Source: Actinomycetales bacterium (GTDB taxonomy: Bacteria > Actinomycetota > Actinomycetes > S36-B12 > UBA5976). Taken from it: DNA of 64,000 nt. Where the stretch lies: contig JAIXQF010000004.1 of assembly GCA_027484085.1 (NCBI GenBank), positions 444,162-508,161 of the forward strand, written 5' to 3'. The notes under the pieces were generated by a model. That model did no database searches, was not told the DNA's origin, and saw nothing but the letters and a program-made list of their open reading frames with translations. Position 1 is the first letter of the stretch, and each line of letters opens with the position of its first letter. A program made the position numbers and the translations under genes. Shown here one piece after another: positions 1-64,000 of the stretch.

Positions 1-1246
1 AGACACCAGATGCCAATCCGTATTCGCTGTCATTTGCAATCGCGAGGGCTTCTGCATCGGTTTCAAATTTCAGCACACTAAGTACTGGTCCAAATATTTC
101 TTCTTGTACACATGCCACAGCCGAATTAGCACAATCCAAAATTGTTGGTTCGTAGTAGTAGCCAGATTCAAAACCAGCTGGAATCTTTCCACCGGTAAGT
201 AGTTTGCTGCCTGATGCGACACTGCGATCCACAACATCTTGAACATGAGTTAGTTGCCGCAGGGTAGCAAGTGGGCCCATTTCGGTTTCAAGGTCCTGTG
301 GGTCACCGATCTTGATTCGCTGCGCTTTGGCCACCAGTATGTCCATCAACTGATCATGAACACTGGAATGCACCAATAAGCGAGAGCCTGCAACACAGCT
401 CTGGCCAGTTGCTGCAAAGATTCCGGAAACGATTGCATTCGCTGCACTTTCCAGATCGGCATCTTCAAAAACTAAAACTGGAGACTTGCCACCAAGCTCA
501 AGGGAAACTGCAGCGAGATTGTTTGCCGAATTCATGACTATTTGTTTTGCGGTAGTCGGACCGCCGGTAAATGCGATGCGATCAACTAGTGGATGGCTTG
601 TTAGTGCCTTGCCACAAGTGTCGCCCATGCCAGTAATTATGTTTACAACTCCTGGCGGAAAGCCGGCTTCATCGATTAACTTTGCAAACTTAAGCAGGGG
701 AGCCGGGCCATCCTCTGATGCCTTGAGCACGACCGTGCAACCAGCAGCAAGAGCTGGCGCTAACTTAACGGCCGATAGAAACATTTGTGAGTTCCAAGGC
801 ACTATCGCAGCAACGACTCCAATTGGTTCGCGTCTGGTGTAAGCCTCCATGTCAGGCTTATCAACATCAAAGTGCGCGCCCTGTAGTTTGTCGGCAAGGC
901 CAGCGAAGTATCTGTAGTACTCGGCAATGTACAAAATCACCGCGCGGGTTTCGCGGCGGATTTTTCCAGTGTCTTTAGTTTCAAGTTCGGCAAGTACGTC
1001 AGCATTTGCAGCCATCAGGTCAGCTAGTTTGTAAAGTAGCTTTCCGCGAGCGCTAGCGTTCAATGTTGGCCAGACACCAGTTGTGAATGTCACATGCGCA
1101 GCCTGAACTGCGCGATCAACATCGGCTTCAACAGCTTTAGGCATAAGCGCCCAAGCGACACCAGTTGCGGGATCGAGACTTTCAAAAGTTTCATTGGCAG
1201 ATTCGAATTTGCCATTAATGAACTGCTGGAAGCTTTCCAATGCCAT
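1..1246 (-). CDS. aldehyde dehydrogenase (partial, runs off left edge)
   Basis: Manual minus-strand translation from ATG at 1246: MALESFQQFINGKFE...EPIGVVAAIVPWNSQ...LELGGKSPVLVFEDADLE...GQSCVAGSRLLVH...EEIFGPVLSV; open at window start. Confidence 0.9.
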   Translation of the reverse strand, partial: MALESFQQFINGKFESANETFESLDPATGVAWALMPKAVEADVDRAVQAAHVTFTTGVWPTLNASARGKLLYKLADLMAANADVLAELETKDTGKIRRETRAVILYIAEYYRYFAGLADKLQGAHFDVDKPDMEAYTRREPIGVVAAIVPWNSQMFLSAVKLAPALAAGCTVVLKASEDGPAPLLKFAKLIDEAGFPPGVVNIITGMGDTCGKALTSHPLVDRIAFTGGPTTAKQIVMNSANNLAAVSLELGGKSPVLVFEDADLESAANAIVSGIFAATGQSCVAGSRLLVHSSVHDQLMDILVAKAQRIKIGDPQDLETEMGPLATLRQLTHVQDVVDRSVASGSKLLTGGKIPAGFESGYYYEPTILDCANSAVACVQEEIFGPVLSVLKFETDAEALAIANDSEYGLASGV

Positions 1247-1278
1247 ACGAACTCCTGGTTGGTGAAATCTGAATCCTC

Positions 1279-2313
1279 TTACGAGAAAGCAGGCATTACT
1301 TCGTCAATGAACAACTTTAGGCTGTCTCGTTTTTGCTCGTAAGACATTGCGCTATCTAGCCAAATACTGAACTGGGTGTAGCCCATTTCTTCATATGTCT
1401 TAAGCCGAGCAATCACTTCTTCCGGAGTTCCAACAAGGCAGTTCTTGCGCATTACTTCCGGAGCTAGATGTGGCTGAGCATCAATTTCCGCTTGGGTAAT
1501 TGGCTCAATGAAACCGTCTTTGATTGGCGCTTCTGCCTTAAACCATTTGCCAAAGTAGAGGAAGAATTTTTGTAGGCCTGAAGCGCCCTTCATTAATTCT
1601 TCTTCAGTTTTGGCAACGTAAGTGTGCATCAAGAGCATTAACTTTGGTCGGGGAACTTCTGGGTGTGCAGCACAGGCAGTGTTGAACTTATCCATCAAGA
1701 CTTTAACTTCTTCATCGCCACTAGCCAATGGTGTGACCTGCACATTGCAACCTGAAGCGACTGCGAAGTCATGGGTTTGTGGATCGCGCGCGGCAATCCA
1801 AATTGGAATTGGATTTTGGATTGCGCGTGGCACGGCAGTTGTTTCTGGGAACTTCCAGTACTCGCCATCGTGAGTGTAATTTCCAATTAGAAGTTGTTGC
1901 ACTGCTGGAACAAGTTCACGCATTCGCAAACCGGCTTCGGCGGCATCTAAGCCAGGCATTAAGCGTTCGTACTCAAACATGTAAGCGCCGCGGGCGATAC
2001 CAAGATCAACTCGGCCGTTACTCGTTAGATCACAAAGTGCAGCTTCACCAGCCAGGCGAATCGGGTGCCAAAACGGTGCGATTACATTTCCAGTGCCAAG
2101 ACGAATAGTCGTGGTCTTAGCTGCTAAGTAAGCAAGGTTAATGAACGGGTTTGGAGCAACGGTGTATTCCATGCCGTGATGTTCGCCAATCCAAATAGTT
2201 TCCATGCCTCCGGCTTCAGCCATCAAGGTGAACTCAGTTAACTCGTCCAGTAGTTGCTTATGAGAGACCGACTCGTCGTAACGCTCGATGTGTGCGAACA
2301 ATGAAAACTTCAT
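1279..2313 (-). CDS. LLM-class flavin-dependent oxidoreductase (luciferase-like monooxygenase)
   Basis: 344-aa ORF; luciferase-like motifs (IWIGEHHGMEYTVAPNPFINLAYLAAKTTTIRLGTGN, GRVDLGIARG). Confidence 0.88.
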   Translation of the reverse strand: MKFSLFAHIERYDESVSHKQLLDELTEFTLMAEAGGMETIWIGEHHGMEYTVAPNPFINLAYLAAKTTTIRLGTGNVIAPFWHPIRLAGEAALCDLTSNGRVDLGIARGAYMFEYERLMPGLDAAEAGLRMRELVPAVQQLLIGNYTHDGEYWKFPETTAVPRAIQNPIPIWIAARDPQTHDFAVASGCNVQVTPLASGDEEVKVLMDKFNTACAAHPEVPRPKLMLLMHTYVAKTEEELMKGASGLQKFFLYFGKWFKAEAPIKDGFIEPITQAEIDAQPHLAPEVMRKNCLVGTPEEVIARLKTYEEMGYTQFSIWLDSAMSYEQKRDSLKLFIDEVMPAFS

Positions 2314-2322
2314 ACCTAATCC

Positions 2323-3162
2323 TTATTGGTTATCGGTGGTCGTGTAGTTGGAATTGAAAAATGTGGTCAAGGACTCACTAATCTGCAACGGGGCAGTCAG
2401 CGTCATCATGTGGCGGTGGCCATCAAGCGTTTGCGACCTGCCAATAGGTGCCAATTCTGCCATTGCTTCACTCATTGCAGGCGTGGAATTTGGGTCACCA
2501 TCGGCGGTAAAGAAAAGTGCTGGGGATGTGAGAGTTCCCAGGCGCTCGGCGTGGACCTGATCCGAAGTAGCAAACACTGCGTATGCCTTGGCGTATCCCA
2601 GAGGATTAACTTCAAGCAGTAACTTCTTGGCTAATGCTTCAGCCTCAGAGAATTCATGGCTGCCAGGTTGTCCAAACCATCGCTCCAGTGTCTCAGCCAG
2701 GTTTACGCTAACGCCGCCGGCCGCCAGATCCGCAGCTCGTTTTTTCACAGCTTCACTTTGTGCTGGTGTGCGATTGAATACTGCATTTAGGGCGCATAGT
2801 CCCAAACAGATTTCTGGATAAGCCAAAGCAAAATCAATTGCGATCAAGCCGCCCATTGAATGACCTGCGACAAACGCTGATTCAATTTCTAATTCAGACA
2901 ATAAATCCGCTAGCTGTTTTGTGTAGTCATGCAGAGTCAAATCGCCGCCAGGTAATTCACTTTCGCCATGACCCCACATGTCGTAAATAAGTACATCAAA
3001 GGAATCACTTAGCAAGTTAACTTCGGGTGCCCAGACACTTTTATTCATGCCTACGCCATGGAGTAGAACTAAGGTCTTGCCGGAACCGACACGACTCCAG
3101 GCAGTGCCATTTGAAGTCTTGCCAGAAGTTATTGAAGCGGGAAGCGCAAAACTAATTTGCAT
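2323..3162 (-). CDS. alpha/beta hydrolase
   Basis: LLHGVGMNKSVW, GHSMGG nucleophile elbow, C-terminal HRHM. Confidence 0.88.
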   Translation of the reverse strand: MQISFALPASITSGKTSNGTAWSRVGSGKTLVLLHGVGMNKSVWAPEVNLLSDSFDVLIYDMWGHGESELPGGDLTLHDYTKQLADLLSELEIESAFVAGHSMGGLIAIDFALAYPEICLGLCALNAVFNRTPAQSEAVKKRAADLAAGGVSVNLAETLERWFGQPGSHEFSEAEALAKKLLLEVNPLGYAKAYAVFATSDQVHAERLGTLTSPALFFTADGDPNSTPAMSEAMAELAPIGRSQTLDGHRHMMTLTAPLQISESLTTFFNSNYTTTDNQ

Positions 3163-3742
3163 TACTTCCTAGATCTTTAAGATCTTGGTATCGATCACCA
3201 ATGCGGTGATGTGGCCGGCCACCGATTGAGGCACCGAGAGCAACAACAATTTCATCAGGCGCAGGTGCGTCATTGATTGAGAACTGAATCGTTAGGTAAT
3301 GCGAGCGCATTCCTTCGTCTGCCTTGTGCATTAGTGGAATTGAGATAGGGCAATTTGGTCCACCGCGCACATTTGTGAACGAAAGGTAACTAGTAGCTCC
3401 AACTGCAGTTCGGTAGTGATTTCCAAAGCGAAGTGTGTGAATCAAAGCTGAGGCATGTTCAACTTCACCTGAAGTGCCAACTACTGCTGCTTTTCCATAA
3501 CCTTCTACCACTTCGCCCGACCCGGTCATTTCCAGAATCGATGCGGTCAAGATCTCGCCGAGTTGTGGTGCCAAGTCATGGATCTCGGGCTTCAAGTCTT
3601 CAACGAAGCCACGTCCAGCCCAAGGATTTGTGATAACTGCAGCGGTCGCAAACATGCGAAGTGGAGTCGCAGCAACTTTGCCGCCTTCAATCCGAGTTTC
3701 TTCAGTGAATGTGACAAGTTTACGAATCTGAACCGGTGCCAT
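3152..3742 (-). CDS. DUF1185 / 'amino acid synthesis' family protein
   Basis: 196 aa; NPWAGRGFVEDL, GKAAVVGTSGEVEHASALIHT, GGRPHHRIGDRYQDLK typical of the DUF1185 family; overlaps the hydrolase start by 11 nt. Confidence 0.75.
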   Translation of the reverse strand: MAPVQIRKLVTFTEETRIEGGKVAATPLRMFATAAVITNPWAGRGFVEDLKPEIHDLAPQLGEILTASILEMTGSGEVVEGYGKAAVVGTSGEVEHASALIHTLRFGNHYRTAVGATSYLSFTNVRGGPNCPISIPLMHKADEGMRSHYLTIQFSINDAPAPDEIVVALGASIGGRPHHRIGDRYQDLKDLGSNAN

Positions 3743-3783
3743 TTTCAGTTTCCTCCAAGGAATGCCGAGTTATGGCTTTAATC

Positions 3784-4287
3784 CTATTGCCAGAGGGTTT
3801 GGATCAAGCCATCGATTGCGGATTCCAGCAGTTCCCTTACGTGCTCGTAGGCGGCATCTTCTTGGGAGTAAGGATCGGGGACAGATTGGCCTGGCTCAAT
3901 ACCAAAGTCGAAATCCCGCATCATGAAAACTTTTCGAGCGTGTACGTCGTCGTTACTCAAAGACATTACATTCGAATAATTCTCGGAATCCATGGTCAGA
4001 ATCAAATCGAGCCGTTCGAGATCAAGTTTGGTGAACTGGCTTGCCTTGTGGGAGTACTCGTACCCAGCCCGCTCCCAAGCCAGCTTTGACTGCGGATGCG
4101 GACCCTGGCCTACATGCCACGACGACGTGCCACCACTTTCAACAACGACTCGAGGATTGGTCAAATCTTTAGTTCGATTACTAAAGATCGCGGCAGCCAT
4201 AGGGGAGCGGCAAATGTTGCCTAAGCAAACAAAGGAAATAAATATTTCGTCACGACTTTTGAGTTCCGAGAAATAGGTAAGGTCCAC
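3784..4287 (-). CDS. low-molecular-weight protein-tyrosine phosphatase
   Basis: VCLGNICRSPMAAAIF P-loop; VPDPY C-terminal motif. Confidence 0.9.
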   Translation of the reverse strand: MDLTYFSELKSRDEIFISFVCLGNICRSPMAAAIFSNRTKDLTNPRVVVESGGTSSWHVGQGPHPQSKLAWERAGYEYSHKASQFTKLDLERLDLILTMDSENYSNVMSLSNDDVHARKVFMMRDFDFGIEPGQSVPDPYSQEDAAYEHVRELLESAIDGLIQTLWQ

Positions 4288-4293
4288 GAATCT

Positions 4294-4848
4294 TTACTTC
4301 TTAGTTGCCTTTATTGAAGCCGTTGCCATATCAATTAATAGCTTGGTGTCAACTTTCCAATCCACTGGAACTCTGATGGTTTTCTTGTTCACTTCATAAT
4401 CTTTAAGCTTTGGCAAGAACTTCTCGATCACGCCTTCCCCCCAGGGGGCAATAGTTAAATGATTTTTCGAAACTGAAAGTCCAAACACATATTCGCCGTC
4501 AACTTTTAGCATTGGCTGATTCCAGGCAATAACAATCTCACCTTTAGGGAATTTCGTTTTCAAAGCTTTGAAGATTGCTTTTATCGTTTTTTGCTTTGTT
4601 GCGTCATGCGGCACAATGAAATCTTCAAAAGTGTTGAATCGCTTCGAAGTCGTGTTTCCTTTTGAGTAAAGCACTAAGGCATTTGCATGCGCCTGACTAA
4701 AGCCATGGTTTTCCCGCAAGGAGGCAATCTGTTCTGGGTACTTTAGATCTTTAATCAACTTCATTTGGTCATGCCAATAGGACATTGGCAAGCCATGCTT
4801 CTTTTCAATTGCAGGGAAATGCGAAGCTCGATCTGGATTTGTAGCCAT
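4294..4848 (-). CDS. DUF4287/DUF5655 domain protein
   Basis: FPAIEKKHGLPMSYWHDQM...LRENHGFSQAHANALVLY plus C-terminal DUF5655-like half. Confidence 0.65.
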   Translation of the reverse strand: MATNPDRASHFPAIEKKHGLPMSYWHDQMKLIKDLKYPEQIASLRENHGFSQAHANALVLYSKGNTTSKRFNTFEDFIVPHDATKQKTIKAIFKALKTKFPKGEIVIAWNQPMLKVDGEYVFGLSVSKNHLTIAPWGEGVIEKFLPKLKDYEVNKKTIRVPVDWKVDTKLLIDMATASIKATKK

Positions 4849-4902
4849 AGGAAAAGTTTAACGTTCACGCGCATTCAATATTTGAGAACTGATTTTGGGC
4901 AT

Positions 4903-4940
4903 AAAAAAGGGCAGTTCGCGCAAACGAACTGCCCTTTTTT
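4903..4940 (-). terminator. bidirectional-type intrinsic terminator downstream of the collagen-like gene
   Basis: Perfect 16-bp stem AAAAAAGGGCAGTTCG / CGAACTGCCCTTTTTT, 6-nt loop. Confidence 0.9.
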
Positions 4941-4949
4941 ATTGGTTAT

Positions 4950-5687
4950 TTATGCACGAGTATCGCAAGCCATGACGTAAACGCCAGTCTGCTGCAATTG
5001 AATCCACTGGAGTGTTCCAGATGGGTCGCCAACTTGGTCGCCAACTTGGCAAGGTGCACCTACAGACGCGTTACTGATGCCAAGGCCATCAGCACCGTCA
5101 GCACCGTCAGCACCGTCAGCACCGTCAGCACCGTCAAGGCCTGCGGCACCAGGAAGTCCACGAGGTCCAGGAACTGTTGAGTCAGCACCGTCAGCACCGT
5201 CAACACCGTTAGTTCCGTTAATTCCAGGTGCGCCGTTAGCACCAGCAGGACCAGTTGCTCCAGTTGCACCAGTTGGACCGGTTGGGCCAACTTGGCCTGT
5301 TGATCCAGTGTCCCCACGTTCGCCTCGATCGCCACGTTCGCCACGTTCGCCCGCAGGGCCAGTTAGGCCAATTGGGCCTTGAGCTCCGGTTGCGCCTGTA
5401 GCGCCTGTAGCTCCGGTTGCACCTGTACCCGCAGGGCCAGTTAGGCCAATTGGGCCTTGAGCTCCGGTTGCACCTGTAGCGCCGGTAGCACCAGCAGCGC
5501 CTCTAAGTGAAGCGAAGGTCATTCTGGTTTCTGATGACGAGCATGCAGACTTTACAGAAAGTGTATTTCCAGTCTTTGACTTGCAGACCACCAAGGAAGA
5601 GGCAGCCTGAGCTCCGGTGACTGTGACAAGGGACATTGCCAGGACTACGCCCAGACCAACGCCAATCGATTTTCTTGCTTTAAGCAT
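4950..5687 (-). CDS. secreted collagen-like repeat protein
   Basis: Likely start MLKARKSIG at 5687 with signal peptide (...VTGAQAAS), then a long G-X-Y region ([32 protein letters not shown]) and Cys-containing tail. Confidence 0.87.
5092..5136. repeat. tandem 9-mer GCACCGTCA, about 5 units, coding (GAD)n of the collagen-like protein
   Basis: gcaccgtca repeated without interruption. Confidence 0.9.
5350..5488. repeat. direct repeat of about 60 bp at 78-bp (26-codon) offset inside the collagen-like gene
   Basis: cccgcagggccagttaggccaattgggccttgagctccggttgc at 5350 and again at 5428. Confidence 0.85.
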
Positions 5688-5782
5688 TTTTCCACCCTTA
5701 GGTCCAACGTGATCATCGGAATTGATGAACACATAACGCTGTTTCAATAGAACAACAACGCCCAAAATTGATTTGGTGAAAA

Positions 5783-5854
5783 GTGGCCATTTTGAGGCTA
5801 AAAAGTGGCTATGAGTGGCTAACAAACGGCCAAGGTGTGGCTATGTTGTGGGAA
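5783..5854. promoter_or_regulatory. helically phased array of GTGGCTA-like heptamers
   Basis: GTGGCCA 5783, GAGGCTA 5794, GTGGCTA 5805, GTGGCTA 5815, ACGGCCA 5826, GTGGCTA 5837, GTGGGAA 5848; spacing 11,11,10,11,11,11. Confidence 0.75.
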
Positions 5855-5922
5855 AACATCAATGTATGTCGGTCAGGTGTGACACGGTGTAATCAGTCTC
5901 GGTAACTAGTGATTGATTAGGG

Positions 5923-6693
5923 ATGCTCATGGATCAGATGTTGTGGTCCACACACGTTCTCGAAGCTTATATTTTCAGCTGCAACTTTGATGAAGCGATT
6001 AACAAGCTCGTACAAATTGTCAGCAAAAAATCTCGGATATCAGGACTTTTCATAAACATTGCAAAAGTTGACGATCAATTGAATTTAACAGTTGAAAACA
6101 AATATTCAAGCACTTCAATTAAGGAATCAATGATGCTTGATGAACTCATTCAACCAAACATACTGAGTGAAACTTGGCGGAATAAAATTTTTTACGTTAG
6201 TCACGATGATCTGTCGGGGTTGACTAGGGTCCATAACACTCACCGAGATTCGTTTAAAGGTTCACGGGTTTCTATAAATATTCCGGTCGCACACTCAGCA
6301 GATGGACAAGACACCATAATCGAAATTTGTTTTATCGCTCCTCCGACGGATGGGGTCAATAAAGAAGTCAGAATTCTTGGTTTTGATGAAATTGAATTTG
6401 TGCATAAATTTTTTCTTACAATCAGCAAACCAAAAATGTGCGCTTTCGATTGGCTTGAGCCCCAGACTCCAGTTGCTTCAGACGGAACGCATACCTTCAG
6501 CGGACAGTTTCGTGACGGTAGGTATGGATTATTAAATGCAAGGCAACTGAAAATAGCGGAGCATATGAATCGTGGCTACACCAACCAGGAGATTAGTCGC
6601 GCACTTCACATAAGTGTTTCAACCGTCAAGCTTGAAGTCTCAAGAATCATTCAAGTATTCAATATCAATAGTCGTAAAGAGATTCCAGATTAA
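5923..6693 (+). CDS. LuxR-type HTH transcriptional regulator
   Basis: C-terminal LLNARQLKIAEHMNRGYTNQEISRALHISVSTVKLEVSRIIQVFNINSRKEI matches a LuxR_C HTH; N-terminus unassigned. Confidence 0.8.
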   Translation: MLMDQMLWSTHVLEAYIFSCNFDEAINKLVQIVSKKSRISGLFINIAKVDDQLNLTVENKYSSTSIKESMMLDELIQPNILSETWRNKIFYVSHDDLSGLTRVHNTHRDSFKGSRVSINIPVAHSADGQDTIIEICFIAPPTDGVNKEVRILGFDEIEFVHKFFLTISKPKMCAFDWLEPQTPVASDGTHTFSGQFRDGRYGLLNARQLKIAEHMNRGYTNQEISRALHISVSTVKLEVSRIIQVFNINSRKEIPD

Positions 6694-6768
6694 ATCCTTG
6701 GTTTCATTTCTCGGATCCAACGATGTGCGAATGCACATTTAGTTAGCAAGGGTAAGTAGCATGGTGAC

Positions 6769-7206
6769 ATGCAGAGAAATGCAGTTCTGGCATGTCTGGC
6801 TCTCCTTGTAGCCGGGTGCGCTAATTCTCCGGACGTTTCTACAACACCAACTTCGGTAGCCTCTGAGTCCGCAGTCGAGATTAAGTTGGATGGAAACGAC
6901 TGCTCGGTACTCACCACGATTACATATGACCTGGAATCCGCAATCTTTGATGCAACTTCGAGTAGCGATAATGACGGTGTACTAGAAACTATGAATCAGT
7001 TACAACCCGTGTTTGATGATTTGGTAACCAAATATTCATCCAGTGAACAAACCAAAGCCGGGATTTGGCTTGGTCAGTTAGCAGGGGACCTAAAAACTAT
7101 GATTACTGAACTCGAGACGGACGGCATCTTGTCCACCACGGAAGAAAGTTCGCGACTCCAGGAAAACATTCGCAAGTTGGACGAATTCTGCCCGTCTGAA
7201 GAGTAG
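6769..7206 (+). CDS. small putative lipoprotein of unknown function
   Basis: MQRNAVLACLALLVAGCANS: signal peptide with LVAGC lipobox. Confidence 0.7.
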   Translation: MQRNAVLACLALLVAGCANSPDVSTTPTSVASESAVEIKLDGNDCSVLTTITYDLESAIFDATSSSDNDGVLETMNQLQPVFDDLVTKYSSSEQTKAGIWLGQLAGDLKTMITELETDGILSTTEESSRLQENIRKLDEFCPSEE

Positions 7207-7244
7207 TAGTGCACCGCGAAGGACTATAGGTCCCGAAACAATGA

Positions 7245-7778
7245 TTAGGACTTTGAGCGCTTAGTTATCTCAACGGTCGTGCCTATTCCAATCATTATCA
7301 ACCCAATTGGCACAGTAATAAATAACCCCCATATAAATGCACCACCACCTGTGCTCTCATTAAACATCGATCCTCCCGCTAGGAGTGAATACAAGAAGGC
7401 ACCAATGATTGGACTTAGTGTCACGAATTGCCCGGTACGGACCAGCAATGGCTTCTTGCGGACCGTTGCTGCGACCGTAGTTGGAGATGCCAGAAGCACA
7501 ATGTTGTAAATCGGTATCAAAATGAACCAACCACTCTTGCCGACATCATGCATTCTTCGAATGGAAGCGGCAATGGTCGGAAGTAACGTGATGAGGGTTA
7601 GAGCATTTTGTCCACTCTTGCCAAATGCCATGCCAACAAGTGCAGAGGAAATCGCTGTAGCCAAAATGTAATACCAGTACTGTGACCTGGTTGATACGCC
7701 TTCAAAATCAAGAAATCTTGAAAATGCATCTTTCACTGCGTTGGTTAAGTCAGCAAATATTGGATCGTTGTTACTCAT
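7245..7778 (-). CDS. DUF805 family membrane protein
   Basis: AFSRFLDFEGVSTRSQYWYYIL...RRMHDVGKSGWFILIPIYNIVLL. Confidence 0.8.
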   Translation of the reverse strand: MSNNDPIFADLTNAVKDAFSRFLDFEGVSTRSQYWYYILATAISSALVGMAFGKSGQNALTLITLLPTIAASIRRMHDVGKSGWFILIPIYNIVLLASPTTVAATVRKKPLLVRTGQFVTLSPIIGAFLYSLLAGGSMFNESTGGGAFIWGLFITVPIGLIMIGIGTTVEITKRSKS

Positions 7779-7937
7779 ATTTTGACCATAGACCTATATG
7801 GAGATTAATCCACTATTACACAGATAATGAGTAACTCGAGCTTTGCTCGAGACGCAGAAAAGGTCCCCGATATAAACAGGCGAGTTACTTGAGCGAAGCG
7901 AAAGACGAAGGATTCCACCTATTGGTGGAATCCTGAG

Positions 7938-8010
<73 letters not shown>

Positions 8011-8063
8011 TTGGTCGTGATTTTCTTGGTCTTTATTTGGTACTAGTGAACATTAGCAGTAGG

Positions 8064-9032
8064 TCAGGACTTGAGAAAATCTGGGGATACCAGCCCTGAA
8101 TCCTTCTCGTCATCATGTCCGGATTCGAGCGCAAGCAGGCTGATTAGCACCAAAACAATGCCGACGTACTGTGCACCGATCGGGAGCCCTCGTCCTAGAA
8201 CGGCTCCAAACAGAATTGCGACTACTGGAATGATGTTTAAAGTAAGTGCCGTCTGCTTAGTAGTAAGCATTGGCGCGGCGTAGTTAAACAGCAAGAACGG
8301 CAGGGTAGTTCCAATCACACCTGCAAGAACGGCGATGTAGAAGTAGTTGCCGACTGACTGTGGAGTTGCTATCTCGGTCTGCGTTGCAAACAGAACAATG
8401 ATTGAGAAAAAGCTAGCTGTTGTCATCTGCCCCAAGGTCAGGGCAATTGTGTTTATTTCAGATTTCAATCCGCGCATAAATAGACCGAAGATCGCACCAC
8501 AGAGACCAACACCAAGAAATGCAAGAGCCCCAATCAATCCAGCTGAGACAGACAATCCAAGGACTGTCACATATTGCCCAGCAGTTTCTGGATTACTTGC
8601 TTGCCCTGCGATACCTACAACGATTGCGCCACTCACACCCACGAACAGTGCAACTACCGACCAAATAGAGAGCTTCTCTCTAAGAAAAACAGCTCCACCT
8701 ACAGCAAGAAGAATCACTTCACTGGACATCAAGATCGCACCAGTCGTTACCGTGCCGTATTGCCAGCCAACGTTACCCAGCAGATATGACAAACCAGGCT
8801 GGATCAGTCCAAATGGCAGCGCCAGTTTCCAAGGTACTTGGCGAATCGCCTTGCGCAGCGATGGAACTCCTAGCGCAACCAAGAAAAACAGAATCAAACC
8901 ACTGATTATTTCGATTACAAAAAACGACACAGGATCAATGAAGTCAATTGCGATGTCAGCAATTGGGTTTCCAACACCCCAACCGACCATGGAAAGCATC
9001 ATGGCAATTAGGTATTTATTGGCGCGCAACAT
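8064..9032 (-). CDS. EamA/DMT-family transporter
   Basis: Ten-TM-like hydrophobic protein with EamA repeats. Confidence 0.85.
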   Translation of the reverse strand: MLRANKYLIAMMLSMVGWGVGNPIADIAIDFIDPVSFFVIEIISGLILFFLVALGVPSLRKAIRQVPWKLALPFGLIQPGLSYLLGNVGWQYGTVTTGAILMSSEVILLAVGGAVFLREKLSIWSVVALFVGVSGAIVVGIAGQASNPETAGQYVTVLGLSVSAGLIGALAFLGVGLCGAIFGLFMRGLKSEINTIALTLGQMTTASFFSIIVLFATQTEIATPQSVGNYFYIAVLAGVIGTTLPFLLFNYAAPMLTTKQTALTLNIIPVVAILFGAVLGRGLPIGAQYVGIVLVLISLLALESGHDDEKDSGLVSPDFLKS

Positions 9033-9075
9033 GTATTAAGTATCTCGGAAGATTGACTATTTCTTGGAACGCGAA

Positions 9076-10224
9076 TTAGTCAGCAAAGATTTGCTTGGCA
9101 ATTACCATGCGCATGATGTCATTCGTGCCTTCGCCGATACTCATTAATGGAGCATCGCGGTACAAACGTTCAATTTCATACTCAGTTGAATAGCCATAGC
9201 CACCATGGACTTGCATTGCACGTAGTGAGTTCTGAATTGCAACTTCAGATGCAAAGACTTTTGCCTGCGCAGTCTGCAGATCAACGCGCTTACCTTGATC
9301 AGCTTCTGAGGCAGCCCAGTATGTAAGTAGTCGAGCAGCCTGCAAGTCAGTTGCCATGTCAGCGATCTTCAACTGAATAGCTTGGAATTCCGAGATGCTC
9401 TTTCCAAATGCCATACGTGACTTTGCGTAATTGACTGCCTCTTCGTATGCCCGAGCGGCAATACCAACTGAGCGAGCAGCAATATTCAGGCGGCCGGTTT
9501 CAAGGGCCGATAAAACTTGCTGCATACCTCGGCCTTCGACACCGCCAAGAAGCTGTTCAACCGGAACTCGAACTTCATCCAAGATAACTTCGCAGGATTC
9601 AGGTCCTTTGTAACCCATTTTTGGAATGTCTTTACCGATGGTGAATCCAGGAGTTCCAGCATCAATCAAAAGTACTGACATTCCTTTATGGCGAGGATCA
9701 GCCTTTGGATCAGTCTTAACTAGAACAGGTAGTGGATCTGCATGCCGAGCATTCGTGATCCAAGTCTTAGAACCGCGCACAATGTAATGGTCACCATCAA
9801 GAGTCGCTGTTGTCGAGATGCCTTGCAGATCCGTGCCAGCGCCGGGTTCGGTTAGACCCAAACCACTTCGGCGAGCACCAGTTGCTAAATCTGGCAAATA
9901 CTTAGCCTTTTGTTCTGGCGTTCCATGCTTGGCAATAACAAAGCAAGCCATTGAGTGGGAGCCTAGGATGCCAGCAACACCCATCCAGCCACGAGAGAGT
10001 TCTTCGAAAACTATTGAGAACGTTGTCATATCGACACCGAGGCCACCGAACTCTTCTGGAATTGTCATTCCGAAAAGTCCCATTTCCTTCATGTGTTCAA
10101 CGATGGCTGTTGGGTATTCGCCCGAGTGTTCCATGTCGCGCGCAACTGGAATGATTTCCTTATCGACAAAAGCACGAATTGCTTCTTGGAAATCTTTCTG
10201 GTCCTGCGTTAGTTGGATAGTCAT
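9076..10224 (-). CDS. acyl-CoA dehydrogenase
   Basis: GLGLTEPGAGTDLQGISTTA, QVHGGYGYSTEYEIERLYRDAPLMSIGEGTNDIMRMVIAKQ. Confidence 0.95.
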   Translation of the reverse strand: MTIQLTQDQKDFQEAIRAFVDKEIIPVARDMEHSGEYPTAIVEHMKEMGLFGMTIPEEFGGLGVDMTTFSIVFEELSRGWMGVAGILGSHSMACFVIAKHGTPEQKAKYLPDLATGARRSGLGLTEPGAGTDLQGISTTATLDGDHYIVRGSKTWITNARHADPLPVLVKTDPKADPRHKGMSVLLIDAGTPGFTIGKDIPKMGYKGPESCEVILDEVRVPVEQLLGGVEGRGMQQVLSALETGRLNIAARSVGIAARAYEEAVNYAKSRMAFGKSISEFQAIQLKIADMATDLQAARLLTYWAASEADQGKRVDLQTAQAKVFASEVAIQNSLRAMQVHGGYGYSTEYEIERLYRDAPLMSIGEGTNDIMRMVIAKQIFAD

Positions 10225-11033
10225 TAATTAGCCTCAAGGAAATCTTTTAGTAGCTGATCAAAACGAATTCGTTGCTCTTTGCCTGCAATCACGTGTGATG
10301 CATCCGGCCAGGTGATGCCAATGCAATTTGGAATCAAATCTTCAATGACTTGGGTGTGACGCGCAGTAGTAATCGAATCCTGCAGTGCGTGCAAAACAAG
10401 TGAAGGAGTTTTGATGTGTGGCAAACGTTCGCGCGAATCGTGGTTGTTGCATGCGTGAACATAACGCTCGTGCGCAGCAAGGTTGCCATTTAGGTCTGCC
10501 CAAGTTCCGTTATCACCTAGCAAGCGATCGCGGTTTTCGTTGTAGAAATCTCCAGGGAAGGAAAATGATGCTACGAATTTTTGGAAAGCGTAGAAGCCAG
10601 ACTGTTGGTGCATAGTTGTCATGCTGTCTAGTTGATCAACCATGATTGGATCTGCGTAAGCCCAAGTTCCTGTCATTACTAATGAGCGAGCTAGATCTGG
10701 ACGTGCGTAAGCAAGTTCTTGTCCAATGCAGGCACCCATTCCGACCATGCCAACAATGTGAACGTTGGTCCAACCAAGATGATCCAGAAGTTTTGCTAAG
10801 TCATCTGCGAACAACTGCATTGTTGCTTCTTGCGTGTAGTCGTCGGTGCTGTCACGCATGCCGCGGTAGTCGAACGTTAGAACTTCATACGTTTCAAATA
10901 GGTAACGCGGTGCATCTTTTTGTTTACCGTGACAAAAAGTTCCCCAGCCGCCCATAACAACTGCTTTATCGGCTCCCGGAATACCGGAAACTTCGTAATA
11001 CATTGAGTGGCCATTTACATCTAAAGTCGGCAT
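10224..11033 (-). CDS. alpha/beta hydrolase (RutD-like position, divergent from rutA-like gene)
   Basis: FDYRGMRDSTDDYTQE, GMVGMGACIGQELA, C-terminal ASHV; divergent from the RutA-like gene. Confidence 0.82.
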   Translation of the reverse strand: MPTLDVNGHSMYYEVSGIPGADKAVVMGGWGTFCHGKQKDAPRYLFETYEVLTFDYRGMRDSTDDYTQEATMQLFADDLAKLLDHLGWTNVHIVGMVGMGACIGQELAYARPDLARSLVMTGTWAYADPIMVDQLDSMTTMHQQSGFYAFQKFVASFSFPGDFYNENRDRLLGDNGTWADLNGNLAAHERYVHACNNHDSRERLPHIKTPSLVLHALQDSITTARHTQVIEDLIPNCIGITWPDASHVIAGKEQRIRFDQLLKDFLEAN

Positions 11034-11067
11034 GAAAGCTCCAAGTTCGAGGGGTCAATTACTCCAA

Positions 11068-11077
11068 ATGTATACAA
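11068..11077. promoter_or_regulatory. candidate GntR operator (ATGTATACAA)
   Basis: GTATAC core at 11070-11075, 36 bp upstream of the hydrolase start. Confidence 0.65.
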
Positions 11078-11114
11078 AGTTGAGATTTTTGGATGAAAAA
11101 CCCAATAACTGCGT

Positions 11115-11155
11115 CTAAGAATGTTCATTTTGGACACAAAATGCACATTCCTTAG
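11115..11155. repeat. long imperfect inverted repeat upstream of rutA-like gene
   Basis: CTAAGAATGTTCATTTTG-gaca-CAAAATGCACATTCCTTAG. Confidence 0.8.
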
Positions 11156-11255
11156 GACAAAGTGGGGTTTTCGCACTAAGTTTCAGAGAAACGCTTTGTG
11201 TGGATCTGTGTCCATGCTGTCTAGATTGCGATTTGAAACCGGAAGGAGTTCCCAA

Positions 11256-12323
11256 GTGGATCTCGGAGTATTTTTACCAATTGGCAATAATGGTTGGCTG
11301 ATCTCAACCACATCGCCGCAATACAAGCCATCTTTCGAACTAAACGTTGAATGTGTTCAGCGCGCAGAAAAGTATGGTTTCGAATTTGCACTGTCAATGA
11401 TCAAGCTTCGTGGCTTTGGTGGACAGAGTGAATTCTGGGATTACAACTTGGAATCCTTTACCTTGATGGCAGCACTTGCTGCAAAGACAGAAAAGATCAA
11501 ACTGTTTGCATCAACTGCAATACTTACTTTGCCACCAGCGATCGTCGCTCGTATGGCAACAACTATTGATTCAATCGCGCCAGGTCGTTTTGGTGTAAAC
11601 ATCGTGTCCGGTTGGGCAAAGGGTGAATACGATCAAATGGGTCTATGGCCAGGAGATGAATACTTTGGCTACCGATACGAATACTCAGAAGAGTACGTAC
11701 GCGTTATGCAGGAACTTTGGACCAAGGGCTCATCAGACTTCAAGGGTCAGTTCTTCAAGATGGATGACTGCCACATGTTGCCAAAGCCATCTTCAAAGAT
11801 CCAGCTTGTAGCTGCCGGTCAGTCAGAGCGCGGTATGCGTTTCTGTGCTGAGTACGGTGACTACCAGTTCATCCTTGGCACCGGCGTTAACACGCCAAAG
11901 GCATTCGCCCCAAGTGCTGAGCAGCTTGTTCGTGCAACCAAGGAAACTGGCCGCGATGTCGGCGCCTTCGTTCTATTCATGGTTATCACCGATGAAACAG
12001 ACGAAAAGGCCATGGCAAAGTGGAAGCACTACAACGCTGGTGCAGATGCTGGCGCATTGTCTTGGATGGCTGGTCAGGCTGCTGCTGATACAAATGCAGA
12101 CGGCACTGGAACTGCTGCGAACATCGCACTTCCAGAAGGTGCAATCAACTTCAACATGGGAACACTTGTTGGCTCATACGCCTCAGTTGCTCGCATGCTT
12201 GATGAAGTTGACACCGTTCCAGGCGTCAAGGGTGTCATGTTGACATTCGATGACTTCGTAACTGGCATGGACATCTTCGGTACAAAGGTTCAGCCTTTGA
12301 TGAAGACCCGTGTTGGCAAGTAA
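11256..12323 (+). CDS. rutA-like: RutA-like pyrimidine oxygenase family flavin monooxygenase
   Basis: [89 protein letters not shown] resemble E. coli RutA; start moved to GTG 11256 because GGAAGGAG precedes it. Confidence 0.85.
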
Positions 12324-12331
12324 TAACTCCT

Positions 12332-12373
12332 AAAACTAATGGGCGCCTGCAAATGCAGGCGCCCATTAGTTTT
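12332..12373 (+). terminator. intrinsic terminator after rutA-like gene
   Basis: Perfect 19-bp stem AAAACTAATGGGCGCCTGC/GCAGGCGCCCATTAGTTTT, AAAT loop, T-tract. Confidence 0.93.
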
Positions 12374-12387
12374 TTAACTCAAAGTGA

Positions 12388-13041
12388 CTAGGCAGGATCA
12401 GGCTGGCCCAAAATTTCTTCCCGAGCAGCCAGAACGTGTGCCCGCATAACGCTTGATGCCCAAACTTCATCGCCGGCTTTCATTGCGTTAACAATTTCGC
12501 GGTGGTGATGCAGGCTTCGCTGCAAGGCTTCAGGCGAGTAAACCTTGTAGGTCTGCATCACAATTGGGACGTGAATCAAAGTTTCGATCAACAAGCCAAG
12601 TCGAGTGGAATTCGACATCTCAATAATTTTGCCGTGAAAGATTCGATTCCGAGCTGCAAGTGCCGGCAAGCGAGTTTCGGAAGAAAGTTCGGTTTGAGCG
12701 AGCTCTTCCATTTCCAAACAAACATTTTCTAGGAATTCAATTTCGGCAGCCGATGCTCGGGGAGTTGCTAGTTCGCAGGCATGTGATTCGAGGATGGAAC
12801 GCAGATCAAAGATTTCGCGAAGATCATGCACATCCCATTCCGCAACTCGCGCACCGCGGTTTGGTGAAACATCAACTAGGCCTTCAGCTGCAAGACGGCG
12901 TAGGGCTTCACGCACTGGAGTGCGCGAGATGCCCATACTAACGGCAAGATCTTCTTCAACTAATCGCTCAGAGTTAGATAACTCTCCAGTAAGAATCGCA
13001 GTGCGAATCTGCTCATAAACAGTCGTTGCTATCTTTGCCAT
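12388..13041 (-). CDS. GntR-family transcriptional regulator (FCD domain)
   Basis: N-terminal wHTH (YEQIRTAILTGELSNSERLVEEDLAVSMGISRTPVREALRRLAAEGLV) and FCD-type C-terminus (EIFDLRSILE..., LHHHREIVNAMKAGD). Confidence 0.93.
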   Translation of the reverse strand: MAKIATTVYEQIRTAILTGELSNSERLVEEDLAVSMGISRTPVREALRRLAAEGLVDVSPNRGARVAEWDVHDLREIFDLRSILESHACELATPRASAAEIEFLENVCLEMEELAQTELSSETRLPALAARNRIFHGKIIEMSNSTRLGLLIETLIHVPIVMQTYKVYSPEALQRSLHHHREIVNAMKAGDEVWASSVMRAHVLAAREEILGQPDPA

Positions 13042-13065
13042 GAATGCGCTCCCGAAAGCTAGTGG

Positions 13066-13626
13066 CTATCTGCGGGACCAAGTTGCAAATTGTTCAACCT
13101 GACGTCCAACAGTCTCAAGGTTACTTCGCGCACCTTCGTCATCTGTGGTGCCATCTGCAGAAAACTTGGTAATTGATGCATTGATGGTTGCGCCAAGGGG
13201 AGTCGGCCAGGCTCTCAGTGCATGGGCAACTACTCGGATTTGTCCCAAAGTACTAGCCGTGGCCTGCCAACCGTATGCCACCGAAATGCAGCCAACGGCC
13301 ATGCCATCTAGGTAAACGCGCGGACCTTCTCGAAGATCTTCAATGTAATCGAGTGCATTCTTGATCATGCCGGACATGCCACCGTGATAACCAGGCGTGC
13401 TGATGATTAAACCATCTGCCGCAGCCACGGCTTCAAGAAACTTCTTGGCATTGTCGCTGCGATCTGGAGTTTCAGTGTCATAAATCGGGAACATTAAATC
13501 GCGACCGGTTATGTAGGTGACGTTTGCGCCAGCACCTTCAGCGCCACGACCAGCAACTCGAAGGGCTTGTTCGCTTGATGAACCTGGACGAGTACTTCCA
13601 CCAATTGCCAAAATATTGATTGTCAT
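13066..13626 (-). CDS. NADPH-dependent FMN reductase
   Basis: ILAIGGSTRPGSSSEQ, STPGYHGGMSGMIKNALDYIEDL. Confidence 0.88.
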   Translation of the reverse strand: MTINILAIGGSTRPGSSSEQALRVAGRGAEGAGANVTYITGRDLMFPIYDTETPDRSDNAKKFLEAVAAADGLIISTPGYHGGMSGMIKNALDYIEDLREGPRVYLDGMAVGCISVAYGWQATASTLGQIRVVAHALRAWPTPLGATINASITKFSADGTTDDEGARSNLETVGRQVEQFATWSRR

Positions 13627-13628
13627 AT

Positions 13629-14240
13629 TTAGTTACCTGACTTTCCAGCTGCTACCCAACCAGCAACTTGTGCTAGCTGGCGACCTTGCACAAAACAGGC
13701 CTTAAGTGAATCTTCGTCAGGTAGTGATCCCTTACGAGAAACGTGTGATGCTCCGTATGGATTACCTGAAACTTTGCTTACATGCTCGTCGCCATAACCA
13801 AGCGGCATGATCAAAGAACCCCAGTGGTAGAAGTGATTGTTGATAGCCAAGGTTGTTGACTCAAGACCACCATGTGTTGTTGATGCGGTGGTGAATGCAG
13901 TTCCAACTGTGTTTACAAGTGCACCCTTGAACCAAAGTCCGCCAGTTGTGTCTAGGAAAGACTTCAACTGAGATGCTGGTCCGCCAAATCGAGTTGGGCT
14001 GCCAAGCGCGATGCCATCAGCCCATTCCAAATCATCCAGAGTTGCTAGTGGTTCATTAGCCATTTCATCAAAATGTGCTTGCCACTTTGGATTGCTGGCG
14101 ATTGCTTCAGCCGGCGCAGTTTCGGCAACGCGGCGAACACGAACTTCAGCACCAAGGCTTGCAGCGCCCTCGCCAATGGCGTTTGCCATTGCTGCAATGT
14201 TGCCGGTTGCGGAGTAATAAACGATTGCGATGTTTGTCAT
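13629..14240 (-). CDS. NAD(P)H:quinone oxidoreductase (WrbA-like flavodoxin fold)
   Basis: IVYYSATGNIAAMANAI, GSPTRFGGPASQLKSFLDTTGGLW, TTHGGLESTTLAI. Confidence 0.88.
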   Translation of the reverse strand: MTNIAIVYYSATGNIAAMANAIGEGAASLGAEVRVRRVAETAPAEAIASNPKWQAHFDEMANEPLATLDDLEWADGIALGSPTRFGGPASQLKSFLDTTGGLWFKGALVNTVGTAFTTASTTHGGLESTTLAINNHFYHWGSLIMPLGYGDEHVSKVSGNPYGASHVSRKGSLPDEDSLKACFVQGRQLAQVAGWVAAGKSGN

Positions 14241-15166
14241 TTTGATTCCTTAGCTGGGAATTGGCCGGCGCGGCCAAGAAGTGCGGGCGCATCTTTTTCA
14301 AGTGCTTTAGATAACCATGATGCCGTACTTACTAAAGCATCGTGATCTAGACCGGTTGTTACGCCAGAGCGTTCAAGCATGTAATTCAAATCTTCGGTTG
14401 CGATGTTGCCTGTTGCATTTGGCGCAAACGGACATCCACCAAAGCCACCGACACTGCTATCGAAACCGACCACGCCTGCTTCCAAGCCAGCAAGCGCATT
14501 TGCGTAACCGTTATTGCGAGTGTTGTGAAGGTGTAGGCGCATTGGTTCAGTGGCAAAGCGTTCGCGTACGGCTGCCGTCAAGGCGCGAACCTGCCATGGC
14601 ACACCGACGCCGATGGTGTCAGCCAAACCAACTTCAGCGAGATGAAGGCCAACCATGCCATCTAGTACACGTGCGACTTGCTCAGTTGGAACTTCACCAG
14701 CGAATGGGCAACCGAATGCCACCGCAACGGTCATAGATAGCGGGATGTTTTCTTCCTTGCAAACATCTGAAACTTCTTTAGCAAGAACTAGCATTTCAGC
14801 GACCGTGACATTCTGATTCGCCAAGCTCATCTCGTCAGTTCCTGGAATAACCAGATGAACCTCGTCGACCTTGCTATCTAGCGCACGATCCAGGCCTTTG
14901 CGATTCAGGATTAATCCAGAGTATGAAGCGCCGTTATCGCGCGGCAGGCCAGCCATAACTTCCTCAGCATTAGCCATTTGTGGTACTCGGGTTGGGTGAA
15001 CGAAGGCTACTGCTTCGATTCGCTTGGTTCCGGCGTTGCCGAGTTGGGTGATCAAATCGATTCTTTGGTCCACGGATAGTGGGATTTTCTCGTTCTGGAG
15101 TCCATCCCGAGGGGACACTTCAATAATGGAAATATCGTTACGAGGAGTGGGTATTGTCGTGGTCAT
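14237..15166 (-). CDS. hydroxymethylglutaryl-CoA lyase-family protein
   Basis: IIEVSPRDGLQNEKIPLSVDQRI, LHLHNTRNNGYANALAGLEAGVVGFDSSVGGFGGCPFAPNATGNIATEDL; likely start MTTTIPTP at 15166. Confidence 0.9.
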   Translation of the reverse strand: MTTTIPTPRNDISIIEVSPRDGLQNEKIPLSVDQRIDLITQLGNAGTKRIEAVAFVHPTRVPQMANAEEVMAGLPRDNGASYSGLILNRKGLDRALDSKVDEVHLVIPGTDEMSLANQNVTVAEMLVLAKEVSDVCKEENIPLSMTVAVAFGCPFAGEVPTEQVARVLDGMVGLHLAEVGLADTIGVGVPWQVRALTAAVRERFATEPMRLHLHNTRNNGYANALAGLEAGVVGFDSSVGGFGGCPFAPNATGNIATEDLNYMLERSGVTTGLDHDALVSTASWLSKALEKDAPALLGRAGQFPAKESK

Positions 15167-15186
15167 AGGGCTATTCTCGTACGAGA

Positions 15187-15196
15187 TGGTATACAA
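15187..15196. promoter_or_regulatory. candidate GntR operator (TGGTATACAA)
   Basis: GTATAC core 15189-15194, 22 bp upstream of HMGL-like start. Confidence 0.7.
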
Positions 15197-15271
15197 GTCC
15201 ACCTGAATTCAGATATGAAATTCCCAGATTTATCGGGTTTTTTAGAATTTTGGTGGCGAATACGTTAAATT

Positions 15272-15281
15272 TTGTATACAA
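15272..15281. promoter_or_regulatory. candidate GntR operator (TTGTATACAA)
   Basis: Perfect 10-bp palindrome, 85 bp from the 15189 site. Confidence 0.75.
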
Positions 15282-15310
15282 ATAGAGCAGCCGATCGAAA
15301 AGGATTAACC

Positions 15311-16507
15311 GTGACTGGACCACTGAGTGACCTAAGACTAGTTGAACTAGGTCAATTACTTGCCGGACCTTACTGTGGACAGCTTTTGGGCGACTACGGC
15401 GCGGAAGTTATCAAGATCGAAGATCCAAAGCGCGGCGACCCACTTCGTGATTGGGGTCAGGAAAAGGCTCATGGCAAGTCACTATGGTGGCCGATTGCTG
15501 CTCGCAATAAGAAATGTGTAACTGCGGATCTGCGCACCCCTGAAGGTCAGCAGATCGTGAAAGAACTTGTCGAACAGTCCGACATGCTTTTGGAAAACTT
15601 CCGTCCAGGAACTCTTGAGCGCTGGGGACTTGGCTACGACGTTTTGTCCAAAATTAATCCAGGTCTGATTTTGATTCGCGTCAGTGGTTACGGACAAACC
15701 GGACCTTACGCACCACGCCCAGGTTATGCATCAGTTGGGGAAGCGATGGGTGGACTTCGCTATGTAATTGGTGAACCAGATCGCATGCCAGCTCGCGCTG
15801 GAATTTCTCTAGGTGATTCATTGGCTGCAACTTTTGCAACCCTTGGCGCATTGGCAGCACTTCACTCAAAAGAAAAGACTGGCAAGGGCCAGGTAATCGA
15901 TGCTTCCATTTATGAATCTGTAATGGCGTACATGGAATCTTTGATTCCTGAATGGGCAATCGGCGGTTACCAACGTGAACGCACCGGTTCAGTTTTGCCA
16001 AAGATTACTCCGAGCAACGTTTACCCAACCAAGTCTGGCGAAATGCTTTTGATCGCTGCCAACATGGACACAGTCTTCAAGCGCCTTGCACATGCAATGG
16101 GTAAGCCAGAACTTGCTGAGGATCCAAAGTATGCAACTCACATTGCACGCGGCGAGAACACCGAAGAACTAGACGCCATGATTGGCGACTGGAGCCGCAC
16201 CTGGGAAATGAAGGACTTGATCAATCACTTGATCGAAGAAGAAGTGCCGCATGGTTTGGTCTACACCGCTAAAGACATGATTGCGGATCCACACATTCAG
16301 GCTCGTGAGTCAATCATTAACGTAGATGTTCCAGGCGTTGGAGAATTCCCAATGCAGAACATCTTCCCGTTCTTCTCAGATACCAAGCCTTCAATTCGTT
16401 GGAGCGGACCAGGTCATGGCGAGCACACGGACGAAGTTTATGGAGATCTACTTGGCTACGACGCTGCGAAACTAGCTGACTTGCGAGCTCGCGGAATCAT
16501 CAAGTAA
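15311..16507 (+). CDS. CaiB/BaiF-family CoA-transferase
   Basis: LSDLRLVELGQLLAGPYCGQLLGDYGAEVIKIEDPKRGDPLR...ENFRPGTLERWGLGYD; start moved to GTG 15311 (track start lies in the palindrome). Confidence 0.93.
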   Translation: MTGPLSDLRLVELGQLLAGPYCGQLLGDYGAEVIKIEDPKRGDPLRDWGQEKAHGKSLWWPIAARNKKCVTADLRTPEGQQIVKELVEQSDMLLENFRPGTLERWGLGYDVLSKINPGLILIRVSGYGQTGPYAPRPGYASVGEAMGGLRYVIGEPDRMPARAGISLGDSLAATFATLGALAALHSKEKTGKGQVIDASIYESVMAYMESLIPEWAIGGYQRERTGSVLPKITPSNVYPTKSGEMLLIAANMDTVFKRLAHAMGKPELAEDPKYATHIARGENTEELDAMIGDWSRTWEMKDLINHLIEEEVPHGLVYTAKDMIADPHIQARESIINVDVPGVGEFPMQNIFPFFSDTKPSIRWSGPGHGEHTDEVYGDLLGYDAAKLADLRARGIIK

Positions 16508-16541
16508 CTCTCGGTTACTTGCATCTAAGTTCGAATTAGAT

Positions 16542-17414
16542 TTACTTGTACATCCAAGAGTAAATATCTGGACGTCGGTCATTCCAAACTGGCCAGTCTT
16601 TGCGAGCCTTTTCAAGCAATGACATGTCGAGTTCTGCGTGGATGATTTCTGGGTACGTGTGGCCACCAGCTTCAGCCAGAACTTCACCGGTCGGAGCAAT
16701 TACACAAGAGCGGCCAAAGAAGTCATGAGTTTTTCCGCCGCAAGTTTCTTCGCCAGAACGATTTGAGGCAATAACGAACACGCCCATCTCCATAGCACGA
16801 AGACGCAAGTCATTAATGAATAACGATTCCCGCCAACCTAGCGATGACACTGCAAGTAAAACAACATCGGCACCCAATGCCCGGTTTGCCAACCATGGTT
16901 CAGAGAACGCCCGGTCGTAACAAATCAATGCGCCCGTTGAAACTCCATCAATATCAAAATTCATTGGACCAGGTCCCGCAGTGCAGTATTCATCTTCATG
17001 CACATCCAAAGTTGGCATGTGCACTGATGGTGCAGTTAGTTTGCGAAACGCTGGATAGGTATTTCCATCGTGAGTCTTGCCGTGCACAACTTCACCGTTG
17101 CGATTGAGAATCACAAGTGAGTTGTAGCGCACATCATTATCGAGCTCGTACATTCCAAAACCAAGTGCGGTGTTGTGATCTTTTGCAAACTTTGCGAAGG
17201 CTGCAGTAGATGCGCCACCGACCACCGGTTCAGCCCATTCGCGATACTTAGGACTCTTGTCGCCAGCGGCGAAGTACGGAGTAGTCGCCAATTCAGGCAA
17301 CAGAATCAGGTCCGGATTGGTCTTCGCGGCCTCTTCAGATAGTTCGAGCAACATTGCAACGTTTTCGGAAACATTCTGTGTGCAGTTTCCACTTTGAACT
17401 ACTGAGACCTTCAC
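16542..17414 (-). CDS. carbon-nitrogen hydrolase (nitrilase superfamily)
   Basis: LILLPELATTPYF (Glu), GKTHDGNTYPAFRK (Lys), GALICYDRAFSEPWLANRALGADVVL (Cys); likely GTG start at 17414. Confidence 0.9.
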   Translation of the reverse strand: MKVSVVQSGNCTQNVSENVAMLLELSEEAAKTNPDLILLPELATTPYFAAGDKSPKYREWAEPVVGGASTAAFAKFAKDHNTALGFGMYELDNDVRYNSLVILNRNGEVVHGKTHDGNTYPAFRKLTAPSVHMPTLDVHEDEYCTAGPGPMNFDIDGVSTGALICYDRAFSEPWLANRALGADVVLLAVSSLGWRESLFINDLRLRAMEMGVFVIASNRSGEETCGGKTHDFFGRSCVIAPTGEVLAEAGGHTYPEIIHAELDMSLLEKARKDWPVWNDRRPDIYSWMYK

Positions 17415-17465
17415 TGATCCTCCTGAATTGGAATATGTGCCCAAACTAATGGAAATTTTCGTGCT

Positions 17466-17475
17466 TCGTATACAA
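17466..17475. promoter_or_regulatory. candidate GntR operator (TCGTATACAA)
   Basis: GTATAC core 17468-17473 upstream of nitrilase. Confidence 0.7.
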
Positions 17476-17607
17476 AATCAAAACAATGCCAAGAATGTGC
17501 AAAATCAGGCCAGGAAGGTGATTTACCCCAGAAAACCCCGAAAACGGGCAAAATGGCCACTTTTCTGACTTAAATGCCCAGCGACTCAAGTTCCTGTTAT
17601 CTGAATG

Positions 17608-17617
17608 TTGTATACAA
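17608..17617. promoter_or_regulatory. candidate GntR operator (TTGTATACAA)
   Basis: Perfect palindrome upstream of the ABC permease. Confidence 0.75.
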
Positions 17618-17719
17618 AGTTCTCGAAATTGCCTGCACTAGCCCTATTTTTCCCGCAGACTTACACTCATCGGAAGTCGTTTTTTGGGATGATCTAATCC
17701 GAGGGGATAGGGAGAATAC

Positions 17720-18745
17720 GTGTCGCAGACCGTTTCGTTACGTCGGTTAAATCTTCGTCGTAAGAGCAGCAAGGACAACACCAGTGCTGCCGTATCAGCG
17801 AGCTATCGAATTCAGGCTTATGCAATTTTGGTTGCCTGGCTAGCCCTCTTCTTAGTCTTTAGTTTGTTGTTGCCTGAAGTTTTTCCAACTTGGCAAAACG
17901 TAACTTCAATTGCGAATCAGAAGGCTGCAACAGTTTTACTAACCCTTGGTTTAGTTTTTGCACTTTCTGCTGGTGAATTTGATCTTTCTATCGGTGGCGC
18001 AGTTTCGATGGGTGCAGCTATTCCGGCTTGGCTTGCTACTAAGCACGGCATCTCATTACCAGTTGCAATTTTGATCGCACTAGTTTTCGCAGCGCTGTTT
18101 GGTTTTATGAATGGCTTACTAAGTGTTAAGGCCAAGATCCCATCCTTGGTGGTAACGCTCGGCACGGGAACCGCGCTAGGTGGAATTGTTAGTGGCCTGG
18201 CAGGCAATACAACACTTAGTGTTCAAAACTTTTCATTCGTAGCACTTGTTAAGACACGTATCTTCGGGTTCTATGCAGCCTTTTGGTTCATGCTTATCTT
18301 GGCTTTGATCGCCTGGTACATATTGGAGCACACTCCAATCGGACGCCAACTTTACTTCGTCGGACAAGGTCGCGAAGTTGCACGCTTAGCTGGTATTCGG
18401 ACTAACGCTTATCGCTACTACTCGCTAATTCTTTGTTCAACTTTGGCTGCCCTAGCTGGTGCCATGGTTCTAACTACTGCCGGTGCTGCACAATCAAGCA
18501 TCGGTAAGTCATATGTGTTGCCAGCCTTCGCGGCAGCATTCCTTGGTTCAACTGCAATACGACCTGGACGCTTCAATGTCTGGGGAACTCTTGTAGCTGT
18601 ATATTTCCTCGAAACCGGAATCACGGGCTTACAGCTCAAGGGCTTCGAGGTTTGGATTACAGATGTGTTCTACGGACTCGCGCTTGTTATTGGCGTGCTC
18701 GTAGCCACAGTGGCATCCAACCTTCGGTCGCGGTCGAGTGACTGA
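17720..18745 (+). CDS. ABC transporter permease (RbsC/BPD_transp_2 type)
   Basis: ALSAGEFDLSIGGAVSMGAAIPAWLA, GRQLYFVGQGREVARLAGIRTNAYRYYSLILCSTLAALAG. Confidence 0.9.
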   Translation: MSQTVSLRRLNLRRKSSKDNTSAAVSASYRIQAYAILVAWLALFLVFSLLLPEVFPTWQNVTSIANQKAATVLLTLGLVFALSAGEFDLSIGGAVSMGAAIPAWLATKHGISLPVAILIALVFAALFGFMNGLLSVKAKIPSLVVTLGTGTALGGIVSGLAGNTTLSVQNFSFVALVKTRIFGFYAAFWFMLILALIAWYILEHTPIGRQLYFVGQGREVARLAGIRTNAYRYYSLILCSTLAALAGAMVLTTAGAAQSSIGKSYVLPAFAAAFLGSTAIRPGRFNVWGTLVAVYFLETGITGLQLKGFEVWITDVFYGLALVIGVLVATVASNLRSRSSD

Positions 18746-18754
18746 ATCAAAACA

Positions 18755-19918
18755 ATGGGAAAGGTACGTCTAATGCGCGCACAGAAGAAAATGCGTTACG
18801 GCTTCGTAGCCGCCGCACTTGCTGCCGGGCTAGTTTTGAGCGGTTGCTCAAGCTCGTCTGAAGAAGCAGCTCCAACCGAATCCGCAACTGGTTCAGCTGA
18901 TGGTTTGGCAACAGCACAGGCAGCATACGACGCTGCGTTAGCTGCCTCGCTAACCTTCGCTTACCCAGGCGATGCGTTTGACGCATCAGCTGCATCTGGC
19001 AAGAAGGTTGCAATGATTTCGATCAACGACCAGATTCCAGTATTGAAGCAGTGGACCGACACAATCAAAGCTGGCCTCGAGTCACAGGGTGTAATCGTGA
19101 CCCAGACAAGCGATGCTGGTGGCGTTATTGATCCACTACCTAAGTTCTTCGCACAGGCAGTAACTGACAAGGTTGACCTAATCGTCACCAACGCAGTTCC
19201 AGCTGCACTTATTCCACTAGCTGACTTGGGCGACATTCCAGTAATGACAACCAACCAGACTGCTGCTCCAGGTGTTGCTGTAGCTGACGGCATTGCCGCC
19301 GATCCATCTTTCGATTACACAATCCCAGCAAGCCTTATGGCTGACTGGTTCTGTGTAACCGGTGCTGGTGCAGGTAACGCAGTTGTATGGGGATCTGAAG
19401 GCCAAGCCTCCAGCCCAATCATGATTGACACCATCAAGGCACGTGTGGCAGAAGTTTGCCCAGACGCCAAGGTTGATTACCAGGATGCACCGCTTGCAAC
19501 ATGGTTCGATGGAACACTTGATGGTGTTGCAAAGAACGCTGTTACAGCAGATCCTTCAATCACTCATCTGATGCCAATCTACGACGGCATGACTATCGCT
19601 ACTGGCGCTGGTCTTGATGCTGCTGGTTCAGCAGCCATCCAGTCATCGTTCAACATGACTCCTGCAGTAGCTGCTGGTATTGGTTCTGGTTCAGTAAAGA
19701 TGGACGTTGGTTGTCCAAATGACTGGTTCTCATACGCAACGGCTGATGCAGCCCTACGTCTGTTGACCGGTAATGCTGTGCCTGATAACTACGGAATCAC
19801 CTGCAAGGTATTCGATGAATCCAACATTGGTTCAATCGATGCGACTGTAGAAAATTCTGTTAACTGGTACGGAATTGACTTTGCAGCTGAATTCGCAAAG
19901 TACTGGACCGCTAGCTAG
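18755..19918 (+). CDS. ABC transporter substrate-binding lipoprotein (periplasmic-binding-protein type 1-like)
   Basis: Lipobox VLSGC; ITSM-type sugar/nucleoside binding layout; real start may be ATG 18773. Confidence 0.85.
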   Translation: MGKVRLMRAQKKMRYGFVAAALAAGLVLSGCSSSSEEAAPTESATGSADGLATAQAAYDAALAASLTFAYPGDAFDASAASGKKVAMISINDQIPVLKQWTDTIKAGLESQGVIVTQTSDAGGVIDPLPKFFAQAVTDKVDLIVTNAVPAALIPLADLGDIPVMTTNQTAAPGVAVADGIAADPSFDYTIPASLMADWFCVTGAGAGNAVVWGSEGQASSPIMIDTIKARVAEVCPDAKVDYQDAPLATWFDGTLDGVAKNAVTADPSITHLMPIYDGMTIATGAGLDAAGSAAIQSSFNMTPAVAAGIGSGSVKMDVGCPNDWFSYATADAALRLLTGNAVPDNYGITCKVFDESNIGSIDATVENSVNWYGIDFAAEFAKYWTAS

Positions 19919-19927
19919 TTATTAGTT

Positions 19928-19965
19928 GTGACTGGTTGAAGTCAGCAATGGCTTCAACCAGTCAC
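19928..19965 (+). terminator. hairpin between substrate-binding protein and ATPase genes (attenuator/partial terminator)
   Basis: Perfect 14-bp stem GTGACTGGTTGAAG/CTTCAACCAGTCAC, then a pyrimidine-rich tract. Confidence 0.75.
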
Positions 19966-20037
19966 ACTCTTCTTTAAGTTTGCAAGATAAAAGTTTTAAG
20001 AAATTAAGTTCAAGTTCTTAGCGCGTAGGAGATTAAA

Positions 20038-22257
20038 GTGACCGATGACAGTGGCATCCGCCCAGTCCTTGAGTTCACCAATCTGTCCAAAACTTTTGGT
20101 CCAACTAAAGCGCTATCAAATGTAGATTTCGACGTTCGCCCCGGTGAAATTCACGGGCTAGTAGGTCGTAACGGGTCTGGTAAATCGACCCTAATCAAAG
20201 TTCTTAGTGGCTTTCATGACCCAGATCGTGGCACCAAGCTAGTTCTTCGCGGCGAAGACATCGAGTTGCCACTTCGCGGTAACGATGCCGCACAACTCGG
20301 AATGGTTTTCGTGCACCAAGATCTTGGCCTGGTTCCAGCCTTTAGCATTCTAGAAAATCTGCGCCTTGGCACTTGGCGTCGTTCTGGACTTTCAAAAATT
20401 CCGTGGGCCGATGAGAAAAGCGCTGTCGCTTATCAACTTTCACAGTTTGGTCTGAAGTGGGATCCACTTACGCCTGTTGGCGCATTGCCGCCAGTAGATC
20501 GTGCGATCGTGGCTATCGCTCGTGCGATACGAGAAATCGCAACTAATCCAGAAGGACACGTACTCGTCCTCGATGAACCAACCGCCTACTTGCCAAGTGA
20601 ATCTGTCGACAAACTCTTTGACGCGGTTAGGAAGGTAACTCGCCAAGGAACTGGTGTTGTATTCATTAGTCATCGCACTGATGAAATTTTGAATTTAACT
20701 GATCGCATTTCAGTGCTGCGCGATGGTCGCAAGGTTGCCACCGTCAACACAAAGGAAACTAAAGAAGCTGACTTAGTCGCCATGATTTTGGGTCAGTCCT
20801 TGAATGCGTTTTATCCAGATCATGTGCCAACTCCGTCTAAGGAAGTGGTCCTGCAAACCAAGAACATGGCAGCCGGAAGCATTCCGAAACTTAACATCAC
20901 GCTTCGTCGTGGTGAGGTACTTGGAATGACCGGCCTAATGGGCGCAGGTCACGACCAGGTCCCTTACGCATTGTTTGGCGCAATTGAACATTCAGACGGA
21001 ACCATCACTATCAAGAACAAGAAGTTTGAAAAGGAAGAGTTAAATCCGCGCAAGGCAGTAGGTGCTGGAGTTGCACTTCTTCCTGGAGATAGAACTGGAG
21101 CTAGCGGTGTATTGCTAGCAACTCTTACTGACAACGTTGGTATGCCAGTCTTGAGTAAATACTTCACTGCTGGCCGCCTACGTCGTAACAAGTTGAAAAA
21201 AGACGTAGGGGAGTTACTTCGTCGCTTTGATGTGAAGCCACCAGTTCCAGGCATCGAACTTCGCAAACTCTCGGGCGGAAACCAACAGAAGGCTCTACTC
21301 GCAAAGTGGATTCAAATTAAGCCAGATGTACTTTTGTTGCACGAACCAACTCAAGGTGTTGACGTCGGTAGTAAAGCTGCGATTTTCGAAAAGATTGCTG
21401 ATGCGGCTCGTGGTGGCACTGGTGTGATCGTGGCTTCGGCTGAGCACGAGGACTTAGCCAACATCTGTAATCGCGTGCTTATCTTCGCTGAAGGTAAAGT
21501 CGTTGCAGAGTTGACGGGGCGCGAGTTAACCCCAGAAAAAATTGTGGAATTAAGTTACCTAGGAACGCGTAAGGGCGGCGGCATCAAGCGCGGCTTCGTC
21601 TGGCGTCCTCACATGAATGGTCTGAAGGGCCCATATTTACATGTAACGCGTAACTACACCTGGTCACCGCACAAGATTGGTTACAGGACTGAAGTTGAGT
21701 GGCCAACTCCACCACCACCTCCGGTGCAGTACGAGAAGCAACCTTCTACGTTCGTTTGGTCTCCACATTCTGTCGGATTCGTAAAGCGCGAGTACCGCTG
21801 GTTCCCACATCACGTGGGTATGCAAAATACTCCAATGCCTTATCCAGGTCCACGGCGTGTCAAGGTTGAGCGTGAATTCACGCTGGTGCCAACAGGCGAA
21901 TTGAGCTCATTCTTTGTTTGGCGTCCGCATTACGTTGGCAACAACGAACCGGTTTACTTGGGTCCAAAGGACGCTGATAAGTGGAAGACCGAGCTTGCTG
22001 CGTCACTGGCAGCAATGGTGGCTCGCGGCGAAATCACTTCGATAATTGCCGAGAAGATGGCAAAGGCTGCTGGAGTCTCGGTTGGTCAAGCCCAGGACTT
22101 ACGAGTAACAGTCGAGTTGGATGTCCGAACTCGCAATAAGGGCAACTTGGCAGACATCGATCGCCTGAAGTTTGCGCTACTGAACATGGATCAGAACTTG
22201 GTAGATGTAAACGGAGTTCGCATTACCGATGTGTCTTTGCAAGCCAAAGATTCTTAA
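20038..22257 (+). CDS. RbsA/MglA-type ABC transporter ATP-binding protein with unusual C-terminal [FY]xWxPHxxG repeat extension
   Basis: GLVGRNGSGKSTLIKVLSG Walker A, second ABC half with LSGGNQQK; about 230 aa extra after KIVELSYLGTRKGGG. Confidence 0.92.
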   Translation: MTDDSGIRPVLEFTNLSKTFGPTKALSNVDFDVRPGEIHGLVGRNGSGKSTLIKVLSGFHDPDRGTKLVLRGEDIELPLRGNDAAQLGMVFVHQDLGLVPAFSILENLRLGTWRRSGLSKIPWADEKSAVAYQLSQFGLKWDPLTPVGALPPVDRAIVAIARAIREIATNPEGHVLVLDEPTAYLPSESVDKLFDAVRKVTRQGTGVVFISHRTDEILNLTDRISVLRDGRKVATVNTKETKEADLVAMILGQSLNAFYPDHVPTPSKEVVLQTKNMAAGSIPKLNITLRRGEVLGMTGLMGAGHDQVPYALFGAIEHSDGTITIKNKKFEKEELNPRKAVGAGVALLPGDRTGASGVLLATLTDNVGMPVLSKYFTAGRLRRNKLKKDVGELLRRFDVKPPVPGIELRKLSGGNQQKALLAKWIQIKPDVLLLHEPTQGVDVGSKAAIFEKIADAARGGTGVIVASAEHEDLANICNRVLIFAEGKVVAELTGRELTPEKIVELSYLGTRKGGGIKRGFVWRPHMNGLKGPYLHVTRNYTWSPHKIGYRTEVEWPTPPPPPVQYEKQPSTFVWSPHSVGFVKREYRWFPHHVGMQNTPMPYPGPRRVKVEREFTLVPTGELSSFFVWRPHYVGNNEPVYLGPKDADKWKTELAASLAAMVARGEITSIIAEKMAKAAGVSVGQAQDLRVTVELDVRTRNKGNLADIDRLKFALLNMDQNLVDVNGVRITDVSLQAKDS
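21595..21939 (+). repeat. five [FY]xWxPHxxG protein repeats in the ATPase C-terminus
   Basis: FVWRPHMNG 21595, YTWSPHKIG 21655, FVWSPHSVG 21751, YRWFPHHVG 21793, FVWRPHYVG 21913. Confidence 0.92.
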
Positions 22258-22260
22258 GTT

Positions 22261-23637
22261 CTAAACCGCTGCAAGTGATTTCAAGCTCGTCGCAACTGAT
22301 TCGGCCCAGGTTCGGGAATCAAAATCATTAATCTGTGTCTTTAGCGCAACTGACATTTCGTTTCGGACATTTTCATCTAGGTTTGCTGCGGCTTCAAGTG
22401 CCCGAATTATGCTCGCCTCGCTCGCATCTCGTGCAACTACACAAAATGACTCAAGTTCGGCCATTGCGCCGACTTCTGAAGTACTTACGATGACACCATT
22501 TCTAGCATTTAAGACCGCACCTTCTTTAACAACCAGATTTAGCCCATCTGCCACAGAACAGGCAATCAAGAAGTCATAGCGAGTAAGTGCTTGAGTGGCT
22601 CGCTGGTAATCATTTCCGACATGAAGCCGAATAGGCGAGTAGCCCAGATAACTCAGAACAGAGTTGCTGGTCTGTACACATTCCGTAATTTCTACCAGCA
22701 GCTTCTGGTACTCGGGCCATTGTTGGCGCGATGGCACCACGTACAAATCCAGAAACTTTCGAGATTGTGATTCTTTCAAGCCTGCGACGTACTTAGTAAA
22801 TGCAGTTATGGTCGTCACGGTGTTCTTTATTGGGTCAGATCGTGCAATGTGAACATAGCTAGTATCACCATCAGCCAAATTGATTTGCGACTCATGATTA
22901 GCGGCAAGTTTTTGCAGAGCTTGAACGTTTACCGAGACCGGATTGACTTTTAGGTTTGCACCAAGTGCCTTTTGGCCAAGATGCGTGCTCACAAAATCTT
23001 CAAAAGCCACTAGGTCGCGTTTGGTTTGAAACTCGATTACATCTGCTGCCAACATCCCAATAGCTAGGAACTTCAAAACTTCGATACTGAAATGCGCGAG
23101 CGGACCTGTCTTGGGCCAGGGTGCATGCAGAAAAAACGAAATCGATTCGGCTACTTCTAGCTCGCGAAGCGCCCGTGGAACTTGGGAAAGTTGAAAGTCA
23201 TTAACGAGAAACCCATCACTACCAGAGCTAACAGATTTGCTTGCCAGGGCACGGGAAATGGTGGCGATGGAATCCAGGTAAGTGGCTAAATCAATTTCAT
23301 CGATCGCGGGTATCGATAAGCCATGGAGAAGTGGCCAAATGTATTTCGTGCAAAACCAGTCTGAACGATTTAGCTGAGTGTCATCAACTTCGGCCAATAC
23401 GATGTTGATTTCGTTATGAAAGTCTTGATCCGAAATTTTTGTAAATGGGTATTGGCTGGGAAGGTCAATTTGGCTTTGGGCAGTAAGTGAAGTCCAGGTG
23501 ATGTCAGCAAATTCGGCTAATGCAGGTAAGACTCTTGTCAGGCCGCCGACGTGTTCAACCGTTATTTGCAAATCTGGAGACTGATGAATCGGTGCCCGCC
23601 TTGAGAGCACACCAATGTTCATGCAACTTTCGGTCAC
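22261..23637 (-). CDS. glycosyltransferase related to trehalose-6-phosphate synthase (GT20-like, divergent)
   Basis: VNDFQLSQVPRALRE, FFLHAPWP, RSDPIKN, ACSVADGLNLVVKEGAV resemble OtsA motifs. Confidence 0.72.
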   Translation of the reverse strand: MTESCMNIGVLSRRAPIHQSPDLQITVEHVGGLTRVLPALAEFADITWTSLTAQSQIDLPSQYPFTKISDQDFHNEINIVLAEVDDTQLNRSDWFCTKYIWPLLHGLSIPAIDEIDLATYLDSIATISRALASKSVSSGSDGFLVNDFQLSQVPRALRELEVAESISFFLHAPWPKTGPLAHFSIEVLKFLAIGMLAADVIEFQTKRDLVAFEDFVSTHLGQKALGANLKVNPVSVNVQALQKLAANHESQINLADGDTSYVHIARSDPIKNTVTTITAFTKYVAGLKESQSRKFLDLYVVPSRQQWPEYQKLLVEITECVQTSNSVLSYLGYSPIRLHVGNDYQRATQALTRYDFLIACSVADGLNLVVKEGAVLNARNGVIVSTSEVGAMAELESFCVVARDASEASIIRALEAAANLDENVRNEMSVALKTQINDFDSRTWAESVATSLKSLAAV

Positions 23638-23645
23638 AAAATCAC

Positions 23646-24362
23646 TTAAGCCTTGCGGGCTCGAACTTCAAGCCGGACGTAATCAAGGGTGTTGTCTGTT
23701 AGAAGATCAGACATCTGGTTAATCTGTTCGTCATTCCATTCTCGGAAAACTAAAGTTCGCAAGTAGGTAGCAAGCGTTTCTTTGTTTGGCAGTGGTGTTG
23801 GATGTGGGCGAAGACTTACTTTGATGTCAATAAACCCAGCTTCTGCTAGTAATTTCTCTGTATCGCCGACATTTGCGTAGTACCAATTTGGAAATGTAAT
23901 GTTCGGATCAATTTGTGGCACAAGCGCCAATGTCTTGGCTAGATTTCCAAAGCCACCACAGTCAGTAGCAATTCGGCCACCTGGCTTTAAGGCAGCGAAG
24001 AAATGGCGCCAAACATTGTTGTGATCGCTGAGCCAGTGCAGCGCAGCCACCGACATGATGGCATCAACGCTTTCGGGCTCAACTGGAAGCGCTTTATCCA
24101 GGTCACCTTCCAAGATTTGAACGCGAGAATCTTGGCCAAAACGACTTCGGCATTGATCCAGCATGGTGCTACTTTGATCTACGCAAATCAAGGAGCCTTC
24201 AGATAGTTGCTCGAGAGCTAACTGAGCATCACGGCCTGTGCCACAGCCAGCGTCCAGCAGTAATTCAGTTGGTAGCAGACTTAATGCTTCGATTGTTCGC
24301 TTACCCCATTGCTCGTGGGGAAGCGGTAGCGCGTCATAGGCGACGCCATCCCAGGCTTTCAC
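23646..24362 (-). CDS. class I SAM-dependent methyltransferase (trans-aconitate methyltransferase-like)
   Basis: LLLDAGCGTGRDAQLALEQL, IMSVAALHWLSDHNNVWRHFFAALKPGGRIATDCGG. Confidence 0.85.
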   Translation of the reverse strand: MKAWDGVAYDALPLPHEQWGKRTIEALSLLPTELLLDAGCGTGRDAQLALEQLSEGSLICVDQSSTMLDQCRSRFGQDSRVQILEGDLDKALPVEPESVDAIMSVAALHWLSDHNNVWRHFFAALKPGGRIATDCGGFGNLAKTLALVPQIDPNITFPNWYYANVGDTEKLLAEAGFIDIKVSLRPHPTPLPNKETLATYLRTLVFREWNDEQINQMSDLLTDNTLDYVRLEVRARKA

Positions 24363-25564
24363 TTAGATTCCCCAAAGGCTCCAGTTGCCTCAAGCGCTTT
24401 GATTTGTTCGTCGCTTAAGTCCAAAAGCTCTTTCAAGACCGAGATCGTGTGCTCACCGCGCTTGGGAGCGCGCTGGTAAGTATTTCGCTTTGGCCCGACG
24501 TTCACTGGCGAAGCTGGAGTGCGCAACTTTCCGAAGTACTCGTGATCACTGTGCGCAATCATTTGCCGTGCAATTGTGTGATCTTCTTTGAATGCTTGTT
24601 CGATGGTGTTAACGGGCGCACTTGGTACGCCAGCGGGAATCAAATCTGAAAGCCACTCTGCAGTTGTTCGAGTTTGGAAGATCTCCTCCAATTGACTTAC
24701 CAAAGCGTCGCGATTTTCATAACGAACTGTGAAGTTGGAGTAATCGGGATTGGTAGCAAGGTCTGGGCGGTTGATTACTTCACACAACCGCTCGTAGAAC
24801 TTTTCTTTTGCACAGCCGATAACGATCCAGTAATCCTTAGTTTGAAAAACTTGGAATGGAACTAGGGACGGATGAGCAGAGTGTGAATGCCGAATTGGTT
24901 CGTGGCCGCCAGATAAATGCCATGCGCCGATGTAACTAGTCATGGAAAGCGCAGTGTCATAGAGCGAAACATCGCAGTCCATGCCAATGCCATCACGCCT
25001 AGCTGCATGAATTCCACTGACAAGAGCAAGGGCTGCAACGAAGCCGCCGGAAAAATCAACAAGTGAGAGGCCACTCTTTGTTGGAGGGCCATCTGGCTCA
25101 CCAGTAAGTGACATCCAGCCAGCCAAACCTTGCAACATGTAGTCATAGCCTGGTTCTTTCGAGCGTGGGCCGCTCATGCCGAAACCACTTAATGAACAGC
25201 AGACAATGGCTGGGTTTAGGTGCTTTAAATCTTCATATGTGATTTTCAACTTTGCTGGAACATCGCCACGCAGGTTCGAATAAACCGCATCACTTTGTTT
25301 GACCAAATCCTCGAACGTGGCTCGCCCGGCTGGGGTTGAAAGATCTAATGAGATCGATTCCTTATTTCGGTTAAAGGCTTCAAAGAATAGGGAATCTTCT
25401 TCGTGAGCGTAAGGCGGAACATATCTGCCAACGTCACCACCTGAGCTGGGATCTTCAATCTTGATTATGCGAGCACCAAGATCAGCTAAGTGCACAGTGC
25501 CAAACGGCCCCGCCCCAAATTGCTCAAGGGAGAGAACGGTGATTCCTTCAAGGGGACGTGGCAT
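24359..25564 (-). CDS. CaiB/BaiF-family CoA-transferase
   Basis: LEGITVLSLEQFGAGPFGTVHLADLGARIIKIEDPSSGGDVGRY; GYDYMLQGLAGWMSLTGEPDGPPTK. Confidence 0.93.
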   Translation of the reverse strand: MPRPLEGITVLSLEQFGAGPFGTVHLADLGARIIKIEDPSSGGDVGRYVPPYAHEEDSLFFEAFNRNKESISLDLSTPAGRATFEDLVKQSDAVYSNLRGDVPAKLKITYEDLKHLNPAIVCCSLSGFGMSGPRSKEPGYDYMLQGLAGWMSLTGEPDGPPTKSGLSLVDFSGGFVAALALVSGIHAARRDGIGMDCDVSLYDTALSMTSYIGAWHLSGGHEPIRHSHSAHPSLVPFQVFQTKDYWIVIGCAKEKFYERLCEVINRPDLATNPDYSNFTVRYENRDALVSQLEEIFQTRTTAEWLSDLIPAGVPSAPVNTIEQAFKEDHTIARQMIAHSDHEYFGKLRTPASPVNVGPKRNTYQRAPKRGEHTISVLKELLDLSDEQIKALEATGAFGESK

Positions 25565-25585
25565 TATTTATCCTTTTACTAGTTA

Positions 25586-26602
25586 TTAATTACTTAGTAC
25601 TTCGATCTTCCCCGAGCCAGTAACAACTTTACCGATCGTGATAAATCCTTGTTCGATGAGTTGAATTTCATGGGCTGGGTCAATGCTCGCTAATAGACCA
25701 CCGTTTGTTTGTGGGTCAAAAAGCGCGGCTTGGAAACTGCTCTCAGAAAGCCCAACAACAACGCTATCTAACGCTTCTCGATTGCGCGCATCAGCCGATG
25801 TGCGTTTTCCAGTATCAAATAGAGATTGAGCCGCTGGCAGCACCGCTTGCCCGGGTAGTTGCACTTGGGCGTCTAAGGTTGCAGACCCAAGCATTTCACT
25901 TAAGTGACCAATTAAGCCGAAGCCAGTTATGTCAGTTACGGCATGAACCCCAGAACCCAATGCAACTAGGGAATCGCGAGCCCCTAAGTTCGAGATCTTC
26001 ATTTGGCCAAGCGCAGTAGCCTCATGCTCCGGTTCGCGAGTGGAAAGCAGCACTCCAACACCTAGAGGCTTCGAAAGCATCAGCAAGTCGCCATCGAGCA
26101 TTCCAGTCTTGCGCCAAATCTGATTCGGATTAACGAACCCAGTGGCAGCTAGTCCAAAAATTGGTTCTGCAATTCGGACGGTGTGCCCGCCAAGAATCTC
26201 AACGCCCGCCTCTCGACAAGCTAAAGCGGCTCCAGATACACAAGCTTCAATCTCTGAGTCTTGGATTTCTTTGGGAAATCCACAAACCAATAGCGCAGTC
26301 TTGGCCAGTCCACCCATTGCGTAGATGTCAGAAAGTGAATTCAGGGCACTCACATATCCGTATTCAAACGGGTCGCTAACTACAGGTGGAAAGAAATCAA
26401 TCGTTGTGATTAATGAAGTGGTGTCATTGATTGCGGTAACTGCAGCGTCATCGGGTGCAGCAAGTCCAACCAAGGTATCGTCACCTTGTTGTCCCATTGC
26501 TGCGGAACGAAGCAACTTCAGTAGGGATGCATCTGCTTTAGCAGCGCACCCACCACATGAAGTTAAATCCCGAAGACTGACTGCGTTTACCTCAAGTGTC
26601 AT
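25586..26602 (-). CDS. selD: selenide, water dikinase (selenophosphate synthetase)
   Basis: LTSCGGCAAKAD active site, TTIDFFPPVVSDPFEYGYVSALNSLSDIYAMGG, HAVTDITGFGLIGHLSEM, DPQTNGGLL. Confidence 0.93.
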   Translation of the reverse strand: MTLEVNAVSLRDLTSCGGCAAKADASLLKLLRSAAMGQQGDDTLVGLAAPDDAAVTAINDTTSLITTIDFFPPVVSDPFEYGYVSALNSLSDIYAMGGLAKTALLVCGFPKEIQDSEIEACVSGAALACREAGVEILGGHTVRIAEPIFGLAATGFVNPNQIWRKTGMLDGDLLMLSKPLGVGVLLSTREPEHEATALGQMKISNLGARDSLVALGSGVHAVTDITGFGLIGHLSEMLGSATLDAQVQLPGQAVLPAAQSLFDTGKRTSADARNREALDSVVVGLSESSFQAALFDPQTNGGLLASIDPAHEIQLIEQGFITIGKVVTGSGKIEVLSN

Positions 26603-27984
26603 TTAGTTCTTAGAGCCTCAACGAAATCACGTGAATTCTTGGTGCTTGGCAATGACATAACCGCATTAAGAACGCGATCAGCCACATCAGAACCAGAAAC
26701 CAAAGCCACATTGTCGCGGAACTTAGCTTCAACGTCACTTGCCGATAGTGGACGTTCGTCTGCACCACGGTTGATGTCTTCACGCTTGCGAAGAGTGCGA
26801 CCATCCTTTGTTTGGATAATCACTTCGCCATGGAAGTACTTAGGGAAAGTTGGGTTCGGATCATTTTGGTAAGAGACTTTCGCTGCCAGAGCCAACAACT
26901 CGGGATCAACTAGGCAGTCATCATCTAGATCAGCCAAAGTAAAGCGACGCTTTGCGATCGCAGTCGCAACAATAAATGGCAACGAGAACTTTGCATCGTA
27001 ATCACTGCGTGGTGTGAGCTTTGCTTGAGCTGGCTCACAAACTACTGGCACAACCTGAGGTGGCACGATCGTAGTAACTGACTCAATGTCAGCCGCAGTT
27101 AGATTGTTTTCCGTTACAAGTTCGATAGCAATGTCAATGCAAGCATGTGTGAAGTGGCAGGCTGCATAAGGCTTGATCGCAACTCGCATCAATTCCCAAG
27201 CAGAACCAAGATCAGCAGCAACTGCATCCATCTTTAGATCGTGACCAGCGGGAGTATGCGTTGCATACAGGCCGAATCGACCTTCATAAATTGCAAGCGG
27301 GGCTTCAAACTTAGCCTTAGCAAGTTCGGCTGCAGTAATACCTGAAACGGCAGCCCAACCTGGATGCAGACGCTTGGTCCAAGCGCCGGTCTCTAAGAAC
27401 TCCATTGAGCCTGAAGCTAAAGATCCAACGATGCCCTGAGCACTGGCAATGCCATGTGCATCTAGACCAATCATTTTTGCTGCAGCAGCTGCCGCACCAA
27501 ACGCGCCAGCAAGACCGGTTGGGTGGAAGCCTTGAGCGTGAAAACCACCGTTAGCTGCAGTGCCAACTCGGGCGCTGATCTCCAGGGCAATTAGAAAACC
27601 AAGCACCAAGTCATTTCCGCTAAGTTCGCGATCGTCTGCAATCGCTATTGCAGTTGGAAGCGCGCTAGCAGTTGCGTGAATAACACCTGGAACGTGAGTA
27701 TCGTCAAAATCAAGGCCATGAATCAAGATGCCATTAAGCATTGCTTGGTCACGAACGGTGAACCGCTCGTCACAGGCAATTGCGCCGCGTGGACCTGACC
27801 CCAAGGCCACAGATGCGGCGATGCTACGAGTTGCAAATTCGTAATGAGTGGACGCAAACGCGATGCCAACTGCATCAAGAATGTTCAGTAATGCTTGATC
27901 CTGGACATGCTTAGGAACATCTGTGATTGATACCGCCTGCGCCCATGAACCAATTTCAAGTGCCAAAGTTTCATTGCTTGACAT
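26599..27984 (-). CDS. MmgE/PrpD family protein
   Basis: ILDAVGIAFAS, HGLDFDDTHVPGVIHATASALPTAIAIADDRELSG, YAACHFTHACIDIA. Confidence 0.92.
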   Translation of the reverse strand: MSSNETLALEIGSWAQAVSITDVPKHVQDQALLNILDAVGIAFASTHYEFATRSIAASVALGSGPRGAIACDERFTVRDQAMLNGILIHGLDFDDTHVPGVIHATASALPTAIAIADDRELSGNDLVLGFLIALEISARVGTAANGGFHAQGFHPTGLAGAFGAAAAAAKMIGLDAHGIASAQGIVGSLASGSMEFLETGAWTKRLHPGWAAVSGITAAELAKAKFEAPLAIYEGRFGLYATHTPAGHDLKMDAVAADLGSAWELMRVAIKPYAACHFTHACIDIAIELVTENNLTAADIESVTTIVPPQVVPVVCEPAQAKLTPRSDYDAKFSLPFIVATAIAKRRFTLADLDDDCLVDPELLALAAKVSYQNDPNPTFPKYFHGEVIIQTKDGRTLRKREDINRGADERPLSASDVEAKFRDNVALVSGSDVADRVLNAVMSLPSTKNSRDFVEALRTK

Positions 27985-27992
27985 AGTTACTC

Positions 27993-29255
27993 CTAGTTGA
28001 AACGTAAGCCGAGAGTTTCGGCGATTGTAGTGCGCTGTACTTCATCAGTACCGCCTGGAATTCGCAGGTTGCGAGCGATTTGGAATAGCTTGTTGATGTC
28101 TGTGTCTCGCAGGACGCCAGAACCACCATGAATCTGCAGTGCGCGATCTGCAACACGATAGAAAGACTCATCGTTGCTTAGTTTGAGTGCACAAATCCGT
28201 CGCACTTCATCACTTGGGCGAGGCAAATTCCACCATGGACCAGGTGTGTCGATTGCACGCGCTACGTCTAGTGAAAGTGATCGAGTTTGCTGCCAATCGA
28301 GGTACATGTCTGCGATCATCCACTGGATGCCTTGCTTTGCACCCAATGGTTCGCCACCAACAATGCGAGTCTTCACGCGCTCAAGTGTCTTTTCAATCAG
28401 GTACTTGTTCCAGCCTGAACACATTCCGGCTCGTCGCATTCTGGTGTAGTTGAACGACATAACAGCGATGTCAAAGCCACCGTTAACTTCACCAAGCACG
28501 GCGCTTTCTGGCAGCACCATGTCTTCGAAATGAATTTCACCGGTGTAGCCATCGCCAAACATAGTTTGGTAAAGCTTGCCAATCTTGTAGCCCTTTGATG
28601 CGTACTCTTTGGTGTCAAACATGAAGTAAGTGAATGACTTGCGTCCACCACCAGGATTTGTGATTGCCAGTACTTGTGCAACATCTGCATCAAAGTAGTT
28701 AGTGATGTACGCCTTGGTGCCGTTGAGTACCCAATCGGATCCCTTGCGCACTGCATTGGTTTTCATGTCGTAAAGATTTGAGCCTGCGCCAGTTTCAGTT
28801 ACGCCGTGCAAACTGGTCTTTAATCCCTTAACTAGTGGGTCAGTGAACTGTTCCTTTTGATGGGCGTGGGCATGAAGTAGTCGAGGAGTTGCGCCTTCAG
28901 ACCAGGACAAGAGGGCAGGATTCAGACCTACGCCGTATCCATATACTTTTTCCTCAACATAAATCATGTCTTCGCGGCCAAGTCCGCGACCACCTAGAGA
29001 TTCAGGCAAGTGTGCGCTGTAAATATTCTTGGCACCAGCAGCAGCCATGATTTCGCGACGAGCAGCGATGATGTCTTGGTGCAGGCGACCATTCTCATCA
29101 AGGAACTTTGACTGGTCACTAAGTAAGTGGTCAAGCGCCTTCTCGCGAGGTGCGACTTCGTTGTCGTAAAGATCTGAAACTTCGGAAATCACACTCTCGA
29201 GGTGTGCAGGTATGTGAAGTTCTACATCTAGTGGGGACGATAAATTGCTGCTCAT
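27993..29255 (-). CDS. acyl-CoA dehydrogenase
   Basis: SLHGVTETGAGSNLYDMKTNAVRKGSDWVLNGTKAYITN, QIHGGSGVLRDTDINKLFQIARNLRIPGGTDEVQRTTIAE. Confidence 0.93.
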   Translation of the reverse strand: MSSNLSSPLDVELHIPAHLESVISEVSDLYDNEVAPREKALDHLLSDQSKFLDENGRLHQDIIAARREIMAAAGAKNIYSAHLPESLGGRGLGREDMIYVEEKVYGYGVGLNPALLSWSEGATPRLLHAHAHQKEQFTDPLVKGLKTSLHGVTETGAGSNLYDMKTNAVRKGSDWVLNGTKAYITNYFDADVAQVLAITNPGGGRKSFTYFMFDTKEYASKGYKIGKLYQTMFGDGYTGEIHFEDMVLPESAVLGEVNGGFDIAVMSFNYTRMRRAGMCSGWNKYLIEKTLERVKTRIVGGEPLGAKQGIQWMIADMYLDWQQTRSLSLDVARAIDTPGPWWNLPRPSDEVRRICALKLSNDESFYRVADRALQIHGGSGVLRDTDINKLFQIARNLRIPGGTDEVQRTTIAETLGLRFN

Positions 29256-30637
29256 TTGTTTCCTGTTCCATTTACTTGGCTTAACTGGTTTTTGGTTTTT
29301 GTTTCCGAGAAATTTAATGCAACTGGGTTATCTGGTAAGGCTATTGTTTCGAAAGATCCAGTCGCGTGCCCCTTGAAACTTGCGCGGTGTGAGAAATGCG
29401 ACATAAGGGGCAAAATGTCGCTCGCCATAACCGCGCCGAGGTCGCCTGATTTATGTGAACGTTCATCGCAAGAAACAACATCATCAGCGTGAACATGTGG
29501 TCCAGCCAAAATTATTGAAGTGGGATGAGCAGAGTGCATGATTCCGCCGGTCGATGGCGTTGCATGGTCTCCGGTAATGACGATGGTTACAGTCTCGGCA
29601 AGATTTATCAGACCATGACAGGCGCGATCTAAGCTTTCGATCACATCGCGCTTGAGCATTGGTTGCTTGGTGTGGCCCGCTTCATCTGTGGCCTTGGTAT
29701 GTATGTGAACAAATGAATGGGTCTTACTTAGCTCGATACCAGCTTGAATGCGCGCTTCAAAATCAGCTTGAACATTCTCTAAGTCACTTGGAATGTGAAT
29801 TTGAGTCATCCCTAAAACTTCAGCCAGACCTCGATAAAGCGCAGAACTGGTAACTGCGGCAGCAGTTAGGCCAGTGGTTTGTTCAAATGACTTTAAATCA
29901 GTTTTCTTGCTCGCCCATTTAGTTACGGGAGCAATTAGTTCTAGTTTTCCGGCGGCCCGCCTGGCTTCATTAATTGGATGAGTTATTAGCAAAGCTATAG
30001 CTGAATTAATCCAGCTTGTGATCAATTCAGCGGATTGCTGCGCTGCGTTTTGATCTTGGGCTGCTTCCAGTGGCAGTGGTTTTAACACTGGGTGAAGATG
30101 TCCAAAAAGAGGATCACTGTCACTGATTTCATGTGACGAAATAACATCAGATTCCAGGATGCACTCACCATTTCGAAGCGGGTGAAGAACCGGACTTAAC
30201 TCGTGCGGCATAACTCGTAATGCATCAAAAAGTTCCAGGCAGTCATTGGCATCTTCTTGAGAAACTCTGCCCGTTGCCAGAAGTTTTCCATCGCTTAATG
30301 TGGCTGGGCGAAGCGCTAAGTGAAAGTGTGGCCGGTCAACTGGAATGTTGATTCCCATACCGATTGCCTCAAGTAGCGCGCGACCTGGGAAGGTTTGAGT
30401 CTGGCCAAACATAGCCCAGTGGCTCCGTTCGCTCGATGTTGCGCGCCCTGGGCCAAACGGTTGATGGATTCCGGATACACCAATTCGAGTTAGTTGATCC
30501 AAGTTCGGAGTGCTTGCCGCTTCAAGCGGCGTCCGATTATCTAGTTCTGAACTTGGTCGATCGCCAAGGCCATCAAAGGTAATCAAAATCAGGGGAGTGC
30601 GGTCATCCCACATAGGTGCTGGCTTCAATTCAAGCAC
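29252..30637 (-). CDS. alkaline-phosphatase-superfamily phosphoglycerate-mutase-like protein (ApgM type)
   Basis: LILITFDGLGDRPSSELDNRTPLEAASTPNLDQL, HIHTKATDEAGHTKQPMLKRDVIESLD, VITGDHATPSTGGIMHSAHPTSI. Confidence 0.82.
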   Translation of the reverse strand: MLELKPAPMWDDRTPLILITFDGLGDRPSSELDNRTPLEAASTPNLDQLTRIGVSGIHQPFGPGRATSSERSHWAMFGQTQTFPGRALLEAIGMGINIPVDRPHFHLALRPATLSDGKLLATGRVSQEDANDCLELFDALRVMPHELSPVLHPLRNGECILESDVISSHEISDSDPLFGHLHPVLKPLPLEAAQDQNAAQQSAELITSWINSAIALLITHPINEARRAAGKLELIAPVTKWASKKTDLKSFEQTTGLTAAAVTSSALYRGLAEVLGMTQIHIPSDLENVQADFEARIQAGIELSKTHSFVHIHTKATDEAGHTKQPMLKRDVIESLDRACHGLINLAETVTIVITGDHATPSTGGIMHSAHPTSIILAGPHVHADDVVSCDERSHKSGDLGAVMASDILPLMSHFSHRASFKGHATGSFETIALPDNPVALNFSETKTKNQLSQVNGTGNK

Positions 30638-31184
30638 TCACTTTTGTGGAGTTTGAATAATCCCACTCCGTCTGAATCACGTTGATTGCACTAGGAGTAA
30701 CAAGCGATTTCCACTCACTGTCCGCTACTGACAATGAGTGGCGAATGTCAGATGCCGACAGTTTTGCGGCTGGGGCTGGGAGTTCTAAGGTTTCAAAACC
30801 TTGATCTGCGAACAGCGATAACTTACTTGCTTCCCACGGACTGAAGATCCGAACCGCAAACACCGATTCCGCAGGAATGCTCCATGATCCTGGCTGCGCT
30901 AAATCAAACGGAATGATTTCAAATTCCACAGCAATGTCTTCGCCTTGCAATAACCCAGTCAACGAGGCCTGAATGATCTTGACTCGAGCTTCGTACGTAA
31001 ACGGGTTTGCGTCATCGGTATGTCGATGTGAACTTGCACTATGTTCTTGCAGGTTCGAAAGGTCAGGATTTGTGATTCCAATAATGATGCGATCAAAATC
31101 GTGACTTAAGGCAGACAGCACTTCCAAATGTTGGTTATGGAAAGGCTGGAATCTGCCAGTGAAGCAAGCCACGCGCTGAGTCAT
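30630..31184 (-). CDS. nicotinamide-nucleotide adenylyltransferase-like (NadM type nucleotidyltransferase)
   Basis: FTGRFQPFHNQHLEVL, GITNPD, NPFTYEARVKIIQ, KLSASDIRHSL. Confidence 0.75.
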   Translation of the reverse strand: MTQRVACFTGRFQPFHNQHLEVLSALSHDFDRIIIGITNPDLSNLQEHSASSHRHTDDANPFTYEARVKIIQASLTGLLQGEDIAVEFEIIPFDLAQPGSWSIPAESVFAVRIFSPWEASKLSLFADQGFETLELPAPAAKLSASDIRHSLSVADSEWKSLVTPSAINVIQTEWDYSNSTKVSA

Positions 31185-31187
31185 TGC

Positions 31188-31811
31188 TTAATTTTTTACA
31201 CTCAGCGCTTTGATCTTTGAAATTGCCTCGTCAGTTTGAATCACATCTGCGTAACGACGGCCAACATCGCGCATGTTTGCATCGTGCGGTCCAGCGTCTT
31301 GATCGCCACAAGCATCATCAATTGCAATTGTGCGGAAACCGTGTGAGAACGAATCCACGATTGTGGCTCGAACGCAACCTGAAGAGGTAACTCCGGTGAC
31401 CAGTACGGTGTCAATGCCGTTGGTGGTCAAGATGCTGCTCATGTCAGTGCCGAAGAATGCTGATGGGAAGCGCTTAAGAATGTAAACATCGCTGTCGTCC
31501 CACAAATCTGGATGAATTTGCGCTTCGTAGGATCCAGGCTGAATGTCTCGAAGGGCTGGAACTTTCCAGCGAGCAAACTCGGTGTCGGTAGACCAGGCAA
31601 CTGCGGTGTGGATGATTGGAATGCCAGCGGCACGGGCAGCTGGGAACAAGCGCGCAGCATTTCGGATTGCGCGCTGGGCATGCTCACTTCTGCCTAAAGC
31701 AAACTTTGGATCGCAAAATGACATTTGAAAGTCAACTGCAATGATTGCTGGGCGGGTTCCCCAGCCAACTTCGCCTTGTCCGTAACCGGCGTTTTCGAAT
31801 GAATCTGACAT
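31188..31811 (-). CDS. isochorismatase-family amidohydrolase (N-carbamoylsarcosine amidase-like)
   Basis: AIIAVDFQMSFCDPKFALG, LKRFPSAFFGTDMSSIL, VTGVTSSGCVRATIVDSFSHGFRTIAIDDACGDQ; start taken as MSDSFENAG at 31811. Confidence 0.88.
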   Translation of the reverse strand: MSDSFENAGYGQGEVGWGTRPAIIAVDFQMSFCDPKFALGRSEHAQRAIRNAARLFPAARAAGIPIIHTAVAWSTDTEFARWKVPALRDIQPGSYEAQIHPDLWDDSDVYILKRFPSAFFGTDMSSILTTNGIDTVLVTGVTSSGCVRATIVDSFSHGFRTIAIDDACGDQDAGPHDANMRDVGRRYADVIQTDEAISKIKALSVKN

Positions 31812-31841
31812 GTGCCCTCCAACTGGCAAAATTCCTTCTTC

Positions 31842-31851
31842 TTGTATACAT
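31842..31851. promoter_or_regulatory. candidate GntR operator (TTGTATACAT)
   Basis: GTATAC core 31844-31849, 32 bp upstream of isochorismatase start. Confidence 0.7.
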
Positions 31852-31925
31852 CTATTCCAGAAATCTCGTTGGGTTTTAACCAAATTAAGGCTTTCAATGG
31901 CAACTCTGGGGGAAAAGTGGCAGAA

Positions 31926-31935
31926 TTGTATGCAA
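31926..31935. promoter_or_regulatory. candidate GntR operator, imperfect (TTGTATGCAA)
   Basis: One mismatch; 84 bp from the 31844 site; 21 bp upstream of the acyl-CoA dehydrogenase GTG. Confidence 0.6.
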
Positions 31936-31956
31936 TCCGGATAATTAGGAGCCCCA

Positions 31957-33117
31957 GTGAGCAGTTTCGACCTTTACAAGACCGCCGACGAGCACGAAGA
32001 ACTCCGATCTGTGGTTCGGGCCTTGGCTGACGCCAAAATTGCCCCCTTTGCTGCCGCAGTTGATGAGGATGCTCGATTCCCACAAGAGGCTTACGACGCC
32101 TTGGTTTCGTCCGAACTTCAGGCCATCCACGTTCCGGAAGCTTATGGTGGCGCCCAAGCAGATGCCTTGGCCTCTGCCATTGTGGTCGAAGAAGTTGCCA
32201 GGGCCTGCGCCTCGAGTAGCTTGATCCCTGGCGTGAACAAGTTGGCATCACTACCTGTGATCTTTAGCGGTAGCGAAGAACTAAAACAAGAATTCCTGCC
32301 AGATCTAGCCTCGGGCAAGACGCTATGGTCTTACGCGCTTTCTGAAACTGATGCCGGCAGTGACGCTGGTGCGATGAAAACAACTGCAGTGGCAAATGGC
32401 GATTCTTGGACATTAAACGGTTCTAAGAAATGGATCACCAATGCTGGCGAGAGCCATATCTATACCGTGCTTGCGGTAACCGACAAGGACAAAGGTGCTC
32501 GAGGCGGCATCACCGCATTCGTTGTTAAGAAGGACGATCCAGGCGTGAGTTTTGGCGCACCTGAGAAGAAGCTTGGAATCAAGGGATCTCCAACTCGCGA
32601 AGTGTATTTAGACAATGTGGTGATTCCAGATACTCGTCGAATTGGCGAAGTAGGTGCAGGTTTTGGAATTGCAATGACCACACTTGATCACAGTCGAATT
32701 GCAATCGCAGCTCAAGCGGTTGGTATTGCACAAGGTGCGCTTGATTTTGCTGCTGGTTACATTAAAGAACGTAAGCAATTTGGAAAAGCAATTGCTGAAT
32801 TCCAAGGCATCCAATTCATGGTCGCTGACATGTCAATGAAACTTGAGGCAGCGCGTCAACTAACTTATGCAGCAGCAGCTCGGAGTGAACGCGGCGATTC
32901 GGACTTAACGTTCTTTGGCGCCGCAAGTAAGTGCTTTGCATCCGATGTTGCAATGGAAATTACAACAGATGCGGTCCAGCTATTGGGTGGTTATGGCTTC
33001 ACCCGTGATTATCCAGTTGAGCGAATGATGCGGGATGCCAAAATCACCCAAATCTACGAAGGCACAAATCAAGTGCAGCGAATCGTTATGTCTCGTCATA
33101 CATTGGCATCTAGATAA
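31957..33117 (+). CDS. acyl-CoA dehydrogenase
   Basis: WSYALSETDAGSDAGAMKTTAV, LLGGYGFTRDYPVERMMRDAKITQIYEGTNQVQRIVMSR. Confidence 0.95.
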   Translation: MSSFDLYKTADEHEELRSVVRALADAKIAPFAAAVDEDARFPQEAYDALVSSELQAIHVPEAYGGAQADALASAIVVEEVARACASSSLIPGVNKLASLPVIFSGSEELKQEFLPDLASGKTLWSYALSETDAGSDAGAMKTTAVANGDSWTLNGSKKWITNAGESHIYTVLAVTDKDKGARGGITAFVVKKDDPGVSFGAPEKKLGIKGSPTREVYLDNVVIPDTRRIGEVGAGFGIAMTTLDHSRIAIAAQAVGIAQGALDFAAGYIKERKQFGKAIAEFQGIQFMVADMSMKLEAARQLTYAAAARSERGDSDLTFFGAASKCFASDVAMEITTDAVQLLGGYGFTRDYPVERMMRDAKITQIYEGTNQVQRIVMSRHTLASR

Positions 33118-33120
33118 CTA

Positions 33121-34320
33121 ATGTCGCAAGCATCTCCAGAAAAACTACGCCGAGACGCGTTGGGGATTCTGGGCGCAGCAATTGCGGCTCAACTTGCAGT
33201 TTCCACGGCTCAGCAAGGTTTGCCAGCACTGGGACCAATTCTGGCGAGCACATTTGATCTAACAACTTCGGGTGTTGGCTTGCTCTTGGGAACTATAAGT
33301 CTGGGCACGGCTTTTGCCGTTATCTTTTGGGGCAATTTAGCCGACCGAATGGATGACCGAGTAGTTGCACTTATTGGCCTTCTTGGAACGGCAATCTGTT
33401 TTTCAGTCGCGGCTTTTTTCAAGGCCTCTGAAGTGGCACATTTTGCCTTGATTTTCGCGGGCATCATGATGGCGTCACCGACAGTCTCGATGACAAAAGG
33501 ATTAGCCAGAAATTTCGTGCACTTAGGGAACATCGGATTTGCTCTTTCAGCTAGACAAGCTGCCGTGCCAGTAGGTGGCGTGATTGGCGGAATCGTATTA
33601 ACCGGTATCGCAGTTTCTTTCGGTTTAAGTGCGGCGCTTTATGCGCTAGCTGGCTTAATCATTTTTGCTGGATTATTTGTTATGTTCGCACCAGCAGGTG
33701 TGCCAGAGCCACCAAGGTTAAAGGCTGAAAACTTACCCCCCGTTGATTGGCGCAGACTTTCTCCCATTCTTTTTGCAGCAGCATTCTTTTGCTTAACCCA
33801 ATTGGGAATCGTCGCATTATTAACTCTGTACTTAAGTACTAGTAGGGATTGGACTCCAACTCACGCAGGGCAGCTTTATGCACTCATGATGGCAGTTGTG
33901 ATTCCACTTCGAATTCGACTCGGAGTGATTAGCGATCGCTATCCGGCATTGCGCGTTAGATTCCAGATCGTTATTGCCCTTCTGGGTGCAACTCTGCTTT
34001 TGCTTTGTGCCGCGCTCGAGCAGTATGCGATTGTCGTTCCCTTGCTCTTCTTGGCCGGAATTTCAGCAATGGGTTGGAACGGGTTGCTATTCACAACTGC
34101 AGTAGTGGCGGTGCCACCGGAGCGAGTTGGCTTTACCCAAGGCGTATTGCACTGTTTCATCTTTGCCTCTGGTGGTATTTCACCGATCATCATGTCGCAA
34201 ATCGTGGAATCGTTCAGTTGGCAGGCAGCATGGACCGTGATGGCGATATGCTCAGTTATGGCAGCGGTTTCGCTCAAAATGTTTAACACCAGACCAACTC
34301 AGGTAAAGGAAGCGGCATGA
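33121..34320 (+). CDS. MFS transporter
   Basis: 12-TM-like hydrophobic protein with WGNLADRMDDR loop. Confidence 0.9.
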   Translation: MSQASPEKLRRDALGILGAAIAAQLAVSTAQQGLPALGPILASTFDLTTSGVGLLLGTISLGTAFAVIFWGNLADRMDDRVVALIGLLGTAICFSVAAFFKASEVAHFALIFAGIMMASPTVSMTKGLARNFVHLGNIGFALSARQAAVPVGGVIGGIVLTGIAVSFGLSAALYALAGLIIFAGLFVMFAPAGVPEPPRLKAENLPPVDWRRLSPILFAAAFFCLTQLGIVALLTLYLSTSRDWTPTHAGQLYALMMAVVIPLRIRLGVISDRYPALRVRFQIVIALLGATLLLLCAALEQYAIVVPLLFLAGISAMGWNGLLFTTAVVAVPPERVGFTQGVLHCFIFASGGISPIIMSQIVESFSWQAAWTVMAICSVMAAVSLKMFNTRPTQVKEAA

Positions 34321-36704
34321 GCAAGCAGCGCGTTGATACAGATCTGCTAGATGAGATTCAGCGTCGAGTTTTATGGCTGGCCGTTCGAATGGTTGACTTT
34401 GCCAATCGCGAGCGTGAACTAAAGGACGATGTAAAAGTCGGAGGGCACCAAGCCTCTAGCGCTTCGCTTACTTCGATTATGACTGCGCTTTATTTCGATC
34501 ACTTAGATGGCCCCGATCGAGTTAGTGTTAAACCTCACGCTTCGCCAGTTTTTCATGCGATTCAATATTTACTTGGAAATCTAGATGAAAGCTACCTAAA
34601 GCGATTGCGCGAATTCGGTGGCCTGCAGTCTTACCCATCACGAACCAAGGATCCAGATTCTCCAGATTTTTCAACTGGTTCCGTTGGACTTGGCGCGGCA
34701 GCTCCACTTTTTGCGGCAGCAACAAGACGTTATGTTGATTCACACTTCGGTGAACGTCCACACTCGCGATTCATTGCTTTGATAGGTGATGCCGAACTTG
34801 ATGAAGGAAATGTTTGGGAAGCAGTTGCTGATCCAGCAACAACTGAACTTGGAAATGTTATGTGGGTCGTCGACTTTAATCGACAGTCACTTGACCGTGT
34901 TATTCCGGGAATTCGAATCATGCAATGGCGGGCACAGTTTGAAGCAGCAGGCTGGCACGTAATTGAAGTTAAATATGGCAAGAAATTACAGGCTAAGTTT
35001 GCTGAGCCATATGGAAAAGAATTAGAAGCCTGGATTGATGCCATGGCCAATGAGCAATATCAATCACTATTCGGTTTCCGTGGCCAGGAATTGCGAACCC
35101 GATTCTTGGAAGGTGCACCGGCAGAGGTTGGGAAGTCTGTCGCTGACCTAACAGATGAAGCACTTTACGACTTGGTTACTGATCTCGGTGGCCACAATTT
35201 AGATAGCCTTCGTGATGCCTTTGCAGTTTGCGATAGCGTAACCGACCGTCCGAGCGTTGTGTTCGCATACACAATCAAGGGCTGGGGCTTACCAATGGCA
35301 GGTAATCCACGGAATCACTCGGCACTACTTAGCGGCGATCAAATCGATAACTTCCGCAATGAACTTGGCTTAACTGCAGAAACTGAATGGTCAGACTTTG
35401 ATCCACAAAGTCCAGCCGGTGTTCTTGCGGCTCAGCGCAGACACGACCTGCACCGGGCACCAACTTCAAAAGGTATTGAGCTAAACATTCCAGCCCCAGA
35501 AGTTGCTACTGGTACGAAACCTTTGAGCACTCAGGAAGCCTTCGGTCGAGTGCTGGTTGATTTATCCAGAATCGAAGAAATCAATAAGTACCTAGTCACA
35601 ACGGCTCCAGACGTTGCCACCTCAACTAACTTGGCCGGATTCATTAATCGCAACGGAATCTATTCGCCAGATGAGCGCCGGGCTTGGAATGAAGACCCAA
35701 TGTTGAAGTGGGCCGAAGGTCCAACAGGGCAGCATATTGAGCTTGGCATCAGTGAAATGAATCTCTTCTTATTGCTTGGCCAGCTCGGTCTATCTTGGGA
35801 CCTTTCGGATCAGCCACTGATCCCAATCGGAACGGTTTACGATCCATTCGTTTGCCGTGGACTTGATGCATTCATTTATGGAACTTATTCAGCAGCCCGA
35901 TTCATCATCGCCGGAACTCCAAGTGGCGTTACCTTGGCACCAGAAGGTGGCGCTCATCAATCAACGATTACTGCTTCCATCGGCATGGAACTGCCCGGCG
36001 TTACATTCATCGAGCCAACCTATGGAACGGCATTAAGTTGGATGCTTGCTGACGCAATTACTCGAGTTGCCGCTGGCCCGTCAGAGTTAAAGACTGCTGC
36101 TCCGTATGACGATGGCGCGTTCTATTTCCGGTTAACGACCAGACCACTGGATCAAGCGCCATTTGAGGCTGCCCGCAAGCGCATCGGGGACGCAGTCCTT
36201 CGTCGCCAAGTACTAAGCGGTGGCTATCGACTCTTTGATGCATTCGAGCAATTCCCAGAGTTGCGCGGTGCAGACGATGCCGAGCGAGTACCAATGGTTC
36301 ACTTGGTGGCATCGGGCGCAGTCATGCCGGAAGTTCTGGCAGCCGCTCAAGAGTTATGCAGCGAAGGTGTTGCTGCCCATGTTGTTGATGTAACCAGTGC
36401 CGATCGTTGGTACGGATCTTGGCAGCGCACGTTGCGCCAAGCAGTCAGAACAGCATCCGCACCAAGTTTGCCTGGTCCACTTTGGTCTGTAATTGGCGAT
36501 CGAGCACCAATCGTGACTATCCAGGATGCATCAAGCCATGCGATGGCCTGGTTGGGCTCAGCGATCGGAGTGCCATGTGTTTCACTTGGCGTCGATTCGT
36601 TTGGACAATCAGGAACTGTAAAGGATTTGTACAACATCAATGATTTGTCGTCAGGCGCAATTGTCAATGCAGCTCTTGCTTCGCTAGCGCTTGATAATCG
36701 ATGA
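34317..36704 (+). CDS. AceE-like ThDP-dependent 2-oxoacid dehydrogenase E1 / transketolase-like protein
   Basis: GGHQASSASLTSIMTALYF, SRFIALIGDAELDEGNVWEAV..VDFNRQSLDRV, APEGGAHQSTITASIGMELPG. Confidence 0.85.
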   Translation: MSKQRVDTDLLDEIQRRVLWLAVRMVDFANRERELKDDVKVGGHQASSASLTSIMTALYFDHLDGPDRVSVKPHASPVFHAIQYLLGNLDESYLKRLREFGGLQSYPSRTKDPDSPDFSTGSVGLGAAAPLFAAATRRYVDSHFGERPHSRFIALIGDAELDEGNVWEAVADPATTELGNVMWVVDFNRQSLDRVIPGIRIMQWRAQFEAAGWHVIEVKYGKKLQAKFAEPYGKELEAWIDAMANEQYQSLFGFRGQELRTRFLEGAPAEVGKSVADLTDEALYDLVTDLGGHNLDSLRDAFAVCDSVTDRPSVVFAYTIKGWGLPMAGNPRNHSALLSGDQIDNFRNELGLTAETEWSDFDPQSPAGVLAAQRRHDLHRAPTSKGIELNIPAPEVATGTKPLSTQEAFGRVLVDLSRIEEINKYLVTTAPDVATSTNLAGFINRNGIYSPDERRAWNEDPMLKWAEGPTGQHIELGISEMNLFLLLGQLGLSWDLSDQPLIPIGTVYDPFVCRGLDAFIYGTYSAARFIIAGTPSGVTLAPEGGAHQSTITASIGMELPGVTFIEPTYGTALSWMLADAITRVAAGPSELKTAAPYDDGAFYFRLTTRPLDQAPFEAARKRIGDAVLRRQVLSGGYRLFDAFEQFPELRGADDAERVPMVHLVASGAVMPEVLAAAQELCSEGVAAHVVDVTSADRWYGSWQRTLRQAVRTASAPSLPGPLWSVIGDRAPIVTIQDASSHAMAWLGSAIGVPCVSLGVDSFGQSGTVKDLYNINDLSSGAIVNAALASLALDNR

Positions 36705-37600
36705 CAACTCCAACTAAGTCACACACAACTCTTTTCATCACTGTTTCCGTGCTGTTTGGCGGCAACTATATGTGGGCGAACTTCGCGCTCCAGTCCTTTT
36801 CAGCTCTTGAAGTTGCCTGGGGGCGCACAGCACTGGCTGCAGCAACGCTTGCGATTGTCGTACTTGTAACAAAGGATCGTTATCCGCGCGGGAAAGAAAT
36901 TTGGATCAAGTTAAATGTCGCAGCATTACTGTTCAACACGATTTCCTTCGTTGGGATGGCAACTGCGGTAAGTCGAATCACGACTGTGCAAGTGAGTATT
37001 TGGAACGCTCTGGTGCCGTTAGTAACACTCGGTTTTGTGTTGGTGTTCATTCCAGAAGAGAACCCAACCTGGCGCCGAGTAACTGGCTTAGGCATGGGTT
37101 TCTTGGGAGCTGTTTTCATTGCTCACCCCTGGTCAGGCCTTGGAGACTTTGACGCATTTGGTACTGGCGCAATTATGATCGGCACTACGAGCTATGCCGC
37201 TGGTCTGGTTTATGCCAGACGTAACTTCGCAAATGTCACAAACACACCAACATCAATTGCAGCGGGGCAGATGCTCTGCGCTTCCATCCATTTCGCTTTG
37301 ATCCTTCCCTGGTTTGTAACCTTCACGACGGACGCTTCACCTAGCTCGCTGATTTCCATGTTGGTACTTGGTGTAGTTGGAACTGGAATCACCTACATCA
37401 TGATTCAAACTTTGATTAAGCAGGCAGGAGCTGGAGTCGCGAGCGACACAACATATGTGATTCTGTTCGTAGCCATCATGCTCGGAATCATTGTGCTGGG
37501 TGAAGCAATAAACATTTGGCAGATAATTGGGTCCGCATTAATTCTTGTTGGCTTAGTAATCATTAACACCAAAGAAAAAACCCCTGCAATCACGCCTTAG
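36701..37600 (+). CDS. EamA/DMT-family transporter
   Basis: Two EamA-like hydrophobic repeats. Confidence 0.85.
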   Translation: MTTPTKSHTTLFITVSVLFGGNYMWANFALQSFSALEVAWGRTALAAATLAIVVLVTKDRYPRGKEIWIKLNVAALLFNTISFVGMATAVSRITTVQVSIWNALVPLVTLGFVLVFIPEENPTWRRVTGLGMGFLGAVFIAHPWSGLGDFDAFGTGAIMIGTTSYAAGLVYARRNFANVTNTPTSIAAGQMLCASIHFALILPWFVTFTTDASPSSLISMLVLGVVGTGITYIMIQTLIKQAGAGVASDTTYVILFVAIMLGIIVLGEAINIWQIIGSALILVGLVIINTKEKTPAITP

Positions 37601-37615
37601 TGACTACAGGGGTTT
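37578..37615. terminator. convergent intrinsic terminator
   Basis: AAACCCCTG...CAGGGGTTT with inner TCAC/GTGA pairing; overlaps 3' end of the DMT gene. Confidence 0.8.
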
Positions 37616-37625
37616 ATTGCGTTTG

Positions 37626-39272
37626 TTAACTCTTGTACCAATCAACATATTCCGGAGCCAAAGTTGGCTTTTCCTGAATTAAGTCAGCTGCGCGCTCGGC
37701 AACCATCATGGTTGGTGCATACAGGTTGGCGTTTGTTACGTAAGGGAATACCGAAGCATCCACAACGAATAATCCTTCGACGCCATGAACCTTCATAGTG
37801 TTTGGATCTACAACGCTCATTTCATCGGTTCCCATTTTTGCGGTACATGATGGGTGATAAGCAGTTTCGGCGTCTTTAGCCACCCATTCCAGAATCTGTT
37901 CTGGGGTTTGTACTTCTGGGCCAGGGGATAGTTCGCCGTCACTGTATTGATCGAATGGCTGCTGGGACAAAATGTTGCGAGTTACCTGAATGGCTTCGAC
38001 CCACTCGCGACGATCTTGATCTGTCGACAAGTAGTTAAACAAAATAGACGGTTTAGCCATTGGATCTGCGCTTTTGATTTCAACTCGACCACGAGCATCT
38101 GAGTACATCGGTCCAACGTGAACCTGGTAGCCATGACCCTGTTCGATCCCAGTGCCGTCGTAGCGAACTGCGATTGGTAGGAAGTGGTACATCAGGTTCG
38201 GGTACTTAACTGTGTCGTTAGAGCGAGCGAATCCGCCACCTTCAAAGTGATTCGTCGAAGCTGGGCCCTTGCGAGCCAACAACCAAGCAGCACCAATAAA
38301 TGGTCGCTTCCAAACTTTAAGATTTGGATTCATTGTGATGGGTTGCTTGCATGCATGCTGAATGTAAACCTCAAGATGGTCTTGCAAGTTTTGGCCAACA
38401 CCTGGAAGGTCTTTAACAACTGGAATACCGTGCTTTTTCAAGAGTTCAGCTGGGCCAATTCCGGAAAGTTGCAGAACCTGTGGAGTGTTAATCGCGCCAC
38501 CACAAAGGACAACGTTCTTTGCGCGGTATTCCATAATCTTCTTACCGCGCTGCGCGACAACACCTACTGCTTTGTCGCCTTCAAAAATTACTCGATGAAC
38601 TTGGTGACGAGTTTGAACGGTTAGATTCTTACGATTCATTACTGGATGTAAATACGCAGTCGAAGAAGACCAGCGACGGCCATTCTTTACGTTCTTGTCG
38701 AATGGCCCAAAGCCTTCTTGACTGAAGCCGTTTACGTCATCAGTTCGCTTGAAGCCAGCAGCCACTGCGGCATCAAAGAAAGCTTTGAAAAGCGGGTTCT
38801 TTGCAGGACCCTTTTCTAGGTACAAAGGTCCGCTGTGACCGCGGTAAGTTGTGTCATTGAGAACGCCCGTGGCATTTTCCATTTTCTTGAAATATGGCAA
38901 ACAGTGTGCGAAGTCCCAGTTCTCCATGCCTTTGTCTGCAGCCCAGCGCTCGTAATCCATTGGATTTCCCCGCTGAAAGATCATGCCATTGATAGAGCCA
39001 GAGCCACCTAGAATCTTGCCGCGACCCTGATAAACCTTGCGACCATTCATGTATGGTTCTGGATCTGTTTCGTACATCCAGTCATAGAACTTGTTGCCGA
39101 TTGGGAAAGTTAACGCAGCTGGCATTTGGATGTATAGATCCCAGAAAGAGTCCTTGCGTCCGGCCTCGAGGACTAAAACTTCATTATCTGGGTTTTCTGA
39201 AAGTCGATTACCTAAAACTGACCCAGCAGATCCACCACCAATAATTAAGTAGTCATATTCCTTAACTGTCAT
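37626..39272 (-). CDS. betA: choline dehydrogenase / GMC oxidoreductase
   Basis: [92 protein letters not shown]. Confidence 0.9.
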
Positions 39273-40120
39273 TAGAGGTTTCCTTCTGCGGTATCGACAA
39301 CGTTAGCAAGCAACATGGCACGAGTCATTGGACCAGTTCCACCAGGCATCGGAGCAATCCAACCTGCAACTTCAGCACAGGCTGGGTCTAAATCACCTAG
39401 CAAGCCTGCGTCGGTTCGGGTAATGCCAACATCAAGTAGTGCTGCACCTGGCTTGATCATGTCAGGCTTAATGAAGTGCGGGACACCAGCAGCAGCCACA
39501 ACTATGTCGGCGCGCTTGATGTGAGCTGTCATGTCTTTAGTGCCGGTGTGACACAAGGTCACGGTGGCGTTTTCACTGCGACGAGTTAGCAGCAAGCCGA
39601 GTGGGCGACCGACGGTAACACCGCGACCTACTATGCAGACTTCAGCACCATCGATGTTTACGTCGTATGCACGTAGCAACTCAACAATTCCACGAGGTGT
39701 GCAAGGAAGTGGAGCAGGTTCGCCAAGAACCAACCGACCAAGGTTTGTTGGGTGTAAGCCATCCGCATCTTTACGTGGGTCAATTGCTTCAAGTGCAGCA
39801 TTTGAGTCCAAGCCCTTTGGCAATGGAAGCTGCACGATGTATCCGGTACAAGCTGGATCTGCGTTAAGTCTGGCGATTGCTGCCATCACATCTTGCTGAG
39901 TAGCTGTTGCTGGCAAATCTTCACGGACAGACGTGATTCCAACTTCATGGCAGTCTTTGTGTTTTCCACCAACATAGGAGTGGGATCCAGGATCATCGCC
40001 CACCAAAATGGTGCCAAGTCCTGGGAAAATTCCTTTAGCGTTCAGTGCGGCAACTCTAGTTGCTAGATTTGCTTTCACTGAAGCAGCCGTTGCGATTCCA
40101 TCGAGAATGACAGCAGTCAT
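39272..40120 (-). CDS. folD: bifunctional methylene-H4F dehydrogenase / methenyl-H4F cyclohydrolase
   Basis: [77 protein letters not shown]. Confidence 0.95.
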
Positions 40121-40156
40121 CGTGCCTACTTTTTTGTTTGAGAGTGTTACTTAATT

Positions 40157-40783
40157 TTATAGGTACTCAACTGATGCATCAGTCAAAGCAGTCCAAAGGT
40201 GCCTTGAAAATGATGCACGTGGGAAAAGCAGGTAACAGTTTTCGCAACAGTGCCACATTATGAGTGGGGCCTTAGCCAGCAAGCCTTGGCTGCAAGCATC
40301 AATCGGAAAATGCTCGTCCCTAAGGTCTTGTTCCCAATAGTGAGAAAGCACATCCTTGGCGCTTGGACCGTAGATTTCGATCTTGGTGCGCTGGGAACTT
40401 ACATCAACTAAAGAAATGTGATGAGCGATTTGAACAGGTGCGAGTAATGCCTGGATGTCCGCGGTACCAGTTAAGTACCACCAGTCAGGCCCTAGCGTTA
40501 AAGCGCTGATTCCATTTTCGGCAGGTTTCTCACCCTCCGAAACGATGCAATCTGCATTGTTTCGGGCGACCTTACCCACGGTTGTTGGCAGGACAAGTCC
40601 TAACGCTGCAACTACGGCAAGAAATGCTGGCGAATCTGGATTAACCCGTAGATCAAATCCAGGTGTGAATGGCACTTCCTGAATCAGGACAGCTTTATCC
40701 GTTCCACCAAACTTGGCGCCACCAAGGGGACTCTTTGCAAATTCCAATTTAACCGTCACGACGTGTGTTCTCCTTATCAACAA
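40157..40783 (-). CDS. soxG: sarcosine oxidase gamma subunit-like
   Basis: Position after SoxA; LVDVSSQRTKIEIYGPSAKDVLSHYWEQDLRDEHFP typical of SoxG/GcvT-like fold. Confidence 0.8.
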   Translation of the reverse strand: MLIRRTHVVTVKLEFAKSPLGGAKFGGTDKAVLIQEVPFTPGFDLRVNPDSPAFLAVVAALGLVLPTTVGKVARNNADCIVSEGEKPAENGISALTLGPDWWYLTGTADIQALLAPVQIAHHISLVDVSSQRTKIEIYGPSAKDVLSHYWEQDLRDEHFPIDACSQGLLAKAPLIMWHCCENCYLLFPRASFSRHLWTALTDASVEYL

Positions 40784-43436
40784 ATACTGAATCGGTGATC
40801 ACACCGGTAACAACGCGATCTGCCATTGGAATGGCGATTTTCTCACCCTTTCGAGCAAGTCCATTTGCGACCAGAGCCAGTGCAAATGAGCGACCTAGCG
40901 CGGCGGAGTCATATGAACTAGTGATGTAACCAATGTGCTTTACAGGTGGAGGAGTGTTCGCATCTGCGCCCGCAACTATGTAAGCACCTTCCGGAATAAC
41001 GTATGAACCATCATCAGCAAGAATGCCAACTAATTGGTGACGTCCTTCGCGCGCGGTATCAGCACGGCTGAACGAACGCTTGCCGATGAAGTCATCCTTC
41101 TTTTTGGAAACAATCCAATTCATGTCAAGATCATCAGGCGTTTGAGTGCCGTCAGTTTCTTGGCCCACGATTACGAAACCTTTTTCTGCGCGCAATACGT
41201 GCATTGTTTCAGTACCGTATGGCGTGATATTCAAATCAGCCCCTTGCGACATTACGGATTCCCAAATATGTAATCCGTAAATTGCCGGCACATTGATTTC
41301 GTACGCCAGTTCGCCGGAGAACGAGATTCGGGCAACTCTGGCTGGCACGCCAGCAACATCCGCATGCTTGTTCTCCATGAATGCGAACGACTCATTTGAG
41401 ACATCAAGTGAAGGAGCTAGGCGCTTCATCAATTCGCGACTCTTTGGGCCAACGATTGCAACGGTTGAAATCTGCTCTGTTACCGAAGTGCAGTAAACCT
41501 CAAGATGTGGCCATTCGGTTTGCAACCATTCTTCAAGCCAATCCAAAACCTTTGCAGCACCACCAGTTGTAGTTGTCATCAGCCAGTGGTTTTCACTAAT
41601 TCGAGTTGTAACACCGTCATCGAAAACCATGCCGTCAATGCCGCACATCAATCCGTAGCGGCTCATGCCAACCTTCAAAGTTGAGAACATGTTTGTGTAA
41701 ATCATGTCCAAGAACTGGCCGGCATCTTTACCTTGAATGTCGATCTTGCCAAGCGTGGATGCATCCATAACGCCAACGCCTTCACGCACTGCAGCACATT
41801 CCCGCAGAACTGCAGCATGCATAGTTTCTCCCGACTTAGGGAAATACCATGGCCGCTTCCATTGACCAACATCTTCCATCGGTGCACCACTTGCTACGTG
41901 CCAAGAATGAATCGGAGTAGTGCGTTCTGGATCGGAAAGCAATCCTCGGTCACGACCTGCTAAGGCGGCAAATGGAATCGAAATGTAAGGGGGACGGAAG
42001 GTCAAGGAGCCAATTTCATCAGGTGCTTTACCAATTGCTTGGCCAATAAGTCCCATGGTGACCGTGCCACTGGTTTTACCTTGATCGTGCGCAGTACCAA
42101 TCGCGGTGTAACGCTTCACGTGCTCAATACTTCGCATGCCAGCATCAATTGCCCGCTTGAAGTCGCGATACGTTGCATCACGCTGGTAGTCAACAAAGGC
42201 TACTAAACCTTGTTCGGCAGTTAACTTAGGCCCGAAGAAGACGGCAGGCTCATCGTCATCACCAAAGTCACCAGCAAGCATTCCGGTAGTGGATACGAAT
42301 TGGCTGTGGTGCTTTACAACGAATGCCGCGCGCTTTTCGCTCCAAGTTGGCTTGATGCCAATGAAGGTAGCTAAATGCACAACCGGAGTCCAGCCACCTG
42401 AAATGGCGAGCAAGTCCGCAGTGATGGTTTCTCTTAAGTCTGACTTTGCCTGGCCAATGGTGACACTGCTCAAAATGCCAACCAAGTTTGCAGAAGTATC
42501 TACAACAGTTGCACCTTTGATTAAGCGAATACCAAGTGCCTCAATTGCTTTACGTGAAGACTTCTTGGTGGCCTTGGACACTTTCTTTCTAATGTCGACT
42601 ACTGCAGCGACCTTAACTCCAGCTTTATGTAATCGAATTGCATCGCGATAACCCTGATTGTCTACGGTCACCACGACTGCAGTGTTGAAAGGATTTGCGC
42701 CATTGGAAACATAAGTCGCAGCCGCATGAGACAACATGATTCCAGGACGGTCATTGTTAGCAAAAACTAAGTGACGCTGGAAAGCTCCGGTAGCCAATAC
42801 GGTGTGATCGGCGCGAACGTGCCAAGTTCTGATGCGTGACATCTCGGTGTGAACATTTGAATCAAGGTGATCGGTGCGACGTTCAGTTGCTACTGAATAA
42901 CCTTGGTCATACATACCCTGCACAGTTGTGCGCGGTAAGTAGGTAACGTTTGCGCGATCCAGAACTGCGAGGAGTTCAGCTGGAACTGGCTGGCCAAGGT
43001 AGGTCAGGTGTCCACCTGCTGCAGGCTTGTCATCCATAACAATGACACTCTTGCCTTGATCAGAAAACTTCTTTGCTGCTTCCAGACCTGAAGTTCCAGC
43101 GCCAACTACCAAGACGTCAACATGTCGGTTCGCTTTGTCGTAACGTGAATTGTCACGAGTATCAGGCAAGTCACCAACACCTTGAGCGCTGCGTACGACC
43201 AATCCCTCAACTAGTTCAATAGTTGTGGCTGGCTTCAATGGTTCACCAGCGCCAGAGTCGACGTTAACCAATGCATTGGTTTCTTCAACCCAAAGTCCCA
43301 TGACGCCACGTGGGCGGTCCTTGTATGAGCTGTCGGTGAAATACACGACGCCATTGCGAAGCAGAGCTGAAGCTAGGCTTTCGCCTTTCTCGCCGGAGTA
43401 CTGTTTGCCGTCGAATGTGAAATTTACTGTGCTCAT
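40749..43436 (-). CDS. soxA: sarcosine oxidase alpha subunit
   Basis: N-terminal 2Fe-2S-like FTFDGKQYSGEKGESLASALLRNG, VDVLVVGAGTSGLEAAKKF, C-terminal GcvT domain (VGQETDGTQTPDDLDMNWIVSKKKDDFIGKRSF); start MSTVNFTF at 43436. Confidence 0.93.
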   Translation of the reverse strand: MSTVNFTFDGKQYSGEKGESLASALLRNGVVYFTDSSYKDRPRGVMGLWVEETNALVNVDSGAGEPLKPATTIELVEGLVVRSAQGVGDLPDTRDNSRYDKANRHVDVLVVGAGTSGLEAAKKFSDQGKSVIVMDDKPAAGGHLTYLGQPVPAELLAVLDRANVTYLPRTTVQGMYDQGYSVATERRTDHLDSNVHTEMSRIRTWHVRADHTVLATGAFQRHLVFANNDRPGIMLSHAAATYVSNGANPFNTAVVVTVDNQGYRDAIRLHKAGVKVAAVVDIRKKVSKATKKSSRKAIEALGIRLIKGATVVDTSANLVGILSSVTIGQAKSDLRETITADLLAISGGWTPVVHLATFIGIKPTWSEKRAAFVVKHHSQFVSTTGMLAGDFGDDDEPAVFFGPKLTAEQGLVAFVDYQRDATYRDFKRAIDAGMRSIEHVKRYTAIGTAHDQGKTSGTVTMGLIGQAIGKAPDEIGSLTFRPPYISIPFAALAGRDRGLLSDPERTTPIHSWHVASGAPMEDVGQWKRPWYFPKSGETMHAAVLRECAAVREGVGVMDASTLGKIDIQGKDAGQFLDMIYTNMFSTLKVGMSRYGLMCGIDGMVFDDGVTTRISENHWLMTTTTGGAAKVLDWLEEWLQTEWPHLEVYCTSVTEQISTVAIVGPKSRELMKRLAPSLDVSNESFAFMENKHADVAGVPARVARISFSGELAYEINVPAIYGLHIWESVMSQGADLNITPYGTETMHVLRAEKGFVIVGQETDGTQTPDDLDMNWIVSKKKDDFIGKRSFSRADTAREGRHQLVGILADDGSYVIPEGAYIVAGADANTPPPVKHIGYITSSYDSAALGRSFALALVANGLARKGEKIAIPMADRVVTGVITDSVFVDKENTRRDG

Positions 43437-43714
43437 GCTGGACTCTTTGGCTGTTGGGTGAATGGTTTGTAGGACGGCCCGAATTCGTGGTTGATGGTGT
43501 TGCGCCACACATTGAACCAGCGGCGGCAACCAGCGCTGTGAACCCAGCGCTCTGCCATCCAACCCTTTGGATTGGATCGAATAAACACAAACTTGGCCCA
43601 CTCTTCGTCGGTCAAGTTACTTGAATTCTCGGGATAAGCAACATGTGCTTCCGAGCCGTAGTGAAACTCAGTTTCATCGCGCGGACCGCAATATGGACAA
43701 GGGATATGCAACAT
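43433..43714 (-). CDS. soxD: sarcosine oxidase delta subunit
   Basis: MLHIPCPYCGPRDETEFHYGSEAHVAYP...WVHSAGCRRWFNVWRNT. Confidence 0.95.
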   Translation of the reverse strand: MLHIPCPYCGPRDETEFHYGSEAHVAYPENSSNLTDEEWAKFVFIRSNPKGWMAERWVHSAGCRRWFNVWRNTINHEFGPSYKPFTQQPKSPA

Positions 43715-43723
43715 AGTTATTCC

Positions 43724-44965
43724 TTAGTGGGCCACGCCGGCAGCGCCGTGCTCGTCGATTAAGTGACCAGAGATGAAGCGATCAAGTGCATATGGTTTTG
43801 CCAATGCATCTGGTTCGCCGTTGGCAATAGTGGCAGCCATCACCCAACCGGAGCCTGGTGTGGCCTTGAATCCACCGGTACCCCATCCGGAGTTGATGAA
43901 TAGGTTCTCAACTGGTGTTAGACCAATGATCGGTGATGCATCAGGAGCGATGTCTACGATGCCACCCCAAGTGCGAAGCAAGTGAGCGCGTTCGAAGATT
44001 GGGAATAGTTCACAAGCTGCTGCAAGTTGATGTTCAATCACATGGAATCCACCACGCTGGGCGTAGGAGTTGTAAGAGTCAGTGCCGGCACCCATTACAA
44101 GTTCACCTTTATGTGCCTGACTTACGTAAACGTGAACAGCGCCAGACATGATGACGGTGTCCAGAACTTGTTCATTTAATTCGGAAACCAGTGCCTGCAG
44201 TGGACGGCTTTGCAATGGAACGTCAAAGCCAGCCATGCCCGCAAGAACGGATGTGTGACCAGCAGCGACCATACCTACTTTGTTGGCTGCAATGTCGCCT
44301 TGAGTCGTCTTAACTCCTTGAACTTTGCCGTCAACAATTTTGAATCCAGTAACTTCGCAGTTCTGAATAATGTCAACACCCATATCGGCAGCAGCTTTTG
44401 CGTATCCCCAGGCAACCCAGTCATGCTTTGCGATACCACCGCGAGGCTGGAAAGTGGCACCCATAACTGGATAGCGAATGTCTTCGCTGATATTTACGAT
44501 TGGTGCGATTTCTTTAACTTCTTCGGGAGTTAACCAAACGCTATCGACAGCATTTACGTGGTTGGCGTAGAAGTTGCGCTGCTTGGAACGAACATCACTC
44601 ACACTGTGGGCGAGCGTCATAACACCGCGTTGGCTAAAGAACATTTCGTAGCCCACTTCTTCTTCTAGGTTTTCCCAGAGTTTGAGTGAGTGATCGTAAA
44701 TTCCAGCAGACTCGTCCCAAAGGTAATTCGAACGAATGATTGTGGTGTTGCGACCCATGTTGCCGCCAGCCAGCCAGCCTTTTTCAATAACCGCAACGTT
44801 GGTAATGCCATGGTTCTTTGCTAGGTAATAGGCAGTAGCTAAGCCGTGGCCACCAGCACCAATGATGATTACGTCATAGGCCTTCTTTGGTTTTTGGTCT
44901 GCTACCCAAAGAAAATCTGGGTGGTCCGGAAGTTCTACGGTACGTCTACGAGTCATATTCGCCAT
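43724..44965 (-). CDS. soxB: sarcosine oxidase beta subunit
   Basis: [53 protein letters not shown]. Confidence 0.95.
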
Positions 44966-44989
44966 AAGAGAAACCTTATCTTTGCTTGA

Positions 44990-47419
44990 TTACGAGCGCA
45001 GTCGGGACATCGATGGATCGAACTGCGGATCATCGCTGACTGCAGCTGGATACATTGAGTCAAAGTATTTGACAGTTACTTGAGTACCAAGTGTGGTGTG
45101 ATCAATTGGCAGCCAGGCGTAAGCGATTTGCTTACCAATGGAATGCCCAAAGTATGAGCTGGTCGTGTAACCGACTGGGACGCCATTTACAAATACCGGT
45201 TCTTTACCCATCACAACATGTTCTGGATTTTCAAATACGAGACAAACCAACTTCTTAGTGATTGCAGCCGGATCAAGTGCTTCAAATGCGTCGGCACCGA
45301 TGTACCCACCACCCTTACGAACTGAGAATGCCAAACCAGCTTCGTGCGGATTGTGCTCACTAGTCATGTCTGTTCCGTAGGATCGGTAACCCTTTTCCAG
45401 GCGCATTGAGTTGAAGGCACCGCGACCGGCAGGAATGATGCCGAATTCTTTGCCAGCTTCTATCAAAGTGTCCCAGAGCTTTAATGCCATATCAGCATCT
45501 GTGTAGATTTCGTAGCCAAGTTCGCCGACGTAGGAGAGTCTCCAAAGTGTGGCGGGTACCTGATCTAGATATAACGACTTTGCCTTGAAGTATCCGAATG
45601 CTTCATTCGAAACGTCAACGTCGGTTAGCTTCTCAACTACCTTGCGCGCATGTGGCCCAAACAAGCCAAGCCCTACAGTGCCAGAAGTTACGTCCTTGAT
45701 ATGAACTGTGTCAGGTGCAGCCGACTTTAGGCGTGCAACATCGATCGCACTGTTTGCGCCAATCATGAAATGAGTTTCGGCTAGGCGAGTGACAGTTACA
45801 TCGGAAAGAATTCCAGCGTCCTTGGTCAACATCAAGCAGTAAGTAACCGAACCTGGTGCCTTGTCGAGTTTGCCAGTTGTTTGTTCCATCAAGAACTCCA
45901 TGGAGCCCTTGCCAGTAACTTCGATGCGCTTTAAGGCAGTGATGTCGAATAAGCCAACATTCTCGCGAACGTATTGTGCTTCCGCACCAATGATTGGCGA
46001 CCAGTAACGTGCTGACCATTCATCACGGGCTGGAGTTGGGTACTTGGCAACTAAATCTTTGTTTGCTTCGTACCACTGTGGGCGCTCGTAACCGGATGCC
46101 TCAAGGAAGTATCCACCAAGTTCTTGTTGACGATGGTAGAAACCTGTAGTGCGAAGTGGGCGAGGCTTTTCCATTGGCTGCAATGGGTGAATGATGTCGT
46201 AAACCTCAACGTAGTTCTGGGCACCACGCATCTTGATGTGGTTTGGTCCAAGCTGATGTGGTTCAAAACGATTTACATCGCATTCGTGTACGGCAAGTTT
46301 TGGATGGCCATCAATAATCCATTCAGCAGTTGCCCGAGCCACGCCGACAGACTGGGTTACCCAAACCGCTTCAGCGACCCAGAAACCCTTCAAGCCATTC
46401 CATTCACCCATAAGCGGGAAGGTGTCGACCGTGAAGGAGAACATGCCATTCATACCTTCGACAATTTTGGCGTCTTTAAGTTCTGGCAGAACCGTTCCAG
46501 CAATATCTTGAACTGGTTCCCACTCTGGTGCAGTAAATGTCATCTGGCTTGGCATGATCTCTGCTTCATCAAATGGCAAGATCTCTTCGGATTCAACAGT
46601 TAATGGGCGATGCAGGTATGAGCCAATTCCCATGCCGTTAAAGCGTTGGCGGAAATATAGATCCTCGCCTTGATGGCGCATGATCGGAATCGTAATTTCT
46701 TCTGTCTGGTCGGCTAGGGAAGGAATGTCCTCGGTCCAAGCTAATTGGTGAGCTAGTGGCTGGAATGCTTTAGCCATACCAAACATGCGACCAACCTTTG
46801 GCCCCCAAATGCCAGCACACGAAACCACGATTTCGGCTGGGAAGAATCCTTGGTCAGTCATGACGCCAGTTACTTGACCGGCTTCTTGTTCAATTGAGAT
46901 AACCTCAGTGCGATCTTTAAAGATTGCACCTCGTGATTCAGCAATGCGCTGCAATGCCTGTACCGAGCGAACTGCTTTAGCAATTCCATCAGTTGGGCAG
47001 TAAATCGCGCCAAGGATTTTTGTTGGATCAAGTACTGGATGAAGTTCGCCGGCGCGCTCTGGTGAGATAACTTCGGCTTCATATCCGTATGCATGTAGCC
47101 ATGCAGTCCGACGGTGCAATTCCTTTAGTCGCTCTGGGGTAGTGGCAATTTCTAGGGATCCAACTTGATAGAAGCCTGGGCCATCTTCGTGTTCAATAGA
47201 TAAAAGTTTGTTGATCGTTTGGTCTGCCATCGCTGCGAGCGTTTTGTTACCGGTGACTTTTTGCACCAAGCCTGGGGCATGCGAAGTTGATCCACCAGGA
47301 GCTGGCATTGGACCCTGCTCAAGCACGGTGACATCAGTCCAACCGCGCTCAGTTAATTCGTCAGCAAGTGAGCAACCGACAATTCCGCCACCAATGATTA
47401 CAATTTTTTTCACGAGCAA
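44990..47419 (-). CDS. dimethylglycine dehydrogenase-like FAD/GcvT-domain protein
   Basis: VIIGGGIVGCSLADELTERGWTDVTVLEQGPMPAPGGSTSHAPGLV; C-terminal aminomethyltransferase-like domain (GYRSYGTDMTSEHNPHEAGL). Confidence 0.9.
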   Translation of the reverse strand: MLVKKIVIIGGGIVGCSLADELTERGWTDVTVLEQGPMPAPGGSTSHAPGLVQKVTGNKTLAAMADQTINKLLSIEHEDGPGFYQVGSLEIATTPERLKELHRRTAWLHAYGYEAEVISPERAGELHPVLDPTKILGAIYCPTDGIAKAVRSVQALQRIAESRGAIFKDRTEVISIEQEAGQVTGVMTDQGFFPAEIVVSCAGIWGPKVGRMFGMAKAFQPLAHQLAWTEDIPSLADQTEEITIPIMRHQGEDLYFRQRFNGMGIGSYLHRPLTVESEEILPFDEAEIMPSQMTFTAPEWEPVQDIAGTVLPELKDAKIVEGMNGMFSFTVDTFPLMGEWNGLKGFWVAEAVWVTQSVGVARATAEWIIDGHPKLAVHECDVNRFEPHQLGPNHIKMRGAQNYVEVYDIIHPLQPMEKPRPLRTTGFYHRQQELGGYFLEASGYERPQWYEANKDLVAKYPTPARDEWSARYWSPIIGAEAQYVRENVGLFDITALKRIEVTGKGSMEFLMEQTTGKLDKAPGSVTYCLMLTKDAGILSDVTVTRLAETHFMIGANSAIDVARLKSAAPDTVHIKDVTSGTVGLGLFGPHARKVVEKLTDVDVSNEAFGYFKAKSLYLDQVPATLWRLSYVGELGYEIYTDADMALKLWDTLIEAGKEFGIIPAGRGAFNSMRLEKGYRSYGTDMTSEHNPHEAGLAFSVRKGGGYIGADAFEALDPAAITKKLVCLVFENPEHVVMGKEPVFVNGVPVGYTTSSYFGHSIGKQIAYAWLPIDHTTLGTQVTVKYFDSMYPAAVSDDPQFDPSMSRLRS

Positions 47420-47441
47420 ACCTCATTCAACGAAAATCTAT

Positions 47442-47478
47442 TGTTGCGAACTATGCAACAGAGTGCGTTGTGCGCAAC
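47442..47478. promoter_or_regulatory. GTTGC/GCAAC half-site cluster upstream of the DMGDH/sox operon
   Basis: TGTTGC-N7-GCAACA at 47442-47460 and GTTG-TGCG-CAAC at 47467-47478. Confidence 0.5.
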
Positions 47479-47523
47479 AAGTCAATCGTCCTCTTTGCAC
47501 GTGACTTGGTCAAGCGGAATTAA

Positions 47524-47561
47524 AAAACTGGCGGGCCCAATTTCTTGGACCCACCAGTTTT
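47524..47561 (-). terminator. intrinsic terminator after proX
   Basis: AAAACTGGcGGGcCCAA-tttc-TTGGaCCCaCCAGTTTT; T-rich on minus strand. Confidence 0.85.
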
Positions 47562-47581
47562 AGGTGACTTTTTAGTCAGAT

Positions 47582-48535
47582 TTACTTGAGCCATCCATCG
47601 ACGATGTCCTTGTGAGCATCGATCCACTTCTGAGCTGCAACTGCAGGATCAGTTCCGGATTCGATGTCAGCAGCAACTTCATTCTGGTCTGCGTTAGTCC
47701 AGCTGAAGTTCTTGACAATCTTGGTGAAGGCATCGTTTGCATCCATTACCTTAGGTGTTGCCAACTTGATCAGAGGTGACTCTGGGTAGTCGGTTAGACC
47801 TGAAGCTTGTTCTGGATCGGTCCAGTCATTGGCTGGGAACTTGATACGAGCCAATGGAACCTTCGCTAGGAAGTTCTGTGGTTCGTAGAAGTAACCAATA
47901 GCAGCAGTCTTGTCTGCATCAGCCTTTGTGAATACATCGATCAGTGCCTGCTCGGAACCAGTAGAGATAACTGTGAAGTTAAGTCCGTTAGCTGAAACCA
48001 TTTTTTCACCGATAGTGGTGTATCCCGGAGGACCTTCGTACCAAGCGCCCTTACCCTTTGATTCGTCAGTGACGAATAGGTCAGCGTACTTGTTCAAGTT
48101 TGCTGAGTCAGTGATGTCTGGGTATTCGTCAGCCATCCACTGTGGGACGTACATACCGATTAGGCCGATGTTTCCGTTTTCGCCAACTTCAACAAGTGCG
48201 CCACGGTCTGCCCATTCTTGCCAGCGGCCGCCGCCCCAGTCTTCAATAACTAGGTCAACAGATCCACTTTCCATTGCATCGTAAGTAACGCCTGCTTCAG
48301 CAAGTGTTACCTGCGAGATTTCGCAACCATTTGCCTTAGCAATTTCGGTTACTACCTGTGCTGAAGCGGTGTAACCAACCCATGCATGCATTGCAATTGC
48401 GTACGAACCACAGTCGCCGGCTGGTGCGTCTGATGCTTCAGCATCTACACCCGCTCCACCACATGCGCTAAGCAACAACGCTGCTGCTGCGGCAAGCACT
48501 GAAGCTTTAGCACCAACTCTTTTGTTCCGAACCAT
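47582..48535 (-). CDS. proX: glycine betaine/proline-betaine ABC transporter substrate-binding lipoprotein
   Basis: Lipobox LLLSACGG; OpuAC-like fold (MHAWVGYTASAQVVTEIAKANGC, DLVIEDWGGGRWQEWADRGALVE); start at 48535. Confidence 0.88.
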   Translation of the reverse strand: MVRNKRVGAKASVLAAAAALLLSACGGAGVDAEASDAPAGDCGSYAIAMHAWVGYTASAQVVTEIAKANGCEISQVTLAEAGVTYDAMESGSVDLVIEDWGGGRWQEWADRGALVEVGENGNIGLIGMYVPQWMADEYPDITDSANLNKYADLFVTDESKGKGAWYEGPPGYTTIGEKMVSANGLNFTVISTGSEQALIDVFTKADADKTAAIGYFYEPQNFLAKVPLARIKFPANDWTDPEQASGLTDYPESPLIKLATPKVMDANDAFTKIVKNFSWTNADQNEVAADIESGTDPAVAAQKWIDAHKDIVDGWLK

Positions 48536-48605
48536 TCTTATCTCCTCGCTAGGAAATGAACTGTCTTGCGACAGTCCCTCAAACCAACGTTTGTTAGTTT
48601 GAAAT

Positions 48606-50585
48606 CTAGTGCTTCGGGGCCGAATTTCGGGCCACCATGTACTGGGCAATTCGGTCAATCATCACGCCGAGCAACAGGATGCAAAAGCCTGCTACTAGGC
48701 CTTTACCCTGCAACTCAGGCTTTGAGGACCCGAGCAAGACCAAATATCCAAGTCCGCCAGCCCCGACAAAGCCACCGATAACCACAACTGCAAGTACAAA
48801 TATCAATCCTTGATTAGTTGCCAAAAGTAGGGACTTCTTTGCCGCTGGAAGTTGTACTTTCGTTATCAACTGCCACTTTGTGGAACCGGTAGAAGTGGCG
48901 GCCTCGATCATGTTCACCGGAACATCCCGAATGCCCTGACCGACGATTTTCACCACGATCGGGATTGAGTAAACAATGCCAGTTGCAATTGCAGTAAATC
49001 TGGATGGGCCAAAGAAGCCGAGCATAGGTATTAAGTAAACAAAGGCAGGCAAGGTCTGTCCCGCATCCAGAATTGGCCTAAGAGCGCGTTCAGCTCGCGC
49101 ATTGCGCCCAATCCAAACGCCAGCAATTACGCCAACCACCATGGTCAATAAAGTTGCCACGATGGTTTGGGTAAACGTAATCATGGTGTCGTACCAAAGG
49201 CCGGTCGCAACGATTGCACCGAGCAAGGTAGCAGAGACAATTGCTGACCTAATGCCACCAAGGATCAATGACATAAGTGTGATCATCACAACTGTGAGAT
49301 ACCAAGGAGAGTTGGCAAGAACGCTTTCAAGTGGGTTCAATACGCCGACCGTAACGGCTTTACTTAAACCTGCGGTGAGAAATTCCATGTTCTCGGTAAC
49401 CCATTTAACGGAAGAGTCAGAGGCACTCGCAATTTGCTTGCTGATATCAATTTGCTTTGGAAAGAATGCCGCCCATGCCAATTGACGAGATAGCACAATG
49501 CCAACTATCGCGAGAATGCCAGCAATTGCTAACCCAATCCGCCGGCGCTTGCGATCTGCGTCTGAAGGTGGGACGAAGGTATCTTGGCTTGAAATTGCAG
49601 CCGAGGTACTGCGGTCCAGCATGATTGCGATAAGAACCACAGCAATGCCGGCAACAAAACCTTCGCCAACATTTCGAATAATCAACGCGTCAATAACTGG
49701 CTTACCAAGACCAGGAGCGCCAATCAGGGCAGCAATTACGACGAACGAAAGTGCCGCCATAACGGTTTGATTCACGCCCATGATGATGGTGCGCGATGAC
49801 ATCGGGAGTTGAACTTTTTGAAGCAACTGTCGCTTCGTAGTTCCCATCGAGATGCTGGCTTCAACTGGGCTGGTTGGAACCCCACGAATTCCAAATGCAG
49901 TTAAGCGAACGGCAATCGGAATGCTGTAAACCATGGTTGCGATAGTTGCCGAAGCTGGTCCAATAAGAAAGAACAGAGCAAGCGGGGCCAAGTAAACCAA
50001 AGTCGGCAGAATCTGCGCTAGATCAAGAATCGGCGTCACGGCTTTTAATACGCGATCCGATAGACCAGCCCAGATACCAACGGGGATACCGATAGCAAGC
50101 GAGAGAATGACGGCTGCAAAAGTCATAGCCAAGGTGTCCATTGAGTCAGTCCATAACCCAAGGGCGCCGCAAGCGAAAGTTAACGCAACTGCGGCGGTTG
50201 CCATGCGAATGTTTGAAACTGCGTAAACCACAAATCCGATAACGGAAATAACGCCAAGCCAACCAAGCACTGGAATGCTAGAGCTACCGCTTGGAATAGC
50301 AATGAGTTCACGTGAAAGCGTTACAAATCCATCGATAAATTCTCGAATTGGGTTAAAGAAGAACTTAAAGGCGGCCCCATCGGTGCGGTTATCTCTAATT
50401 GAGTCTGCGACCTCACCTGCCCAAGTAGTAAAGGGTGAGTTGTCCGGATTGTCTAACTCAAGAGTTGCCTTACCACGCAAAAATTGTGCAAGAACGATCC
50501 AAGAAAGCAAGAGCCCGCCAAGAATCCACCGCCGACTTATTCGCTTTGGCGTAATCGCAATGATTGGTTCAGTTCGGACGCTCAT
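48606..50585 (-). CDS. proW: betaine ABC transporter permease, tandem ProW-ProW fusion
   Basis: 659 aa with two permease domains, each with an EAA-like loop ([47 protein letters not shown]). Confidence 0.9.
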
Positions 50586-51616
50586 GCCTCAGTACCGCCA
50601 CCAACAACTTGCAAGATATCGCGTGACTTGATGTAGCCAATTACATTTCCATTCGCAACAACCGCAACTGGTCCATTCGCATCAAGTACTGCTGCAGTTG
50701 CGTCGCGAATAATTGTTTCGGCTGGAATAGTGCGGCCAGTAGCTGTCTCGGTATCAGCCAATGGACGCGCAATTGTTCGAACTGTCAACACATGCGACTT
50801 TGGAATATCGCGAGTGAAGTCCTCGACATAGGCATCGGCTGGATTGGCGATTAGTTCTTCGGCAGTTCCCATTTGTACAACGGCACCGTCGCGCATGATT
50901 GCAATGCGATCACCGAGCTTAAGAGCTTCTGAAAGATCATGTGTGATGAAAACCATGGTCTTGCCGAGTTCTTCATGAAGTCGAATAACTTCGGTTTGCA
51001 TGTCACGGCGAATCAATGGATCAAGTGCCGAGAATGGTTCATCAAGGAACATAACATCAGGATTAACTGCGAGGGCCCGAGCTAGGCCAACGCGTTGCTG
51101 CATACCGCCAGAGAGCTGTTCTGGATATGCGTAGGCAAATCCTTGAAGTCCAACGAGCTCGATCACTTCATTGGCTCGGGCATGACGCTTTTCTTTGCTA
51201 ACACCATTTACTTCTAGTGCGAATGCAATGTTGTCGATAACTTTACGATGCGGCAACAATCCGAAGTTCTGAAACACCATCGAAAACTTGGTGCGACGCA
51301 ACTCACGAAGGCGAGCATCGCTAACCTTCATAATGTCTTCACCGTTGAGCACAACACTTCCAGATGTTGGTTCAATCAAACGAGTTAAGCAACGAACCAG
51401 TGTAGATTTGCCGGATCCCGAAAGTCCCATGACAACGAAAACTTCTCCTGGCGCCACATCAAAGGAAACGTCCCTTACTGCGGCAGTATTGCCAGTCTTT
51501 TCTCTGAGCTCAGCACGAGGCAAGCTGGCATCAGCACTTCCAACAATCTTTTCTGGATTTGGCCCGAATACTTGCCAAAGATTATTGACCGAGATGGCAC
51601 TGCTGACTTCAGACAT
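50582..51616 (-). CDS. proV: glycine betaine ABC transporter ATP-binding protein
   Basis: [66 protein letters not shown]-terminal CBS-like region. Confidence 0.94.
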
Positions 51617-53114
51617 TTACTTGACCTTTCGTTGGGGTGAACCACTCCGATGGTGCTGGAGCTAGATTTTGCCAAATGTGTTTGCGCTCTAGATATTCTG
51701 CTAGACCGGCTTCGCCAAGTTCGCGTCCGTTACCTGATTGTTTGAAACCGCCCCATTCAGCCTGGGCTACATATGGGTGGTAATCGTTTATCCAAATCGT
51801 CCCGTGACGAAGTCCGCGTGCTACTCGTTGCGCCTTTTCTGAGTCGCTGGTCCAGACGGCACCAGCCAATCCAAAGATTGTGTCGTTTCCAAGCTTGACT
51901 GCTTCTTCTTCGGTTTCAAAGGTTTCAACAGTCAGAATTGGCCCAAATGATTCGTCTTGGACGCAACTCATCTCGGTGGTGCAGTTATCCAAGACAGTTG
52001 GGCGATAGAAGAAGCCATTTGCAAACTGCGATCCCTCTGGCCGTTTACCGCCAGCTCGCAATACCGCACCTTCAGCAAGAGCATCTGCAACATAACGCTC
52101 AACTTTGTCGCGATGCGCAGCACTAATCAAGGCTCCCGTTTCGGCATCTTCATCGTAGGCGCCACCGAGTCGAATCAATTCAGCTCGTCGAGCAATTTCA
52201 TCGACAACCTGATCATGAACTTTTTTCTCGACTAGAAGGCGAGCGCCAGCAGAACAAACTTGGCCGGAGTGCAAGAAGACCGCGGTCAATGCGTTATCGA
52301 TTGCCGCATCAAGATCGGCATCAGCAAAGATGATATTTGGATTTTTACCACCAAGTTCGAGTGCTACTCGCTTAACGGTCTCCGCAGAATTAATCATCAA
52401 TCGCTTACCGGTAGCCAGGCTGCCCGTGAAAGAAACCATATCGACGCCTGGGTGAGTACTTAATGGCCCACCAGCAACAGCGCCTGAACCAAGTACTAAG
52501 TTCGCAACTCCTGAAGGAAGTCCCGCTTCAGCAAAAACATCCATCATCATTGATGTTGTCGTCGGGGTTAATTCGCTTGGCTTAATGACAAATGTGCAAC
52601 CGCTTGCGATCGCTGGCGCCATCTTCCAAGATGCCTGCAAAAGGGGATAGTTCCAAGGTGTAATCATTGCAACAACACCAATTGGTTCAGATGTCATGGT
52701 GCTGCGAACATTTTCGCGTCCTGGATCGACTTCACGATCATGCGACTTAGGTGCCAACTTGGCAAAGTATTTGAACACTGAGATCACGTCATCAATGTCG
52801 TACCGCGCTTCAACAATTCTTTTTGCAGTATCTTCAGATTCGGCTTGAGCGAATAATTCCTTGTCGCGTTCCAGAATTTCAGCTACTTGTTCCAAAATCT
52901 TTCCGCGCTGTTCGCCGCTGAAGGATGGCCAATGTGTTCCATCAAACGTTTTTCTGGCGGAATCAATTGCTGCAACTGTGTCAGCAGCTCCACCTTCATG
53001 GAATGTTGCAACTAAGTGTCCATCAGCAGGGTGCAAGACATTTCGGATTTCACCCGAGGAACTTCCTTGGCGCTTTCCGTCGATGAACAACTCTGTTACT
53101 TTTTCGTATTTCAT
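51609..53114 (-). CDS. betB: betaine-aldehyde dehydrogenase-like aldehyde dehydrogenase
   Basis: [72 protein letters not shown]; context with betA and proVWX. Confidence 0.88.
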
Positions 53115-53125
53115 AGGTAAAAACC

Positions 53126-53905
53126 TTACTCCCGCCAGAAGTTCGGATTGCCCGAAAGTTTGGATGCGCTTTGTTTCACAATGTGACCTAATGACTCAAA
53201 GTCATCAGGCTTTATTCGACTTGCAGGTCCAGAAATAACAAGTGCGGCTGTTACTTCATCATGTTCATTGCGAATTGGCGCAGCCACCGCCATGAAGTCG
53301 GTTTCCATTTCTTGATTCGCAACGGCATAACCGAGTTCTCGCACGCGCTTTAACTCTTTTTCAAGAGCCTCTCCGGAGGTAATTGTGTTCTGGGCCAACT
53401 TCGTCCAAGAATCTGGTCGAGCTGCAATTCGATCAGATTCATCCAGCCATGCAGTAAGCGCTTTACCGCTGGCCGTGCAGTGAGTTGGGACGCTTTGGCC
53501 TAGCCAGCTTCGCATCGACACCATTGATGGTCCAATAACTTGATCAACATAAAGCACACGATTGTTGTCCAGTACCGCAATATTGACTGTCTCACCAACC
53601 TCAGCAGCTAATGCTTTGGTAACAGCGCGCGATCCTGAAACTGCATCAAGTGAACTGGTAACTGAGCCAGCGAGCCGGACTAAGCCAAGCCCAAGTCGGT
53701 AACGTCCGCGATCTGAAACTTGGTCGACTAAGCCACGATTTAATAGAGCAGTCATCAGTCGAGAGGCTGTGGATTTATGAACTCCAAGGTCGGCTGCGAT
53801 TTCAGTGACACCAGATTCACCGCGTTGGGCCAGGATTTCCAAGATCGTCAGCGCGCGATCTACCGATTGAACGGAACTACTTTCCGCCAAATGAGTGTTG
53901 CCCAT
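53126..53905 (-). CDS. IclR-family transcriptional regulator
   Basis: VDRALTILEILAQRGESGVTEIAADLGVHKSTASRLMTALLNRGLV; IclR effector domain. Confidence 0.93.
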   Translation of the reverse strand: MGNTHLAESSSVQSVDRALTILEILAQRGESGVTEIAADLGVHKSTASRLMTALLNRGLVDQVSDRGRYRLGLGLVRLAGSVTSSLDAVSGSRAVTKALAAEVGETVNIAVLDNNRVLYVDQVIGPSMVSMRSWLGQSVPTHCTASGKALTAWLDESDRIAARPDSWTKLAQNTITSGEALEKELKRVRELGYAVANQEMETDFMAVAAPIRNEHDEVTAALVISGPASRIKPDDFESLGHIVKQSASKLSGNPNFWRE

Positions 53906-53935
53906 GGCGCAACGTTATGCGTCATGGGCAACACT
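53894..53935. promoter_or_regulatory. 13-bp perfect inverted repeat straddling the IclR start codon
   Basis: AGTGTTGCCCATG (53894-53906)...CATGGGCAACACT (53923-53935). Confidence 0.75.
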
Positions 53936-53957
53936 TGTCAGGCGTTTTACCAATTTG

Positions 53958-55625
53958 TTAGAACAAACCGACTACTTCACCGTTTTCGAGCTTGATGGTA
54001 TTTGCTGCTGGAACCTTAGGAAGGCCTGGCATTGTCATGATGTCTCCAGTCACAACAACGATGAACTCAGCACCGGCACTTAAGCGAATCTCACGGATAG
54101 CAATTGTGTGACCTGAAGGAGCGCCCTTAGCTGCCGCATCTGTCGAGAACGAGTATTGCGTCTTTGCCATACAGATAGGGAAGTGACCGTAACCAGCATC
54201 CTCAAATACCTTGAACTGATCCTTGACGCTCTTATCGGCTACTACCTCAGCAGCGTCGTAAATCTCGGTTGCAATTGTTGAGACCTTATCCCAAAGTGAC
54301 ATTGTGTCTGGGTAAAGCGGCTTGAATGAAGCAGAACCACTTTCCGCAAGTTCCACAACCTTCTTTGCAAGCTCAGTCGTGCCCTTGCTGCCTTCAGCCC
54401 AGTGTGTACAACGAATTGCATCCACACCAATTTCAGCGCAGAACTTTTGGACTGCTGCGAACTCAGCATCGGTGTCAGTTGTGAAGTTGTTTACTCCAAC
54501 TACAACTGGCACGCCAAACTTTTGGACGTTACGAATGTGGCGTCCAAGGTTTGCCAAACCGGCTTCAACTGCTGCAACGTTTTCCTTACCAAGATCATCC
54601 TTGGCAACACCGCCATGCATTTTGAGAGCACGAACCGTTGCCACAATTACAGCTGCAGCTGGTTCAAGTCCTGCCTTGCGGCATTTGATGTCAAAGAATT
54701 TCTCGGCACCAAGGTCGGCTCCGAAGCCGGCTTCGGTTACTACATAGTCACCAAGTCTTAGTGCTGTGTCAGTTGCCAATACGGTGTTGCAACCATGCGC
54801 GATGTTCGCAAACGGTCCACCGTGTACGAATGCTGGGTTGTTCTCAAGTGTCTGAACCAAGTTAGGCATCAAAGCATCTTTAAGAAGAACAGTCATTGCA
54901 CCGTTGGCATTCAACTGTGCTGCAGTAACGGCGACCTTGTCGCGGGTGTATCCCACAACAATGTTTCCAAGGCGTCGCTCTAGATCGTCAAGATCCATAG
55001 CAAGGCAAAGGATTGCCATTACTTCACTTGCAACTGTGATGTCGAAGCCTGCTTCACGTGGGTAACCATTTCCTGGTCCACCAAGCGCAGCTGTGATTTC
55101 GCGCAGAGCACGATCGTTCATGTCGATAACGCGCTTCCAAGCAATGCGTCGCACATCAATACCAAGTTCGTTACCCCAGTAAATGTGGTTATCAAGCATG
55201 GCGGAAAGCAAGTTATGCGCAGCGCCGATCGCATGGAAATCACCTGTGAAGTGAAGGTTGATATCTTCCATTGGAACTACTTGGGCGAAACCGCCACCGG
55301 CAGCGCCACCCTTCATTCCAAAGCAAGGACCTAGCGATGGTTCGCGTAGACAAACAATGGCTTTCTTGCCAATGGCGTTAAGGCCGTCACCCAAACCAAC
55401 AGTGGTTGTGGTTTTGCCTTCGCCTGCTGGCGTTGGTGTCATGGCAGTGACAAGAATCAACTTGCCCTTTGGGTTTGATTTCAGCGAAGAAATGAAGTCC
55501 ATGTTGATCTTGGCCTTGGTAGGTCCGTAGTTCAGGACTGCGTCTGCTGGAATACCGATTTTTGCCGCAACGGAAACGATTGGTTCCGTTGTAGCTGCCC
55601 GAGCAATATCGATATCTGATTTCAT
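53958..55625 (-). CDS. fhs: formate-tetrahydrofolate ligase
   Basis: [69 protein letters not shown]; start MKSDIDIA at 55625. Confidence 0.97.
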
Positions 55626-57118
55626 GCGAGTAACTCCTTCTTGCGCTTGTCGACCCATTCGTCAAGCTCTTCTTTGATTGCGGAATCCATTGCTGGAGGT
55701 TCGTATTCGTCGATCATCTTGTGAGCAAGTTCATTTGCACGGATGTCGGTGGTCTTTGATCCATTGCGTGACCAGCGATCGAAGTTATCTGAGGAAGATA
55801 GGAATGGGCGGTAGAAGCAATCGCGGAAGCGTTCCATGGTGTGCATAGTTCCTAGGAAGTGACCACCATGTCCAGCTTCTTCATGTGCACCAAAAGCAAG
55901 TGATGCCTCATCAATTTCAAATGGTGTGAACTCAGCCTTCATCGCCTGAAGAATTTCTACGTCCATGACGAACTTTTCGTAACAGGCAACTAGGCCACCT
56001 TCAAGCCAGCCAGCAGCATGCATTACGAAGTTTGTTCCCGCAAGGAAGGTTGCGTGCATGGTCATCAATGTTTGGTAACCAGCTTGTGCGTCAACAGTTT
56101 GTGCCGCATTCAGACCGCCACCACCACGGAATGGCAAGTTGAAGTGGCGAGCAATTTGGCCAGTGCAAAGCAGACCCATTGCTGATTCTGGGGTACCAAA
56201 CATTGGGGAACCGGACTGCATGTCGATGTTGGAAAGGAATGACCCAAATACAACTGGGCAACCAGGACGAACAAGTTGAGCAAGAGCGATGCCGCTTAAG
56301 GCTTCCGCAATTTGCTGCACAAGAGACGCAGGAATTGTGACGGGGCTCATTGCACCCATCAAAAGGAATGGCGTTAGTACACAAGGCTGACCAGCTTCGC
56401 TGTATTCAAACAGCGATTCCAACATACGGTCGTCCCAGCGAAGTGGTGAGTTGCAGTTGATCAAAGAAATGATCGCAGGAGTTTTTTCAATGCTTTCGCG
56501 AGAACCGAAAACGATTTCAGTCATCTTGATAACGTCTCTTGCGTTTAGGCCAGTTACAACGTTGCCCATGTAAGGCTTATCGCTCAATGTCTGCAAGTTG
56601 TAGATCATGTCGATGTGACGAGTGTCTAGATGTGCATCGTTAGGTTCAACAACCACGCTGCTTGACACGTCAAGATCGTCAAACATCTGGCCTAGCTTGG
56701 TGAAGTTTTGGAAGTCTTGGAGTGTTCCATCGCGACGTTCACCTAAGTCGCGAACGAATGGAGGCCCGTAAACTCCAGCGAACACCATGTTGTCGCCACC
56801 AATGATGACGTTGTTCTTTGGATTGCGAGCTTGCAACGTGAATTCGCTTGGCGCCTTAGCGACTTGTTCCAGAATCCATTCCGGATCGAACTTAACGTTG
56901 TTGCCTTCAACTTTTTGTCCAGCAGCACGGAACATGTCCAGTGCGCGTTCGTGCATGAATTCAATTCCCATTTCGGAAACAATTCGTCGCCATCCTTTGT
57001 CCAGGACAGCCATGGCGTCCTGCGACAGAATTTCGTAACGAGGGCTTTTGTTCTGGAACATAACGGGCTCCTGATCTGCGGCTATCAAATCTGATAACAA
57101 GTTGAATTTTTTCATCAA
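55622..57118 (-). CDS. trimethylamine methyltransferase (MttB) family protein, non-pyrrolysine, MtgB-like
   Basis: 498-aa uninterrupted [83 protein letters not shown]; no in-frame TAG. Confidence 0.92.
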
Positions 57119-57156
57119 AAGTACTTGACGAATACCCGATATGTTAGCGTACGATG

Positions 57157-57172
57157 TGGAACATAGGTTCCA
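57157..57172. promoter_or_regulatory. IclR-type palindromic operator candidate
   Basis: TGGAAC-ATAG-GTTCCA in the divergent mttB/iclR intergenic, next to TACGAT (57150-57155). Confidence 0.65.
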
Positions 57173-57235
57173 GATCGTGAAACTTTATTAAGAGCTTTAG
57201 ATCTGGATTTCACCTCTATATAAGAGGGAGGCGAG

Positions 57236-58003
57236 ATGAGCGAAGAGTTAGGCGAAAAGCCCGTAACTGGAACGCAATCAATTGATCGCGCCTGCGACCT
57301 ATTAATCAGGGTCATGAATTCTGAAGACCCACAAACTCTTAGCGAATTAGTTGCAGCAACTGGCTTGGCCAAAGGCACAACTTCCCGAATCCTTAGCGCC
57401 CTAGAACGAAGCGGACTTTTGGGGCGAAGTGCCGTAGGTGGATTTGAATCGGGTCCAGTTCTAAACCAATTTGCTGTCCGCGGTGGCGCTTACACCGCAC
57501 TCATAGGTTCTCTGACTCCGGCAATGGAACGAATTGCTGACATCACGCATGAAACAGTAAGTCTGGCGGTAACTGGACATACCGGAATCGACAATATTGC
57601 TCAGGTTGAAGGCTCTTATCTACTTGGAAGTCGCAACTGGGTTGGCGAAAGTGTTCCAGCGCATTGTTCAGCAGCTGGCAAAGTCTTAATTGCCTTTGGT
57701 GCGGCTACTGCGCCTAACACACTTGCGCCACGGACTACTGAAACAATCACAGATTTCAAGGTTTTGGATCAACACATCCGAAAAGCTCGCGAAGTTGGAT
57801 ACGCAGTTATTCGAAATGAACTTGAACAAGGACTTATTGCAGTTGCAATTCCAGTTTTGGGCGCAAATGGCAAAGCAGTTGCAGCTTTGTCTGTGAGTGG
57901 CCCAGCTGAGAGAATCACACCGGGCGATGAACTACATATTGCGCAACTTATGCGCCGAGAATTAAACCAAGTGCACGGCATACAACAAGAAGGAGCGGCA
58001 TGA
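57236..58003 (+). CDS. IclR-family transcriptional regulator
   Basis: SIDRACDLLIRVMNSEDPQTLSELVAATGLAKGTTSRILSALERSGLL; GESVPAHCSAAGKVLIAFG. Confidence 0.93.
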   Translation: MSEELGEKPVTGTQSIDRACDLLIRVMNSEDPQTLSELVAATGLAKGTTSRILSALERSGLLGRSAVGGFESGPVLNQFAVRGGAYTALIGSLTPAMERIADITHETVSLAVTGHTGIDNIAQVEGSYLLGSRNWVGESVPAHCSAAGKVLIAFGAATAPNTLAPRTTETITDFKVLDQHIRKAREVGYAVIRNELEQGLIAVAIPVLGANGKAVAALSVSGPAERITPGDELHIAQLMRRELNQVHGIQQEGAA

Positions 58004-58656
58004 CACCCGACGAGATCCTAACGGAAATGTACGAACGCACCATGGAAGGCAATGCACCTCGAGTGCTTGAGCTAACCCAAATGGGACTAGAGGCAGGAAT
58101 GACTCCTGACACCATCTTGTTCGATGCACTCATCCCATCGCTCGAGGAAGTAGGTGCCCGATTCGAACGTGGTGACTACTTCGTTCCAGAAATGCTGATT
58201 GCAGGCCGTGCAATGAGTGGCGCATTAGATGTATTGCGCCCACTACTTGCCGATACCGGCGCTGAAACAGTTGGCACATTCCTAATGGGAACTGTTAAGG
58301 GCGACGTTCATGATATTGGCAAGAACTTGGTAAACATCATGCTCGAAGGTGCTGGCTTCCAGGTCATCGACATTGGCGTGCAGTGTGCACCAGAGAAGTT
58401 CATTGATGCAATCAAGGAACATCAGCCAGATGTCGTCGGAATGTCTGCATTCCTAACGACAACAATGCCGATGTTCAAGGTAAACATCCACGAAATTACC
58501 AAGGCTGGAATGCGCGATGACGTCATCATCATGGTCGGTGGCGCCCCAGTAACTCAGGAATACGCTGACGTTGTAGGAGCCGATGGTTACGCTGCGGATG
58601 CTTCAACTGCAGTTCGCAAGGCCAAGGAACTTATCGCTGTTAAGCGTGGCAAGTAA
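58000..58656 (+). CDS. corrinoid (B12-binding) methyl-carrier protein
   Basis: GDVHDIGKNLVNIMLEGAGFQVIDIGVQ (DxHxxG B12-binding motif); N-terminal methionine-synthase-like cap. Confidence 0.95.
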   Translation: MTPDEILTEMYERTMEGNAPRVLELTQMGLEAGMTPDTILFDALIPSLEEVGARFERGDYFVPEMLIAGRAMSGALDVLRPLLADTGAETVGTFLMGTVKGDVHDIGKNLVNIMLEGAGFQVIDIGVQCAPEKFIDAIKEHQPDVVGMSAFLTTTMPMFKVNIHEITKAGMRDDVIIMVGGAPVTQEYADVVGADGYAADASTAVRKAKELIAVKRGK

Positions 58657-58665
58657 CCCAAAGTC

Positions 58666-59064
58666 ATGACAACTTTCATCGCCACAATCGAACACGTAGT
58701 CAAGGGTCCCGTCTGGGGTTGCCAAGACTGCGGCCAATGCGTGCTGCATTCAACCGGCATGACTTGCCCGATGAATTGCCCAAAGACACTGCGCAATGGT
58801 CCATGTGGTGGTGTGCGAGAAAATGGTCACTGCGAAGTTAAGCCTGAAATGAAATGTGTTTGGCTAAAGGCTTACGATCGCACTCAAGATTGGCCATTGC
58901 CAGCAACTTGGAAAGCTGAATACAACCACCTTCGCCCACCGGTCGACAACCGACTAAAGGGAACCTCTTCCTGGAAAAACTTCTTTACCAAGCGTGATCG
59001 TTGGACTCCAACTGGTTGGAAGAATTCAACTGACGAATCAGCTGCGCAAGGAGCTGATCACTAA
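58666..59064 (+). CDS. MetV-like methylene-H4F reductase C-terminal/zinc-ribbon-like protein
   Basis: WGCQDCGQCVLHSTGMTCPMNCPKTLRNGPCGGVRENGHCEV; immediately upstream of metF. Confidence 0.85.
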   Translation: MTTFIATIEHVVKGPVWGCQDCGQCVLHSTGMTCPMNCPKTLRNGPCGGVRENGHCEVKPEMKCVWLKAYDRTQDWPLPATWKAEYNHLRPPVDNRLKGTSSWKNFFTKRDRWTPTGWKNSTDESAAQGADH

Positions 59065-60009
59065 ATGTCAACGCTTGAACATAAGTTAACTAAAACAAAT
59101 GAAACCGTTTTTACTGCAGAGTTTCACACCCTTGATGGCAATGGCTTTGAAAAGGCCAAGAAAGTTGCTGATCGTTTCAGGGGTTGGTTTGACGGAGTAA
59201 ATGCTACGGATAACACCGCAGCACATGCGCATGTATCAAACGTTGCATCTGCGATTGCCATGAAGCAACTTGGTCTTGAGCCAATTTTGCAAGTTGTATG
59301 CCGCGACAAGAATCGCTTAGCGCAACAAGCAGATATCATGGGTGCTTCAATGTTTGGTGTTGAAAACTTTGTGGCGTTAACTGGTGACGATGTGACCGCA
59401 GGGGATGAATCGGAAGCTCGTAGAGTCTTTGATCTTGATGGCCCGCAACTAGTTCGCTTAATGAGCACCATCAAGCGCGGCGAATACATGTCTGGTCGCA
59501 AGATTGATCCCGCTCCACACATGTTTATCGGAGCAGTTGAAAATCCTGGCGCACCGCCATTTGAATATCGCGTGCAACGCGTAGCAAAGAAGTATGCAGC
59601 CGGAGCAAAATTCCTGCAGCTGCAGATTTGCTATCACCAAGACCGTCTTGAAAAGTTCTGTGCTGGCGTTCGCGATGCTGGCTTAGCTGGAAAAATTGCG
59701 ATTATTCCAACCATTGTTTTGGTTAAGGGCGCACGTCCGCTTAACTTCATGCACAACAGTGTGCCCGGTATTGATGTTCCAGCCGATCAGATTGCACGAG
59801 TTGAAAAGGCAGCCGATCCAGCCGAAGAGGCTTACCTGCAGACGCTTGAATTCTCACAGCACGCCCTGGCGCAACCTGGTGTACGTGGATTGCACATCAC
59901 AGATTTTAGAAATGATGACACCCTAGAACGACTAATGACAGATCTCGGCAGAGTTCGCCGGATAACAACAACAAACGAAGATAAGGACGACCATGCATAC
60001 AGTGCTTAG
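59065..60009 (+). CDS. metF: methylenetetrahydrofolate reductase family protein
   Basis: FTAEFHTLDGNGFEKAKKVADRF, NATDNTAAHAHVSNVASAIAMKQLGLEPILQVVCRDKNRLAQQADIMGA, FIGAVENPGAPP. Confidence 0.9.
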   Translation: MSTLEHKLTKTNETVFTAEFHTLDGNGFEKAKKVADRFRGWFDGVNATDNTAAHAHVSNVASAIAMKQLGLEPILQVVCRDKNRLAQQADIMGASMFGVENFVALTGDDVTAGDESEARRVFDLDGPQLVRLMSTIKRGEYMSGRKIDPAPHMFIGAVENPGAPPFEYRVQRVAKKYAAGAKFLQLQICYHQDRLEKFCAGVRDAGLAGKIAIIPTIVLVKGARPLNFMHNSVPGIDVPADQIARVEKAADPAEEAYLQTLEFSQHALAQPGVRGLHITDFRNDDTLERLMTDLGRVRRITTTNEDKDDHAYSA

Positions 60010-60844
60010 TTCCGCCACCAAAACCGTAACCATTGGTGACGATGTACCGTTCGTAATAATTGGCGAGCGCCTGAACCCAACTGGTCGCAAGTTATTCCAA
60101 GAGAAGCTTCGTAATGACGATCTGTCAACGATCAACATCGACGTTGCTGACCAGGTTGCAGGTGGCTGCGACATGCTCGATGTAAACATGGGTGTTCCGC
60201 TAACCGATGAACCAGCATTGCTTGCAAAGGCAATCAAACTCGTGCAGTCGCTAACTGATCTTCCAATTTGCATTGACTCATCCGTTATCGAGGCACTGGA
60301 TGCAGGTTTGGCGGTCTACGAAGGTAAAGCGCTAGTGAACTCAATGACCGGTGAAGATGATCGCATGGATGCAATTTTGCCATTGGTAAAAAAGTATGAC
60401 GCTGCAATCTTGGCTCTTCCAAACGATGAGATTGAAATCCCAATGCTTGCCAAAGATCGAATGGTAATCGTAGAGAAAATCGTTCGTCGCGTCGAAAAAG
60501 AAGGAATCCCTCTAGAGAATCTTCTTATCGACCCATTGGCCATGCCAGTTGGCGCTGATCCAGAAAATGCTAAGAACACTCTTGAAACTATTTATCAAGT
60601 TAAAGAAAAGTACGGCTTAAACATGTCAATTGGTGCCTCGAATGTTTCATTCGGTCTACCAAATCGCCATGCTTTGAACGCTGCGTTTATGCCAATGGCA
60701 ATGTCAATGGGCCTAACCTCGGCAATCATGGATGGCCGTACTGCTGAGGTTGTACAGGCGGTTCGCGCTGCCGATCTTCTACTTGGACTAGACCAGTGGG
60801 GCGCAAACTGGATTACTAACTTCCGCGCAAACAAAGAAGCTTAA
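59993..60844 (+). CDS. methyltetrahydrofolate:corrinoid methyltransferase (MtgA/AcsE-like)
   Basis: FVIIGERLNPTGRKLF, DMLDVNMGVPL, ICIDSSVIEALDAGLAVYEGKALVNSMTGE, SIGASNVSFGLPNRHALNAAF. Confidence 0.92.
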   Translation: MHTVLSSATKTVTIGDDVPFVIIGERLNPTGRKLFQEKLRNDDLSTINIDVADQVAGGCDMLDVNMGVPLTDEPALLAKAIKLVQSLTDLPICIDSSVIEALDAGLAVYEGKALVNSMTGEDDRMDAILPLVKKYDAAILALPNDEIEIPMLAKDRMVIVEKIVRRVEKEGIPLENLLIDPLAMPVGADPENAKNTLETIYQVKEKYGLNMSIGASNVSFGLPNRHALNAAFMPMAMSMGLTSAIMDGRTAEVVQAVRAADLLLGLDQWGANWITNFRANKEA

Positions 60845-60869
60845 TTTCAACCTAGGCGAGAGATAAAAC

Positions 60870-62738
60870 GTGCCAAACGAAGAAAGCACCAACACTGACA
60901 CGACAGTTAGTGGACTCGGTCGCGTTCAATTGCAGTTCACACCGAGTGGAACCGATGTTCGTGTTCCACCAGGCGTAACGGTCTTTGATGCTGCTTCCTG
61001 GAATGGCCTTGCAATTGACTCAACATGTGGTGGACACGGAACTTGTAAAAAGTGCAAGATTCAAGTCATCGAAGGTGAAGTCCCAGTCTCGCGCTTAGAC
61101 ATCCGTGCGTTTAGTCCGGAACAGTTGGCAGATGGTTGGCGGTTAGCCTGCGTAGCTCGGGCTAATGGAAACCTTAAAGTCGATGTGCCGCCGCTTTCTA
61201 CCCGTCCAAAGGCTGCCACTGTGGGTGTAGGTCGACAGGTTATTCTGCGACCTGCAGTTCAAAAGCGTTATGTCGAGTTAGTAGAGCCAACGCTTCATGA
61301 TCAACGACCAGACATTGATCGCTTACGCGATGCCATGGATGACTTGGAATTTGAAGCAGATTTGGCAGTTCTGAAAACCTTGCCAACAATTCTGCGCAAG
61401 AGCGATTTCAAAGTCACCGCTGTTGTTGTTAACGAAGCCTTGATCGCAGTAGAGCCTGGTGACACCTCAGCTCAGAACTACGCAATAGGCATTGATCTTG
61501 GCACGACTACCGTTGTGGCGACTCTGCTTGATTTGGTCACAGGAACTCCAATGGCAGTTAAGTCAATGCTTAACAAGCAGCAGCCATTTGGTGCAGATGT
61601 GATTTCCCGAATCTCGGCAACCATGATGGATCCACAGGCAGCCGGCTTGATGCAGACGGCTGGTCTTGCAACTTTGAATGAATTGATCGCTGAAGTTTGC
61701 ACGGAAGCGCAGATTTCAGCTAATCAGGTTTATGAAATCGCTATTGCCGGAAACGCAACGATGGTTGAAATCTTGCTTGGGGTAGACCCAGAACCAGTGG
61801 GAGTTGCACCATTTATTACCGCCGCGCAACAATGGCCAATTTTCACGGCCGCTGAAGTTGGCATCGAACTATTGCCTTCTGCCCGAGTTTTCTTGTTCCC
61901 AGCTTTTGGAGCTTATGTTGGCGGCGACATCGTTGCTGGTGTTCTTGCAACAGGCATGGATCGCGACAAGCGCGTTCGACTCTTGATCGATGTCGGTACT
62001 AACTGTGAAATCGTTCTTTCTAATGGTGACCAGATTCTCACGACTGCAGCGCCAGCTGGTCCAGCATTCGAAGCAGCCTCCATCGCTTGTGGCATGCGCG
62101 CAGCTGATGGTGCAATCGAAGTTGTTCAGGTAACAGATGAAGGAATAAAGCTCGGAGTTATTGGAGATGCGACGCCAGTTGGCATTTGCGGCTCAGGACT
62201 CGTGGACGCCGTTTATGTGTTGCATAAAGCGAAACTGATTGATGATTCTGGCCGATTTGTAACAGATGAAGAGGCATTGCAAATTGCCCCGCATCTAGCC
62301 TCACGCCTTTTAACGCGCGAAGCTGGAGATCGAATTTTCGTTTTGCATTGGGATGGCGAAGAACCAACGGTTTACTTGTCGCAGCGCGATGTTCGGGAAT
62401 TGCAATTTGCAAAAGCTTCGATCGCTACCGGTTGGAGACTTCTGCTTGAAGAAGTAGGGCTGGTTGACGAAGATGTCCAGCAAGTATTGCTCGCTGGCTC
62501 ATTTGGTTCGTATCTTTCACCTGCATCGGCAATCGGCATCGGTCTAGTGCCAAAGCTTCCAGTCATGCGAATTGTTAGCGCTGGAAACGTTGCTGGTGAA
62601 GGCGCAAAGATGGTTCTGCTTTCCAGTACGGAACGAAGCGGTGCAACCACGTTGCTTGATGAAGTTGATTACGTCGAGCTTTCAGATCGCCCAGATTTCA
62701 ATGACAAGTTCTTCTTGGAGTTGGCACTTCCATCATGA
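60870..62738 (+). CDS. RACo-type reductive activator of corrinoid proteins (2Fe-2S + ASKHA)
   Basis: CGGHGTCKKCKIQV ferredoxin motif; AIGIDLGTTTVVATLLDL, LLIDVGTNCEIVLSNGD, AGPAFEAASIACGMRAADGAI. Confidence 0.92.
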   Translation: MPNEESTNTDTTVSGLGRVQLQFTPSGTDVRVPPGVTVFDAASWNGLAIDSTCGGHGTCKKCKIQVIEGEVPVSRLDIRAFSPEQLADGWRLACVARANGNLKVDVPPLSTRPKAATVGVGRQVILRPAVQKRYVELVEPTLHDQRPDIDRLRDAMDDLEFEADLAVLKTLPTILRKSDFKVTAVVVNEALIAVEPGDTSAQNYAIGIDLGTTTVVATLLDLVTGTPMAVKSMLNKQQPFGADVISRISATMMDPQAAGLMQTAGLATLNELIAEVCTEAQISANQVYEIAIAGNATMVEILLGVDPEPVGVAPFITAAQQWPIFTAAEVGIELLPSARVFLFPAFGAYVGGDIVAGVLATGMDRDKRVRLLIDVGTNCEIVLSNGDQILTTAAPAGPAFEAASIACGMRAADGAIEVVQVTDEGIKLGVIGDATPVGICGSGLVDAVYVLHKAKLIDDSGRFVTDEEALQIAPHLASRLLTREAGDRIFVLHWDGEEPTVYLSQRDVRELQFAKASIATGWRLLLEEVGLVDEDVQQVLLAGSFGSYLSPASAIGIGLVPKLPVMRIVSAGNVAGEGAKMVLLSSTERSGATTLLDEVDYVELSDRPDFNDKFFLELALPS

Positions 62739-63328
62739 GCGTCGCAGTTATAGCTTGTGGGGCATTAGCCGCCCATGTTCACGAGATTGCAGATCGACGT
62801 AATCTCACCTTGCGAATTGAACCAATAAACCCAATGCTTCACAATCGACCAGAAGGCATCGCGCCTGAAGTTGAAAAAATGATTCTGGAATTGCAGCCCA
62901 TCCACGAGCAGGTTGCAATTGCGTACGCAGACTGCGGTACTTATGGCGCCATTGATGAACTTTGCGATAAGTACCAAGTCTCTCGCTTGTCCGGTGACCA
63001 TTGCTATGACGTTTTTGCAACTGCCGAGAAAATGAAGGCAGAGTTTGAGGCAGTTCCAGGCACATACGTATTCACTGATTATTTGGTAAAAACATTTCGT
63101 CGTAGCGTAATGACGGAAATGGGACTGGATCGCTACCCAGAGTTACGTGATGACTACTTCCATTCGTACAAGCGCGTCTTATGGCTAGCTCAACATCAAA
63201 CCCCAGAACTTGAAGCAGCCGCGCATGATGCTGCTTCCTTAATCGGCCTACCGCTTGAGATAATTCAAGTAGGAGACCAGCACCTTGAAGAGCAATTAAT
63301 GAAACTAATTGGAGCGTCAAGTGAGTAA
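62735..63328 (+). CDS. DUF1638 family protein
   Basis: VAVIACGALAAHVHEIA, LHNRPEGIAPEVEKMI, IAYADCGTYGAIDELCDKY, GDHCYDVF. Confidence 0.82.
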   Translation: MSVAVIACGALAAHVHEIADRRNLTLRIEPINPMLHNRPEGIAPEVEKMILELQPIHEQVAIAYADCGTYGAIDELCDKYQVSRLSGDHCYDVFATAEKMKAEFEAVPGTYVFTDYLVKTFRRSVMTEMGLDRYPELRDDYFHSYKRVLWLAQHQTPELEAAAHDAASLIGLPLEIIQVGDQHLEEQLMKLIGASSE

Positions 63329-63782
63329 TTACTCAGAAGAAAGCATTCTCAACTTCTTGGGACCTTACAAGGGAGAAGCCTCAGCTATTCTGCGCTCTTT
63401 GCAATTGGTGCAGGAGCTACTTGGCTATGTACCCGATAGCGCGCTGGATTTAATTGCCAAGAATTCCAACGTTTCCCGCGCTGAGGTTTATGGCGTATTC
63501 ACTTTTTACAGTGACTTCCGATCGACTCCGCCAGCCAAGGTTGTTGTAAAGGTGTGCGTTGCCGAAGCCTGCCAAGCATCTGGAAGCGCTCAACTAATTT
63601 CTGAATTGCACGACAAGGGGTATGACATCCATAAGGGAAACATCAAGGATGACATTCAAATGGAGCAAACATTTTGTCTAGGAAATTGTGCGCTTGGCCC
63701 CTCGGCAATGGTTAATGGTGCACCGATTGGCAGAGCCACATGCGAGCGGATCTTTTCGGCAACATCAGCGGTGACAGCATGA
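63321..63782 (+). CDS. NuoE-like [2Fe-2S] subunit (formate dehydrogenase gamma / NADH-dehydrogenase 24-kDa type)
   Basis: KVCVAEACQASGSAQLISEL...CLGNCALGPSAMVNGAPIGRAT; likely GTG start 63321. Confidence 0.88.
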   Translation: MSNYSEESILNFLGPYKGEASAILRSLQLVQELLGYVPDSALDLIAKNSNVSRAEVYGVFTFYSDFRSTPPAKVVVKVCVAEACQASGSAQLISELHDKGYDIHKGNIKDDIQMEQTFCLGNCALGPSAMVNGAPIGRATCERIFSATSAVTA

Positions 63783-64000
63783 CAAAAGTTTTCGTGCCAA
63801 TGGATTCGGCAGCCCTATCAATGGGAGCAAATGAAGTCGCTCAGGCGATTTCCGAGCACGCTGCTAAAAATGGACTTGACGTAACAATCGTTCGAAATGG
63901 TTCCCGGGGAATGCTTTGGCTCGAGCCACTGGTAGAAGTCGAAACCCCTGCCGGACGAGTTGGTTATGCAAATGTTTCTGCTGATCAAATTCCAGAACTC
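63779..64000 (+). CDS. formate dehydrogenase beta / NuoF-like subunit (partial, runs off right edge)
   Basis: MTKVFVPMDSAALSMGANEVAQAISEHAAKNGLDVTIVRNGSRGMLWLEPLVEVETPAGRVGYANVSADQIPEL; 4-nt overlap with NuoE-like gene. Confidence 0.75.
   Translation, partial: MTKVFVPMDSAALSMGANEVAQAISEHAAKNGLDVTIVRNGSRGMLWLEPLVEVETPAGRVGYANVSADQIPEL

Follow-up and report, generated by a model that had tools for sequence, protein, structure and literature searches.

The locus examined here raises the question of why an ABC importer ATPase should continue for more than 200 residues past the point at which its relatives end, and what a tail built on repeated Trp-x-Pro-His motifs might contribute to a transporter. 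The ATPase gene lies in a stretch of 64,000 nucleotides, which is referred to here as the window. The organisms that carry such a tail are uncultured freshwater actinobacteria, and the tail is characterized by a ten-residue motif, [FY]xWxP[HY]x[VI]G[FY], present in one to five copies. The features of the transporter region, all on the plus strand, are as follows.

17720..18745, plus strand: importer permease, BPD_transp_2, 341 aa (Pfam E value, 1.8e-34), syntenic in the loci compared
18755..19918, plus strand: lipoprotein substrate-binding protein with a weak Peripla_BP_4 match (Pfam E value, 0.002); syntenic orthologues in another family are 52 to 58% identical
19927..19966, plus strand: strong 18-bp hairpin in the gap that separates the binding-protein gene from the ATPase gene (z, −6.4), kept in relatives with compensatory changes
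20038..22257, plus strand: ATPase open reading frame, 739 aa, with a GTG start and AGGAG about 8 nt upstream
20038..21558, plus strand: RbsA/XylG/AraG-type double ABC ATPase core, residues 1 to 507 (NCBIfam and Pfam)
21559..21951, plus strand: repeat-bearing tail region with Pro-rich linkers, residues 508 to 638, kept in 12 genomes of the genus
21595..21624, plus strand: motif copy 1, FVWRPHMNGL (motif profile)
21655..21684, plus strand: motif copy 2, YTWSPHKIGY (DNA pattern and motif profile)
21751..21780, plus strand: motif copy 3, FVWSPHSVGF (DNA pattern and motif profile)
21793..21822, plus strand: motif copy 4, YRWFPHHVGM (DNA pattern and motif profile)
21877..21909, plus strand: FTLVPTGELSS, no credible motif copy (below the profile threshold; F, L, P, T, G, E, and L invariant in the genus)
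21913..21942, plus strand: motif copy 5, FVWRPHYVGN (DNA pattern and motif profile)
21952..22254, plus strand: C-terminal domain of ∼97 aa found in the window's genus, predicted helix-helix-strand-helix-strand (AF2 pLDDT of ∼60 to 70, tail residues 142 to 235)

The ATPase core and its C-terminal extension

Judged by its sequence, the protein is a CUT2/RbsA-type ABC importer ATPase with two ABC domains in one chain. The NCBIfam models for RbsA, XylG, AraG, MglA, and their relatives match residues 9 to 507 over almost their whole length; one such match, PRK13549 (NCBIfam; E value, 3.6e-106), covers residues 9 to 506 and model positions 4 to 501 of 513, and Pfam ABC_tran matched two stretches of the core. 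All scores against the named sugar-specific NCBIfam equivalogs were far below cutoff (e.g., XylG, 355.6 versus 699), with bit scores about half of those required. The second nucleotide-binding domain (NBD2) has an intact LSGGNQQ signature and a degenerate Walker A motif (GLMGAGHDQ), and the NBD1 signature is also degenerate. The latter reads LPPVDRA in the window gene, LSQVDRA in the orthologue from G470, and LKPVERA in the more distant relative from G171, and such degeneration seems to characterize this ATPase subfamily.

In NCBIfam, the double-ATPase models (492 to 513 positions) leave 232 C-terminal residues uncovered. An earlier note on this DNA had described an extension beyond the normal end of RbsA/MglA-type ATPases near 500 aa, and the NCBIfam alignment places its beginning after residue 507. 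The same note recognized no named domain in the extension, and profile searches concur: no match was found in Pfam, NCBIfam, PHROGs, or PDB sequences, and no NIL, MOP/TOBE, or CBS domain following the ATPase, of the regulatory kind known from MetN, ModC, MalK, or ProV, was detected in Pfam or NCBIfam. A DUF3182 match in Pfam (E value, 0.014) was treated as chance.

Five [FY]xWxPHxxG copies had been read from the sequence, with start-to-start distances of 60, 96, 42, and 120 nt, and all five were recovered, starting at positions 21595, 21655, 21751, 21793, and 21913. With a profile derived from every motif copy, the real copies scored 24 to 39 bits; when stop-free stretches of 100 or more codons were scanned in six frames across the window and six orthologous loci, no other site reached 6 bits. 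The array is thus beyond chance. The degenerate copy that had been proposed between copies 4 and 5 fell away, as FTLVPTGELSS contains only the F and P of the motif and scores below the profile threshold; the segment is nevertheless well conserved across the genus.

The distinct helical tail reported to follow the repeats corresponds to the ∼97-aa domain predicted by AF2. This domain has no sequence family or PDB match and is absent from all seven orthologues found in another family, so the motif, rather than the end domain, is the element common to both families. Searches of the order yielded no free-standing gene for the end domain, and the two notable matches are what is left of broken ATPase genes of this type. 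In the first (L116, positions 487 to 858, genome G489), the second ATPase domain is joined directly to the end domain, the two meeting at a shared RNK; the second (L117, near positions 7363 to 7500, genome G487) is a decayed scrap beside an OtsA-like gene. Both may be pseudogenes or bin contamination. For the repeats themselves, AF2 gave pLDDT values of 24 to 33. This low confidence is no proof of disorder, because the alignment is too shallow: a full-length run did no better on the ABC core, a region of well-established fold. A fold search of the PDB with the AF2 tail model, the confidence of which is too low for a decisive result, returned nothing.

Conservation and copy number of the motif

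The gene was found in 12 of the 23 genus genomes searched, each time with the tail in the same single open frame (one carrier gene is cut by a contig end), and tail identity among these carriers is 71 to 94%. In those genus members that have no tail, the ATPase itself is missing too at an E value of ≤1e-100. Eleven public MAG records have the gene as well, several of them labelled Candidatus Nanopelagicales or Actinomycetota. A frameshift or misfusion, which the earlier note had named among the findings that would undo its reading, is excluded by the single open frame in all genus orthologues (12 of 12 carriers) together with the occurrence of motif tails in seven distant orthologues.

Selection was gauged by pairwise codon comparison of the window gene with those of three of the more diverged genus members (L023, L021, and L020). 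The five copies together hold 25 key residues (F/Y, W, P, H, and G in each), among which 0 to 1 nonsynonymous differences were observed at saturated or near-saturated dS. Since 24 or 25 of these residues are unchanged while synonymous sites are saturated, this codon-level evidence indicates that the motif is held by purifying selection. In the same comparisons, identity was 87 to 95% for the core, 71 to 82% for the linkers, and 64 to 80% for the C-terminal domain. The five copies keep a fixed spacing of 20, 32, 14, and 40 aa throughout the genus.

A first search of the order retrieved six orthologues from another family (50 to 57% identity over the matched stretch), and seven were obtained once 166 genomes of the order had been searched (55 to 58% identity over the core). 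At an E value of ≤1e-140, the ATPase is present in 19 of these 166 genomes, comprising the 12 from the genus and the 7 from the other family, and every one of the 19 has the motif. Copy number in the other family is one in G470 and G476, three in G513, four in G487 and G505, and five in G535 and G545, with a period of ∼31 to 35 aa. In the smallest form (G470 and G476), a single FRWRPHRVGY begins 12 residues before the stop codon, after a linker of 14 to 19 aa, and the tail finishes ...KFRWRPHRVGYDN stop. Several tandem copies are near-identical at the DNA level (90 of 90 nt in G487, 89 of 90 in G505, and 83 to 87 of 90 in G535 and G545), indicating that copy number changes by recent in-frame duplication. 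These comparisons show a motif fused to the ATPase, varying from one to five copies by species, and spreading by in-frame tandem duplication.

A total of 33 copies give the consensus [FY]-x-W-x-P-[HY]-[R..]-[VI]-G-[YF]. W is found in 33 of 33 copies, as are F/Y and H/Y at their respective positions; P and G each occur in 32, and the x positions vary. Tyr replaces His in 7 of the 33. The tails examined contain no Cys, and their linkers are 38 to 62% Pro/Gly/Ser/Thr/Ala with few hydrophobic residues. In each of the nine tails examined, the motif copies are net positively charged, and the linkers of G535 and G545 are acidic.

The next relatives of the ATPase, at 40 to 49% identity, come from G053, G486, G522, G171, and G649; the C termini of four of them (G053, G522, G171, and G649) have no motif tail. 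When the motif was searched as a DNA pattern, only the ATPase gene was matched in eight carrier genomes (with four matches in G000), and no match was obtained in four comparison genomes without the gene. A stricter pattern applied to 397 genomes of the phylum matched only the window's own gene. The genome-collection scan was queried with the exact peptide patterns of the window tail, which do not retrieve the form found in the other family. The tail was not found in plasmids, and a search of the open literature for the motif strings gave only an unrelated yeast maltose paper. Several weak candidates were rejected: phylum-wide profile matches in G431 and G452 (E value, ∼0.009) proved to be chance on reading; PHROGs matches to the other family's tail (E values, 0.006 to 0.02) were judged chance, as tblastn gave only stretches of Arthrobacter phages opposite annotated genes; and two pattern matches in IMG/VR have a stop codon inside the motif.

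Genomic context and possible function of the array

The transporter lies in the middle of a cluster whose order is largely common to both families and which encodes HMG-CoA-lyase-like, CoA-transferase, and nitrilase-type amidase proteins, the transporter, a methyltransferase, SelD, MmgE/PrpD, and acyl-CoA-dehydrogenase-like and phosphoglycerate-mutase-like proteins. The 12-kb regions around the ATPases of G522 and G053, which have no motif tail, do not contain this cluster. Judging from the enzymes of the cluster, the substrate may be an organic acid or an amide that is processed as its CoA ester. The hairpin upstream of the ATPase gene probably limits read-through or stabilizes the upstream mRNA, and probably sets an excess of binding protein over ATPase.

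Three neighbouring genes merit separate mention. A genuine SelD (25586 to 26602; 276.7 bits against a cutoff of 125) is encoded within this catabolic cluster, and several of the other family's loci retain it. An OtsA-like glycosyltransferase (22261 to 23637) is 40 to 59% identical between genus members, whereas neighbouring proteins are mostly 85 to 98% identical; L020 has only a partial match, and neither L084 nor the other family's loci have any, a pattern that suggests either unusually fast evolution or replacement. Finally, at 29255 to 31184, the phosphoglycerate-mutase-like protein matches PhpG (phosphonoformyl transferase) and is encoded next to a cytidylyltransferase-like gene, a pairing that recalls phosphonate pathways.

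Our preferred reading, to which we assign a probability of roughly 0.4, is that the tail is an array of short linear motifs, variable in number, that docks a cytosolic partner protein. The minimal form is a single FRWRPHRVGY at the end of the chain, so one short peptide seems to be enough. A docking peptide is favoured by this single terminal copy, by multiplication without fixed spacing, and by near-fixed anchor residues separated by variable positions. All motifs would dock at the same site on the partner, each acting as one peptide, and additional copies would strengthen binding through avidity or bring several partner molecules to the transporter. A further small folded domain would have been added to the tail in the window's genus. 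A cytosolic partner is somewhat more likely than the permease, and the most economical candidates would be cytosolic proteins encoded by the cluster (CoA-transferase, nitrilase-type amidase, methyltransferase, MmgE/PrpD, or acyl-CoA dehydrogenase-like). The imported substrate would then meet its first enzyme at the membrane, or the enzyme would gate uptake. That the array recruits, and perhaps clusters, the adjacent catabolic enzymes, coupling uptake to metabolism at the membrane through a tunable and rapidly evolving copy number, is a tentative extension that we consider doubtful.

The main rival to docking is autoregulation of the importer, in which the motifs would bind back onto their own ATPase or the permease and modulate ATP hydrolysis or transport, as a linear-peptide counterpart of the MetN/ModC regulatory domains. 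In the genomes tested, the motif is always fused to the ATPase and absent from every other gene, and regulatory C-terminal domains on the ATPase are known in ABC importers (PMC10710835). However, no regulatory domain family was detected in Pfam or NCBIfam, intramolecular binding needs no variable number of identical copies, and the known regulatory domains dimerize, whereas a double ATPase would give one tail per complex; autoregulation is possible but rather doubtful. It is less probable still, and in our view unlikely, that paired motifs form a compact folded domain that binds a ligand and senses the imported compound or a nucleotide. The conserved linkers of the window's genus (71% or more at saturated dS) and the fixed spacing of its five copies would suit such a domain, and 71% linker identity at this divergence is as compatible with a folded repeat domain as with a flexible one. 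Yet a paired fold is impossible for one-copy orthologues, and the spacing differs entirely between families (20/32/14/40 versus ∼31 to 35 aa).

Two proposals of the earlier note lost ground. Docking to the membrane was one of them; in the broader form of aromatic and basic residues binding the inner leaflet, RNA, or polyphosphate, it draws on the net positive charge of the motif copies, but W, P, H/Y, and G are near-fixed while Arg and Lys vary, and the linkers of G535 and G545 are acidic. As the basic residues are far less conserved than the anchors, the simple electrostatic version is weakened, and we regard membrane or polyanion binding as improbable. The other was metal binding by clustered His residues, in which the Trp-x-Pro-His repeats would gather around a metal ion. 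Every copy in the window gene does have its His, but the tails of G470 and G476 contain a single one, Tyr stands in for His in 7 of 33 copies, Cys is lacking, and no metal-transport gene was recognized beside the ATPase; metal binding is accordingly very unlikely. Hardly any weight is left for neutral tandem duplication of a dispensable C-terminal stretch. Freshly duplicated copies do reveal a region prone to expansion, but this explanation is largely refuted by the purifying selection that preserves the key residues where dS is saturated and by retention of the motif in 19 of 19 orthologues from two families.

If the docking reading is true, this would be an uncommon way for bacteria to couple a transporter to a partner, with an array of one to five copies that evolves under selection by tandem duplication in genomes of ∼1 to 2.5 Mb. 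The orthologues would offer a natural copy-number series (1, 3, 4, and 5) for avidity, and the motif could be searched for on other transporters.

Comparison with known systems

Most of the known tails with a regulatory or docking role on ABC importer ATPases consist of one folded domain. The window protein shares with CUT2/RbsA-type ATPases (RbsA, XylG, AraG, and MglA) the double-ATPase core, the linked BPD_transp_2 permease and lipoprotein binding protein, and the degenerate second Walker A motif; it differs in that none of the models includes the 232-aa motif tail, and in scoring about half of the equivalog cutoffs. Like the MetN C2 and ModC ATPases, it has an additional C-terminal segment on the ATPase that faces the cytosol, but theirs are single folded, dimerizing, ligand-binding domains, whereas that of the window gene is an array of a ten-residue motif with no detectable similarity to them (PMC10710835). 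The N-terminal repeats of CsoS2 resemble the array in architecture only, having a short conserved motif in several linker-separated copies; the sequences are unrelated, and CsoS2 is a free scaffold protein that binds Rubisco, whereas the motif array forms part of a transporter ATPase (PMC10614612). The motif tail is thus no detectable member of the CsoS2-type scaffolds or of the MetN/ModC regulatory domains; it is a previously undescribed, variable-copy motif tail on a CUT2 importer ATPase.
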